From an uncultured Clostridia bacterium (GTDB lineage: Bacteria > Bacillota > Clostridia > TANB77 > CAG-508), in assembly GCA_944390295.1 (NCBI GenBank), contig CALXPV010000003.1, positions 1-44,644 of the forward strand: 44,644 bases of DNA, read 5' to 3'. The notes beneath the pieces are model-generated. The model did not search any database and was not told the DNA's origin. It was given only the letters and a program-made list of their open reading frames with translations. Made by a program: the position numbers and the translations under genes. This document shows, one piece after another, positions 1 to 44,644 of the stretch. The stretch's first letter is position 1, and the number at the start of each line of letters is the position of its first letter.

Positions 1-204
1 AATAAAAATGGTGAAGAAAAAACATTTACAGGAGTATTAGAAGGATATATATCAGAAAATCCAAGAGGAGATAATGGTTTTGGTTTTGACGAGATATTTG
101 AATTAGAAGATGGAAGAACACTTGCTGAACTAGATTCAGAAGAAAAAAACAGTATAAGTAGTAGAAAAATTGCATTAAAGAAATTAAAAGAATATATTAT
201 ATAA
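1..204 (+). CDS. rdgB: RdgB/HAM1-type XTP/dITP pyrophosphatase, 3' end only
   Basis: This is the C-terminal 67 codons of an inosine/xanthosine triphosphate pyrophosphatase, which removes non-canonical purine NTPs from the nucleotide pool. The gene runs off the left edge, so no start is visible. The reading frame holds the family's C-terminal signature: NGFGFDEIFEL, then TLAEL, then EEKNSISSRKIALKKL, which corresponds to the GFGYDPIF ... AEL ... EKN.ISHR.A pattern of the family. The usual histidine of SHR is replaced by serine (SSRK), a small departure. The stop is TAA at 202-204. A separate promoter-like sequence follows before the next gene, so the two need not be cotranscribed. The family call is fairly secure despite the truncation. 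Confidence 0.85.
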   Translation, partial: NKNGEEKTFTGVLEGYISENPRGDNGFGFDEIFELEDGRTLAELDSEEKNSISSRKIALKKLKEYII

Positions 205-227
205 TTTAAAAATCGCTATTTGTGGGG

Positions 228-257
228 TTTACTAATTAAATTTACAGTAACTATAAT
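228..257 (+). promoter_or_regulatory. Putative sigma-A promoter of the HTH-CYTH gene
   Basis: TTTACT at 228-233, an 18-base spacer, and TATAAT at 252-257. The -10 lies 30 bases before the ATG at 288, and an AAAGGAG ribosome binding site lies between. Identified by inspection only. Confidence 0.45.
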
Positions 258-287
258 TATATTAGAAATCTCAAAAGGAGTGAAAAT

Positions 288-1079
288 ATGAATCAAGAAA
301 AGATAGGAAAATTTATAGGAGAAATAAGAAAAGAGAAAAATTTAAAACAATCTGAACTTGCGGAGAAGCTAGGAGTTACAAGTAAAACTGTATCTAGATG
401 GGAAACAGGAAAATATATGCCGGATTTATCTTTATTTACGGATATATCAAATATATTAGGTGTTACTATAAATGAGCTTTTGCAAGGAGAAAGATTAATT
501 AAAAGGAAAAATAGCGATAGCATAGAAATCGAAATAAAGTTAGAAATTGAAGAAAATCAATATAAAGAACTGTATGACTATTTTAAAAACGAAAGTAGTA
601 AACATATGCATAAAGGACAACACGATATTTATTTTTCACCAGAAAATCCTAAGTTTTTTGGTGGAGATATAGATGATGAATGTATTAGAATAAGAATTCA
701 AAAAGACAAATATATTTTATGTTATAAAAAAATATATATGGGAAATGATGAAGAAGATATACATATTGTGGAACATGAAACAGAAGTATCTAATTTAGAT
801 GCTACAATTAATATTTTAAAAGGTGTTAGAATAAATAAAATTTGTGATTTAATAAAAGAAAGAGATAGTTTTATTTATAAGAATGTATTTGAAATATCTT
901 TAGACAATGTAAAAGATTTAGGGTATTTTATAGAAATTGAAATTTATGATAAAAATATTCCTATAAATGAAGCAAACCAATTATTATTAAATCTTGTAAA
1001 AGAGTTAAATTTAGATATAACAAGAAGAAATCTTAAAGGCTATTCTTATTTAATGTATGATAAATTAAAGGAAAAGTGA
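288..1079 (+). CDS. XRE-type HTH regulator fused to a CYTH (triphosphate-binding) domain
   Basis: 263 residues with two parts. Residues about 7-61 form an XRE/HTH_3 DNA-binding domain (KQSELAEKLGVTSKTVSRWE, PDLSLFTDISNILGVTINELL). From about residue 78 to the end there is a CYTH domain: the diagnostic ExExK motif is EIEIK at 80-84, followed by alternating basic strands (R134, R136, K147, K148) and acidic strands (E162, E164, E216, E218), as expected for the triphosphate tunnel fold. CYTH proteins include CyaB-type adenylate cyclases, thiamine triphosphatases and tripolyphosphatases. Here the domain could be an enzyme or a ligand sensor for the HTH part; the sequence does not decide. The ATG at 288 has AAAGGAG upstream. 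A terminator follows at 1084, so it is probably monocistronic. An MFS transporter lies next to it on the same strand. Confidence 0.85.
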   Translation: MNQEKIGKFIGEIRKEKNLKQSELAEKLGVTSKTVSRWETGKYMPDLSLFTDISNILGVTINELLQGERLIKRKNSDSIEIEIKLEIEENQYKELYDYFKNESSKHMHKGQHDIYFSPENPKFFGGDIDDECIRIRIQKDKYILCYKKIYMGNDEEDIHIVEHETEVSNLDATINILKGVRINKICDLIKERDSFIYKNVFEISLDNVKDLGYFIEIEIYDKNIPINEANQLLLNLVKELNLDITRRNLKGYSYLMYDKLKEK

Positions 1080-1083
1080 AATT

Positions 1084-1117
1084 AAACCAGATAGTTATTT
1101 AATAATTATCTGGTTTT
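1084..1117 (+). terminator. Rho-independent terminator after the HTH-CYTH gene
   Basis: A 16-bp stem (1084-1099 with 1101-1116, one G-T pair) starting AAACCAGATA and ending TATCTGGTTT, with only TTTT as the T tract. It starts five bases after the stop codon at 1079. Confidence 0.7.
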
Positions 1118-1128
1118 GTAACATTTAC

Positions 1129-1157
1129 TTGGCAAAAAGTATTTCTTGTGATAGTAT
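1129..1157 (+). promoter_or_regulatory. Putative sigma-A promoter of the MFS gene
   Basis: TTGGCA at 1129-1134, a 17-base spacer, and TAGTAT at 1152-1157, about 31 bases before the ATG at 1189. It lies just after the previous gene's terminator, which supports separate transcription of the transporter. Confidence 0.5.
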
Positions 1158-1188
1158 GAAAAAAACGAATGAAAAAATGGAGTAATAA

Positions 1189-2496
1189 ATGGAAGAAAAA
1201 CAAACTATACAAATGAGAAAACGAAATATGAAGTTATTTCCTATTTGTAAAGCACTAGGATGGGACTATATATTTTTTTATACTACTAATTTCTTATTTT
1301 TAACACAAGTAAAAAATATTGACCCAGCAGATGTTGTACTAATAGATTCTTTTTATGCATTATTTGGAATAGTAATGCAAGTTCCAGCGACTTTTATAAT
1401 CGAATATTTAGGAAGAAGACGAAGTATAATATTAGCCAATTTTCTTAATTGCATGTATATGATAATAATAATGTTCAGTAGAAATTTATTTGATTTAATT
1501 ATTGCAGAGTTGTTATCTGCACTTGCTTTTGCAATAAAAGATTCGGCAGAGCTAGCATTACTAAATGAATCAATTCCAGCTTCTAGGTATAAAGGACAAA
1601 TATTTGCAAAAATAAATGAAAGAGGAATATCAAATTATTATATAATAAATGCAATATCAACTATATTGTCAGGTTTCTTATATGATATGAATCCATATAT
1701 ACCAATAATACTAGCATTAACTACAACATTATTTTTAACAATTTTATCAAGGGGATTTGTTGAACCTCCAATTATCCAAAATAAAAAGAAAAATAAGAAA
1801 GATTTTTCGGAAATAAAAAATTTAAAAGAATCTTTTAAATTTATTTTAAAATCAGAAAGGTTAAAATCGTTAATTTTATTTTCTGCAATAACAGTAGGAG
1901 TTTTTAATGTTTTAACAAACTATGAGATAAGTTTATTAGAAAATCTAGATATAGATGCTAAATATTTAGGAATAATATTTGCAGTTCTTGGAATAATTTC
2001 AGGAATAGTAACTAAAAAACAAGAAGCATTTCATAATAAACATAGGAATAAAACATTGTGTTTAATACTAGGAGGTTTAGGAATTTCTATTATAATTTCT
2101 GGAATAGCAGCAATAATAGCTACAAAATATAGAATATTTATTATTTTTATCATAATTTCATATGTAATTAAATATGCATATAAAGGTATATATAATCCAC
2201 TTATGGATAAATATTTAAGGAACTTTTCAAATGAAGAAATTGATACTAAAATATTTACTGCTAAAAATTTCTTTGGAAGTATTTTTAGTGTAATTATAGG
2301 AGTATTTGCTTCATTTATATTAGAAAGAATGGATATTGCAATTTGTATGACTTTAATTGGAATAATTACTGTAATATTAACAATTATAATGGATAAATAT
2401 ATGAAAACGAGAGTAGGTCTAAAACCAGAGGAATATTCAAAAGAAGAAAGAAAGTATGACGAATTAAATCAAAAGACAGAAATGGGTGCGAAATAA
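1189..2496 (+). CDS. MFS-type membrane transporter
   Basis: 435 residues with about ten to twelve hydrophobic segments, the length and layout of a major facilitator. After the second membrane segment there is a basic loop (EYLGRRRSIILAN), like the G-R-R/K motif A of MFS permeases. RYKGQIFAKINERG near residue 133 resembles the loop after TM4 in DHA-like and uncharacterised MFS exporters. A basic cytoplasmic loop (IIQNKKKNKKDF) separates the two halves, and the C-terminal tail is charged. The substrate cannot be read from the sequence; drug or metabolite export is a guess. It starts at ATG 1189 behind GGAG. Its terminator overlaps its own stop codon. The neighbouring HTH-CYTH gene might control it, but there is no direct evidence. 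Confidence 0.8.
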   Translation: MEEKQTIQMRKRNMKLFPICKALGWDYIFFYTTNFLFLTQVKNIDPADVVLIDSFYALFGIVMQVPATFIIEYLGRRRSIILANFLNCMYMIIIMFSRNLFDLIIAELLSALAFAIKDSAELALLNESIPASRYKGQIFAKINERGISNYYIINAISTILSGFLYDMNPYIPIILALTTTLFLTILSRGFVEPPIIQNKKKNKKDFSEIKNLKESFKFILKSERLKSLILFSAITVGVFNVLTNYEISLLENLDIDAKYLGIIFAVLGIISGIVTKKQEAFHNKHRNKTLCLILGGLGISIIISGIAAIIATKYRIFIIFIIISYVIKYAYKGIYNPLMDKYLRNFSNEEIDTKIFTAKNFFGSIFSVIIGVFASFILERMDIAICMTLIGIITVILTIIMDKYMKTRVGLKPEEYSKEERKYDELNQKTEMGAK

Positions 2497-2507
2497 TCGC
2501 ACCTTTT
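2485..2507 (+). terminator. Terminator overlapping the MFS stop codon
   Basis: Perfect 7-bp stem GGTGCGA (2485-2491) and TCGCACC (2497-2503), loop AATAA, then TTTT. The TAA stop codon at 2494-2496 lies inside the loop, so the last codons are part of the terminator. Confidence 0.75.
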
Positions 2508-2518
2508 ACATATTTACA

Positions 2519-2536
2519 TTGTATAAACCTATACAA
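2519..2536. promoter_or_regulatory. Inverted repeat, possible operator upstream of the HAD/flavoprotein operon
   Basis: Perfect dyad TTGTATA-AACC-TATACAA, 51 bases before the start of the HAD gene and just upstream of a TATAAT-like sequence near 2556. There is no T tract, so a protein binding site is more likely than a terminator. No regulator can be named. Confidence 0.4.
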
Positions 2537-2587
2537 ATACTGACAATTGTGTTATTATAATTAAACTAGAAAAAGGGGTAATAAAAA

Positions 2588-3265
2588 ATGAAAGATAAAA
2601 CGAAGTACTTAATATTGGATTTTGGTTTGGTTTTAGGTAAGCCTAAAACAGGAAATTGGTTTATAACACCAAATTTTTATGAAATAATCGGAAAAAATAA
2701 AATAGACTTAAAAAGATTAAATGTTTTATTTAATAAGTATAATGAAAATATTTCTAAAAAGATAATTACAAAAGAAGAGGAATATAAAGCATTTAAAGAA
2801 TTTTATTTAAATATATTAAATGAACTAAAAATAGTAAAAAATGAAGAAGAAACTGCCGAAAAATTAGCAGAAGATTTTGTGTATAATGAAGATAAATATA
2901 TTATGTATGACGACGTATATGAATTCTTAGAAAAACAAAGTCAAAAATATATTTTAATATTGTTGTCTGATAACTGGCCTTGTGTGTATGCAATATTAAA
3001 GAACTGGGGAATAGACAAATTTTTTACAAAAATATATATTTCTTCAGAATATCCAGCATTAAAAAAAGATGGGTTGCTATTTGATTATGCAATGAATGAG
3101 TTTAAAATAAAAAAAGATGAAGCGATATTTATAGATGATAATCCGGAATTATTAGAAGTTGCAGATAAAAAGAAACTAATTCCAGTTTTAATGGATAGAA
3201 CTAATTTACATAAAGATTATAGCAAATATAAAAGAATACAAAATCTAGAGGAGATTAAAATATGA
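2588..3265 (+). CDS. HAD-family hydrolase (YihX-like)
   Basis: 225 residues with the haloacid dehalogenase motifs in order. Motif I is LILDFGLVLG (nucleophile D11; the usual second aspartate is replaced by Gly, as in YihX-type sugar phosphatases with DLGNV). An alpha-helical cap follows, then motif II ILLSDN near 120, a lysine in PALKKDGLLF, and motif IV AIFIDDNPE near 180. It is a cytosolic phosphatase or phosphomutase-type enzyme of unknown substrate. The ATG at 2588 has AAAAGGGG upstream. Its TGA stop overlaps the next ATG (ATGA at 3262-3265), so translation of the two is probably coupled, and both genes end at the shared terminator at 3783. Confidence 0.8.
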   Translation: MKDKTKYLILDFGLVLGKPKTGNWFITPNFYEIIGKNKIDLKRLNVLFNKYNENISKKIITKEEEYKAFKEFYLNILNELKIVKNEEETAEKLAEDFVYNEDKYIMYDDVYEFLEKQSQKYILILLSDNWPCVYAILKNWGIDKFFTKIYISSEYPALKKDGLLFDYAMNEFKIKKDEAIFIDDNPELLEVADKKKLIPVLMDRTNLHKDYSKYKRIQNLEEIKI

Positions 3266-3798
3266 AAACATTAATTTTAAATGGTTCACCACATAAAAAT
3301 GGTGATACATCATATATAGTAAATGAATTAAAGAAAAAGCTAGATGGAGAAGTAGAAGAAATATTTTTATATGATGCCAAAATAAGTCCTTGTATAGATT
3401 GTAGATATTGCTGGAAAAATAAAGGATGCAGTATAAAAGACGATATGGAGAAAATAAATAGTGATGATTATGATGTAATAATAATAGCATCACCTATATA
3501 TTTTTATAATGTAACACCACCAATGTTTTCTTTACTTACAAGACTAAACTATATCTGGAGTAATAAACACTTTTTAGATATAACACATATATTTAAGAAA
3601 AAAAGAGGAATTTTAATATTAACAGGTGGAGGTGGTGGTGAACCTAAACATGCTCTAGATACTGTAAATCTAATCTTTAAATATTTAAATGCTGAATTTG
3701 ATATAGAAAAAGATTATATATATTCTTTAAATACAGATAATGTTTCAGCAAAAGATGATATGAATTTAAATAAAATGTTAGAAAAAATTGACCTTTAG
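3262..3798 (+). CDS. NAD(P)H-dependent FMN reductase / iron-sulfur flavoprotein family
   Basis: 178 residues with a flavodoxin-like fold. The N-terminus LILNGSPHKNGDTSYI is the FMN-phosphate-binding loop of the FMN reductase family. At about 47-59, CIDCRYCWKNKGC gives a C-x2-C-x2-C-x5-C cluster followed by DDM, matching the compact cysteine motif of archaeal and clostridial iron-sulfur flavoproteins that bind a 4Fe-4S cluster. ASPIYFYNVTPPM is the second FMN-contact region. It is a likely cytosolic electron-transfer or stress-reduction protein. It overlaps the HAD gene by four bases (ATGA) and ends inside a terminator hairpin. Confidence 0.85.
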   Translation: MKTLILNGSPHKNGDTSYIVNELKKKLDGEVEEIFLYDAKISPCIDCRYCWKNKGCSIKDDMEKINSDDYDVIIIASPIYFYNVTPPMFSLLTRLNYIWSNKHFLDITHIFKKKRGILILTGGGGGEPKHALDTVNLIFKYLNAEFDIEKDYIYSLNTDNVSAKDDMNLNKMLEKIDL

Positions 3799-3822
3799 AA
3801 AATAATCTAAAGGTCAATTTTT
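3783..3822 (+). terminator. Terminator spanning the end of the flavoprotein gene
   Basis: A 17-bp perfect stem (3783-3799 with 3806-3822), six-base loop, ending in a run of five T. The left arm includes the last codons and the TAG stop at 3796-3798. The -35 element of the next promoter begins within the T tract. Confidence 0.85.
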
Positions 3823-3849
3823 GACAATAGATAAAAAAGATAGTATAGT
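3821..3849 (+). promoter_or_regulatory. Sigma-A promoter of dxr
   Basis: Consensus TTGACA at 3821-3826, 17-base spacer, TATAGT at 3844-3849, 38 bases before the dxr ATG. The -35 overlaps the upstream terminator's T tract. Confidence 0.7.
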
Positions 3850-3887
3850 AGGGAAGATAGCAATATAGAAAAAAGGAGGAATTTAAG

Positions 3888-5021
3888 ATGAAAAGAGTTG
3901 CTATATTTGGGTCAACAGGTAGTATTGGAACAACTACACTTCGGATAATTAGAGAAAATCCGAAGTTGTTTTCCGCAGTTACATTGGTTGCCGGTAAGAA
4001 TGTGGATCTTTTAATCGAACAGATTAAAGAGTTTCATCCGAGGCATGTTTATATTCAAAGTGTAAGTCATGCTAAAAAATTAGAGAAAATGTTCCCTAAA
4101 CTTGATGTGTATACAGGAGACTGGGGAATAGAAATGATTTCAAAACTTGAAGATGCAGACATTGCCGTATCTGCACTTGTGGGAATTGCTGGTTTAAAAC
4201 CAACCTACAATTTGCTCAAACACTGTAAAGAAGTTGCCCTTGCAAATAAGGAAGTTCTTGTCACTGGAGGAGAGCTGATTATGAAAAGGGCAAGACAGTA
4301 TGGAACAAAGTTACGTACTGTAGATAGTGAGCACAGCGCTATTATGCAGTGCCTAAGAGGAGAAAAGGAAAATGAGATTTCCAAAATTCTACTTACGGCA
4401 TCGGGTGGACCGTTTTTTGACAAGGAGATTACAGATGCTATCACACCAAAAGAAGCACTAAATCATCCGACATGGAAAATGGGACCAAAAGTTACAATAG
4501 ATTCAGCGACAATGATGAATAAGGGATTTGAAGTCATTGAGGCACATTGGCTTTTCGGAGTACCAGAGTCTAAAATTCAGGTTGTTGTTCACAGACAGAG
4601 CCTGGTTCATTCTATGGTCCAGTTTAAAGACGGAACTATTATGGCAAATATTGGACCTAAAGATATGCAAATTCCTATTGCATATGCATTAAATTATCCA
4701 ACAAGGCTGGAAAACAATATTGAACCATTAGATTTGTTTGAAGTGGGAACTTTAAAATTTGAAGAACCAGACTTAGACAAATTCGAATGCTTGAAGCTTG
4801 CATATAAAGCAATAAGTATGGGACATAGTGCTCAAGTTGTTTTAAATGCGGCAGACGAGATTGCTGTTCAGGCTTTTTTAGAAGGAGCAATTAATTTTAC
4901 GCAAATTCCTAAGATGATTGATTGGGCGCTTTCCAATCATATCATAAGAAAGCTTTATACTGTAAATGAGATATTAGACTTAGATCGTACAGTAAGAGCT
5001 GAATGCTTAAGACGAATTTAA
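3888..5021 (+). CDS. dxr: 1-deoxy-D-xylulose 5-phosphate reductoisomerase
   Basis: 377 residues, full length for the family. Dxr converts DXP to 2-C-methyl-D-erythritol 4-phosphate with NADPH, the first committed step of MEP isoprenoid synthesis. The NADPH loop GSTGSIGTTTL is at 8-18. Also present are ALANKEVLVTGG, the metal and substrate residues in TVDSEHSAIMQ, LLTASGGPF, and HPTWKMGPKVTIDSATMMNKGFE in consecutive stretches, so the enzyme should be active. It starts at ATG 3888 behind AAAGGAGG and has its own promoter and strong terminator. It uses codons such as CGG, CCG and ATC clearly more than its neighbours, and it is not next to the usual partners (uppS, cdsA, rseP). This suggests acquisition from another genome or a second copy. 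Confidence 0.93.
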   Translation: MKRVAIFGSTGSIGTTTLRIIRENPKLFSAVTLVAGKNVDLLIEQIKEFHPRHVYIQSVSHAKKLEKMFPKLDVYTGDWGIEMISKLEDADIAVSALVGIAGLKPTYNLLKHCKEVALANKEVLVTGGELIMKRARQYGTKLRTVDSEHSAIMQCLRGEKENEISKILLTASGGPFFDKEITDAITPKEALNHPTWKMGPKVTIDSATMMNKGFEVIEAHWLFGVPESKIQVVVHRQSLVHSMVQFKDGTIMANIGPKDMQIPIAYALNYPTRLENNIEPLDLFEVGTLKFEEPDLDKFECLKLAYKAISMGHSAQVVLNAADEIAVQAFLEGAINFTQIPKMIDWALSNHIIRKLYTVNEILDLDRTVRAECLRRI

Positions 5022-5030
5022 GAAAAAAAT

Positions 5031-5077
5031 AAGAGTGTCCCTTTTGTTAGTGATTTTGAACAAAGGGGGCACTCTTT
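5031..5077 (+). terminator. Strong terminator after dxr
   Basis: Inverted repeat of about 18 bp with arms AAGAGTGTCCCTTTTGTT (5031-5048) and AACAAAGGGGGCACTCTTT (5059-5077), roughly ten-base loop. The arms end in A- and T-rich sequence on both sides, so it may also serve the convergent gene at 5100-5987. Confidence 0.75.
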
Positions 5078-5099
5078 AAATATTACTAAAAGAAAAAAT

Positions 5100-5987
5100 T
5101 TAAATTATGTTTTCTTTTGGATATCCCTCAAAACAGTCTGTTTTATTATAGAAATCGGGATAAAAATCTCTTAAATAAACTGCTACTATGCAGTATGCCA
5201 TAAATAAATCATATGAATTTGGACTTTTGGCTAATAAAATAAATTGAATAAATACAGATAATTTTTTCTCGATAATAGAATTTATCTTGCGAAATATATC
5301 AGTTTTTTTATTAATAAATAAACAAAAACCATGTATTATACAGGATAATGTCAAATATAATATTGGCAATATAATTTGCATTATAGAATCTGTGGAAATC
5401 AACAGTATTCCTGCTGGTAGTGAAAAGGATATTATCGCCATAATCTCAGTCATAAAAAAATCTGTACAAAACAAATTTGAAATACCAAAATATCTTGATG
5501 AATTTTTTATACCTTCAAGATTTTCTGGCAGTTTTTGATTTTTATTTACATAATTAATAACTTTATTCATTGCTGTAAATTTACTTTTTCTTTTTTCTGT
5601 AAGAAATAGCTTACACGCAACAATATAAAGAACTATTAAAGCAACTGCCAGAGCAAGAAATAACATAAGTGGTAATAATACTAATAAATTAATAAAAATA
5701 CTAATAGATAGTATTAAATAACCACAACTCACAGCAAAAATTAATGGCAACAAAAGTTTAAATAAAACAGAAGGTTGTTTTTTTATTGTTTGTTTCATCA
5801 ATTTAAAAAGACCTTCTTCTTTCTGATTTTTTTGTGACTGCTTGACATATTCTATACCAAAAGAATTGTCCGTTTTTTCATAAATAGTTAATGTTGTACT
5901 TCCCAAGAGCAAGTTTATGCCATCATCAAAGCAAGTAAATTCGGGAAATTTGATTTTACTGTTTCTTACATTAGTCCGTTTTTTCAT
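5100..5987 (-). CDS. Membrane protein, possible divergent YqhQ/DUF1385 relative
   Basis: 295 residues. I do not recognise it with certainty. There is a soluble N-terminus, two long hydrophobic segments at about 77-125 and two more at about 185-235. By eye it follows the layout of YqhQ (DUF1385): an early GINLLLGSTTLTIYEK stretch where YqhQ has EGVMFGG...AIR, and then NKVINYVNKNQKLPENLEGI where YqhQ has HGAEHKVINCYE...TVENV. A final AKSPNSYDLFMAYCIVAV sits where YqhQ has TKEPDDDQIEVAI. The conserved HGAEHK histidines and glutamate are missing (TAMNKV), so any metal-linked function would be lost. GGAGG precedes the ATG at 5987. It is convergent with dxr and shares its terminator region. Confidence 0.5.
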   Translation of the reverse strand: MKKRTNVRNSKIKFPEFTCFDDGINLLLGSTTLTIYEKTDNSFGIEYVKQSQKNQKEEGLFKLMKQTIKKQPSVLFKLLLPLIFAVSCGYLILSISIFINLLVLLPLMLFLALAVALIVLYIVACKLFLTEKRKSKFTAMNKVINYVNKNQKLPENLEGIKNSSRYFGISNLFCTDFFMTEIMAIISFSLPAGILLISTDSIMQIILPILYLTLSCIIHGFCLFINKKTDIFRKINSIIEKKLSVFIQFILLAKSPNSYDLFMAYCIVAVYLRDFYPDFYNKTDCFEGYPKENII

Positions 5988-6037
5988 AATGATACCTCCA
6001 TTAAAAGATTTTTTTATAATAGTTTTTATAGATATAG

Positions 6038-6066
6038 ATTATAATATGGAGTATATACTTTTTCAA
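6038..6066 (-). promoter_or_regulatory. Sigma-A promoter of the YqhQ-like gene
   Basis: On the minus strand: TTGAAA (6066-6061), 17-base spacer, TATAAT (6043-6038). The spacer contains the perfect palindrome AGTATATACT at 6050-6059, a possible operator. Confidence 0.6.
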
Positions 6067-6211
6067 GAAATATTCTAGTAAAATTTGATTTCTATACACA
6101 GAAATGATAATATAAGAAAAATTTTGTTTTAAAATTCCTGCTCAAAGTTAAGAGTAGTTTTTATAAATAATAACTTATTAACGATAAAAGCCAATTGGCA
6201 AGGAGGATTGT

Positions 6212-6361
6212 ATGAACAAAATTATTGTAAAAGTAGTTGCGTTGATATGTGTGACAGTGTTAGCAGGACTTATAGCATGTTTTTGCAAGGAATATCTTTT
6301 ATTTGGTTTTATTTTAGAAACAATTGTATTATATTACTGTCTTCACGATATTAACAAATAA
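6212..6361 (+). CDS. Small two-helix membrane protein, 49 aa, unknown
   Basis: A short ORF from ATG 6212 to TAA 6361 with a good AGGAGG site at 6201-6206, five bases before the start. The product has two hydrophobic stretches (IIVKVVALICVTVLAGLIA and LLFGFILETIVLYYC) separated by a short CFCKEY turn, and it ends HDINK. It should sit in the membrane as a hairpin. No family is recognised. It is followed by an inverted repeat at 6370-6392. The strong ribosome binding site and the membrane-like composition argue that it is real. Confidence 0.5.
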   Translation: MNKIIVKVVALICVTVLAGLIACFCKEYLLFGFILETIVLYYCLHDINK

Positions 6362-6369
6362 ACGGGGAA

Positions 6370-6392
6370 GAGGTCGCTAGGTTAGCGACCTC
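6370..6392. terminator. Hairpin between the small membrane ORF and the asnB remnant
   Basis: Perfect 10-bp stem GAGGTCGCTA / TAGCGACCTC with a three-base loop. The right side is AAAAATATTTTA rather than a clean T run. It holds the same position relative to the asnB remnant as the 7835-7859 hairpin holds relative to intact asnB. Confidence 0.5.
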
Positions 6393-6401
6393 AAAAATAT
6401 T

Positions 6402-6487
6402 TTATAACTCAATCTTAGGCTCATACTTCTTAAGCCACATATTAACCTGGCAAAGGTGAGCCATAAGCTAAGGACCTGTTATTGGAT
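6402..6487 (-). pseudogene. Decayed 3' end of a second asnB copy
   Basis: Read on the minus strand, this segment encodes GP-stop-LMAHL followed by CQVNMWLKKYEPKIEL and a TAA stop. That closely matches the last codons of the intact asnB (GPQLMAYL, CQVNMWLEKYEPKIEI). An in-frame TAG has replaced the glutamine codon, and homology fades beyond about 6487, so nothing functional remains. The DNA match is strongest at the extreme 3' end (ATCTTAGGCTCATACTTCT is shared exactly). It is either the scar of a deleted asnB paralogue or a duplicated end left by an insertion of the dinD segment. Confidence 0.85.
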
Positions 6488-6607
6488 GTCAGAAATTAAC
6501 ACGAGGTTATATCATTAGAGCGAGTAAGAAAATTCAAAAAGTATAAACATTTTATAAAAATTAATATATTTATTGTGATTACCTAAAATAAATTATAAAA
6601 GGGAGAA

Positions 6608-6766
6608 ATGATGATAAGTAAAAATAACGAAAATGAAGATATAAAAAAGAAATTAAAAGATAATTATAAAGTTATTCGTACATTTAATAAGAATGGACCA
6701 GCTTTCCAAGAAGTTATGGAAAAAATCCTTATTATGAAATTAAATGATTTAGATAAAAATAAATAA
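6608..6766 (+). CDS. Small conserved-looking ORF, 52 aa, unknown
   Basis: Two tandem ATG codons at 6608 and 6611 follow a GGGAG site at 6601-6605; the second ATG is better spaced. The product is short and charged, with KVIRTFNKNGPAFQEVMEKILIM as its centre. This has the look of small accessory proteins found on integrative elements (a short beta strand then an amphipathic helix), but I cannot name a family. It ends only twelve bases before the dinD -35 element. Confidence rests on the ribosome binding site and sensible codon use. Confidence 0.45.
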   Translation: MMISKNNENEDIKKKLKDNYKVIRTFNKNGPAFQEVMEKILIMKLNDLDKNK

Positions 6767-6777
6767 TAGAAAAAAAC

Positions 6778-6806
6778 TTGACAAATACAAACATATGTTT
6801 TATTAT
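6778..6806 (+). promoter_or_regulatory. dinD promoter with LexA-type palindrome in the spacer
   Basis: TTGACA at 6778-6783, exactly 17 bases, then TATTAT at 6801-6806. The last 12 spacer bases (6789-6800) are the perfect palindrome AAACATATGTTT, which resembles the Firmicutes LexA box (GAACATATGTTC type) with one substitution in each half. A repressor bound there would block RNA polymerase. The gene downstream belongs to a DNA-damage-inducible family. Confidence 0.7.
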
Positions 6807-6914
6807 GTGCAATACAGTATATCATAGAAATTATAAAAAATACGAACTATAAAATAAAGAAATAAGTCATACTAACATGTTATTATAAGTAAATTTTGCG
6901 AGGAAGTGGTAATT

Positions 6915-7778
6915 ATGGAATTTGAAAAATCTAAGTTGATAGAATTAAAAGAAAAATTTGATTCTATTATCAATACAGAAGAAAAAGAAAATATAGAGTT
7001 TTGGTATGCAAGAGATTTACAGATTCAATTGGGTTATAAAAGATGGGAAAATTTTATTGAAACAATAAAAAAAGCAATGCAATCTTGTGAAAATGTTGGT
7101 ATACCTGTAGAAAATCATTTTCGTGAGGTCACGAAAATGATAAATTTAGCAAAAGGTGCAAAGAGACCAATACAAGACTATATGTTAACGAGATATGCTT
7201 GTTATTTAATTGCTCAAAATGGAGATTCAAAAAAAGAGGAGATTGCATTTGCTCAAACATATTTTGCAGTACAAACTAGAAAACAAGAAATAATTGAGGA
7301 CAGAATAAAATTAATGAATCGATTAGAAGCAAGAGAAAAACTAAAAGAATCTGAAAAGCAGTTATCTAAAAATATTTATGAGAGAGGAGTAGATGATTTA
7401 GGATTTGCAAGAATACGTTCAAAAGGAGATTCGGCATTATTTGGTGGATTAAATACAATGCAAATGAAAGCAAAATATGGAATAAAAGAAAATAGACCTC
7501 TTGCAGATTTTTTACCAACATTAACAATTGCAGCAAAAAATCTGGCAACAGAAATGACGAATTATAACGTAACTGAAAAAGATATGTATGGTGAAGAAAG
7601 TATAGCTGATGAGCATGTGGATAACAACTTAAGTGTAAGAAATATGTTAAATAAAAGAGGTATAAAACCAGAAAATTTAAAACCAGCAGAAGATTTAAAA
7701 AAATTAGAAAGAAGAGTTAAGTCAGAAAGTAAGAAAATAGCTGATAGTAATAAATTGCCTAAAAATGAAGAAAATTAA
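6915..7778 (+). CDS. dinD: DNA damage-inducible protein D homologue
   Basis: 287 residues from ATG 6915. A GTG at 6906 also lies in frame but is one base from the AGGA site, so ATG is preferred. The protein aligns over its length with E. coli DinD: a BRO/KilA-like N-terminus (FWYARDLQIQLGYKRWENFI), AKRPIQDYMLTRYACYLIAQNGDSKK in consecutive blocks, AFAQTYFAVQTRKQE, a charged linker, then YGGL-like LFGGLNTMQMKAKYGIKEN, and a C-terminal basic tail. E. coli DinD is SOS-induced and acts against RecA filaments; that activity is inferred here. The SOS-type promoter at 6778 fits. The gene lies between the asnB remnant and intact asnB, converging on the latter, which suggests a small acquired module. 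Confidence 0.9.
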   Translation: MEFEKSKLIELKEKFDSIINTEEKENIEFWYARDLQIQLGYKRWENFIETIKKAMQSCENVGIPVENHFREVTKMINLAKGAKRPIQDYMLTRYACYLIAQNGDSKKEEIAFAQTYFAVQTRKQEIIEDRIKLMNRLEAREKLKESEKQLSKNIYERGVDDLGFARIRSKGDSALFGGLNTMQMKAKYGIKENRPLADFLPTLTIAAKNLATEMTNYNVTEKDMYGEESIADEHVDNNLSVRNMLNKRGIKPENLKPAEDLKKLERRVKSESKKIADSNKLPKNEEN

Positions 7779-7834
7779 ATTGAAACATTTACTAAAATAT
7801 AGGCACTTGAAAGACAAGGTGTTAATATAGCAGA

Positions 7835-7859
7835 TTGAGGTTCCAATTTGGAACCTCAA
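7835..7859. terminator. Terminator between convergent dinD and asnB
   Basis: Perfect 10-bp stem TTGAGGTTCC / GGAACCTCAA, loop AATTT. The plus side is followed by GTTTAAAAATT. It probably serves the convergent genes on both sides. Confidence 0.65.
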
Positions 7860-7877
7860 GTTTAAAAATTAGATAAA

Positions 7878-9725
7878 TTATATCTCAATCTTAGGCTCAT
7901 ACTTCTCAAGCCACATATTAACCTGACACAAATAAGCCATAAGTTGAGGACCAGTCATTAATTGACCAAACCAAGGTCTAGTAAATGCAGAACCATTAGT
8001 TTCTAAAATTTCTAGAATATACTCTCTATTTAACAAATTATTAATTGGTGCATTTTTATTATTCATAATAACACTAAGCATATCTTTTACTGTTTTTAAG
8101 TAAGTTGGATTATGAGTTTTAGGGTAAGGTGATTTTTTTCTATTTACAATTTCATCAGGTAAAACATCTTTCATAATGTATCTTAGTAAACCTTTTTCAC
8201 GACCTTTATATGCTTTCATTTCCCAAGGAATATTCCAAACATATTCAGCTAATCTATAATCACAGAAAGGAACACGAAGTTCAAATCCGTTATACATACT
8301 CATTCTGTCAGATCTATCTAACAATGTTTGCATAAACCAATTTAATGTTAAATGTGATATTTTTCTTTTTTCAGCAGTTTCTTTTGAATCAATATCTAAA
8401 ATTTCTACATCTGCCAAACTTTCATTATATCTAAAATCAATATAATCTTTTAAATCAATTTTTGAAGATATACTAGGATTTAAAAGGTGCTGTCTTTCTG
8501 AAATTGCAATAGACCAAGGGAAGGTATTGCTATTTAATGCATCATCTCTAAAGAACCAAGGATATCCAGCAAAAATTTCATCAGAACATTCACCACTTAA
8601 ACATACAGTAGCATATGGCTTTACATTTTTACAAAGTAAAAGTAAAGATGAATCAACATCAGCCATACCAGGAGTATCTCGTGCAATCATAGCATCTTCT
8701 AAATATTTTGCTAAATCAGGGGTATCTAAAACTATATTAGTGTGATTTGTTTTAAATTTTTCTACCATTAAATTTATATAATAATTATCAGAGTTTGGTT
8801 GAAAATCACTTTTTACAAAGTTTTTGTCATTATCTACATAGTCAACAGAAAATGTACTAAGTGGTGGTAAATTATTCTTTTTGCAGTATTGGCTAGCATA
8901 TGCCGTAATTATACTAGAATCTAAACCTCCAGATAAAAATACACAAAGTGGTACATCAGAAACTAATTGCTTTTTTATACTATCTTCTAATAAAAATTTA
9001 ATATTATCACATGTTTCAAAAAAAGAATGAGTATGTGGAGCACTTTTTAATTTCCAATATCTATGTGTATGCAAACCATATTTATTAAATATTGCAAAAT
9101 GTGCAGGAGAAAGTTCAAAAATGTTTTTAAATACTGTAGTTCCAGCTGTATGAGCTGGGCCAATTCCAAAAAGTTCACAAAGACCATTTTTGTCAATAAC
9201 TTTTTCTACATCTGGAAATTCAAACAATGCTTTTATTTCAGAAGCAAAAACAAAATTATCATTAAGTAAAGTATAAAATAATGGTTTTATTCCAAAATGA
9301 TCTCTAGCTAAAAATAATTCTTCTTTTTCTTTATTCCAAATAGCAAAAGCAAAAATACCATTAAGATGTTTTACAACATCATATCCATAAAATATAAATG
9401 CTTTTAGCAAAACTTCTGTATCTGAAGTTGTATTAAAAGTAAAGCCATTTTCAATAAGTAAATTTCTAAGTTCAATGCAATTATATATTTGACCATTATA
9501 AACAATAGAATATTCATTTTCATTATATTTTGTAATCATAGGTTGCTTACCACCGATAGGGTCAATTACAATTAATCTTTTGTGTGCCATAAATATTTCA
9601 TCACTAGAATAAATACCTTCTTCATCAGGACCTCTATTCGTTAATGTATCTTTCATATTATTTAAAATATAAGTAGGATTATTTATATTTTTCTTGTAAT
9701 TTGTAAATCCAACAATTCCACACAT
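7878..9725 (-). CDS. asnB: Asparagine synthetase, glutamine-hydrolysing
   Basis: 615 residues, full length. It makes asparagine from aspartate, ATP and glutamine. The N-terminal class II amidotransferase domain begins MCGIVGF with the catalytic Cys2 and has RGPDEEG at 31-37. The C-terminal synthetase domain has the PP-loop SGGLDSS at 265-271. The start is supported by AGGAGG directly upstream and by the need for Cys at position 2 after Met removal. No T-box or other leader structure is evident in the 226-base divergent region shared with the GT4 gene. A decayed second 3' end of this gene lies at 6402-6487. AsnB-family members that amidate cell-wall precursors also exist and cannot be excluded. 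Confidence 0.93.
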   Translation of the reverse strand: MCGIVGFTNYKKNINNPTYILNNMKDTLTNRGPDEEGIYSSDEIFMAHKRLIVIDPIGGKQPMITKYNENEYSIVYNGQIYNCIELRNLLIENGFTFNTTSDTEVLLKAFIFYGYDVVKHLNGIFAFAIWNKEKEELFLARDHFGIKPLFYTLLNDNFVFASEIKALFEFPDVEKVIDKNGLCELFGIGPAHTAGTTVFKNIFELSPAHFAIFNKYGLHTHRYWKLKSAPHTHSFFETCDNIKFLLEDSIKKQLVSDVPLCVFLSGGLDSSIITAYASQYCKKNNLPPLSTFSVDYVDNDKNFVKSDFQPNSDNYYINLMVEKFKTNHTNIVLDTPDLAKYLEDAMIARDTPGMADVDSSLLLLCKNVKPYATVCLSGECSDEIFAGYPWFFRDDALNSNTFPWSIAISERQHLLNPSISSKIDLKDYIDFRYNESLADVEILDIDSKETAEKRKISHLTLNWFMQTLLDRSDRMSMYNGFELRVPFCDYRLAEYVWNIPWEMKAYKGREKGLLRYIMKDVLPDEIVNRKKSPYPKTHNPTYLKTVKDMLSVIMNNKNAPINNLLNREYILEILETNGSAFTRPWFGQLMTGPQLMAYLCQVNMWLEKYEPKIEI

Positions 9726-9865
9726 AAAAACCTCCTAAACCAATTAACATAACATAAAAAATAATAGTTTTTTCTAATTAAATATATGAAAATAAAAATA
9801 AAAAAGTGATTAGAAAATAAAGGAAAAATAAAAGTAAAAAAAATCGAAAATTTGTAAAAAAGTTA

Positions 9866-9894
9866 TTTACTTTTGTCGAAAAGTTATATACAAT
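9866..9894 (+). promoter_or_regulatory. Putative promoter of the GT4 gene
   Basis: TTTACT at 9866-9871, 17-base spacer, TACAAT at 9889-9894. The region GTCGAAAAGTTATATACAAT resembles the recJ promoter region at 12377-12394. Confidence 0.5.
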
Positions 9895-9951
9895 AATATC
9901 AATATTGTTAAAAATACTAAAGAAAATGTGTAGAGAAAGGGGCTTAAACGA

Positions 9952-11244
9952 ATGAAAGTTTTAATGCTAACATGGGAATATCCACCTAGAGTAGTAGGGG
10001 GTATAGCAAGAGTAGTACACGATTTATCTCATAGGTTAATAAAAGATGGCCATGAGGTATCAGTTGTAACTTATAAAGAAGGAAATGTTAAAGATTTTGA
10101 AGATGATAAAGGGGTAAAAGTATATAGAGTAAATAATTATATGATTAATCCAAATAATTTTATAGATTGGATTATGCAATTAAACTTTAACCTTATATCA
10201 AAAGCAACAGAAATAATAAATAAAGAAGGTCCCTTTGATGTAATACACGCCCATGATTGGTTAGTTGCATATGCAGCAAAAACCTTAAAAGATTCTTTTA
10301 AAATACCAGTTGTATCAACAATTCATGCAACGGAATCTGGAAGAAATTCAGGAATACATGATGAAGTACAAAGATATATAAATGATACAGAATGGATGTT
10401 AACATACGAATCTACAGAAGTAATAGTAAATAGTAATTATATGAAAAGCGAATTACAAAGATTATTTGGATTACCATTTGAAAAAATAAATGTGGTTCCA
10501 AATGGTGTTAATTTAAATTTATATAATGGAGTTGAAAGAGACTATAACTTTAGAAGACAATATGCTGCAGATAACGAAAAAATTATTTTATATGTTGGTA
10601 GACTTGTTTATGAAAAAGGAATACAAAATTTAATAGCAGCTATGCCAAAAGTATTAAATTGTTATCATGATTCAAAATTAATAATTGCCGGAAAAGGCGG
10701 AATGATAGATGAATTAAGAGATGAAGTTAGAAGACTTAACATCGAAAATAAAGTTTACTTTACAGGATACTTAAACTTAACACAAGTAACAAAAATGTAT
10801 AAATGTGCAGATGTAGCAGTATTCCCAAGTACATATGAGCCATTTGGTGTTGTAGCATTAGAAGGAATGCTTTCTGGAACACCAGTTGTTGTATCAGATG
10901 TAGGAGGATTAAATGAAATAGTACAACACAGAGAAAATGGAATGAAGAGCTATGCAGGAAATCCAAATTCAATAGCAGATTCTATACTAGAATTATTATT
11001 TAATCCAGGATTATGTGCAGAAGTATCAAAAGCTGCAAAAGCAAAAGTAAAAGCACAATATAATTGGAATAAAATAGCACAAGATACACACTTTATATAT
11101 CAAAAAGCAATTTGTCAAACTATGGCAGAAAAACAAAGAAGAGAAATCGAACAAGAAAAAGCAAAGAAAACAAAGAAAGCAAAAAATACGGAAGGCGAAA
11201 TAACAAACTTATTAAGTTTCAAAAAGAGACATGCATATGCTTAA
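9952..11244 (+). CDS. GT4-family glycosyltransferase, glycogen-synthase-like
   Basis: 430 residues with a GT-B fold. The N-terminus MKVLMLTWEYPPRVVGGIARVV carries the nucleotide-sugar glycosyltransferase start with the WEYPP...GG motif of GT4/GT5 glycogen-synthase-like enzymes. DVIHAHDW follows near 105. In the C-terminal half are ILYVGRLVYEKGIQNLI and the donor-binding EPFGVVALEGMLSGTPVVVSDVGG region with its E-x7-E pattern. The last 35 residues are a lysine-rich tail (KAKKTKKAKN) that is probably not part of the fold. Sugar donor and acceptor are unknown; alpha-glucan synthesis is possible but no glg partners lie nearby. ylbF follows after 12 bases, so the two are likely cotranscribed. Confidence 0.85.
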   Translation: MKVLMLTWEYPPRVVGGIARVVHDLSHRLIKDGHEVSVVTYKEGNVKDFEDDKGVKVYRVNNYMINPNNFIDWIMQLNFNLISKATEIINKEGPFDVIHAHDWLVAYAAKTLKDSFKIPVVSTIHATESGRNSGIHDEVQRYINDTEWMLTYESTEVIVNSNYMKSELQRLFGLPFEKINVVPNGVNLNLYNGVERDYNFRRQYAADNEKIILYVGRLVYEKGIQNLIAAMPKVLNCYHDSKLIIAGKGGMIDELRDEVRRLNIENKVYFTGYLNLTQVTKMYKCADVAVFPSTYEPFGVVALEGMLSGTPVVVSDVGGLNEIVQHRENGMKSYAGNPNSIADSILELLFNPGLCAEVSKAAKAKVKAQYNWNKIAQDTHFIYQKAICQTMAEKQRREIEQEKAKKTKKAKNTEGEITNLLSFKKRHAYA

Positions 11245-11256
11245 GGAGGCTAAAAC

Positions 11257-11592
11257 ATGAATATATATGATACAGCAAATAAATTAGCTGCAGAAATAAA
11301 ACAAACAGACGAATTTAACAATTATAAAAAATCAAAAGAAGAATTACAAAGAAATGCAGATGTAAAAGCAAAAATAGATGAATTTGATAAACTTAGAGTA
11401 GAGATGCAAAAAGCTATGATAAAAGGTGAGCAAAATTCTAACGAGTTAAGTGTTAAATTACAAAATATGTATGCAGAATTATATCAAAATGAAATAGCTA
11501 AAAATTATTTGGAATCAGAAATGAGATTTAGTGTTATGGTTACAGATATAAACAAAATTATAAGTGAAGCTATAAAAGATGTTATAAACTAA
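11257..11592 (+). CDS. ylbF: YlbF/YmcA-family regulator
   Basis: 111 residues, nearly all alpha-helical, with the heptad-like charged pattern of the Com_YlbF family (YDTANKLAAEIKQTDEFNNY at the start, NEIAKNYLESEMRFSVMVTDI near the end). In Bacillus subtilis YlbF, YmcA and YaaT form a complex that supports RNase Y-dependent mRNA maturation and affects competence, biofilm formation and sporulation. Members in Clostridia are widespread but less studied. AAGGAGG precedes the ATG. It sits 12 bases after the GT4 gene and is followed by a terminator-like hairpin, so it closes that operon unless there is read-through into the next gene. Confidence 0.85.
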   Translation: MNIYDTANKLAAEIKQTDEFNNYKKSKEELQRNADVKAKIDEFDKLRVEMQKAMIKGEQNSNELSVKLQNMYAELYQNEIAKNYLESEMRFSVMVTDINKIISEAIKDVIN

Positions 11593-11604
11593 TAGTAAGG
11601 AGGA

Positions 11605-11640
11605 AGGGATATATTTTTAATATATCCCTATTTTGTTTTT
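11605..11640 (+). terminator. Terminator hairpin after ylbF, also between an SD and the next ATG
   Basis: Perfect 11-bp stem AGGGATATATT / AATATATCCCT (11605-11615, 11619-11629), three-base loop, then ATTTTGTTTTT. AAGGAGG (11597-11603) lies just upstream and the next gene's ATG (11641) immediately follows the T tract. It could be a terminator, a translation-modulating hairpin, or both. Confidence 0.75.
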
Positions 11641-12330
11641 ATGGAAGAATTAATTTTATTAATATTAATAATAATTACAATATGTATATTAAAAATATTA
11701 TTTAAAGCAAAAGTTAAAGAAATAAAAGAAATTGCAGAAGATGAAAAAGTGGATAAGGTTGTAAAAAAATTACCTAACAATAAAGAAGTCTGCAGAAAAA
11801 TATTAGAAAAATTAAATAATAAAAATGTTCAAATAGAAGAGGAAGAAAATACAGATTGTTTTTATTTTATAGCAACCAATAAAATTATTTTAAATAAATC
11901 TAATGACCATTTTGTAAGAATACAAACGATAGCTCATGAATGTATTCATTCTATACAAAATAAAAAACTATTATGGTTTAATTATATTTTTTCTAATTTG
12001 ATTAATTTATTTTTTCTTGTTTTAATAATTTTACAAGTAATAGGATTTATAACAAATACAGTCTTATGGGTAGCAATTTTTTTAATAGTAGTTATAATTC
12101 AATATTCTGTAAGAAGCTTTCTTGAAATAGAAGCTATGACAAAAGCAAAATATTTAGCTTGTGATTATCTACAAGAAAATAATATAAAAGAAGTTAAAGA
12201 AATAGAAAATAAATATGAAAGATTAAATGAGCTAGGAATAAAATATACTTGTTTTAAATTATTAACTTCAAAATTTTTTATGATATCTATTTATATTGTA
12301 ATTTCAATAATTTTAAATTTAATGCATTAA
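11641..12330 (+). CDS. Membrane-anchored putative zinc metallopeptidase
   Basis: 229 residues. There is a short N-terminal membrane segment (LILLILIIITICILKILF), a charged cytosolic or exposed stretch, then IQTIAHECIHSIQNKK near residue 97-112 that contains HExxH (HECIH). Two closely spaced hydrophobic segments follow, then FLEIEAMTKAKYLACDYL, where the glutamates could supply the third zinc ligand, and a final hydrophobic segment. The layout recalls YugP/Zn_peptidase_2-type membrane proteins, but I cannot assign it firmly. No Shine-Dalgarno lies at normal distance from ATG 11641; the only one is AAGGAGG 37 bases upstream, separated by a hairpin, so this start or its translation mode is unusual. 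Confidence 0.6.
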   Translation: MEELILLILIIITICILKILFKAKVKEIKEIAEDEKVDKVVKKLPNNKEVCRKILEKLNNKNVQIEEEENTDCFYFIATNKIILNKSNDHFVRIQTIAHECIHSIQNKKLLWFNYIFSNLINLFFLVLIILQVIGFITNTVLWVAIFLIVVIIQYSVRSFLEIEAMTKAKYLACDYLQENNIKEVKEIENKYERLNELGIKYTCFKLLTSKFFMISIYIVISIILNLMH

Positions 12331-12365
12331 ATTCTCATTAACATAAAAAATATTAATAAAAAGCC

Positions 12366-12394
12366 TTTAAAAAAAGTCCGAAATGTTATACAAT
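12366..12394 (+). promoter_or_regulatory. Putative promoter of the recJ-rsh-MBL-hisS operon
   Basis: TTTAAA at 12366-12371, 17-base spacer, TACAAT at 12389-12394. The -10 is the left half of a perfect dyad TACAATATTGTA (12389-12400), a possible operator. Confidence 0.5.
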
Positions 12395-12429
12395 ATTGTA
12401 CAAATTGTAACTATATAAGGAGAAAGTGA

Positions 12430-14118
12430 ATGATAAAAAAATGGGAAATTTATGATTCTAACGAACAAAAAGTAAAAGAAATATGTGAGAAGTATAATTT
12501 AAATAAAATAATAGGAAAAATAATTGTAAATAGAAATGTAACTAGTGATGAAGATGTTAGAATTTTTATAACACCAACAAGAGATGATTTTCACGATCCA
12601 TTTTTATTTAAAGGAATGGATATAGCAGTAGATAGAATTTTACAAGCAATAAACAATAAAGAAAAGATTCTTATATATGGTGACTATGATGTTGATGGTA
12701 TTACAAGTACAACAGTTTTAAAAAAATATCTTCAAGAAAGAGGTGGAATAGTAAACACATATATTCCAAATAGATTAAATGAAGGTTATGGATTAAATAA
12801 AGAAGCTATTAAAAAAATAAAAGAAATGGGAACAGATTTAATTATAACTGTAGATTGTGGAATCTCAGGAATAGAAGAAGTAAAATATGCAAAAGAATTA
12901 GGAATAGAAGTTATAGTAACAGACCATCACGAAGTAGGAGAAGTTTTACCAGATGCTTTAGCAGTAATTGATGCAAAAAGAAAAGATAATACATATCCAT
13001 TTAATTTACTTGCAGGAGTAGGAGTTGTATTTAAGGTAATTCAAGCTATATCAATAAAATTAAATTTAAAAGCAGAAGAATATTTAAAATATCTTGATTT
13101 AGTATGTGTCGGAACAATTTCAGATATTGTGCCACTAGAAGGAGAAAACAGAACTATAGCAAAACTTGGACTTATGCTAATAAGAGTAACAAAGAACTTA
13201 GGTTTAAGAGAATTAATTAAAAGTTCTGGATATAAAGAAATTGATTCTAATACTATTTCTTTTGGAGTAGCACCTCGTATTAATGCATGTGGTAGAATGG
13301 GACACGAAGAAGAGGCATTAAAGTTATTTCTAGCAGAAACAAAAGAAGAAGCAGTAGAAGTAACTAAAAAGTTAAATGAATATAATACATTAAGACAAAA
13401 TACAGAAAAAGCTATATACGAAGATGCTGTTAGAAAAATTGAAAAAGAAAATATAGAAAATAAAAATTCTATAGTAGTTGGAGGATATAATTGGCATCAT
13501 GGAGTTATAGGAATTGTTTCTTCAAAAGTGACAGAAAAATATTATAAACCAAGTATATTATTATGTTTTGAAGATGGAATAGCAAAAGGTTCAGGAAGAA
13601 GTATACAAGGATTTGATTTATATGAGGGACTTACAAAATGTAGTGAGTTTTTAGACAAATTTGGTGGACACGCAATGGCAGTAGGTCTTACATTAATTAA
13701 AGAAAATTTTGAAAATTTCAAAGATAAATTCGAAAAAATAGCAGAAGAAGCAAACATAAAAGAAATGGTACCAACTATATACATAGATGAAGAAATAAAG
13801 TTAAAAGATATAAGTATGGATCTAGTAAAAAGTTTATCTGTATTGGAACCTTTTGGAGAAGCAAATAAAGTACCATTATTCTTAATAAAAAACTTAAAAA
13901 TAGATTCAATAAGAGCTTTGTCAGAAGGAAGACATTTAAAATTGAGTTTGAGAGATGAAAGTGTTGTTATAAATGCAATTGGATTTGATATAGGAAATCT
14001 AGCAGAAGAATACAAGATTGGAGATAAAATAGATGTTGTAGGAACATTAGAAATTAATAGCTTTAATGGATTTAGTTCTATTCAAATAAACATAAAGGAT
14101 ATAAGAAAAAGCTATTAA
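12430..14118 (+). CDS. recJ: Single-stranded-DNA-specific exonuclease RecJ
   Basis: 562 residues, a core-sized RecJ. It degrades single-stranded DNA 5' to 3' in recombination and mismatch or base-excision repair. The DHH phosphoesterase motifs are clear: DYDVDG at 85-90, VDCG near 141, and DHH at 165-167. DHHA1-like FGGHAMAVGLTL follows near 410, and a C-terminal OB-like domain after about 450 ends the protein. It starts at ATG 12430 behind AAGGAG. It leads an operon: 14 bases separate it from the RSH gene, which has its own AAAAGGGGG site. In many Firmicutes recJ is followed by apt and then relA; here apt is absent. Confidence 0.93.
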   Translation: MIKKWEIYDSNEQKVKEICEKYNLNKIIGKIIVNRNVTSDEDVRIFITPTRDDFHDPFLFKGMDIAVDRILQAINNKEKILIYGDYDVDGITSTTVLKKYLQERGGIVNTYIPNRLNEGYGLNKEAIKKIKEMGTDLIITVDCGISGIEEVKYAKELGIEVIVTDHHEVGEVLPDALAVIDAKRKDNTYPFNLLAGVGVVFKVIQAISIKLNLKAEEYLKYLDLVCVGTISDIVPLEGENRTIAKLGLMLIRVTKNLGLRELIKSSGYKEIDSNTISFGVAPRINACGRMGHEEEALKLFLAETKEEAVEVTKKLNEYNTLRQNTEKAIYEDAVRKIEKENIENKNSIVVGGYNWHHGVIGIVSSKVTEKYYKPSILLCFEDGIAKGSGRSIQGFDLYEGLTKCSEFLDKFGGHAMAVGLTLIKENFENFKDKFEKIAEEANIKEMVPTIYIDEEIKLKDISMDLVKSLSVLEPFGEANKVPLFLIKNLKIDSIRALSEGRHLKLSLRDESVVINAIGFDIGNLAEEYKIGDKIDVVGTLEINSFNGFSSIQINIKDIRKSY

Positions 14119-14132
14119 AAGGGGGGACATAT

Positions 14133-16331
14133 ATGTCAGAAGTAAAAAATAAAACGATTGAAGATATAATTAGTTTAGTTAAACAAAAAAAGAGATGGCC
14201 AGATACAAAGATTATTTTAAAAGCGTATAACTATGCTAAAGAAAAACATGGGACTCAATGTAGAAAATCTGGAGAGCCATATATAATACATCCGCTTCAA
14301 GTAGCTTATATTTTAGCAGATATAGGATTAGATGAAGCAACAATTTGTGCAGCCTTATTACATGATGTAGTAGAAGATACAGAAGTAACTCATGATGACC
14401 TAGTAAGGGATTTTGGAGAAGAGATTGCAAATATGGTTGCAGGTGTTACTAAACTTGGCGAATTAAAATATCAAGCAAGTACAGAAGAAAGACAAGTAGA
14501 AAATTACAGAAAAATGTTTCTTGCTATGGGTAAAGATATTAGAGTAATTATAATAAAGCTTGCAGATAGATTGCATAATTTACGTACATTAAAATATTTA
14601 AGAAGAGATAGACAAATTGCAAATGCTAAAGAAACAATGGAATTATATGCACCTCTTGCAAACCGTTTAGGTATATATTCTTTAAAATGGGAACTAGAGG
14701 ATTTGGCATTTAAATATTTATACCCAGAAGAATATAGAGAATTAGTAGAAGGCATAAATAAAAAGAGAGAAGAAAGATTAAAATTTATAGAAAAAATAAT
14801 GGATGACATTAGGGGCTCACTAAAGAAACAAAGAATAGAAGCAGAAGTTACAGGTAGAGCAAAACATTTATATTCAATTTATAGAAAAATGAAAAGAGAT
14901 AATAAAACATTAGATCAAATATATGATTTATTTGCTTTACGTATATTAGTAAATTCTGTAAAAGATTGTTATGCAGCTTTAGGTGTAGTTCACGAAATGT
15001 ATAGTCCAATGCCTGGAAGATTTAAAGATTATATAGCAGTTCCAAAACCTAATATGTATCAATCTATACATACTACATTATTAGGAGAAAAAGGAACACC
15101 ATTTGAAGTTCAAATACGTACTTGGGAAATGCACAGAATTGCAGAATATGGTATTGCTGCACACTGGGCATATAAAGAAGCAAATTATGGAAAAAAAGGA
15201 AAACAAGTAGTATCTGTTACAACAGACAAATTAGCATGGCTTAGAGAAACACTAGAATGGCAACAAGATATGAAAGATCCACAAGAATTTTTAAATACAT
15301 TAAAAACAGAATTATTTGAAGATGAAGTTTATGTATTTACACCAAAAGGAAAAATTCTTGTACTTCCAAGAGATGCAACTCCAATAGATTTCGCTTATTC
15401 GATTCACGAAGAGATTGGAAACCATATGGTTGGATGTAAAATAAATAGTAAAATGATGCCAATTATTACTAAACTACAAAGTGGTGATATTATAGAGATA
15501 ATGACATCAGATTCTCAAAAAGGACCAAGTAGAGATTGGCTTAAATTTATAAAAACAACTAAAGCTAAAAGCAAAATTCAATCATGGTTTAAAAAAGCTC
15601 AAAGATCTGAAAATATAGAAAAAGGGAAAGATTTAATAGAAAAAGAAATAAAAAGAATTGGAATGAGCTATGATGAATTGTTTAAACAAGAATATTTAAA
15701 TGCAGCATTAGATAGATATAAATTTAAAAATGCAGAAGATATGTATGCTAGTGTTGGTTTTGGTGCGATTTCACAAGTAAAAATAATTTCTAGAATGTTA
15801 GAAGAGTACAGAAAAAATCATAATGAAGAAAATATAGAACAAAAAATAGAAGAACTAACAAGTAAAAGGAAACACTCAAAACCTTCACCAACAGGTGTTG
15901 TTGTAAAAGGAATAGATAATTGTTTAGTAAAACTTTCAAAGTGTTGTAATCCAGTACCTGGAGATAATATTATAGGTTATATTACAAAAGGAAGAGGAGT
16001 TTCTGTACATAGAACTGATTGTGTAAATGTAAAAGATTTATTAAAAGAAGAAGATAAAATTATAGATGTTTATTGGTATACAGAAGAACAAGCTTCTTAC
16101 AATGTAGATATAAGCATCTATGCTAATGACAGAGATGGTTTACTTGCAGATGTAATACAAGTTCTTAATAAGTTAAAAACAAAATTAATGGCACTAAATT
16201 CAAAAACAACTAGAGAACATATTGCAACTATAGATGTTACACTTGAAGTAGTAAATATAGAAGAATTAAATAAAATTTTAAAAGAGTTAAGAAAAATTGA
16301 TAGTGTTTATGAAGTAACAAGAAAAAAATAA
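14133..16331 (+). CDS. relA: Bifunctional (p)ppGpp synthetase/hydrolase (RSH)
   Basis: 732 residues, the standard length of a long RSH enzyme, which makes and breaks (p)ppGpp in the stringent response. Domains in order: an HD hydrolase domain (residues about 40-145) with IIHPLQVAY and ALLHDVVEDT, so hydrolase residues are intact; a synthetase domain (about 235-350) with RFKDYIAVPKPN and EVQIRT, the RxKD type found in bifunctional Gram-positive enzymes; a TGS domain near 395-455 (VYVFTPKGKILVLPRDATPI); a zinc-finger-like segment with SKCCNPVPGD near 607; and a C-terminal ACT domain (ANDRDGLLADVIQVL). It lies in an operon with recJ, an MBL hydrolase and hisS, the common Firmicutes neighbourhood, though without dtd. 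Confidence 0.95.
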   Translation: MSEVKNKTIEDIISLVKQKKRWPDTKIILKAYNYAKEKHGTQCRKSGEPYIIHPLQVAYILADIGLDEATICAALLHDVVEDTEVTHDDLVRDFGEEIANMVAGVTKLGELKYQASTEERQVENYRKMFLAMGKDIRVIIIKLADRLHNLRTLKYLRRDRQIANAKETMELYAPLANRLGIYSLKWELEDLAFKYLYPEEYRELVEGINKKREERLKFIEKIMDDIRGSLKKQRIEAEVTGRAKHLYSIYRKMKRDNKTLDQIYDLFALRILVNSVKDCYAALGVVHEMYSPMPGRFKDYIAVPKPNMYQSIHTTLLGEKGTPFEVQIRTWEMHRIAEYGIAAHWAYKEANYGKKGKQVVSVTTDKLAWLRETLEWQQDMKDPQEFLNTLKTELFEDEVYVFTPKGKILVLPRDATPIDFAYSIHEEIGNHMVGCKINSKMMPIITKLQSGDIIEIMTSDSQKGPSRDWLKFIKTTKAKSKIQSWFKKAQRSENIEKGKDLIEKEIKRIGMSYDELFKQEYLNAALDRYKFKNAEDMYASVGFGAISQVKIISRMLEEYRKNHNEENIEQKIEELTSKRKHSKPSPTGVVVKGIDNCLVKLSKCCNPVPGDNIIGYITKGRGVSVHRTDCVNVKDLLKEEDKIIDVYWYTEEQASYNVDISIYANDRDGLLADVIQVLNKLKTKLMALNSKTTREHIATIDVTLEVVNIEELNKILKELRKIDSVYEVTRKK

Positions 16332-16352
16332 TGACGATAGAGGTTTTTTACA

Positions 16353-17000
16353 ATGATTTTAAAAAAAATAAAAATTCCTATAAGATTTGTAGGAGAGACA
16401 AACTGTTATATTATAACAGATGAAAAACAAAAGGAAAGTATAGTAATAGATCCAGCAGGCAATGTGGATAAAATAATAGAAAATTTAGAAAATCTAGATT
16501 CAAAATTAAAATATATATATTTAACCCATTGTCATGCAGATCATATAATGGGAGTAAATGAATTAAGACAAAAAAAAGGTGGAAAAGTTTTAATACATAG
16601 AAATGGAAGAGAAAATTTAAAAGACAGAGTTCCGATTCTTGCAGACTACATAGGTTTGCCAGAAATATATGTACAAGAAGATTCTATTGTAGATGAAGGA
16701 GATACTTTACATATAGGAGACTTAAAATTTGAAGTTATATTTACCCCAGGCCATACTAATGATGGAACATCATTATATTGTAGGGAAAAAGAAATGCTAT
16801 TTTCTGGAGATACTTTGTTTAAAGGTGCTTGGGGAAGAGTTGACTTACCTACTAGTAATTTTGACGACATAATGAATTCAATTATAAAAAAATTACTGAT
16901 TTTACCAGATGAAACAATTGTATATCCAGGACATGGAAAACCAACTAGAATAAAAGATGAGAAACCAATATATTTGGAAGCAAAACCAAATATAGATTAA
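16353..17000 (+). CDS. Metallo-beta-lactamase fold hydrolase (glyoxalase II-like)
   Basis: 215 residues. The zinc site is complete: THCHADH gives H59, H61, D63 and H64, with H134 in TPGHTNDG, D153 in SGDTLF and H194 in YPGHGKPT. This is the spacing of YcbL/glyoxalase II-type thioester hydrolases. A homologue commonly lies between relA and hisS in Firmicutes. The exact substrate is unknown; S-lactoylglutathione is unlikely in an organism that may lack glutathione. It begins 22 bases after the RSH stop, with AGAGG upstream, and is followed closely by hisS. Confidence 0.88.
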   Translation: MILKKIKIPIRFVGETNCYIITDEKQKESIVIDPAGNVDKIIENLENLDSKLKYIYLTHCHADHIMGVNELRQKKGGKVLIHRNGRENLKDRVPILADYIGLPEIYVQEDSIVDEGDTLHIGDLKFEVIFTPGHTNDGTSLYCREKEMLFSGDTLFKGAWGRVDLPTSNFDDIMNSIIKKLLILPDETIVYPGHGKPTRIKDEKPIYLEAKPNID

Positions 17001-17013
17001 AGGAGTGAAATAT

Positions 17014-18330
17014 ATGAAAAAAATAGAACCAAGAACTTTATCAGGTTTTATGGAATTGTTACCTAGCGAACAAATATTATTTAATCAAATGAAAGAGAAA
17101 ATTCAAAAAACATATGAAAAATTTGGATTTTTACCATTAGATACTCCAGTTATAGAATCTGCAGAAGTATTACTTGCAAAAGCAGGAGGAGAAACTGAAA
17201 AACAAATATATAGATTTCAAAAAGGAGATAATGATTTAGCATTAAGATTTGATTTAACTGTTCCTCTTGCAAAATATGTTGCAAAAAATTATGGAAATTT
17301 AAGTTTCCCTTTTAGAAGATATCAAATAGGAAAAGTATATAGAGGAGAACGTGCACAAAAAGGTAGATATAGAGAATTTTATCAATGTGATATAGATATT
17401 ATTGGTGATGGAGAATTAGACTTAATAAATGATGCAGAAATTCCAAGTATTATATATACACTTTTTAAAGAATTGGGATTTAATGATTTTACAATAAAAA
17501 TAAATAATAGAAAAATATTAAATGGACTTTTTGAAAGTGTTGAGCAAAAAGAAAATTCTGCAGAAATATTAAGAATAATAGATAAAATAGAAAAAATAGG
17601 AAAAGAAGCTGTAATAGAAGAATTCAACAAATTAGGACTAAAAGAAGACCAAATAAATAAAATTATTTCTTTTATAGAAATAACAGGTTCTTCAGACGAA
17701 AAAATAGAAAAATTAGAAAATTTAGAAATAACAAATGAAACATATGTAAAAGGTGTAAATGAATTAAAGACAGTAGTACAAAATGTTAGATTATTTGGTG
17801 TTCCAGATAGTAATTTTATGGTAGATTTAACAATTGCTAGAGGTTTAGATTATTATACAGGAACAGTATATGAGACTTTCCTAAATGAATACAGAGAACT
17901 TGGAAGTGTATGCTCAGGAGGTAGATACGAAAACTTAGCAGAATATTATACAGATAAAAGCTTACCAGGTGTTGGAATATCTATTGGTCTTACAAGATTT
18001 TTCTATAAATTAAATGAATTAAATGTAATAAAAGCAGAGAAAAAATCTATATCAGATATTTTAATAATACCTGTGGTAGAAAATTTAAATGAGCCAATAA
18101 AATTATCTGCAGATTTAAGAAAAATAGGAGTAAATACAGAAATATATCTTAATGATAAAAAATTAAAAGCAAAATTAAAATATGCCGATAAATTACAAAT
18201 TCCATATACAATTATTATAGGAGAAGATGAAATAAAATCTAATAAAGTACAAATTAAAAATATGGAAACAGGAGAAAGTATAGAAGCTGAATTTTCGGCA
18301 GAAAGTATATTAAGCAAAATAAATAAATAA
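17014..18330 (+). CDS. hisS: Histidyl-tRNA synthetase
   Basis: 438 residues from ATG 17014. A GTG at 17005 is in frame, but it overlaps the AAAGGAG site, so ATG is chosen. HisS charges tRNA-His. Class II motifs are present: LRFDLTVPLAKY for motif 2 context, FRRYQIGKVYRGERAQKGRY (motif 2), then the histidine-specific LTIARGLDYYTGTVYE, and GGRYENL with GVGISIGLTRF as motif 3. The C-terminal anticodon-binding domain (ILIIPVVENL onward) ends the protein. It is the last gene of the recJ operon and has a strong terminator. No T-box leader is present directly upstream, so control is through the operon promoter. Confidence 0.95.
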   Translation: MKKIEPRTLSGFMELLPSEQILFNQMKEKIQKTYEKFGFLPLDTPVIESAEVLLAKAGGETEKQIYRFQKGDNDLALRFDLTVPLAKYVAKNYGNLSFPFRRYQIGKVYRGERAQKGRYREFYQCDIDIIGDGELDLINDAEIPSIIYTLFKELGFNDFTIKINNRKILNGLFESVEQKENSAEILRIIDKIEKIGKEAVIEEFNKLGLKEDQINKIISFIEITGSSDEKIEKLENLEITNETYVKGVNELKTVVQNVRLFGVPDSNFMVDLTIARGLDYYTGTVYETFLNEYRELGSVCSGGRYENLAEYYTDKSLPGVGISIGLTRFFYKLNELNVIKAEKKSISDILIIPVVENLNEPIKLSADLRKIGVNTEIYLNDKKLKAKLKYADKLQIPYTIIIGEDEIKSNKVQIKNMETGESIEAEFSAESILSKINK

Positions 18331-18334
18331 AAAC

Positions 18335-18369
18335 AAAAATAAACATTGGATTTTCCAATGTTTATTTTT
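18335..18369 (+). terminator. Terminator after hisS
   Basis: Perfect 16-bp stem (18335-18350 with 18354-18369), three-base loop, core ACATTGGA/TCCAATGT, right arm ending ATTTTTAT. Confidence 0.85.
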
Positions 18370-18462
18370 ATAGTAAAAAAATATTCTTAATACTTGTCAT
18401 ATTTATTAAAAAAGTGAATATACATATAATAGTATACTTATGCAAAAAGGTGGATAAAATTT

Positions 18463-19557
18463 ATGGTAAATATGAGAGTGATAAAAGCTAAAACTGCTAT
18501 TATGACTGTTGTTATAATAGCTTTTTTAATAATCGGAATAATAAAAATAGTGATTTATTATAAAGATAAAGTACAGGAAGTTTCATTAACTTCTTGTATA
18601 GAAGAAACAATTTTGTCTGCAAGGGGGAATAAAATAAAAGAGGCTAGTAGTATGGATAGGGATAATACAGAAAGAATATTATCTTCAGAGTTAGAAATGA
18701 GTAAATACATAGTAGAAGGGAAAACAGAAGTTGCAGAAAAAACGCAAGAACAATCAAATACAGAAGAAAAAGAAGAAATAAAACATGCCGAAACAGGTTT
18801 AAAAACAGAAATAGTAGATAATAGTAATATAAACAACAAATATACAAATGAATATAATGGAGTAAAAATAAAAAATGAATCTAAATATAAATTAACAAAA
18901 GAGATGCTAACTCCTAATATTGATTTAAAAAATAAAAAAGATGTAATAATATATCATACTCATACTTGTGAAAGCTATACACAAAGTAAAGGATTTGAAT
19001 ACAAACCAAGTGGAAACTTTAGAACCACCGATTTAAATTATTCTGTTGCAAGAGTAGGTAGTGAATTAAAAAAACAATTAACAAGTTATGGATTTAATGT
19101 AGTTCACGATAAGACATATCATGATTATCCTGCATATACAGGATCTTATGATAGATCTTTAGTAAGTGTAAAAAATGATTTAACTGCAAATCCAGATACA
19201 GATATTGTTATAGATTTACATAGAGATGCAGTAGGTTCAAGTAATAAATATGCACCAACTGTAAAGATTGGAGATGAATATGCTGCACAAATAATGTTTG
19301 TAATAGGTACTGATGGAGGAGGATTAAAACATAAAAATTGGGAGAAGAATTTAAAATATGCAGTAAAAATTGTAGAAAAGGGAAATGAACTATATCCGGG
19401 ATTATTTAAACCAATAATGCTTCGTAATTCTAGATATAATCAACATGTAGCAAGTGCTGCTACAATAATGGAAATAGGAGCAACAGGAAATACGATGGAT
19501 CAATGCTTAAATAGTATGAAATATTTAGCAAGAGTTATGGACGAAGCTTTAAAATAA
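18463..19557 (+). CDS. spoIIP: Stage II sporulation protein P
   Basis: 364 residues. SpoIIP is a peptidoglycan amidase and endopeptidase that, with SpoIID and SpoIIM, thins septal peptidoglycan to drive engulfment of the forespore. A single membrane anchor lies at about 12-30, then a low-complexity acidic linker (about 60-130), then the catalytic domain. The zinc-ligand motif HTHTCE (H165, H167, E170) is present, followed by DLHRDAVGS near 251 and a C-terminal MEIGATGNTMDQCL. The ATG at 18463 has AAAGGTGG about ten bases upstream; ATG 18472 is an alternative. A CATATAAT sequence near 18424 could be a sporulation-sigma -10, but I see no convincing partner. It shows the organism has, or had, a sporulation pathway. 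Confidence 0.92.
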   Translation: MVNMRVIKAKTAIMTVVIIAFLIIGIIKIVIYYKDKVQEVSLTSCIEETILSARGNKIKEASSMDRDNTERILSSELEMSKYIVEGKTEVAEKTQEQSNTEEKEEIKHAETGLKTEIVDNSNINNKYTNEYNGVKIKNESKYKLTKEMLTPNIDLKNKKDVIIYHTHTCESYTQSKGFEYKPSGNFRTTDLNYSVARVGSELKKQLTSYGFNVVHDKTYHDYPAYTGSYDRSLVSVKNDLTANPDTDIVIDLHRDAVGSSNKYAPTVKIGDEYAAQIMFVIGTDGGGLKHKNWEKNLKYAVKIVEKGNELYPGLFKPIMLRNSRYNQHVASAATIMEIGATGNTMDQCLNSMKYLARVMDEALK

Positions 19558-19593
19558 TTTGTACATAAGAATGATAAAATTCTGGAGGAACAA

Positions 19594-22317
19594 ATGAAAA
19601 CAAATAAAAAGTTTTTCTATAAAAATAAAATTTTTTTTGTATATTTAATATTATTTCTAATAAGTTTTTTTGCCACTTTTTTTATATTTATAAAAAATAA
19701 TATTAGTTTTGTTTGGAATAATGACGGAGTTAATCAGCATTTTGCAATATTATATGATTTTAATGAAAATATCAGACAAATAAAAGAAAAAGGATTTAGT
19801 ACATTTCAATTAAACATAGGATTAGGCTTAGATTTTATTGGTCAATATACTTATTATGTATTAGGAGATCCATTTGCCTTAATAAGTTTGTTATTTCCAA
19901 TGGATAAATTAAATTATGCATATTCATTAATGGTCTTATTAAGAATGTTTTTGGCAGGTGTAGCTTTTATTGCTTTTTGTAGATATAAGAAAAAAAGAGA
20001 TATACCAACTTTAATAGGAGCAATTTCATATGCTTTTTGTGGTTTTAGCATATATGCAGGAATAAGACATCCATATTTTTTGAACGCTATGATTTTACTT
20101 CCAATAATTTTAATAGGATTTGAAAAACTGCTAAGAGAAAATAAAAAAATATTATTTATAATTTCTATATTTTTATCATCAGTTGTCAATTATTATTTCT
20201 TTTATATGCTAACAATAATTTTGGCAATATATGCTAGCGTAATTTATTTTTACGATTATAGGAAGAAAGGAATAAAATATTTTTTTAGAACATTGTTAAA
20301 AGTTGCTGGCTGTTATTTGATAGGAATCTTATTAAGTGGGATTGTATTAGTTCCAACAATACATGCATTTTTAAATTCCGCAAGATCAGATACAGAAACA
20401 GTAACAAGATTTAGCGGTAACTATTATCAAAATTTCTTAATGAATCATTTGAATATTAATGGAACAAGTTGGATGGTAATAGGGCTTACAAGCCTATTTA
20501 TACCGCTTCTTTCTGTAGCTTTTATGAATATAAAAAACAACAAGAAAACAATAACTATATTTATAATAATGGTAATTATGCTATTAGTACCACAAATTGC
20601 ATCTATTATGAATGGATTTTCATATCCAACAGATAGATGGATATTTGGCTATATATTTATAATATGTTATATAATGACTTGCAATTATAAAGAACACTTT
20701 GAATATAATAAAAAAGAAATTTTAGTAATGCTTCTTTTTACCAGTATATATATTAATTTAAGTTATATGCTATTAAAATATAACAAAGCTGATTATTTAA
20801 ACTTTAAAATAAATATAATATTTGCAGGTATATTTATACTAATTATTTTATTAAGTACAATATATAAAAATAAAATAAAAAAACAACATATTATTAAAGG
20901 AATAAGTTTTATAGTAATAATTTTTATGATATTCAATATTCGTATTAATTCAAGTTATTTATTAGAAGAAAAAGGTGATAATTATTCTAGCGAATTTGTA
21001 AAATTTTCGGATAATTACATTATATATGCAAACGAAAAAAACAAAATAGGCAATTTTAAAGATGCAATCCAATATTTAAAAGATATAGATAATTCAATAT
21101 ATAGAATTGCTAAATATCCTATAGGTATTCATAATACAAGCATAGTATATAACTATAACGGGCTTTCTGGTTATTATTCCATAGGAAATAATGGAGTGTA
21201 TAATTTTGCAGATGAATTGGAACTGCCAGGTTATTGCCAAACAAGACCATTAACAGATTTAAATAATAGAACACAATTATTAAACTTATTAAATACAAAA
21301 TATTATATATGTGATGAAGAAAATGAAAAATATTTACCATATGGATATAAATTAATTAAAGAAATTGGTGAGACTAAAATTTATTTAAACGAAAATTGTT
21401 TACCAATTGGAATTTTTTATAATAATTATATAAATGATGAAGAATATAATGCCTTAAACAGCATAGAAAAGCAAAATAGCATGATGAATTTTGCCAAGAT
21501 TGAAGAAGAAAATGAATTAGAAGAATATCAAATAGAAAAAGGAAATGTTAATAATTTAAAAAGCATATATAACGAAGCTAATTATACTATTATTGATGAA
21601 AAAAATATCTTAAAAGATAATTATATAGAAACAGAAAAAGGAAAAAATATTATAGAACTACAATTGGAAGAAAAAATAGAAGGAGAACTATATGTGGTTT
21701 TTGAAAATATTAAGTACTCTACAAAATCTAAAGTAGGCAGTACAAAATATACACTAAAAGTAGAAAACAGCGGAAAGAGTGTGTCAGAGACTATGCAAGA
21801 TACCAAAAATGCGTATTATATAAAAAAGGATAATTTGACTTTTAATCTTGGCAATAATGATATTAAAGATAAAAAAATAAAAATTACAATAGATGCTGCA
21901 AGCAAGGGAAAGTTTACGTATAAAAATATAAAGGTTATTAGCATCCCATATAATAAAATAGATGAACAAGTGGAAAAAATAAGGAAAACAGAATTTACTA
22001 ATATACAGTATTTAAATAATAAAATAACAGGAAATATAAAAAATAAAGAAGCTGGTATATTACAATTATCTATTCCTTTTTCTGATGGATGGAAATGCTA
22101 TGTTGATGGAAAAGAAGTGGAAACACTAAAAGTAAATACAGCATTTATAGGAATACCGTTAAACACGGGAGAGCATAATGTGGAATTTGTCTACCATACA
22201 CCTTGGTTAAAGGCAGGAATAATTTGTTCAGGAATAGGAATAATTATTTTAATAACAATAATAATTTTAGAGAAAAAAGAGAGAAAAACAAAGAAAACAA
22301 AGGAGAAAAAATGTTGA
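19594..22317 (+). CDS. yfhO: YfhO-family multi-membrane glycosyltransferase-like protein
   Basis: 907 residues with about twelve hydrophobic segments in the first 450 and another at the C-terminus (AGIICSGIGIIILITIIIL). Between them is a large extracytoplasmic domain. WNNDGVNQHFA near residue 47 places an acidic residue in the first outer loop, as in GT-C glycosyltransferases and YfhO proteins. The C-terminal LSIPFSDGWKCYVDGKEV followed by FIGIPLNTGEHNVEFVYHTPW is the typical YfhO end. Family members glycosylate lipoteichoic or wall teichoic acids using undecaprenyl-linked sugars. GGAGG precedes the ATG. It follows spoIIP after 36 bases and may share its transcript, but its partner is more likely the polymer operon at 23995. 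Confidence 0.85.
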   Translation: MKTNKKFFYKNKIFFVYLILFLISFFATFFIFIKNNISFVWNNDGVNQHFAILYDFNENIRQIKEKGFSTFQLNIGLGLDFIGQYTYYVLGDPFALISLLFPMDKLNYAYSLMVLLRMFLAGVAFIAFCRYKKKRDIPTLIGAISYAFCGFSIYAGIRHPYFLNAMILLPIILIGFEKLLRENKKILFIISIFLSSVVNYYFFYMLTIILAIYASVIYFYDYRKKGIKYFFRTLLKVAGCYLIGILLSGIVLVPTIHAFLNSARSDTETVTRFSGNYYQNFLMNHLNINGTSWMVIGLTSLFIPLLSVAFMNIKNNKKTITIFIIMVIMLLVPQIASIMNGFSYPTDRWIFGYIFIICYIMTCNYKEHFEYNKKEILVMLLFTSIYINLSYMLLKYNKADYLNFKINIIFAGIFILIILLSTIYKNKIKKQHIIKGISFIVIIFMIFNIRINSSYLLEEKGDNYSSEFVKFSDNYIIYANEKNKIGNFKDAIQYLKDIDNSIYRIAKYPIGIHNTSIVYNYNGLSGYYSIGNNGVYNFADELELPGYCQTRPLTDLNNRTQLLNLLNTKYYICDEENEKYLPYGYKLIKEIGETKIYLNENCLPIGIFYNNYINDEEYNALNSIEKQNSMMNFAKIEEENELEEYQIEKGNVNNLKSIYNEANYTIIDEKNILKDNYIETEKGKNIIELQLEEKIEGELYVVFENIKYSTKSKVGSTKYTLKVENSGKSVSETMQDTKNAYYIKKDNLTFNLGNNDIKDKKIKITIDAASKGKFTYKNIKVISIPYNKIDEQVEKIRKTEFTNIQYLNNKITGNIKNKEAGILQLSIPFSDGWKCYVDGKEVETLKVNTAFIGIPLNTGEHNVEFVYHTPWLKAGIICSGIGIIILITIIILEKKERKTKKTKEKKC

Positions 22318-22325
22318 AAAATGTA

Positions 22326-22354
22326 TTGTGAATACGATTTTTTTATGATATAAT
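22326..22354 (+). promoter_or_regulatory. Promoter of pyk
   Basis: TTGTGA at 22326-22331, 17-base spacer, TATAAT at 22349-22354, 33 bases before the GTG start. Confidence 0.65.
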
Positions 22355-22386
22355 AACGTCCAGTGTCAATTTAGGAGGTAATTATT

Positions 22387-23841
22387 GTGAAAGAAAGAAA
22401 TTTAAGAAAAACAAATATCGTATGTACAATAGGACCAGCAGTTGAAAATAGAATGGACGAATTAATGAAAGCTGGAATGTCTATTGCAAGAATTAACTTT
22501 TCTCACGGAGATTATGCAGAACAAGCAGATAAAATTGAAAGATTTTTTGAAATAAGAAAAGAATTAGGACTACCAGTATCTGTAATGCTAGATACTAAAG
22601 GTCCAGAAATAAGAACAGCATTAAATAAAGCAGGAAGAGATGTAAAAGTTCAATTAAAAGAAGGACAAAAATACACATTCTTCTATGAAGACAGATTAGG
22701 AGATGAAGAAGGTACATCACTTTCTTACAAAGATTTATATAAAGATGTTAAACCAGGAAATTTAATCTTAATTGATGATGGGAAAATTCAAGTAAGAGTA
22801 GATGAAATAGATGGAAAAGATATTAAGGGAACAGTATTAAATGATGGTGGAGCAGGATCAAGAAAAAGTATAAATGTACCAGGAGTTTCTGTAAAAATAC
22901 CATTCTTAAGCCCAAAAGATATAAATGACCTAACAAATGGAGCAAAAGCAGGATTTGACTATGTTTCTGCATCATTTGTAAGAAGTAAAGAAGATATAGC
23001 AGAAATGCGTAAAGTATTAGATGACAATGGTGGAAAAGATGTTAAAATCTTAGCTAAAATCGAAAACCAAGAAGGAATAGATAACTTTGAAGAAATTTTA
23101 GCATCTTGTGATGGTATAATGGTAGCTCGTGGAGATATGGCTGTTGAAGTACCTTTTGAAGAAGTACCAGTTGTACAAAAAAGATTTATTAAAAGATGTA
23201 ATGAAGAAGGAAAATTAGTAATAACAGCTACACAAATGTTAGAAAGTATGACAAATAACCCATTACCAACAAGAGCAGAAGTAAGTGACGTTGCAAACGC
23301 TATTTATGATCGTACAGGATGTATAATGCTTTCTGGTGAAACAGCAATGGGAGATTATCCATTAGAATGTGTTAATGCAATGGTAAAAATTGCAAAAAGT
23401 GTAGAACCAACAATTAACTATTGGAAGAGATTTACTAAAAAAGATTGGAAATTAGAAAGTGCAGATATTGATTCTCATGCAGCATATACAAGTTGTGTAA
23501 CAGCAAGAGATATCAAAGCAGATGCTATAATAGATTATACACATACAGGAAATTCTGCAAGAAGATTAGCAGGATATGGACCAGCTTGTCCAATATTTGC
23601 TATTACAGATTCAGAAAAAGTATATAACCAATTAGGACCAATCTGGAATGTATACCCTGTTTTAGTAAAAGACGGTGAAGACATAGATGACACAATTGAA
23701 AAAGGTGTTGAAAAATTATTAGAAGAAGGAAAATTAGAAAAAGGTGATACAGCTGTTTTATGTGGTGGACCACAAATAATGAGCAAAGAAAAATCAAAAT
23801 ATGCAGTTAATAAAACAGTTGGTGGAATATTAAAAATTTAA
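22387..23841 (+). CDS. pyk: Pyruvate kinase
   Basis: 484 residues. It converts phosphoenolpyruvate and ADP to pyruvate and ATP at the end of glycolysis. Key motifs are RINFSHGD, MLDTKGPEIRT, KIENQEGIDNFEEIL, GIMVARGDMAVEVP and LSGETAMGDYP, all intact. The protein ends after the C domain (GGPQIMSKEKS ... VGGILKI) and lacks the extra C-terminal PEP-utiliser-like domain present in many Bacillus and Clostridium pyruvate kinases, so it is the short form. It starts with GTG at 22387, eight bases after AGGAGG. It has its own promoter and terminator and is therefore monocistronic. Confidence 0.95.
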   Translation: MKERNLRKTNIVCTIGPAVENRMDELMKAGMSIARINFSHGDYAEQADKIERFFEIRKELGLPVSVMLDTKGPEIRTALNKAGRDVKVQLKEGQKYTFFYEDRLGDEEGTSLSYKDLYKDVKPGNLILIDDGKIQVRVDEIDGKDIKGTVLNDGGAGSRKSINVPGVSVKIPFLSPKDINDLTNGAKAGFDYVSASFVRSKEDIAEMRKVLDDNGGKDVKILAKIENQEGIDNFEEILASCDGIMVARGDMAVEVPFEEVPVVQKRFIKRCNEEGKLVITATQMLESMTNNPLPTRAEVSDVANAIYDRTGCIMLSGETAMGDYPLECVNAMVKIAKSVEPTINYWKRFTKKDWKLESADIDSHAAYTSCVTARDIKADAIIDYTHTGNSARRLAGYGPACPIFAITDSEKVYNQLGPIWNVYPVLVKDGEDIDDTIEKGVEKLLEEGKLEKGDTAVLCGGPQIMSKEKSKYAVNKTVGGILKI

Positions 23842-23854
23842 TTAATAATTAAGA

Positions 23855-23902
23855 AATAGGCTTAATAGTACTAGATAAGATACTATTAGGCTTATTTTTT
23901 TA
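23855..23902 (+). terminator. Terminator after pyk
   Basis: A 16-bp stem with two G-T pairs (core GGCTTAATAGTA with TACTATTAGGCT), loop about ten bases, followed by seven T. Confidence 0.8.
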
Positions 23903-23932
23903 TCTTAAAATTAGACAAAAAAGCCGAAAATA

Positions 23933-23961
23933 TTGATAAAAAAATCTAAATGTGATAACAT
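23933..23961 (+). promoter_or_regulatory. Promoter of the wall-polymer operon
   Basis: TTGATA at 23933-23938, 17-base spacer, TAACAT at 23956-23961, 33 bases before the LCP gene. It is the only clear promoter seen ahead of the ten genes to 37895. Confidence 0.5.
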
Positions 23962-23994
23962 ACACAATATAAAAAACATAAGGAGAAATTAAAG

Positions 23995-25086
23995 ATGAGC
24001 AGAAGCAAAGGAAGAAGAGTAAAAGAAAAACCAAGAAAAAAAGGACATAAAGGATTATTGTTTTTTTCAATAATAGTAATAGTACTAATTGCAGCAATAT
24101 TAAGTGCATATTTTTTTGTGCTAGGTAAAATAAATTTAGTAAATAATGTAGAAATTAATAAGGACAATTTAGCAATTAATAATAACGCCAATGAAGAATT
24201 AAAAGGATATAGAAATATTGCATTGTTTGGAATAGACAGCAGAGCAGAAGACGATTATGGAGAAGGAAATAGAAGTGATTGTATTATAATAGCAAGTATC
24301 AATCAAGACACTAATGCAGTACAATTAATATCAATATATAGAGATACTTATGTGCAAATAGAGAACCATGGACTAGATAAAATAACACATGCATATTCAT
24401 ATGGTGGCCCAGAGCTTGCATTAAATACACTAAATGCAAATTTAGATTTAAATATAGAAGAATTTGTTGCAGTAAACTGGAAAGCAGTAGCAGATGCTGT
24501 AGACTTACTTGGTGGAGTAACTATTGATGTAGAAAAGAATGAAATAAGTCAAATAAATAAATATGTTTATGAAACAGCGAAATCAGTAGGAAAAAAAGCA
24601 AAAAGAGTTACAAAATCTGGGGAGCAAACATTAAATGGAGTTCAAGCTGTAACTTATGCAAGAATAAGAAAAACTAGTGGTGGAGATTACAAAAGAGCTG
24701 AAAGAATGAGAACTGTAATAGAAGCAATGGTTGATGAGGCTAAAACAAAAAGTCTTTCAGAATTGAATGAAATAGCAAATGAAATATTGCCAGAAATTAG
24801 TACTAATATAAGCGCAACAGAAATCCTTTCTTTAATCCCAACAGCATTATCTTTTAACATAGATAAAAGTATAGGATGGCCATATGAAACAAAGGGATAT
24901 TCGCACAATGGCTGGTATGGAATTCCAGTGACACTAAAAAGTAATGTGGAAAAATTACATAAAGAAGTATTTGGACAAGAAGATTATGAACCATCTGAAA
25001 CATTATTAGAAATAAATAAGAAAATAATAAATAGAACAGGATATACATCAGATACATCAGCAGTAACAAATACAACAGTATATTAA
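23995..25086 (+). CDS. LCP (LytR-CpsA-Psr) family glycopolymer transferase
   Basis: 363 residues. Residues 1-20 are a strongly basic cytoplasmic tail, about 21-43 a membrane anchor, and about 70-270 the extracellular LCP domain. Family residues are visible: ALFGIDSRA, GNRSDCIIIASI, LISIYRDTYV, DKITHAYSYGGPE, FVAVNWKAVADAVDLLGGV, and TYARIRK ... DYKRAERMR near 220-235, which carry the arginines that bind the polyprenyl pyrophosphate. LCP enzymes move teichoic acid or capsule from undecaprenyl phosphate onto peptidoglycan. As first gene of the operon it points to a polymer attached covalently to the wall. AAGGAG precedes the ATG, and tagD follows after 19 bases. Confidence 0.9.
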   Translation: MSRSKGRRVKEKPRKKGHKGLLFFSIIVIVLIAAILSAYFFVLGKINLVNNVEINKDNLAINNNANEELKGYRNIALFGIDSRAEDDYGEGNRSDCIIIASINQDTNAVQLISIYRDTYVQIENHGLDKITHAYSYGGPELALNTLNANLDLNIEEFVAVNWKAVADAVDLLGGVTIDVEKNEISQINKYVYETAKSVGKKAKRVTKSGEQTLNGVQAVTYARIRKTSGGDYKRAERMRTVIEAMVDEAKTKSLSELNEIANEILPEISTNISATEILSLIPTALSFNIDKSIGWPYETKGYSHNGWYGIPVTLKSNVEKLHKEVFGQEDYEPSETLLEINKKIINRTGYTSDTSAVTNTTVY

Positions 25087-25105
25087 AAGGATAGGAGATA
25101 ATAAA

Positions 25106-25561
25106 ATGAGAAGAATATTAACATATGGAACATTTGATTTATTACACTATGGACATATTAGACTATTAAAAAGAGCTAAACAATTAGGAGATTACTTAGT
25201 TGTTGCATTATCAACTGATGAATTTAATGCAATAAAAAATAAAAAAGCATATCATAACTATGAAACAAGAAAAAAGATGTTAGAAGCTATAAGATACGTA
25301 GATTTAGTTATTCCAGAAGAAAACTGGGAACAAAAAATAAATGATGTACAAAAATATTATATAGATGCTGTAGTTATGGGAAGTGACTGGAAAGGTAGCG
25401 AAAAGTTTGAAGTGTTACGTCCATATTGTGATGTAATATATTTGGAAAGAACCGAAGGGGTTTCTACAAGTAAGATAAAAAAAGATTTAGGCTTACAAGC
25501 ACCAAAAAAGAATGTAAATCAAATACCAGAAACTAAATTCGAAAGAGAGCATAGAAAATAA
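25106..25561 (+). CDS. tagD: Glycerol-3-phosphate cytidylyltransferase
   Basis: 151 residues, slightly longer than the roughly 130-residue TagD because of a short basic C-terminal tail. It makes CDP-glycerol from sn-glycerol 3-phosphate and CTP, the donor for glycerophosphotransferases. The nucleotidyltransferase HxGH motif is HYGH at 14-17, and the second signature RTEGVSTS is at 115-122. SDWKGS near 93-98 is also typical of TagD. AGGAGA precedes the ATG. The next gene starts one base after its stop, so the two are tightly coupled. It supplies the substrate for the four transferase-fold proteins that follow. Confidence 0.93.
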   Translation: MRRILTYGTFDLLHYGHIRLLKRAKQLGDYLVVALSTDEFNAIKNKKAYHNYETRKKMLEAIRYVDLVIPEENWEQKINDVQKYYIDAVVMGSDWKGSEKFEVLRPYCDVIYLERTEGVSTSKIKKDLGLQAPKKNVNQIPETKFEREHRK

Positions 25562-25562
25562 T

Positions 25563-26684
25563 ATGAAAAAGATAGTTTTAAATATAGGAATAGGCATATT
25601 AAATATTATATATTTTTTTATAAAGTTTGCTAGAACAAAAGATAAAATAACATATATTAGTAGACAATATAATGAAGAAACCTTAGATTTTAAGATGATA
25701 AAAGAAGAAATCGCTAAAAAAGATAAAAACATAAAACAAGTAGTATTAACTAAAAGACTAGATAAAGGGGCATTAAATGCGATAAAATATGTTTTTCATA
25801 TATTTAGACAGATGTATAATGTAGCCACTTCAAAAGTCTTAATAGTTGATACATATTGTATTGTAGCTAGTGTTTTAAACCATAAAAAAAGTTTGAAGAT
25901 AATACAAATTTGGCATGCAAGTGCAGCTATAAAAAAATTTGGATATCAAACTATAGGTAAAACATCTGGAACAGAAAAACAGATTGCAGATAGTATGAGA
26001 ATGCATAAAAATTATAGTTATGTTATATCTCCTAGTGATATAACAACTAATTATTATAGCGAAGCCTTTAATGTAGATAAAAATAAAATTGTTAAATTTG
26101 GACTTCCAAGATTAGACTATATAAAAAATTTAAATAAAAAACAAGAACTTTATGATATATATCCTATATTAAAAGATAAAATAAATATATTGTATGTACC
26201 GACATTTAGAAAAAATAAGAAAATAAAAATAAATGGACTAATAGAAAAATTAGATACTAGTAAATATAATTTAATAATAAAATTACATCCACTAGATAGA
26301 AAAAATTATTCTTTTAAAGAAAGAGAAGGTATAATTTTTGATGATAAATTTGATTCATATGAATGGTTGCAGGTAACAGACAAATTAATCACAGATTACT
26401 CATCACTAGCTGTGGAAGAATTAGTATTAGATATACCAATTTATTTTTATATATACGATATAGACGAATACATAAAAGATCCAGGGTTAAACTTTAATTT
26501 CGAAACAGAGAAAATTGGAAAATATGCAGTAAAAACAGAAGAAGAATTACTAGCTAAATTAGAAGAAGATTATGACTATGAGACTTTAAAAGATTTTAAA
26601 GATAGATACATAGAAGTAGAACCTGGAAAATGTACAGAAAAATTTGGAAATTTTGTAATGGAGTTAATGAAAAATGGGAAATAA
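25563..26684 (+). CDS. CDP-glycerol glycerophosphotransferase family protein (first)
   Basis: 373 residues, a stand-alone Glyphos_transf domain. The two catalytic-type histidines of the TagF/TagB fold are H118 in QIWHASAA and H242 in KLHPLDRK; TDYSS at 277-281 binds the CDP-glycerol phosphates. A hydrophobic N-terminus (LNIGIGILNIIYFFIKFA) may attach it to the membrane. It could be the primase (TagB-like) or a polymerase; sequence alone does not settle which. It follows tagD by one base and overlaps the next gene by eleven bases, so the three form one translational unit. Confidence 0.85.
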   Translation: MKKIVLNIGIGILNIIYFFIKFARTKDKITYISRQYNEETLDFKMIKEEIAKKDKNIKQVVLTKRLDKGALNAIKYVFHIFRQMYNVATSKVLIVDTYCIVASVLNHKKSLKIIQIWHASAAIKKFGYQTIGKTSGTEKQIADSMRMHKNYSYVISPSDITTNYYSEAFNVDKNKIVKFGLPRLDYIKNLNKKQELYDIYPILKDKINILYVPTFRKNKKIKINGLIEKLDTSKYNLIIKLHPLDRKNYSFKEREGIIFDDKFDSYEWLQVTDKLITDYSSLAVEELVLDIPIYFYIYDIDEYIKDPGLNFNFETEKIGKYAVKTEEELLAKLEEDYDYETLKDFKDRYIEVEPGKCTEKFGNFVMELMKNGK

Positions 26685-27939
26685 GATTAAAAAACAAATA
26701 AAAATAATAGCAACAAAAAGTGCTGAAAAAAGTGTATTTTTTAGAAATATATATAGAGGATTATTAAATACATATAGACTAATAATGTATAAAATAAGAA
26801 CAGCAGGAATAAAAGTAGATGAACATACAATAATATTTAGTTGTTTTAATGGACAATCATATACATGCAGTCCAAAAGCTTTATATGAATATATGATAAA
26901 AAGTTCAGAATATGATGAATATAAATTTGTATGGTGTTTTAAAGATGTAGAAAAATATAAATTTTTAGAAGAAAATAAAAATACTGTTGTTGTAAAACAA
27001 GGATCTAAAAAATATCAACAATATCTAGCTAAAGCTAAATACTGGATATTTAATTATAAAATTCCAGATTATTTAAAACCAAAAAAAGAACAAGTATTTT
27101 TACAATGTTGGCATGGAACACCTTTAAAAAGATTAGGATGTGATTTAACACATTTTGATAATGTATTAAATACTGCAGAAGGAATGAAGAAAAGATATAA
27201 AATAGAAGCATCTAAATTCTCATATTTTATATCTCCATCTAAATTTGCAAGTGAAAAATTTATTTCTGCTTGGAATTTAAAGGAAATAGGAAAAGAAAAT
27301 ATAATTATAGAAAAAGGATATCCAAGAAATGATTTCTTATATAATTATACTGAAAAAGATGTACAAAAAATAAAGAAAGAATTAGGGTTAGAAAATGAAA
27401 CAAGAAAAATGATATTATATGCTCCTACATATCGTTCAAATCAACACGAGGCAGGGCTAGGATATACATATAAAGAAGAAGTTGATTTTGACAAACTACA
27501 AAAAGATATAGGTGATAAATATATTATTTTATTTAGACCACACTATTTTATTGCAAATGCTTTTGATTTTGAAAAATATAAAGGCTTTGTATATAATGTA
27601 GCAGGAATAGATGACGTAAATGAATTATATATTATTGCAGATATGTTAATAACAGATTATTCTAGTGTGTTCTTTGATTATGCAAATTTAAAAAGACCAA
27701 TGTTATTTTATATGTATGATTTAGAACATTATAGAGATAAGTCAAATGGATTCTATATTGATTTGGATGAATTACCAGGTCCAATAACAAAAACACAAGA
27801 AGATATGACAAAAGAAATATTGCGTTTAGATAAAGAATTTAAATATGATGAAAAATATGAAAAATTTAATAGTAAATATACATATTTAGATGATGGAAAT
27901 GCAAGTAAAAGAGTACTAGAAGAGGTAATAAAATGTTAG
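26674..27939 (+). CDS. CDP-glycerol glycerophosphotransferase family protein (second)
   Basis: 421 residues. It has the most TagB/TagF-like motif of the set, QCWHGTPLKRLG with H147, then RPHYF with H290 and TDYSSVFFDYANL from 327. An amphipathic basic N-terminus (IKKQIKIIATKSAEK) is typical of the membrane-peripheral enzymes. It adds glycerol phosphate from CDP-glycerol to a lipid-linked acceptor; whether one unit or many is unknown. It starts within the end of the first transferase gene (ATG 26674, eleven-base overlap) with a GGAG-like site inside that gene, and its stop overlaps the start of the following membrane protein by seven bases. Confidence 0.87.
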   Translation: MGNKIKKQIKIIATKSAEKSVFFRNIYRGLLNTYRLIMYKIRTAGIKVDEHTIIFSCFNGQSYTCSPKALYEYMIKSSEYDEYKFVWCFKDVEKYKFLEENKNTVVVKQGSKKYQQYLAKAKYWIFNYKIPDYLKPKKEQVFLQCWHGTPLKRLGCDLTHFDNVLNTAEGMKKRYKIEASKFSYFISPSKFASEKFISAWNLKEIGKENIIIEKGYPRNDFLYNYTEKDVQKIKKELGLENETRKMILYAPTYRSNQHEAGLGYTYKEEVDFDKLQKDIGDKYIILFRPHYFIANAFDFEKYKGFVYNVAGIDDVNELYIIADMLITDYSSVFFDYANLKRPMLFYMYDLEHYRDKSNGFYIDLDELPGPITKTQEDMTKEILRLDKEFKYDEKYEKFNSKYTYLDDGNASKRVLEEVIKC

Positions 27940-30125
27940 ATAAATTAAAAAATATTTTCTATAAAATTATTCTAATAATACTGGCGGTCTTTGTGGCATA
28001 CGTTTGTTATTGTTCAGTATTTAAAATTTATGGAACACAAGAAGAATTAAAGCCAATAATCATAATAATAGGTACTATTTTTATGATTATTGGGCTTATA
28101 AGTGTTAAAAGAATCATAGATAAGGTTGATGAGAAAAAAGTTAATATAATTGCGATTATATTAACTATACTATTTTTTATTCTGATGAGTGTATTTGGTA
28201 ATATATATAAATCTGAACCTACTTATGATTTATCTGACGTAATAAGAGAAGCGAATGCAATGCTTGAAAATAATGGTCAATTTCAAGATGAATTTGGTTA
28301 TTTTAAATCATGCACAAACCAAATACCTTTAGCAATAATGGTTTATTTGATTTTTAAACTTGGATCCATATTAGGATTTGGTGGAAATTCTTTGATGGGG
28401 TTTGCTACTGTAATAAATTCACTATTTATAGCAATTACTGCATTTTTTACATATTTGTCAGTCAAAAAGATGAAAGACTGCAAAGCAGGCTTAATAACTT
28501 TATTGTTTTTTGTTTTAAATCCAATTTTCTATTTGTTTAGTTCATATTTTTACACAGATACTATGTGTATGCCTTTTGCGGCAATAGGTATGTATTTATT
28601 AATATGCTCAATACAAAACCAAGAAATTAAAAAGAAAATTATCTATAGCGTATTATCTGGTTTGGTTTTAGCAATAGGATTTAAAATTAGAGTAGTAATT
28701 GGAATATTAATAATTGGATTTATTATTGCTCAATTTTTAAATAAAGATAGTATAAAAAATAAAGTTATTCCTATTTTTGCTATAATAATAGGATTTATTA
28801 TTGGAGTAATATCTTTTACAATTTTTTCAGAACAATTTGGAATAATAGAAGATAAAAATGAAGAGTTACCTGTAACACATTATTTAATGTATGGTGTAAA
28901 TTTAGAAAAAGACGGCAAATGGAATGCAGAAGACTATAATTATACAACAAGTAATGAAACACATGATGAGAAGGTTGAAGCAAATATAAAGAAAATAAAA
29001 GAAAGACTAAAAGATTTAAAACTATCTGGATTATATGATTTAATATTACAAAAACTTGCTGTAAATTGGTCAAATGGTGATTATGATATAACTGCAAAAT
29101 TAAACTTTGTTGTTGAGGACAAAGCTACAGGTTACGAATTTATAGAAGGAAATAAAAATATTTTCCTAAAATATTATTTGCAGATTTGTAAGTTAACAGT
29201 AATGTTACTATTTTTTGTGGCAATACTTACAGAATTTAAGTCAAGTGGAAACTTTAAATATATTTATATATCAATATTTGGAATGTTTGCCTTTTACTTA
29301 TTGTGGGAAGTATTATCAAGATATAGTTTAACATGTTTGCCATGGATAATACTATTAATTTACATCGGCTTGGAAAAGATTCAAAAAATTATTGAAGTAA
29401 AAAAAGTAAAATTAATATTTTATAATAATAAAGAAAAAACAATAAATACATCTAAAGTTATGAAAAATGTATTAATTATACTTACCGTTTTATCTGCATT
29501 ATTATTAATAATTAATTTTGACAAGTATTGTATTCAAAAAGATGTTTATTATGATAAAGTTACAATGCTTAGAAAAGGTAATTCAGAAGGAATTATAGAA
29601 GATATATATAACAAAAAAATAGAGCAGACATTTGTAGCAAATAAAAAATTTAATAGTATAACTTTAAATTTTAACAAAGACAATGCGAATACTACTAACA
29701 ATAAATATTATTTTGTACTATTAGATGAACAAGAAAATGAATTAGTAAGACAAGAATTTTATAGTAAAGATATTAAAGACGGATTAAATAAAAAATTCAA
29801 ATTTGATTATATTAAACCAAATGGAAAACAAAAATATAAAATTTTAATATATACAGAAGATAATTTAGAAGATTCTATAAATCTAGCTGGGTATAGTGGA
29901 GGAAATAGCTATAATGTATATCCTACTGGAGATATAAAAATAAATGGGGAAGATGTAAAGAACTTAGACTTGTTACTAAAAGTAGAAAACCAAAATAAAA
30001 GAACATACATGAACTGGAAACAATACATTATTATTAGTATTATGATTTTAATAATAGAATTTTTAATATACTATTTATATAATAGAAAAGATACATTACT
30101 GTTAGAAGAATCAATTTCAAAATAA
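27933..30125 (+). CDS. GT-C-like multi-membrane protein (first of two)
   Basis: 730 residues with about ten to twelve hydrophobic segments in the first 470 residues, an extracytoplasmic C-terminal domain (about 525-700) and a last membrane helix. The outer-loop motif SEPTYDLSDVIREANAM is where GT-C glycosyltransferases carry a catalytic acid; FYTDTMCMPF near 210 is shared with the paralogue at 34758-36293 (FYTDTLTMIF). It resembles the GT39/ArnT-like polyprenyl-sugar glycosyltransferases, so it may decorate the exported polymer outside the cell. It has no catalytic assignment beyond that. It overlaps the previous gene by seven bases and is followed by the fusion gene. Confidence 0.7.
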   Translation: MLDKLKNIFYKIILIILAVFVAYVCYCSVFKIYGTQEELKPIIIIIGTIFMIIGLISVKRIIDKVDEKKVNIIAIILTILFFILMSVFGNIYKSEPTYDLSDVIREANAMLENNGQFQDEFGYFKSCTNQIPLAIMVYLIFKLGSILGFGGNSLMGFATVINSLFIAITAFFTYLSVKKMKDCKAGLITLLFFVLNPIFYLFSSYFYTDTMCMPFAAIGMYLLICSIQNQEIKKKIIYSVLSGLVLAIGFKIRVVIGILIIGFIIAQFLNKDSIKNKVIPIFAIIIGFIIGVISFTIFSEQFGIIEDKNEELPVTHYLMYGVNLEKDGKWNAEDYNYTTSNETHDEKVEANIKKIKERLKDLKLSGLYDLILQKLAVNWSNGDYDITAKLNFVVEDKATGYEFIEGNKNIFLKYYLQICKLTVMLLFFVAILTEFKSSGNFKYIYISIFGMFAFYLLWEVLSRYSLTCLPWIILLIYIGLEKIQKIIEVKKVKLIFYNNKEKTINTSKVMKNVLIILTVLSALLLIINFDKYCIQKDVYYDKVTMLRKGNSEGIIEDIYNKKIEQTFVANKKFNSITLNFNKDNANTTNNKYYFVLLDEQENELVRQEFYSKDIKDGLNKKFKFDYIKPNGKQKYKILIYTEDNLEDSINLAGYSGGNSYNVYPTGDIKINGEDVKNLDLLLKVENQNKRTYMNWKQYIIISIMILIIEFLIYYLYNRKDTLLLEESISK

Positions 30126-30162
30126 GAAACATCAAACAATGCAAAAACACAGGAGGAATATA

Positions 30163-32826
30163 ATGAAAAATGCAAAGTATAAATTTTCTGTAGTCATTCC
30201 AATATATAATACAGAACAATATCTAGAAGAAACTGTTGAATCTGTAATAAATCAAACATTTGGCTTCGAAAAAAATATACAAATTATTTTTGTTAATGAT
30301 GGTAGCAAAGATAATAGTAAAGAAATATGTTTAAGATATAAAGAAAAATACCCAAATAATATAATTTATGTGGAACAAAAAAATGCAGGAGTAAGTAGTG
30401 CAAGAAATAATGGAATGAATTATATAGAAGGTGAATATGTAAATTTCTTAGATAGTGACGATAAATGGGATAAGGAAGCATTTAAAGAAATATATAAATT
30501 TTTTAAAGAAAATAAAAATATAATGATTGCAAGTGGAAGAAAAAAATTTTTTGAAGCAAGAGAAGATTACCATTTATTAGATTATAAGTTTGAAGAGACA
30601 AAAGTTGTAGATATATTAAAAGAATACCAATTTATACAACTACATATAACATCTACTTTTATAAAAAGCGAAATTGCAAAAAAATATAAATTTAACGAAG
30701 ACTTAAGATATGGCGAAGATGCAAGTTATTTAAATGAAATAATTCTTAAAGAAAGATATTATGGAGTTGTAAGAGAAGCGTTACATTATTATAGAAAAAG
30801 ACTATCTGAAACATCAGCTGTACAAAACAAAGAAAAATCAATAGATTGGTATACTAAAACAATTGAAAAATTTTATAAGAATCTTATAAATAAATCAATA
30901 GAAAATTATGGGAAAGTTATAGAATATATCCAATATTTATTAATGTATGATATTAGATATAGATTTACAAATAAATTGCCAGATTTTCTAGAACCAGAAC
31001 TTAAAGAAAAATACATAGATGACCTTAAGTATTTGCTAAGCCAAATTGAAGATTACATAATTTCAGAAGCTAAGAACTCAAATTCTGAATACAAATTATA
31101 TGCATTATCATTAAAGTATGGCAAAGATATAAGAAAAGAATTAGAATACGATGATGGAAAATTATATTTTAATAATGTTTTAGTAAATAAAATTAGAGCC
31201 AATAAATCTATTTTTAAAATAGATATTTTAGAAGTAGAGGATGAGAATTTAGTTATAGAAGGAAGAGTTCAAACTGTTTTTCCTAAAAAAGACTACGAGA
31301 TATTTATACTTTGTGACGAGAAAAATAAAATAAAATTAAATTTAACTGAAGGAAAAAAGTCTATTATTGCTAAGAATGCATTTATATTGGATAAACAAGT
31401 AATTTATTATTATACATATAAAGCAATAATTCCATTGAAGAAGTGTAAAAAATTAAACTTCATTTTTGAATATAAAAATGCAGGAGAAGATAAGCTTTTT
31501 ATAAGATTTGGAAAATTTGCAAAACTTTCTAATTATTCAGAATCATACTATGCAAAAGGAAAATATATTTTAAAATATTCAAAGAAAAGTATAAAAGTAA
31601 AGAAAAATACATTAAAAAACAGATTAAAAAGAGAAATAAAAAATATGCTTTTCTTATTAAAAAAAAGAGAAATAAAAGTAATTTTTACAAGATTAATATA
31701 TTTTTTAATTCACAAGTTTTATAAAAAAGAAATATGGCTAATTTCAGATAGAAATAATATGGCAAAAGATAATGGGGAAGAATTTTTTAAATATGTAAAT
31801 ACTGTAAATAATAAAAATATAAAACCATATTTTGTAATTAGCAAAAAAAGCGAAGACTACAAAAGAATGAAAGAAATAGGAAATGTAATAAAAATAAAAA
31901 CATTAAAACATAAATTATATTTTATGATGGCATCTAAAATTATTTCTTCACAAGCTAACGACTATGTAATTAATGCTTTTGGGAAAAAAGAAAGATTTTA
32001 TAAAGATTTAGAAAATTTTAGTTTTGTATTTTTACAACATGGAATAACAAAAGAAGATTTGTCAGCTTGGCTTAAAAAGTTTGATAAAAATATAAAACTA
32101 TTTGTAACAGCGGCTAGAAAAGAATATGATTCTATAGTAAATGGAAATTATTATTATACAGAAAATGAAGTAAAATTAACTGGTTTCCCTAGATTTGATA
32201 AGCTAGAAAACAACATGCAAAAAAGTATTGTAATATGGCCAACACAAAGAAGATCATTAGTTGAATGGAATCCAAAAGAGAAAGTTAATTTTTCATATAA
32301 TCCTTATTTTAAAGATTCTGACTGTTACAAATTTTATAATGGACTTATAAATGATGAAAGAATCTTGAAAGTCTTAAAAGAAAAAGGATATAAAATGAGA
32401 TTTGCGCTTCATCCACTACATAGAAAGCAAGCCAAAGACTTTAAAGAAAATGAATATGTAAAAGTTATAAAGGAATCTATTAATTTTGATAAAGAATTTG
32501 CAGAAAATGCTTTATTGGTAACAGATTATTCAAGTGTAGCATTTGATTTTGCTTATTTAAGAAAAAAAGTAATATATACAGAATTTGATAGAGAAGAATT
32601 TTTTAAAGGACAAGTATACGATAAAGGATATTTTGATGTAGAGAAAGATGGATTTGGTCCAGTTTGTTACGATTATGAAAGCACTGTTCAAACAATTATA
32701 GATGCAGTAAATAATGATTGTAAAATAGAAGAAGAATACCTAAAAAGAATAGATAGTTTTTACTATAAATTTGATAAAGATAATTCTAAGCGTGTATATG
32801 AAGCTATATTAGAATTAGATAGATAA
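30163..32826 (+). CDS. Fusion of a GT2 glycosyltransferase and a glycerophosphotransferase
   Basis: 887 residues from ATG 30163, which has AGGAGG at 30151-30156; an ATG at 30139 is in frame but has no site. Residues about 7-230 form a GT-A family 2 domain: SVVIPIYNTEQYL, NDGSKDNS at 45-52, and the metal-binding DSDD at 97-100. A middle beta-rich region (about 335-460) has no clear family. From about 490 on there is a Glyphos_transf domain with H626 (LQHGITKED), H750 (ALHPLHRK) and TDYSS at 787-791. It could alternate sugar and glycerol-phosphate addition on one chain. Such bifunctional fusions are known in Gram-positive glycopolymer clusters. Confidence 0.88.
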   Translation: MKNAKYKFSVVIPIYNTEQYLEETVESVINQTFGFEKNIQIIFVNDGSKDNSKEICLRYKEKYPNNIIYVEQKNAGVSSARNNGMNYIEGEYVNFLDSDDKWDKEAFKEIYKFFKENKNIMIASGRKKFFEAREDYHLLDYKFEETKVVDILKEYQFIQLHITSTFIKSEIAKKYKFNEDLRYGEDASYLNEIILKERYYGVVREALHYYRKRLSETSAVQNKEKSIDWYTKTIEKFYKNLINKSIENYGKVIEYIQYLLMYDIRYRFTNKLPDFLEPELKEKYIDDLKYLLSQIEDYIISEAKNSNSEYKLYALSLKYGKDIRKELEYDDGKLYFNNVLVNKIRANKSIFKIDILEVEDENLVIEGRVQTVFPKKDYEIFILCDEKNKIKLNLTEGKKSIIAKNAFILDKQVIYYYTYKAIIPLKKCKKLNFIFEYKNAGEDKLFIRFGKFAKLSNYSESYYAKGKYILKYSKKSIKVKKNTLKNRLKREIKNMLFLLKKREIKVIFTRLIYFLIHKFYKKEIWLISDRNNMAKDNGEEFFKYVNTVNNKNIKPYFVISKKSEDYKRMKEIGNVIKIKTLKHKLYFMMASKIISSQANDYVINAFGKKERFYKDLENFSFVFLQHGITKEDLSAWLKKFDKNIKLFVTAARKEYDSIVNGNYYYTENEVKLTGFPRFDKLENNMQKSIVIWPTQRRSLVEWNPKEKVNFSYNPYFKDSDCYKFYNGLINDERILKVLKEKGYKMRFALHPLHRKQAKDFKENEYVKVIKESINFDKEFAENALLVTDYSSVAFDFAYLRKKVIYTEFDREEFFKGQVYDKGYFDVEKDGFGPVCYDYESTVQTIIDAVNNDCKIEEEYLKRIDSFYYKFDKDNSKRVYEAILELDR

Positions 32827-32854
32827 TTTTTTATAAAAGGAATGAACATTCTAT

Positions 32855-34747
32855 ATGAGTGAAATTAAAATAAACAGAGATGAAAATTATATATACATAC
32901 AAAAAGAAAGAACAAGAAAAACAGAAAATGATACTGAAAAGTTAGATTTAAATTTTGTAAGAGCAGAAAAAAAATTAAAATTAAATATAAAAGCAACAAA
33001 TAAAGATTACTATAATAAAATAATATTTTTAGATAAAATTTCAGAAGAGGAATATATATGTGTATATTCTGAAGAAAATATTTTATATGTAACAATAGAT
33101 ACTATAGAAGAAATATATAAAGAATTAGTAAAAGTTTTATATAAAGTAATAAAAGTATCATTAACCAGAAAATATGTTAAAGTTTTATTTTTTGCATATA
33201 TTGTAAATCCATATAAATTAAAAATAGATAAAATTACTTTTAATATAGATTCTAAAAATGAAAAAGAATTAAAACTAATACAACGAAAAAGAAAATTAAG
33301 TAAAGTACAATTACTTAAATCAGGACAACTTTATAATGTAAAAATAAAATTAGCGGATTTACTAAATAGTGATGAAGCAATTAATAATTATTTTTCAACG
33401 AACTTAAAAATAAATGATGTTATTGTTCCATATAAAATGGCTATGAAGGCAAAAAAACACAAAAAAAGTGTATATTATAATTTACCTATTAAAAGTAAAT
33501 ATACTAAAAACTCAGCAGTACATATAAGAAGGACAATTTTTGGTAATTTAATTTTAGTTAAAAGACCTATGGAATATCCAGAGCAAACATTAAAGTTTAG
33601 AATTTTAGAATCTAAATTAGTATCTTTCTTTATGTATCATATAGGTAAGATTCTAGCAAAACATCAAAGAAAAAATGTAAATATTTTTTATGAAAAATTT
33701 GCCTCAAAAGTTGAAGAAGGAGTATTCGAACTATTTAAAAAGTGTAAAGCAGAAAGCAAAAAGTCTAAAAATTATTTTGTTATAGATAAAAACTCAGAAG
33801 ATTATGCAAAAATAAAAAATGAAAAAAACGTAGTTAAAAAATATAGTTTTAAATATTATTGGCTAATATATAAAGCAAACTATTTTATAGCATCAGAAGC
33901 ACCAAGTCATTTAAATATTTTAAGATCAAATAATAAATATTTTAGAAAAGCTACATATGATAAAAAATTGATATTTTTACAACATGGTATAATTTATATG
34001 AAAAATTTAGGATTAAATTCTTCATTTAAAAAAGGAAAAGAAGGAGAATCTATTCTTTTTCTTGCAAGTAGCGAAAAAGAAAGAGATGTTATTGTTGACA
34101 TGTTAGATTATTCTGAGGAAGAAATAATGAAAACAGGACTTTTAATGTATGATGCAATAAAATATAAGCATATAAATGAAGAATCTAAAGATATAGTAAC
34201 AGTAATGTTAACGTGGAAACCATATGAAGAAAGTTTATTTGATTTTAAAGAATCATCATATTATAAATATACTATAGATTTATATAATATGCTAAAAGAA
34301 AAAATTGATACAAAAAATATAAGAATAATACCGCATCCAAAAGCAAAAGCGATGTTAATGCAAACAGATTTGAAAGACTTATTATGGGATGGTAAAATTT
34401 CAGAAGTTTTAGAAGAAACAAAATTACTTATAACAGATTATTCTTCTATTTGTTATAATGCGTTTTATCAAGGAGCTGGTGTAATTTTTTATCAACCAGA
34501 TTTAGAAAAATATGAAGAAGAAAATGGAAAGCTAATACCAAATGATGATGAATATATTGGTTATAGAGTACTTAACAATAATGATTTAGAAAAGGTATTA
34601 GATAAGATTATAGAAAATAAAAAAATAAAATTAAGTGAAGCAAGAACAAAAGAACAAGAAAAAATATATGAAACAATAAACGAATTTCATGATGGAAAAA
34701 ATACAGAAAGAGTATTAAAGAAACTAAAAGAAGAAAAAATTATATAG
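32855..34747 (+). CDS. Long glycerophosphotransferase-family protein (fourth)
   Basis: 630 residues. The first 280 residues have no recognised family and are rich in short beta strands and lysine, similar in style to the middle region of the preceding fusion. The C-terminal half is a Glyphos_transf domain: H377 in FLQHGIIYMKNLG, H494 in IIPHPKAKA and TDYSSICYNAFYQ from 527. The acceptor-side motif differs from the WHGTP of the second enzyme, so its acceptor may differ. AAAAGGA precedes the ATG. It lies between the GT2 fusion and the second GT-C protein, mirroring the order of the first half of the operon. Confidence 0.8.
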   Translation: MSEIKINRDENYIYIQKERTRKTENDTEKLDLNFVRAEKKLKLNIKATNKDYYNKIIFLDKISEEEYICVYSEENILYVTIDTIEEIYKELVKVLYKVIKVSLTRKYVKVLFFAYIVNPYKLKIDKITFNIDSKNEKELKLIQRKRKLSKVQLLKSGQLYNVKIKLADLLNSDEAINNYFSTNLKINDVIVPYKMAMKAKKHKKSVYYNLPIKSKYTKNSAVHIRRTIFGNLILVKRPMEYPEQTLKFRILESKLVSFFMYHIGKILAKHQRKNVNIFYEKFASKVEEGVFELFKKCKAESKKSKNYFVIDKNSEDYAKIKNEKNVVKKYSFKYYWLIYKANYFIASEAPSHLNILRSNNKYFRKATYDKKLIFLQHGIIYMKNLGLNSSFKKGKEGESILFLASSEKERDVIVDMLDYSEEEIMKTGLLMYDAIKYKHINEESKDIVTVMLTWKPYEESLFDFKESSYYKYTIDLYNMLKEKIDTKNIRIIPHPKAKAMLMQTDLKDLLWDGKISEVLEETKLLITDYSSICYNAFYQGAGVIFYQPDLEKYEEENGKLIPNDDEYIGYRVLNNNDLEKVLDKIIENKKIKLSEARTKEQEKIYETINEFHDGKNTERVLKKLKEEKII

Positions 34748-34757
34748 GAATTAAAAT

Positions 34758-36293
34758 ATGAAAACATTTAAAAATATAATAAAACAATTAATAAACATAT
34801 TATTTTTAATAATTATTATATACATTTTGGGAAATATATTATTACAAAAAGAAAGTTTAATGTTTAAATTTGATAACTTTAAATTATTATTTGTAACTAC
34901 TATATATACTGTATGTGTAGTTATATTATACAAACTTTTATCAAAACTAAAACAAAATAGATTAATAGTAGGAATAATATTGGGAATAATTTTAGTTATT
35001 CAATGTATCGTATCTTATCTATTTTGCGTAAAGCCTAGTTGGGACTTTGGAAAAGTTTTTAACGAAGCAACTAAATTTAATGTAATAATAGAAAATACGA
35101 AGTATTTTACTCAATGTGCTAATAATATTCCAATAATGCTAATATTTAAATCAATATTTTATATCTTTAGTTTTATTGGAACAAATAATTATTTGATTTT
35201 AGGAATTATTTTAAATATAATAATAATCGACAGTAGTATTTGGGTAGCATACTTATTGGTAAAAAGAATATTGGGAAGGAATAAAGCTCTTTTTGCATTA
35301 GTTTTATTTGCATTAAACCCAGCAATATATTTGTATGGACCAATATTTTATACAGATACACTAACAATGATTTTTCCAATTTTGATTTTATATTTGTACG
35401 TTTTATTAAAAGATGAAAATATTTCTAAAAAAAGGAAAACAGTTATTGCAATTTTGTTTGGGATTATAATGGCTGTTGGAATAATATTAAAATTTACAAT
35501 AGTAATTCCATTTATAGCAATAATTATTTATGAAGTCTTTTTTGATATATCAAAAAAGAATATAAAATTAAAATGCATTCAACTTGCTAAAATAATAATT
35601 GCGATGATAATAGTAGTATTATTACAAAAAATACTTTTAGTAAAGATAGTACCAAATTATACCGAAATGAAAGATAAGTCTTTACCTTTTCTTCATTTTA
35701 TAATGATGAGTATAGAAGGTGATGGTAGATTTAATCAAGATGATGTTGATTTTACTATGAGTTTAGATTTAGAAAATAGAAATGAAAAACTAATAGAAGA
35801 AATAAAAAACAGGATGCAAAAACATAATGAAAATAATGATTGGTATAATTTTATAACAAATAAGATGCTAACTACCTGGGGAGATGGGACATATTATATT
35901 CCTTGGCAATTAGAAAGAGAACCTGTACATAATGGCATACATCAGGAATTTATTTTTAGAGATGGAAAATATAAAAGTATTTATGCATACTACACACAAG
36001 CGCAACATATAACGATGTTTATTTTAATGATATTCTTAATATTCTATAAATTAGAAAGAAAAGATTTTAATTATAATATTTTAAAACTTACATTTATAGG
36101 ATTATTTTTAGTATTTATCATATATGAAGCAAAATCAAGATATATTGTAAATTTCATGCCGATTTTTGTAATTATGCAAGTAATTGATCTAGGAAATTTA
36201 AGTGCACTATTAAATAAAAAGCAGAAAGTAGAAGTAGATACACCACTGTTAGAGCATAAAAATAAACAGAAAAGAGAGCATAGCTTTTCATAA
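34758..36293 (+). CDS. GT-C-like multi-membrane protein (second of two)
   Basis: 511 residues with about ten to eleven membrane segments. It is a paralogue of the 27933-30125 product: CVKPSWDFGKVFNEATKF matches the first protein's PTYDLSDVIREANAM, FTQCANNIPIMLIF matches FKSCTNQIPLAIMVY, and FYTDTLTMIF matches FYTDTMCMPF. It lacks the large C-terminal outer domain, so it is the short form. The likely role is a GT39-like transferase that uses a polyprenyl-linked sugar outside the membrane; this is inferred from the fold. It begins ten bases after the previous stop, and the exporter permease follows after 41 bases. Confidence 0.7.
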   Translation: MKTFKNIIKQLINILFLIIIIYILGNILLQKESLMFKFDNFKLLFVTTIYTVCVVILYKLLSKLKQNRLIVGIILGIILVIQCIVSYLFCVKPSWDFGKVFNEATKFNVIIENTKYFTQCANNIPIMLIFKSIFYIFSFIGTNNYLILGIILNIIIIDSSIWVAYLLVKRILGRNKALFALVLFALNPAIYLYGPIFYTDTLTMIFPILILYLYVLLKDENISKKRKTVIAILFGIIMAVGIILKFTIVIPFIAIIIYEVFFDISKKNIKLKCIQLAKIIIAMIIVVLLQKILLVKIVPNYTEMKDKSLPFLHFIMMSIEGDGRFNQDDVDFTMSLDLENRNEKLIEEIKNRMQKHNENNDWYNFITNKMLTTWGDGTYYIPWQLEREPVHNGIHQEFIFRDGKYKSIYAYYTQAQHITMFILMIFLIFYKLERKDFNYNILKLTFIGLFLVFIIYEAKSRYIVNFMPIFVIMQVIDLGNLSALLNKKQKVEVDTPLLEHKNKQKREHSFS

Positions 36294-36334
36294 AAGTTAT
36301 AATTATAAGAAATTAACGAAATGGAGTAGGAAAA

Positions 36335-37141
36335 TTGAGTCAAATAGTAACAATATTAAAAGAACATTGGGAATATAGAAAACAAATATTTAAATTGGCC
36401 AAGGCTGATTTAATAAAAACATATAGAGGAGCAGCTTTAGGCTGGTCATGGGCTATAATAAAACCAACAATTACAATTTTTGTATATTGGTTTGCATTTA
36501 CTATAGGTTTAAGATCTGGTAAACCTGTAAACGAATATCCATTCTTCTTATGGTTAATAGCAGGTTTAATACCATGGTTTTATATGTCTGATATGATAGT
36601 AGCTGGAGCAAATTGTATAAGGAAATATAATTACTTGGTAACGAAAATGAAATATCCAGTAAGTACAATACCTACATTTGTAAATATATCAAAATTAGCA
36701 ATTACTTTAATTTTAATAGTTATTATGATTATTATATTTGCTTGTTTGGGTTATGCACCAGATATTTATTTATTACAGTTACCAATATACATTATATTAG
36801 CATTTTTACTATTTAATTTATGGGGATTTTTTGCATCATTTTTAGGAGCAATAAGTAAAGACTTTATAAATTTAGTAAAATCTTTTATAACTGCACTATT
36901 CTGGCTTTCAGGAGTGTTATGGAATCCAAATACAGTAACCATAGGATGGGTAAGAAAATTTTTAAATTTAAATCCAATTACATTTATTGCAAATGGATTT
37001 AGAAATTGTTTTATAGATAAAGTTTGGATTTGGGAACAGCCAAAAAGATTATTATATTTTGTAATAATTTTAGTAATATTATTAATAGCAGGACTTTGGG
37101 CATATAAAAAATTAAGAAAAGATATCCCAGATGTATTATAA
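36335..37141 (+). CDS. tagG: Teichoic acid/polysaccharide ABC exporter, permease
   Basis: 268 residues with six hydrophobic segments, an ABC-2 type permease. The N-terminal amphipathic region KLAKADLIKTYRGAALGWSW is typical of TagG/Wzm/RfbA permeases, and NLNPITFIANGFRNCF near 220 matches their conserved last loop. It forms the membrane half of the exporter that flips the finished lipid-linked polymer outward. The start is TTG at 36335, eight bases after GGAG; no ATG fits better. The ATPase follows after ten bases and completes the transporter. Confidence 0.92.
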   Translation: MSQIVTILKEHWEYRKQIFKLAKADLIKTYRGAALGWSWAIIKPTITIFVYWFAFTIGLRSGKPVNEYPFFLWLIAGLIPWFYMSDMIVAGANCIRKYNYLVTKMKYPVSTIPTFVNISKLAITLILIVIMIIIFACLGYAPDIYLLQLPIYIILAFLLFNLWGFFASFLGAISKDFINLVKSFITALFWLSGVLWNPNTVTIGWVRKFLNLNPITFIANGFRNCFIDKVWIWEQPKRLLYFVIILVILLIAGLWAYKKLRKDIPDVL

Positions 37142-37151
37142 GGAGTAGATA

Positions 37152-37895
37152 ATGGATAAAGATGTTGTAATAAAATTTAATCATGTTACAAAAAGATATA
37201 AATTGTATAAAAATGATAAGCAAAGATTATTAGGTATATTTTTAAAAAAAGTAAAATATAAAGAAAAAAATGCAGTAGATGATGTGACTTTTGACATAAA
37301 AAGAGGAGAATCGGTTGCAATATTTGGTAAAAATGGTGCAGGAAAATCTACTATTTTAAAAATGATAACAGGAGTAGCTTTTCAAACTACTGGAGATATA
37401 GAAGTAAATGGAAGAGTTAGTGCACTATTAGAGCTAACCGCTGGATTTGACCCAGAGTTTACAGGAAGAGAAAATATATACCTAAAAGGTCAAATATTAG
37501 GACTAAATGATAGTGAAATTAAAAAAATAGAAAATAAAATAGTTAATTTTGCAGAACTTGAAGAATATATAGATCAGCCTGTAAGAACATATTCTAGTGG
37601 TATGAAGGCAAGATTAGGTTTTTCTATTAATGTTAATATAGAACCAGAAATCTTAATTGTAGACGAAGCATTAAGCGTAGGAGACGAACAATTTAAGAAC
37701 AAATGTATAACAAAGATAAATAAGTTGATAAAAAAAGAAAATGTAACTTTATTATTTGTTACACACTCTACTGCTACAGCTACAGAATTTTGTAAACGTG
37801 GATTGATAATGAAAAAAGGAAAGTTAATATTTGATGGAGATATAAAAGACGCAGAAGCAAAATATAAAGATATGATAAAAAATAAAAAATTATAG
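37152..37895 (+). CDS. tagH: Teichoic acid/polysaccharide ABC exporter, ATPase
   Basis: 247 residues. Walker A is GKNGAGKST at 59-67, the signature is YSSGM at 147-151, and Walker B is ILIVDEAL at 167-174; AVDDVTFDIKRGE is the usual start of the family. It drives export of the lipid-linked polymer with TagG. The protein is the ATPase core only and lacks the long C-terminal extension of Bacillus TagH or the carbohydrate-binding extension of some Wzt proteins, so substrate choice should not depend on a non-reducing-end cap. It ends the operon; a terminator and then the structured repeat follow. Confidence 0.93.
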   Translation: MDKDVVIKFNHVTKRYKLYKNDKQRLLGIFLKKVKYKEKNAVDDVTFDIKRGESVAIFGKNGAGKSTILKMITGVAFQTTGDIEVNGRVSALLELTAGFDPEFTGRENIYLKGQILGLNDSEIKKIENKIVNFAELEEYIDQPVRTYSSGMKARLGFSINVNIEPEILIVDEALSVGDEQFKNKCITKINKLIKKENVTLLFVTHSTATATEFCKRGLIMKKGKLIFDGDIKDAEAKYKDMIKNKKL

Positions 37896-37919
37896 TTTGG
37901 GGAAATATAAATAACTATT

Positions 37920-37962
37920 AAAAGCGTATTTAAAAGATTTAATCTTTAGATACGCTTTTTTG
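37920..37962 (+). terminator. Terminator of the wall-polymer operon
   Basis: An 18-bp stem with one bulge (core AAAGCGTAT with ATACGCTTT), loop about two bases, followed by six T. Its T tract is also the first arm of the next hairpin, which begins at 37957. Confidence 0.8.
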
Positions 37963-38130
37963 TGGTATAGGAAAAATTACTTTTTCCTATACCACAAAAA
38001 TAACATTGCACAGAAAAATTGCATAGCAATTTTTCGCGTCTACAAATCTTTACGCTTCTTCGAGAACTTAAATATAAATAGTTAAATAAAAAAGTAGAGA
38101 AAAGTTCTCGCGAAGCGAGATTTGTTCTAT
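37957..38130 (+). repeat. Structured repeat, copy A (three-stem element)
   Basis: The 345 bases between tagH and the next gene hold this element. Stem 1 is a perfect 20-bp hairpin (37957-37976 with 37981-38000, loop TTAC), core TATAGGAAA / TTTCCTATA. Linker TAACATTGCACA (38001-38012). Stem 2 is GAAAAATTGC / GCAATTTTTC (38013-38022, 38026-38035). Stem 3 is long-range: ACAAATC (38042-38048) with GATTTGT (38119-38125), inside it GCTTC with GAAGC (38054-38058, 38112-38116), and CGAGAACTT with AAGTTCTCG (38061-38069, 38102-38110). It ends TTTGTTCTAT. A similar element with different stem sequences lies at 44405-44554. Confidence 0.75.
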
Positions 38131-38168
38131 TAGAAAAACTTATATTTATTTTTCTAATCATATAAGAA

Positions 38169-38197
38169 TTTACATAAATAGAAAAATATGTTATAAT
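38169..38197 (+). promoter_or_regulatory. Promoter of the 38241 gene
   Basis: TTTACA at 38169-38174, 17-base spacer, consensus TATAAT at 38192-38197. It is 43 bases before the ATG and just downstream of repeat copy A and a 9-bp AT-rich hairpin (38130-38157). Confidence 0.7.
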
Positions 38198-38240
38198 ATA
38201 TAATGTAACAAAATGGAAATACATAAGGAGGAACACAAAG

Positions 38241-38492
38241 ATGATGACGGACAGCAAGGATTTAGTTTCGGAAATAAACGAGATGATTGATTCGTTTATG
38301 AAGAAACCTCCAAAGACTCTTTCTCACAGAGGGAGAGTCTATTGTGAAACCGATCTTCTAGAAATCAAGACAGCGGTCAATGATTTGTTAGAAGATAAGG
38401 ACGCACCTGGAACTCAGGATATGCTTAAAGCATATTGCGACCAGGTTAAACAAATTACAGGGAAGGGGCAGGACAAGGGACAGCCTGCCTAG
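38241..38492 (+). CDS. Unknown small protein, 83 aa, atypical composition
   Basis: Starts at ATG 38241 (a second ATG at 38244) behind AAGGAGG at 38225-38231, under a strong promoter, so it is very likely expressed. The product is soluble, acidic in the middle and helical, with LSHRGRVYCETDLLEIKTAV and APGTQDMLKAYCDQVKQI as its most distinctive stretches. No family is recognised. Codon use differs from the surroundings: AAG, GAC, CAG, ACG and a TAG stop are frequent, where neighbours use AAA, GAT, CAA and TAA. That points to recent acquisition. Its stop is followed closely by the next ORF (24 bases), so the three genes to 39925 may form one transcript. Confidence 0.65.
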   Translation: MMTDSKDLVSEINEMIDSFMKKPPKTLSHRGRVYCETDLLEIKTAVNDLLEDKDAPGTQDMLKAYCDQVKQITGKGQDKGQPA

Positions 38493-38516
38493 TCCCTATA
38501 TAAAAGGTGATTAAAA

Positions 38517-39554
38517 ATGAGAATAGATTATAAAAAATTAAATAAAGAAGTGCGTATGGAAAAAACTAATGGTATTGTTAAGTTTTTTATGAAAAATGGA
38601 AAAAAATTTGAATTAGATAATTATGAAAGTTTAGATAATGAAGAAAGATTAGATCTTTTGGCAGAAACTGGTGAAACAATAGATCCAGGTTATAGAGTAA
38701 AGTTTAAAAAATTAGAAGATAGAAAGCCAGAAGATAATAGAATAGAATTAGAAAGTGATTTTACCTTACAGGAAGTAATGGAATCTGCAAAAGGTATACC
38801 TATAACTGAAAAGGCATTAGAAATATTTTATTCTAATCGTATAGCCCATACATGTAGAGATGCTCAAAAAAAGATGTTATCTGATTTACTTGATAATCTT
38901 AAAGATACATATAAAGACTTTAATAGTTTGGAATATGAATTTACGCCAAAAGAATTAAATCAAACAACTCAAACATTACATAGATATTTTATAGCAGAAA
39001 AAACTAAAAATATTAATGCAAAGAAAATTGCAAAAGCACAACTAGGAAGGAAGTTAATAGGAGATGAAGAGATAGAAGAATTAAGAAAAAGAGGTTTTGA
39101 TGTATTATCAAAAGGATATATTGATTGTATGTCTATAAAAGATGCAGCAATAGCTGAAAGTATAGAATTACTTAAAGATGATGAGACACAATCATTTGGA
39201 TTAAGTAGACAGAAAAACAAAAAAACAGGTAAGATAGAAGATTTTTTTGTAATAGATGTGCAAGGATATGGGCAAATGTCAGTACATATATATGATCCAG
39301 AATTAATTTCGTCATTATCAGAACATGAATATACATATCCTATTTATCAAGTGGATAATATTTTATTATTTGAAAGAACTTCTAAATACCAAGAAAGTTT
39401 TTATAGATTAGGAAATGATGAAGAAGTAGTAAAAAAATTAAAAGAAATAGGACCAAATGCAGACACACATGAAGTAGCTGTAAAAGGAATGTTAACAAAA
39501 CAACAAATGGATATAATATATGGTAAAACAAATGATGAGGAGGATGGAAGATAA
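38517..39554 (+). CDS. Unknown 345-aa soluble protein
   Basis: No family is recognised. The protein is soluble and highly charged. The N-terminal 60 residues have a short beta-like segment (GIVKFFMKNGKKFELDNYES); the middle 90-200 is helical with paired Leu repeats; the last third has beta-rich stretches (FFVIDVQGYGQMSVHIYDPEL, then YTYPIYQVDNILLFER). AAAGGTG precedes the ATG. Codon use is AT-rich like the host, unlike the gene before it. Its TAA overlaps the next start by one base (TAATG), so it is translationally coupled to the 123-residue protein, and the two probably work together. Confidence 0.7.
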   Translation: MRIDYKKLNKEVRMEKTNGIVKFFMKNGKKFELDNYESLDNEERLDLLAETGETIDPGYRVKFKKLEDRKPEDNRIELESDFTLQEVMESAKGIPITEKALEIFYSNRIAHTCRDAQKKMLSDLLDNLKDTYKDFNSLEYEFTPKELNQTTQTLHRYFIAEKTKNINAKKIAKAQLGRKLIGDEEIEELRKRGFDVLSKGYIDCMSIKDAAIAESIELLKDDETQSFGLSRQKNKKTGKIEDFFVIDVQGYGQMSVHIYDPELISSLSEHEYTYPIYQVDNILLFERTSKYQESFYRLGNDEEVVKKLKEIGPNADTHEVAVKGMLTKQQMDIIYGKTNDEEDGR

Positions 39555-39925
39555 TGAATAAAGAAATTGTAGAAAACTTAATCAAGAATGATTATCTGAA
39601 AGAGAAAATATCAATAATAGATAAGCTAATAGAAAAAGAAGATTATAAAGAAGCATATTTTAAATTAGCAGTAATTCTAGAATACTTAAATATAAAATAT
39701 ATAAAACATAAATATAATCTAGATATGCCTAACTCATCAGTTATCAATATAATAAATACATATATTGATAAGGATAATAAATTATATAAAGAAATGGTAA
39801 CTATAAATGGAGAATATAACCAAGTGGATACAAATGATATCACTATGGATGACATAGAATATTTGGCGGGTATGGTAGATTCAATATATATGTATATGTT
39901 AGAAGATTTAGGAGAATTTATATAA
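39554..39925 (+). CDS. Unknown 123-aa helical protein, HEPN-like by eye
   Basis: Small, acidic and predicted to be almost all alpha-helical. AYFKLAVILEYLNIKYIKHKY is a long helix of the kind seen in HEPN and DUF4145-type domains, but the catalytic Rx4-6H motif of HEPN RNases is not visible, so a nuclease role is not supported. It starts at ATG 39554, overlapping the stop of the 345-residue gene by one base. A pair made of a larger protein and a small helical partner can suggest a toxin-antitoxin or regulatory pair, but nothing in the sequence proves it. Confidence 0.65.
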   Translation: MNKEIVENLIKNDYLKEKISIIDKLIEKEDYKEAYFKLAVILEYLNIKYIKHKYNLDMPNSSVINIINTYIDKDNKLYKEMVTINGEYNQVDTNDITMDDIEYLAGMVDSIYMYMLEDLGEFI

Positions 39926-39990
39926 ATATTTACAAATTATGTATACTGTTATATAATAGGAGCATAAATGAAAATTAAAGGGAGAAAAAT

Positions 39991-40500
39991 ATGGATAAAT
40001 TGAAAAAGTATATTCGATGGGCTGTATTACTAATTTTATTATTTTTATTTGTATCAATAGTATCAAAATTAATAATAATTTCAATGTATAAACCAAAAGA
40101 ATGTAAGATATTATTTGAAAATCCAAAAATAGAAATATTAGATTCAAAAGCAACAAATGCAAATGGATATATATATGGTTGTATTACAAATACAACCGGA
40201 AGTGTTATAGAAAACAAATTTATAAAATTGGATTGCTATTCTAAATACGATAATAATCTAAGTTCTGGATATGCACAAATCTTTAGATTAGAGCCAAACG
40301 AAAGCCAATATTTTATTATAGAATATAGGGCAGAAGGAACAGAAAGAGTAGAAATATCTATGTCAGATACTGCACCAGATTATTTATTAAATCCAATAGA
40401 TGTAACATTAACACAAACACAAAAACTTGCATTAGTAGCAGGAAGCTTAATAGTTTTATACTATTTACCATCAGGATATTTATTTGGAATATTCCCATAA
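39991..40500 (+). CDS. Membrane protein with FxLYD-like domain
   Basis: 169 residues. A membrane helix at about 10-30, an extracytoplasmic domain (about 40-125) and a second hydrophobic segment at 142-165. The middle reads ATNANGYIYGCITNTTGSVI, then KLDCYSKYDNNLSSG and LEPNESQYFIIEYRAE, which is the layout of FxLYD or similar small beta-sandwich domains (a G.I.N.TG...V pattern followed by D.....G). Function unknown. A GGGAG site precedes the ATG. The hairpin at 40523-40580 terminates it. Confidence 0.65.
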   Translation: MDKLKKYIRWAVLLILLFLFVSIVSKLIIISMYKPKECKILFENPKIEILDSKATNANGYIYGCITNTTGSVIENKFIKLDCYSKYDNNLSSGYAQIFRLEPNESQYFIIEYRAEGTERVEISMSDTAPDYLLNPIDVTLTQTQKLALVAGSLIVLYYLPSGYLFGIFP

Positions 40501-40522
40501 TGCATATAATTTTATATAGATA

Positions 40523-40580
40523 AAAATAGTAATAGAAATATTTTAAAATATATAAATATTTCTGTTGCTATTTTATTTTG
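40523..40580 (+). terminator. Terminator hairpin after the FxLYD-like gene
   Basis: A 21-bp stem with G-T pairs (arms AAAATAGTAATAGAAATA and TATTTCTGTTGCTATTTT) followed by T-rich sequence. The right arm contains TTGCTA, which is also the putative -35 of mreB. Confidence 0.65.
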
Positions 40581-40593
40581 TTTGTAATATAAT
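40565..40593 (+). promoter_or_regulatory. Putative mreB promoter
   Basis: TTGCTA at 40565-40570, 17-base spacer, TATAAT at 40588-40593, 40 bases before the ATG. The -35 lies inside the previous gene's terminator stem. Confidence 0.55.
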
Positions 40594-40633
40594 TGTAACA
40601 GACTTGTAATAATGAAAGAAAAGGAGAAAGTAA

Positions 40634-41638
40634 ATGTTTGGTTTTGGACAAGATATAGGGATAGATTTAGGAACAGCAACTGTAATTGCGTATGTTAAAG
40701 GAAAAGGTATTGTTTTAAGAGAGCCTTCAGTAGTTGCTGTAGATAGAAATTCAGGAGATGTTTTAGCTGTTGGGCAAGAAGCAAGAAGAATGCTTGGTAG
40801 AACTCCTGGAAATATCATAGCTACAAGACCATTAAGAGAAGGAGTTATTTCAGACTATACAGTAACAGAAAAAATGTTAAAATATTTTATAAATAAAGTA
40901 TGTGGAAAATTTATTTTTGCACCAAGAATAATGATATGTATTCCTTCACAAGTTACAGAGGTAGAAAAAAGAGCTGTAATAGATGCAGCATCACAAGCTG
41001 GAGCTAGAAAAGTATATTTAATAGAAGAACCAATAGCAGCAGCGATAGGTGCTGGTATAGATATATCAAAACCATGTGGTAATATGATAGTAGATATTGG
41101 TGGAGGAACTACAGATGTAGCAGTAATATCACTTGGTGGTTCTGTAGTAAGCACATCACTAAAAGTTGCAGGAGATAAATTGGATGAAGCAATTGTAAAA
41201 TATATAAAAAGAAAACATAATATAATGATAGGTGAAAGAACTGCAGAAGACTTAAAAATTAATATAGGATGTGTATATCCAAAAATACAAGATATGGAAA
41301 TGGATATAAGAGGAAGAGATTTAGCAACAGGTCTTCCAAAAACAGTAACTATATATTCAAGTGAAATGCTAGAAGCACTTATAGAACCAGCAATGATGAT
41401 AGTAGATGCTGTTCACTCTGTATTAGAAAAAACACCACCAGAACTTGCATCAGATATCAGTGATAGAGGTATATATATGACAGGTGGAGGATGCCTAGTA
41501 GATGGATTAGATAAATTATTACAAGAAAAAACTGGTATAAATGTTATGATAGCAGAAGATGCAGTTTCTTGTGTAGCATTAGGAACAGGAAAAGCATTAG
41601 ATAATCTAGACGCATTAGATGGAAAAACAAAAAAATAA
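40634..41638 (+). CDS. mreB: MreB/Mbl rod-shape actin homologue
   Basis: 334 residues, full length. MreB filaments guide lateral wall synthesis beneath the membrane. Phosphate 1 is DIGIDLGTATVIAYV; phosphate 2 is MIVDIGGGTTDVAVISLGG; the adenosine region is GIYMTGGGCLVDGLD near 281. The membrane-binding N-terminus MFGFG is present. mreC and mreD are not next to it, so it may be the stand-alone Mbl or MreBH type; paralogue assignment is not possible by eye. AAGGAG precedes the ATG, and a terminator follows. Confidence 0.93.
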   Translation: MFGFGQDIGIDLGTATVIAYVKGKGIVLREPSVVAVDRNSGDVLAVGQEARRMLGRTPGNIIATRPLREGVISDYTVTEKMLKYFINKVCGKFIFAPRIMICIPSQVTEVEKRAVIDAASQAGARKVYLIEEPIAAAIGAGIDISKPCGNMIVDIGGGTTDVAVISLGGSVVSTSLKVAGDKLDEAIVKYIKRKHNIMIGERTAEDLKINIGCVYPKIQDMEMDIRGRDLATGLPKTVTIYSSEMLEALIEPAMMIVDAVHSVLEKTPPELASDISDRGIYMTGGGCLVDGLDKLLQEKTGINVMIAEDAVSCVALGTGKALDNLDALDGKTKK

Positions 41639-41685
41639 ATTTGTATATTTAAAATGAAGAATAGCCCTCTTCGTTTATATATATG

Positions 41686-41725
41686 GCACTTTGTTTATAC
41701 AAAGTGCTTTTAACTTTTTTTTTAG
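41686..41725 (+). terminator. Terminator after mreB
   Basis: Perfect 9-bp stem GCACTTTGT / ACAAAGTGC (41686-41694, 41699-41707), loop TTAT, then TTTTAAC and a run of nine T. Confidence 0.8.
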
Positions 41726-41770
41726 TAAAATCATATAATATTTATTATAAGACTTCATAAGGAGGAAAAG

Positions 41771-42121
41771 ATGCAAGAAGTTATTTTAAATGCTATAATT
41801 TGGACATTAGCTCTTTACGGACTTATAGAAATAGCTAAAACAATAAGATATTGTTTTGCACATACAAAATACAAGCAAAATGGAATATATGTAATAATAG
41901 CAGCAAAAAATCAAGAAGAACAAATAGAATGTTTTTTAAGAAATACTGTATGTAAAGTATTATATGATAAAGAGGAGTTAGAAAAAGGGATAATAGTAGT
42001 AGATTTAGATTCTACAGATAATACATATGAAATAATTTCGAAATTTGCAAAAGATTATAATTTTATAAAAGTTTCAAATTGGGAAGAGTGTAAGGAACTT
42101 ATAGATGAAATTTCAAAATAA
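41771..42121 (+). CDS. Small membrane-anchored GT-A-like protein, 116 aa
   Basis: A membrane helix at about 5-25, then a compact domain starting IYVIIAAKNQEEQIECFLRNT, followed by IIVVDLDSTDNTYEIISKFA. These two stretches match the first and second beta-alpha units of GT-A family 2 glycosyltransferases (SVVIPxYNxE... and VDDGSTDxT). The rest of the catalytic domain, including the DxD metal site region and acceptor part, is absent. It ends naturally with a stop after ELIDEISK, so it may be a reduced, non-catalytic derivative rather than a fragment by frameshift. AAGGAGG precedes the ATG. Function unknown. Confidence 0.6.
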   Translation: MQEVILNAIIWTLALYGLIEIAKTIRYCFAHTKYKQNGIYVIIAAKNQEEQIECFLRNTVCKVLYDKEELEKGIIVVDLDSTDNTYEIISKFAKDYNFIKVSNWEECKELIDEISK

Positions 42122-42122
42122 A

Positions 42123-42151
42123 TTGCCGTTAATAAATTGATATGATAAAAT
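42123..42151 (+). promoter_or_regulatory. Putative recD2 promoter
   Basis: TTGCCG at 42123-42128, 17-base spacer, TAAAAT at 42146-42151, about 30 bases before the TTG start. Confidence 0.45.
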
Positions 42152-42181
42152 AATTCTATGCTATAGAAAAGAGGTAAAAAA

Positions 42182-44404
42182 TTGGAATTAGAGGGACAAT
42201 TAACAGAAATAATATATCAAAATGAAGCAAATAGTTATTTAATTGGAATATTAGAAAATGAAGAAGATACTATAACAGTAGTAGGATATATGCCTTTTGT
42301 GGTAGAAGGAGATTATATAAAAGTAATAGGAAATTTTGTTGTACATAGAGAATACGGAAAACAATTTAAAGTAGAAACTTTCGAAAAGGTAATGCCAAAA
42401 ACGCTAGAATCTTTAGAAAGATATTTGGCAAATGGAACTATAAAAGGAATAGGACCTGCAACTGCTAAAAAGATAGTAAAAACCTTTGGTGAAGATACAA
42501 TTCATGTATTTAAATTTGAGCCAGAAAAATTAACTGTAATAAAAGGAATATCAAAAGAAAAAGCAAAAGAAATGGCAGAAAGTTTTGTAGAAAACTGGGA
42601 TCTATGGCAAATAGTAGGCTATTTAGAAAACTTTGGAATAGGACCAGCTAATGCTAAAAATGTATATAAAAAATTAGGTTCACAAACAATAGATGAAATA
42701 GAAGAAAATCCGTATATATTAATAGATTTAGTAAAAGGTGTAGATTTTACTAAGATAGATGATTATGCACTAAAAAATGGGTTTGATATTAACAATTATA
42801 AAAGAATTAAATGTGGAATTAAGTATAGTTTAATTAAAATTACATATAATGGTCATTGTTGTACTTTAGAAAATAATTTAATTAAATATGTAAAAGACTT
42901 ACTAAAAGCAGATGAAGATGATATAGAACATTGCTTAATTGATTTAAGTGTAAAAGATGAAATCGTAATAGAAAAAAGAGAAGATGAAAATTGGGTTTAT
43001 GACAAAGAAATGTATGATGCAGAAGCAAATATTGCAAGTAAATTAATATTGTTAGATTCTGCAAAAAACATAAAACATATACCACATTTTGATGATGAAT
43101 TAAAGAAAATAGAAAAAAGTAGTAATATTAGTTTATCTAAAAAACAAAAAGAAGCGATAAAGTCTATTAATACTAATAATGTAGTAATAATAACAGGTGG
43201 TCCGGGAACAGGAAAGACAACAATTATAAAAAATGTTATAGATATTTATAAATCATATGGTAAAAAAGTAGTACTTTGTGCACCAACAGGACGAGCTGCT
43301 AAAAGAATGACAGAACTTACAGGAGAAGAGGCTAAAACACTACATAGGCTATTAGAAATAGGAAAAATAGAAAAAGATAATGAATTTACAATTATGAATT
43401 ATGAAGTTGCACCAATAGATGCAGATGTAATAATTGTAGATGAAGCATCAATGGTAGATATTTATTTAATGAATTACTTACTAAATGGAATATATCAAGG
43501 AACAAAATTAATTTTAGTAGGAGATACAGACCAATTACCTTCAGTAGGTCCAGGAAGTGTTTTGAAAGATATAATAAATTCTGAAAAGATTAAGACAATA
43601 TTTTTAGACGAAATATTTAGACAAGCAGCAGAAAGCAAAATAATAGTTAATTCACATAGAGTAAATGAAGGAGAATATTTTTTAACCAAAGAAGAGGAAG
43701 AAGGATTAAAGGATGATTTCTTCTATATAAAAGAAAAAAGCCAAGAAATAATGCTAGAACAAATAGTTTCTTTAAGTAAAGGTAGATTAAAAAATTTTGG
43801 GAATTACGATTTTTTCGAAAATATACAAATTCTTTCTCCAACTAAAAAAGGAATGTTAGGAACTAAAGAATTAAATAAAAAACTTCAAGAAGAATTGAAT
43901 CCAGAAGATGACATAAAAAAAGAGAAAAAGATTGGAGAAGTTATTTTTAGAGAAGGCGACAGAGTTATGCAAGTAAAAAACAACTATGACATCTATTGGG
44001 AGAAAGGTAACTCTTTAAGCTTAAAATATGAAAATGGAACAGGAATTTTTAATGGGGAACTTGGTAGAATTGAAAAAATTGATTTTATAAATAAACAAAT
44101 AAAAATATTATTTGATGATGAAAAAGAAGCTTGGTATGAATTTACTGATATGGATCAAATAGAGCATGCATATGCAATAACAATACATAAAGCACAAGGT
44201 AGTGAATTTGATGTTGTAATAATGGTTGCAAGTGGTTCTTCTTCAATGCTTCTTACAAGGAATTTATTATACACAGGTTTAACAAGAGCAAAAAAATTAT
44301 TAATATTAATAGGAAATGATAATGTAGTAAAATTTATGATAAAAAATGCGGATACCAAAATAAGAAATACAGGGTTAGAATATAAATTAAAAATGATTTC
44401 ATAA
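42182..44404 (+). CDS. recD2: RecD2-type ATP-dependent DNA helicase
   Basis: 740 residues, the typical RecD2 length. It unwinds DNA 5' to 3', and family members act in repair independently of RecBC. The N-terminal region (about 1-300) has the helix-hairpin-helix repeats GTIKGIGPATAKKIV and GIGPANAKNVYKKLG. The helicase core has Walker A GGPGTGKTT at 339-347, VIIVDEASMVD (motif II), LVGDTDQLPSVGPGSVL (motif III) and, near the end, HAYAITIHKAQGSEFD with YTGLTRAKK. It starts with TTG at 42182, eight bases after GAGG; the next ATG is deep inside the protein. Repeat copy B begins on the base after its stop. Confidence 0.93.
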   Translation: MELEGQLTEIIYQNEANSYLIGILENEEDTITVVGYMPFVVEGDYIKVIGNFVVHREYGKQFKVETFEKVMPKTLESLERYLANGTIKGIGPATAKKIVKTFGEDTIHVFKFEPEKLTVIKGISKEKAKEMAESFVENWDLWQIVGYLENFGIGPANAKNVYKKLGSQTIDEIEENPYILIDLVKGVDFTKIDDYALKNGFDINNYKRIKCGIKYSLIKITYNGHCCTLENNLIKYVKDLLKADEDDIEHCLIDLSVKDEIVIEKREDENWVYDKEMYDAEANIASKLILLDSAKNIKHIPHFDDELKKIEKSSNISLSKKQKEAIKSINTNNVVIITGGPGTGKTTIIKNVIDIYKSYGKKVVLCAPTGRAAKRMTELTGEEAKTLHRLLEIGKIEKDNEFTIMNYEVAPIDADVIIVDEASMVDIYLMNYLLNGIYQGTKLILVGDTDQLPSVGPGSVLKDIINSEKIKTIFLDEIFRQAAESKIIVNSHRVNEGEYFLTKEEEEGLKDDFFYIKEKSQEIMLEQIVSLSKGRLKNFGNYDFFENIQILSPTKKGMLGTKELNKKLQEELNPEDDIKKEKKIGEVIFREGDRVMQVKNNYDIYWEKGNSLSLKYENGTGIFNGELGRIEKIDFINKQIKILFDDEKEAWYEFTDMDQIEHAYAITIHKAQGSEFDVVIMVASGSSSMLLTRNLLYTGLTRAKKLLILIGNDNVVKFMIKNADTKIRNTGLEYKLKMIS

Positions 44405-44554
44405 TTTTTATTGTATAGGAAAGTTATACTTTCCTATACAATAAAAATAGCATTTCACACAAAATTGCAAAGCAATTTTGGCGAGCGAACAAAGACGCGG
44501 GCGATGAAAAATTTAAAAATAGCAGAGAGTTAAAAGAGCCCGCTTTTGTTCTAT
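44405..44554 (+). repeat. Structured repeat, copy B (three-stem element)
   Basis: Begins on the base after the recD2 stop. Stem 1 is a perfect 20-bp hairpin (44405-44424 with 44428-44447, loop TAT), core TATAGGAAA / TTTCCTATA. Linker TAGCATTTCACA (44448-44459). Stem 2 is CAAAATTGC / GCAATTTTG (44460-44468, 44472-44480), loop AAA. Stem 3: GAACAAA (44487-44493) with TTTGTTC (44545-44551) and GCGGGC (44497-44502) with GCCCGC (44538-44543). It ends TTTGTTCTAT like copy A. Bases 44555-44644 hold no gene I can support. Confidence 0.75.
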
Positions 44555-44644
44555 GGGGGCACTTTTAAGACTAACTATATGAAGTCAATAGGAAAATGAA
44601 ATTTTATTAAAATTTTTAAATAGTTAATTGTACATTGAAAATTG

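Follow-up and report, generated by a model that had tools for sequence, protein, structure and literature searches.

A family of short, protein-less and probably mobile elements with three covarying hairpins behind intrinsic terminators of uncultured gut Clostridia

We describe here a family of repeats, about 130-180 bp long, that are probably non-autonomous mobile elements without a protein of their own, spreading through uncultured gut Clostridia by inserting directly behind intrinsic terminators, at the T tract and in one orientation, with a mover that is probably none of the evident Y1 transposases or reverse transcriptases of the carriers. The repeats are multicopy and patchily distributed, have empty sites in related genomes, lie behind terminators and share a conserved three-hairpin structure and conserved ends. 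Judged from these comparisons between species the family behaves as a mobile one. Two complete copies, A and B, lie in the window, that is, the whole stretch of 44,644 nucleotides from an uncultured Clostridia bacterium that was analysed (Table 1). They belong to one family but to different subtypes, A to subtype I and B to subtype II. Both are found where an earlier note on this DNA had placed them and fold as it described, copy A at -60.4 kcal/mol (z -9.9; none of 200 shuffles equally stable). Copy B, with the same arrangement, reaches -51.6 kcal/mol (z -8.8). The note was also right about the linker, the closing TTTGTTC and the AATTGC/GCAATT hairpin.

The repeat is, however, not the two-copy one that the note had seen. 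A BLAST search of its own genome with copy A returned twelve other copies at 83-97% identity together with many fragments; eleven of the twelve are full or near full length, and one is without hairpin 1. The exact pattern ATAGGAAA...TTTCCTAT occurs 22 times in this genome and its reversed control pattern not at all, and a covariance model built from 27 copies (R1) gives about 27 matches. When R1 was run over related genomes, a kind of search that the note had proposed, carriers made up 30 of 98 genomes of the family (in 23 of 39 genera) and 80 of the 287 genomes sampled in the order; all but one of these 80 belong to that same family. Identity to copy A falls as low as about 75% in the relatives. 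Presence is patchy across sister species and some genomes show bursts of copies: in one genus (g11) G091 has 28 and G023, G069 and G111 have none, and in another (g9) G067 has 15 and G021 and G090 have none. Many shortened copies were found. The element was not found in phages, plasmids or viral contigs, one of these scans having used the exact pattern. Rfam 15 placed no family on it at gathering or relaxed thresholds, its only matches being to T-boxes and tRNAs in the neighbourhood, and no description of the family was found in the literature searched, in which few subscription journals were covered.

Related hairpins occur in other settings. A genome from another family of the order (G025) holds, at loci L176-L190, about 20 copies of a TTTTTTGTTGTATAGGAAAAATC hairpin, related to hairpin 1, that is followed by a different and G+C-richer body; these copies, too, adjoin terminators. 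At contig ends of the own genome (L290, positions 845-1136; L293; L295) 105-bp units of a related subtype, which have the same TATAGGAAAAATC hairpin, stand in tandem arrays, and these arrays break the assembly.

Table 1. Features of copies A and B and of the terminator in front of copy A (positions in the window).
Feature	Position	Strand	Details
Intrinsic terminator of the upstream ABC-transporter operon	37923-37961	+	12-bp stem 37923-37934/37945-37956; T tract 37956-37961; hairpin found by script
Copy A, complete element, subtype I	37957-38129	+	R1 match, 209.2 bits; full-length copies 83-97% identical elsewhere in the genome
Copy A, hairpin 1 (H1)	37957-38000	+	T tract + GTGG + TATAGGAAAAA; perfect 20 bp, 37957-37976 with 37981-38000
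Copy A, linker	38001-38012	+	Carries the conserved unpaired motif TTGCACAG
Copy A, hairpin 2 (H2)	38013-38035	+	GAAAAATTGC-ATA-GCAATTTTTC; 10 bp
Copy A, stem 3	38042-38125	+	ACAAATCT...CGCTTC...GAGAACTT paired to AAGTTCTC...GAAGCG AGATTTGT; loop ~32 nt
Copy A, right end	38121-38129	+	TTTGTTCTA; conserved right boundary TTTGTYCT
Copy B, complete element, subtype II	44406-44553	+	R1 match, 76.3 bits
Copy B, hairpin 1	44406-44446	+	19 bp
Copy B, hairpin 2	44460-44480	+	AAAATTGC/GCAATTTT
Copy B, stem 3	44487-44551	+	GAACAAA...CGGGC paired to GCCCG...TTTGTTC

The paired changes that the earlier note had noticed in the stems of copies A and B are seen in many more copies as well. We used two alignments, one of 27 copies built without the structure (A2) and one of 97 model-fitted matches (A3). 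In A2, 93.6% of cells pair, both sides change at 13 of 53 pairs, and covariation scores 0.120, where shuffled alignments score 0.066 and none of 500 shuffles reaches the observed value. The corresponding values in A3 are 95.6%, 48 of 53 pairs, and 0.311 against 0.088, and pairing drops to 51% or less when the partners are slid. Having been fitted to the structure, A3 favours it; A2, which is independent of the structure, agrees with it. The inner part of stem 3 differs by lineage (GAGAACTT, AGAGCTT or AGACCTT) and its complement is present each time, and the unpaired motifs TTGCACA and GCG are conserved. In A3 the loops of H1 and H2 were also found in both orientations (TTAC/GTAA and TAT/ATA), which is a mark of template switching in palindromes. 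As template switching can keep the arms complementary without selection, the covariation of H1 is not pure evidence of selection; stem 3 is the better evidence for structure because of its long loop. Overall, the three-hairpin structure is strongly supported.

The key feature, which the earlier note missed, is the terminator that adjoins copy A. This terminator, belonging to the upstream operon, is the insertion target of the copy; hairpin 1 takes this terminator's T tract as its 5' end and pairs it with its own 3' foot, CACAAAAA. Hairpin 1 starts inside a T tract in nearly all copies. A clean hairpin scoring at least 8 stands directly before the T tract in 49 of 71 copies, compared to 5.8% of 2,922 control T tracts (tracts of at least five, taken from the window and from nine long loci); at a score of 7 the figures are 56 of 71 and 10%. 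These copies include a few orthologues and so fall short of full independence. The mean fold of the 40 nt upstream is -9.8 kcal/mol versus -4.0 for the 40 nt downstream. A clear terminator is thus in front of some 70-80% of copies and none is clear in about 20-30%, copy B among them, and the upstream gene lies on the strand of the element at 54 of 63 callable sites. Hairpin 1 does not itself look like an intrinsic terminator, AAAAA following it in place of a T tract; the note was right that neither copy is a plain terminator, the one in front of copy A being a separate hairpin.

Empty sites, which the note had proposed to look for, were indeed found. In sister genomes the terminator is present without the element opposite L022 (L271-L273), L020 (L280), L024 (L283) and L035 (L281), and the terminator must therefore predate the element; the exact empty site opposite L035 shows no duplication. 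One and the same terminator can carry different subtypes, type I in L022 and L070 and type II in L274. Elements also stand between T-box terminators and their genes, whether for aminoacyl-tRNA synthetases or others. This is so at L066 and L287, the latter before a glycyl-tRNA synthetase-like gene, where Rfam finds the T-box at 99.9 and 93.3 bits, and at L252 (isoleucyl) and L345 (aspartyl), where the leader was recognised by eye from its motif GGTGG.ACCGCG. At L306 the element comes after a tRNA pair. Copies in T-box leaders and after tRNAs imply that what is targeted is the terminator rather than an operon's end. The earlier note's reading as a 3'-UTR RNA behind an operon was therefore too narrow: it is terminators in general that precede the element, including those in 5' leaders.

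Copy B departs from this pattern: it starts 1-2 bases beyond the stop codon that closes a recD2-like gene (42182-44404), where there is a short T run and no terminator. In sister species this gene runs straight on to a comFC-like gene, the junction being empty in L080-L084 and L146. It holds a third subtype in L078, subtype I in L086 and subtype II in copy B. The junction, filled in three lineages with three subtypes, is either a hot spot of insertion or a place where one subtype is exchanged for another.

At the left end conservation stops at the T tract (TTTTTTRTNN.ATAGGAA) and at the right end the consensus is TTTGTYCT. L018 and L020 have the same AATAAA foot though their T tracts differ (TTTATT versus TTTTTT). 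A constant foot on differing tracts puts the left boundary between the T tract and GTGG, and it follows from this comparison that the T tract belongs to the target site and the A tract is carried along by the element. In the tandem units of L284 (143 bp) the right end, TTTTGTT, is joined directly to hairpin 1. The check for target-site duplications that the earlier note had called for gave no signal, the mean shared word being 4.14 versus 4.09 +/- 0.10 after shuffling.

The note's broader idea of a REP/MITE-like mobile repeat agrees with the copy number, patchy spread, empty sites, covarying structure and lack of an Rfam family, whereas the TnpA-REP/IS200 type of mover it named is not supported. 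That the element derives from a resident IS200/IS605 element as its MITE, or is a REP or REPIN moved by a resident RAYT (a Y1 HUH transposase), is in our view unlikely. It shares with IS200/IS605 ends, such as those of IS608, the hairpins, the lack of duplication, insertion on the 3' side of a short, fixed target similar to its right end (a T tract against TTTGTT) and guide-like complements beside the hairpins; IS608 chooses its target by pairing, and added pairing next to its left hairpin was designed to raise specificity (PMC5934647). The own genome, moreover, has two RAYT-like genes. However, Y1_Tnp had no match in the carriers G042 (27 copies, 97% complete), G091 (28 copies, 98%) and G086 (14 copies, 99%), nor in G097, G009, G058, G073 and G075, all of them incomplete metagenome assemblies, which can lose mobile elements. 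Y1 is as common in non-carriers as in carriers. Missing from eight carriers and not associated with the element, the Y1 transposase was rejected as its mover. Unlike an IS200/IS605 derivative, the element has no linked Y1 gene, its guide-like A tract is placed 3' to the foot of the hairpin, and its ends are not homologous to those of an autonomous copy: the 20 loci with Y1 genes, IS200-like ones included, showed unrelated hairpins or no linked element ends (the transposase ORF was recovered at 2 of 10, so motif positions were used). Nor was a longer autonomous copy found among 20 loci with shortened matches, whose translated neighbours were all housekeeping genes. The two RAYT-like genes (L049:1350-2117 on contig C12 and L050:657-1433 on C11; NF047646 matches below cut-off) are flanked by inverted GGGACGGTCC/GGACCGTCC palindromes and not by the TATAGGAAA hairpins of H1. 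They probably constitute a Clostridia RAYT-REP system separate from the element.

Less probable still is a SINE-like element that moves as RNA and is reverse-transcribed, for example mobilised in trans by the protein of a group IIC intron. Group IIC introns insert directly after intrinsic terminators (PMC4424553), so that target logic and orientation are alike, and the conserved, covarying fold is RNA-like. Yet at about 175 nt the element has no ribozyme domains or reverse transcriptase; domain V, group II boundary sequences and an Rfam ribozyme match were not seen, and RVT_1 had no match in seven carriers (G000, G005, G009, G011, G016, G020 and G025). As with Y1, reverse transcriptase was rejected as the mover, being missing from these seven and not associated with the element.

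We give the same low probability to a structured RNA useful to the host at transcript 3' ends, be it a stabiliser, a processing site or a regulator, that was amplified for its function. Such an RNA would account for the strong covariation, the conserved unpaired TTGCACA and GCG, the position mostly downstream of same-strand genes and the filling of the recD2-comFC junction in three lineages. It sits badly with a presence that is patchy, and copy numbers that jump, from one sister species to the next, with different subtypes at the same site, with the many shortened copies and with insertions in the T-box leaders that precede essential genes. That a DDE transposase moves the element as a classical MITE is very improbable: size, lack of coding capacity and intergenic site fit that class, but there is neither a duplication signal nor, at the empty site opposite L035, a duplication, and the ends T...TATAGG and TTTGTTC are not mutual inverted repeats. 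An integron attC site is presumably out of place here as well, the ends not fitting attC core sites.

What remains is a probable terminator-inserting mobile element. Y1 is missing from eight carriers and reverse transcriptase from seven, so its mover would be some other enzyme or one that the assemblies have lost. Hairpin ends, a target like the right end, complements beside the hairpins and no duplication form a pattern that matches single-strand transposition. We infer that the element may move as a single strand folded into its own hairpins. The T tract of the target (TTTTTTRTT) would be held by pairing to the A tract at the 3' foot of H1 and the right end, TTTGTTC, by pairing to GAACAAA at the foot of stem 3, and an enzyme acting in trans would cut both ends, between the T tract and GNNGTATAGG and at TTTGTTC. 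In this model the element would run from the G after the T tract to TTTGTTCT and join without duplication. The enzyme may be other than the evident Y1 or reverse transcriptase of the carriers, or may be encoded by a mobile replicon that the assemblies do not contain. The mechanism draws on an analogy with IS608, whose enzyme family was not found in several high-copy genomes; in IS608 base pairs between element and target decide where it inserts, and further pairs placed at the left hairpin's 3' base have been engineered for specificity (PMC5934647). The A tract of H1 occupies this same place. We tentatively suggest that the element finds terminators by its own hairpin and A tract, and that the enzyme is of a class new to hairpin-ended elements, neither Y1 nor reverse transcriptase, and possibly coupled to termination.

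For REP/REPIN, for IS200-type MITEs and for classical MITEs alike, at least one of the defining features tested is lacking in the element. REP and REPIN sequences are short, palindromic, intergenic and multicopy, and have been proposed to be non-autonomous DNA elements (PMC3116915, PMC8266576). The element shares these traits, but it spans ~150-175 nt with three covarying hairpins compared to a REP palindrome of 20-40 nt, lies behind terminators, shows no GTAG/CGTC tag and has carriers without RAYT. bcr1, EFAR, RUP and NEMIS are bacterial MITE-type repeats of 70-300 bp, non-coding, intergenic and often transcribed (PMC3733652). Size range, lack of coding and intergenic position are common to both, whereas the element has no terminal inverted repeats or target duplication and targets terminators. 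By description rather than by sequence comparison, bcr1 and EFAR are similar to it in length.

Terminators are a safe harbour for insertions, and to our knowledge few mobile elements target them. If a small structured element inserts there, even within T-box leaders of aminoacyl-tRNA synthetase genes, it would show a strategy otherwise described for group IIC introns, and it would offer a compact substrate for finding the mover by co-occurrence or biochemistry. It also calls for caution, since 3'-end RNAs that structure searches bring up in these gut bacteria may be mobile repeats.
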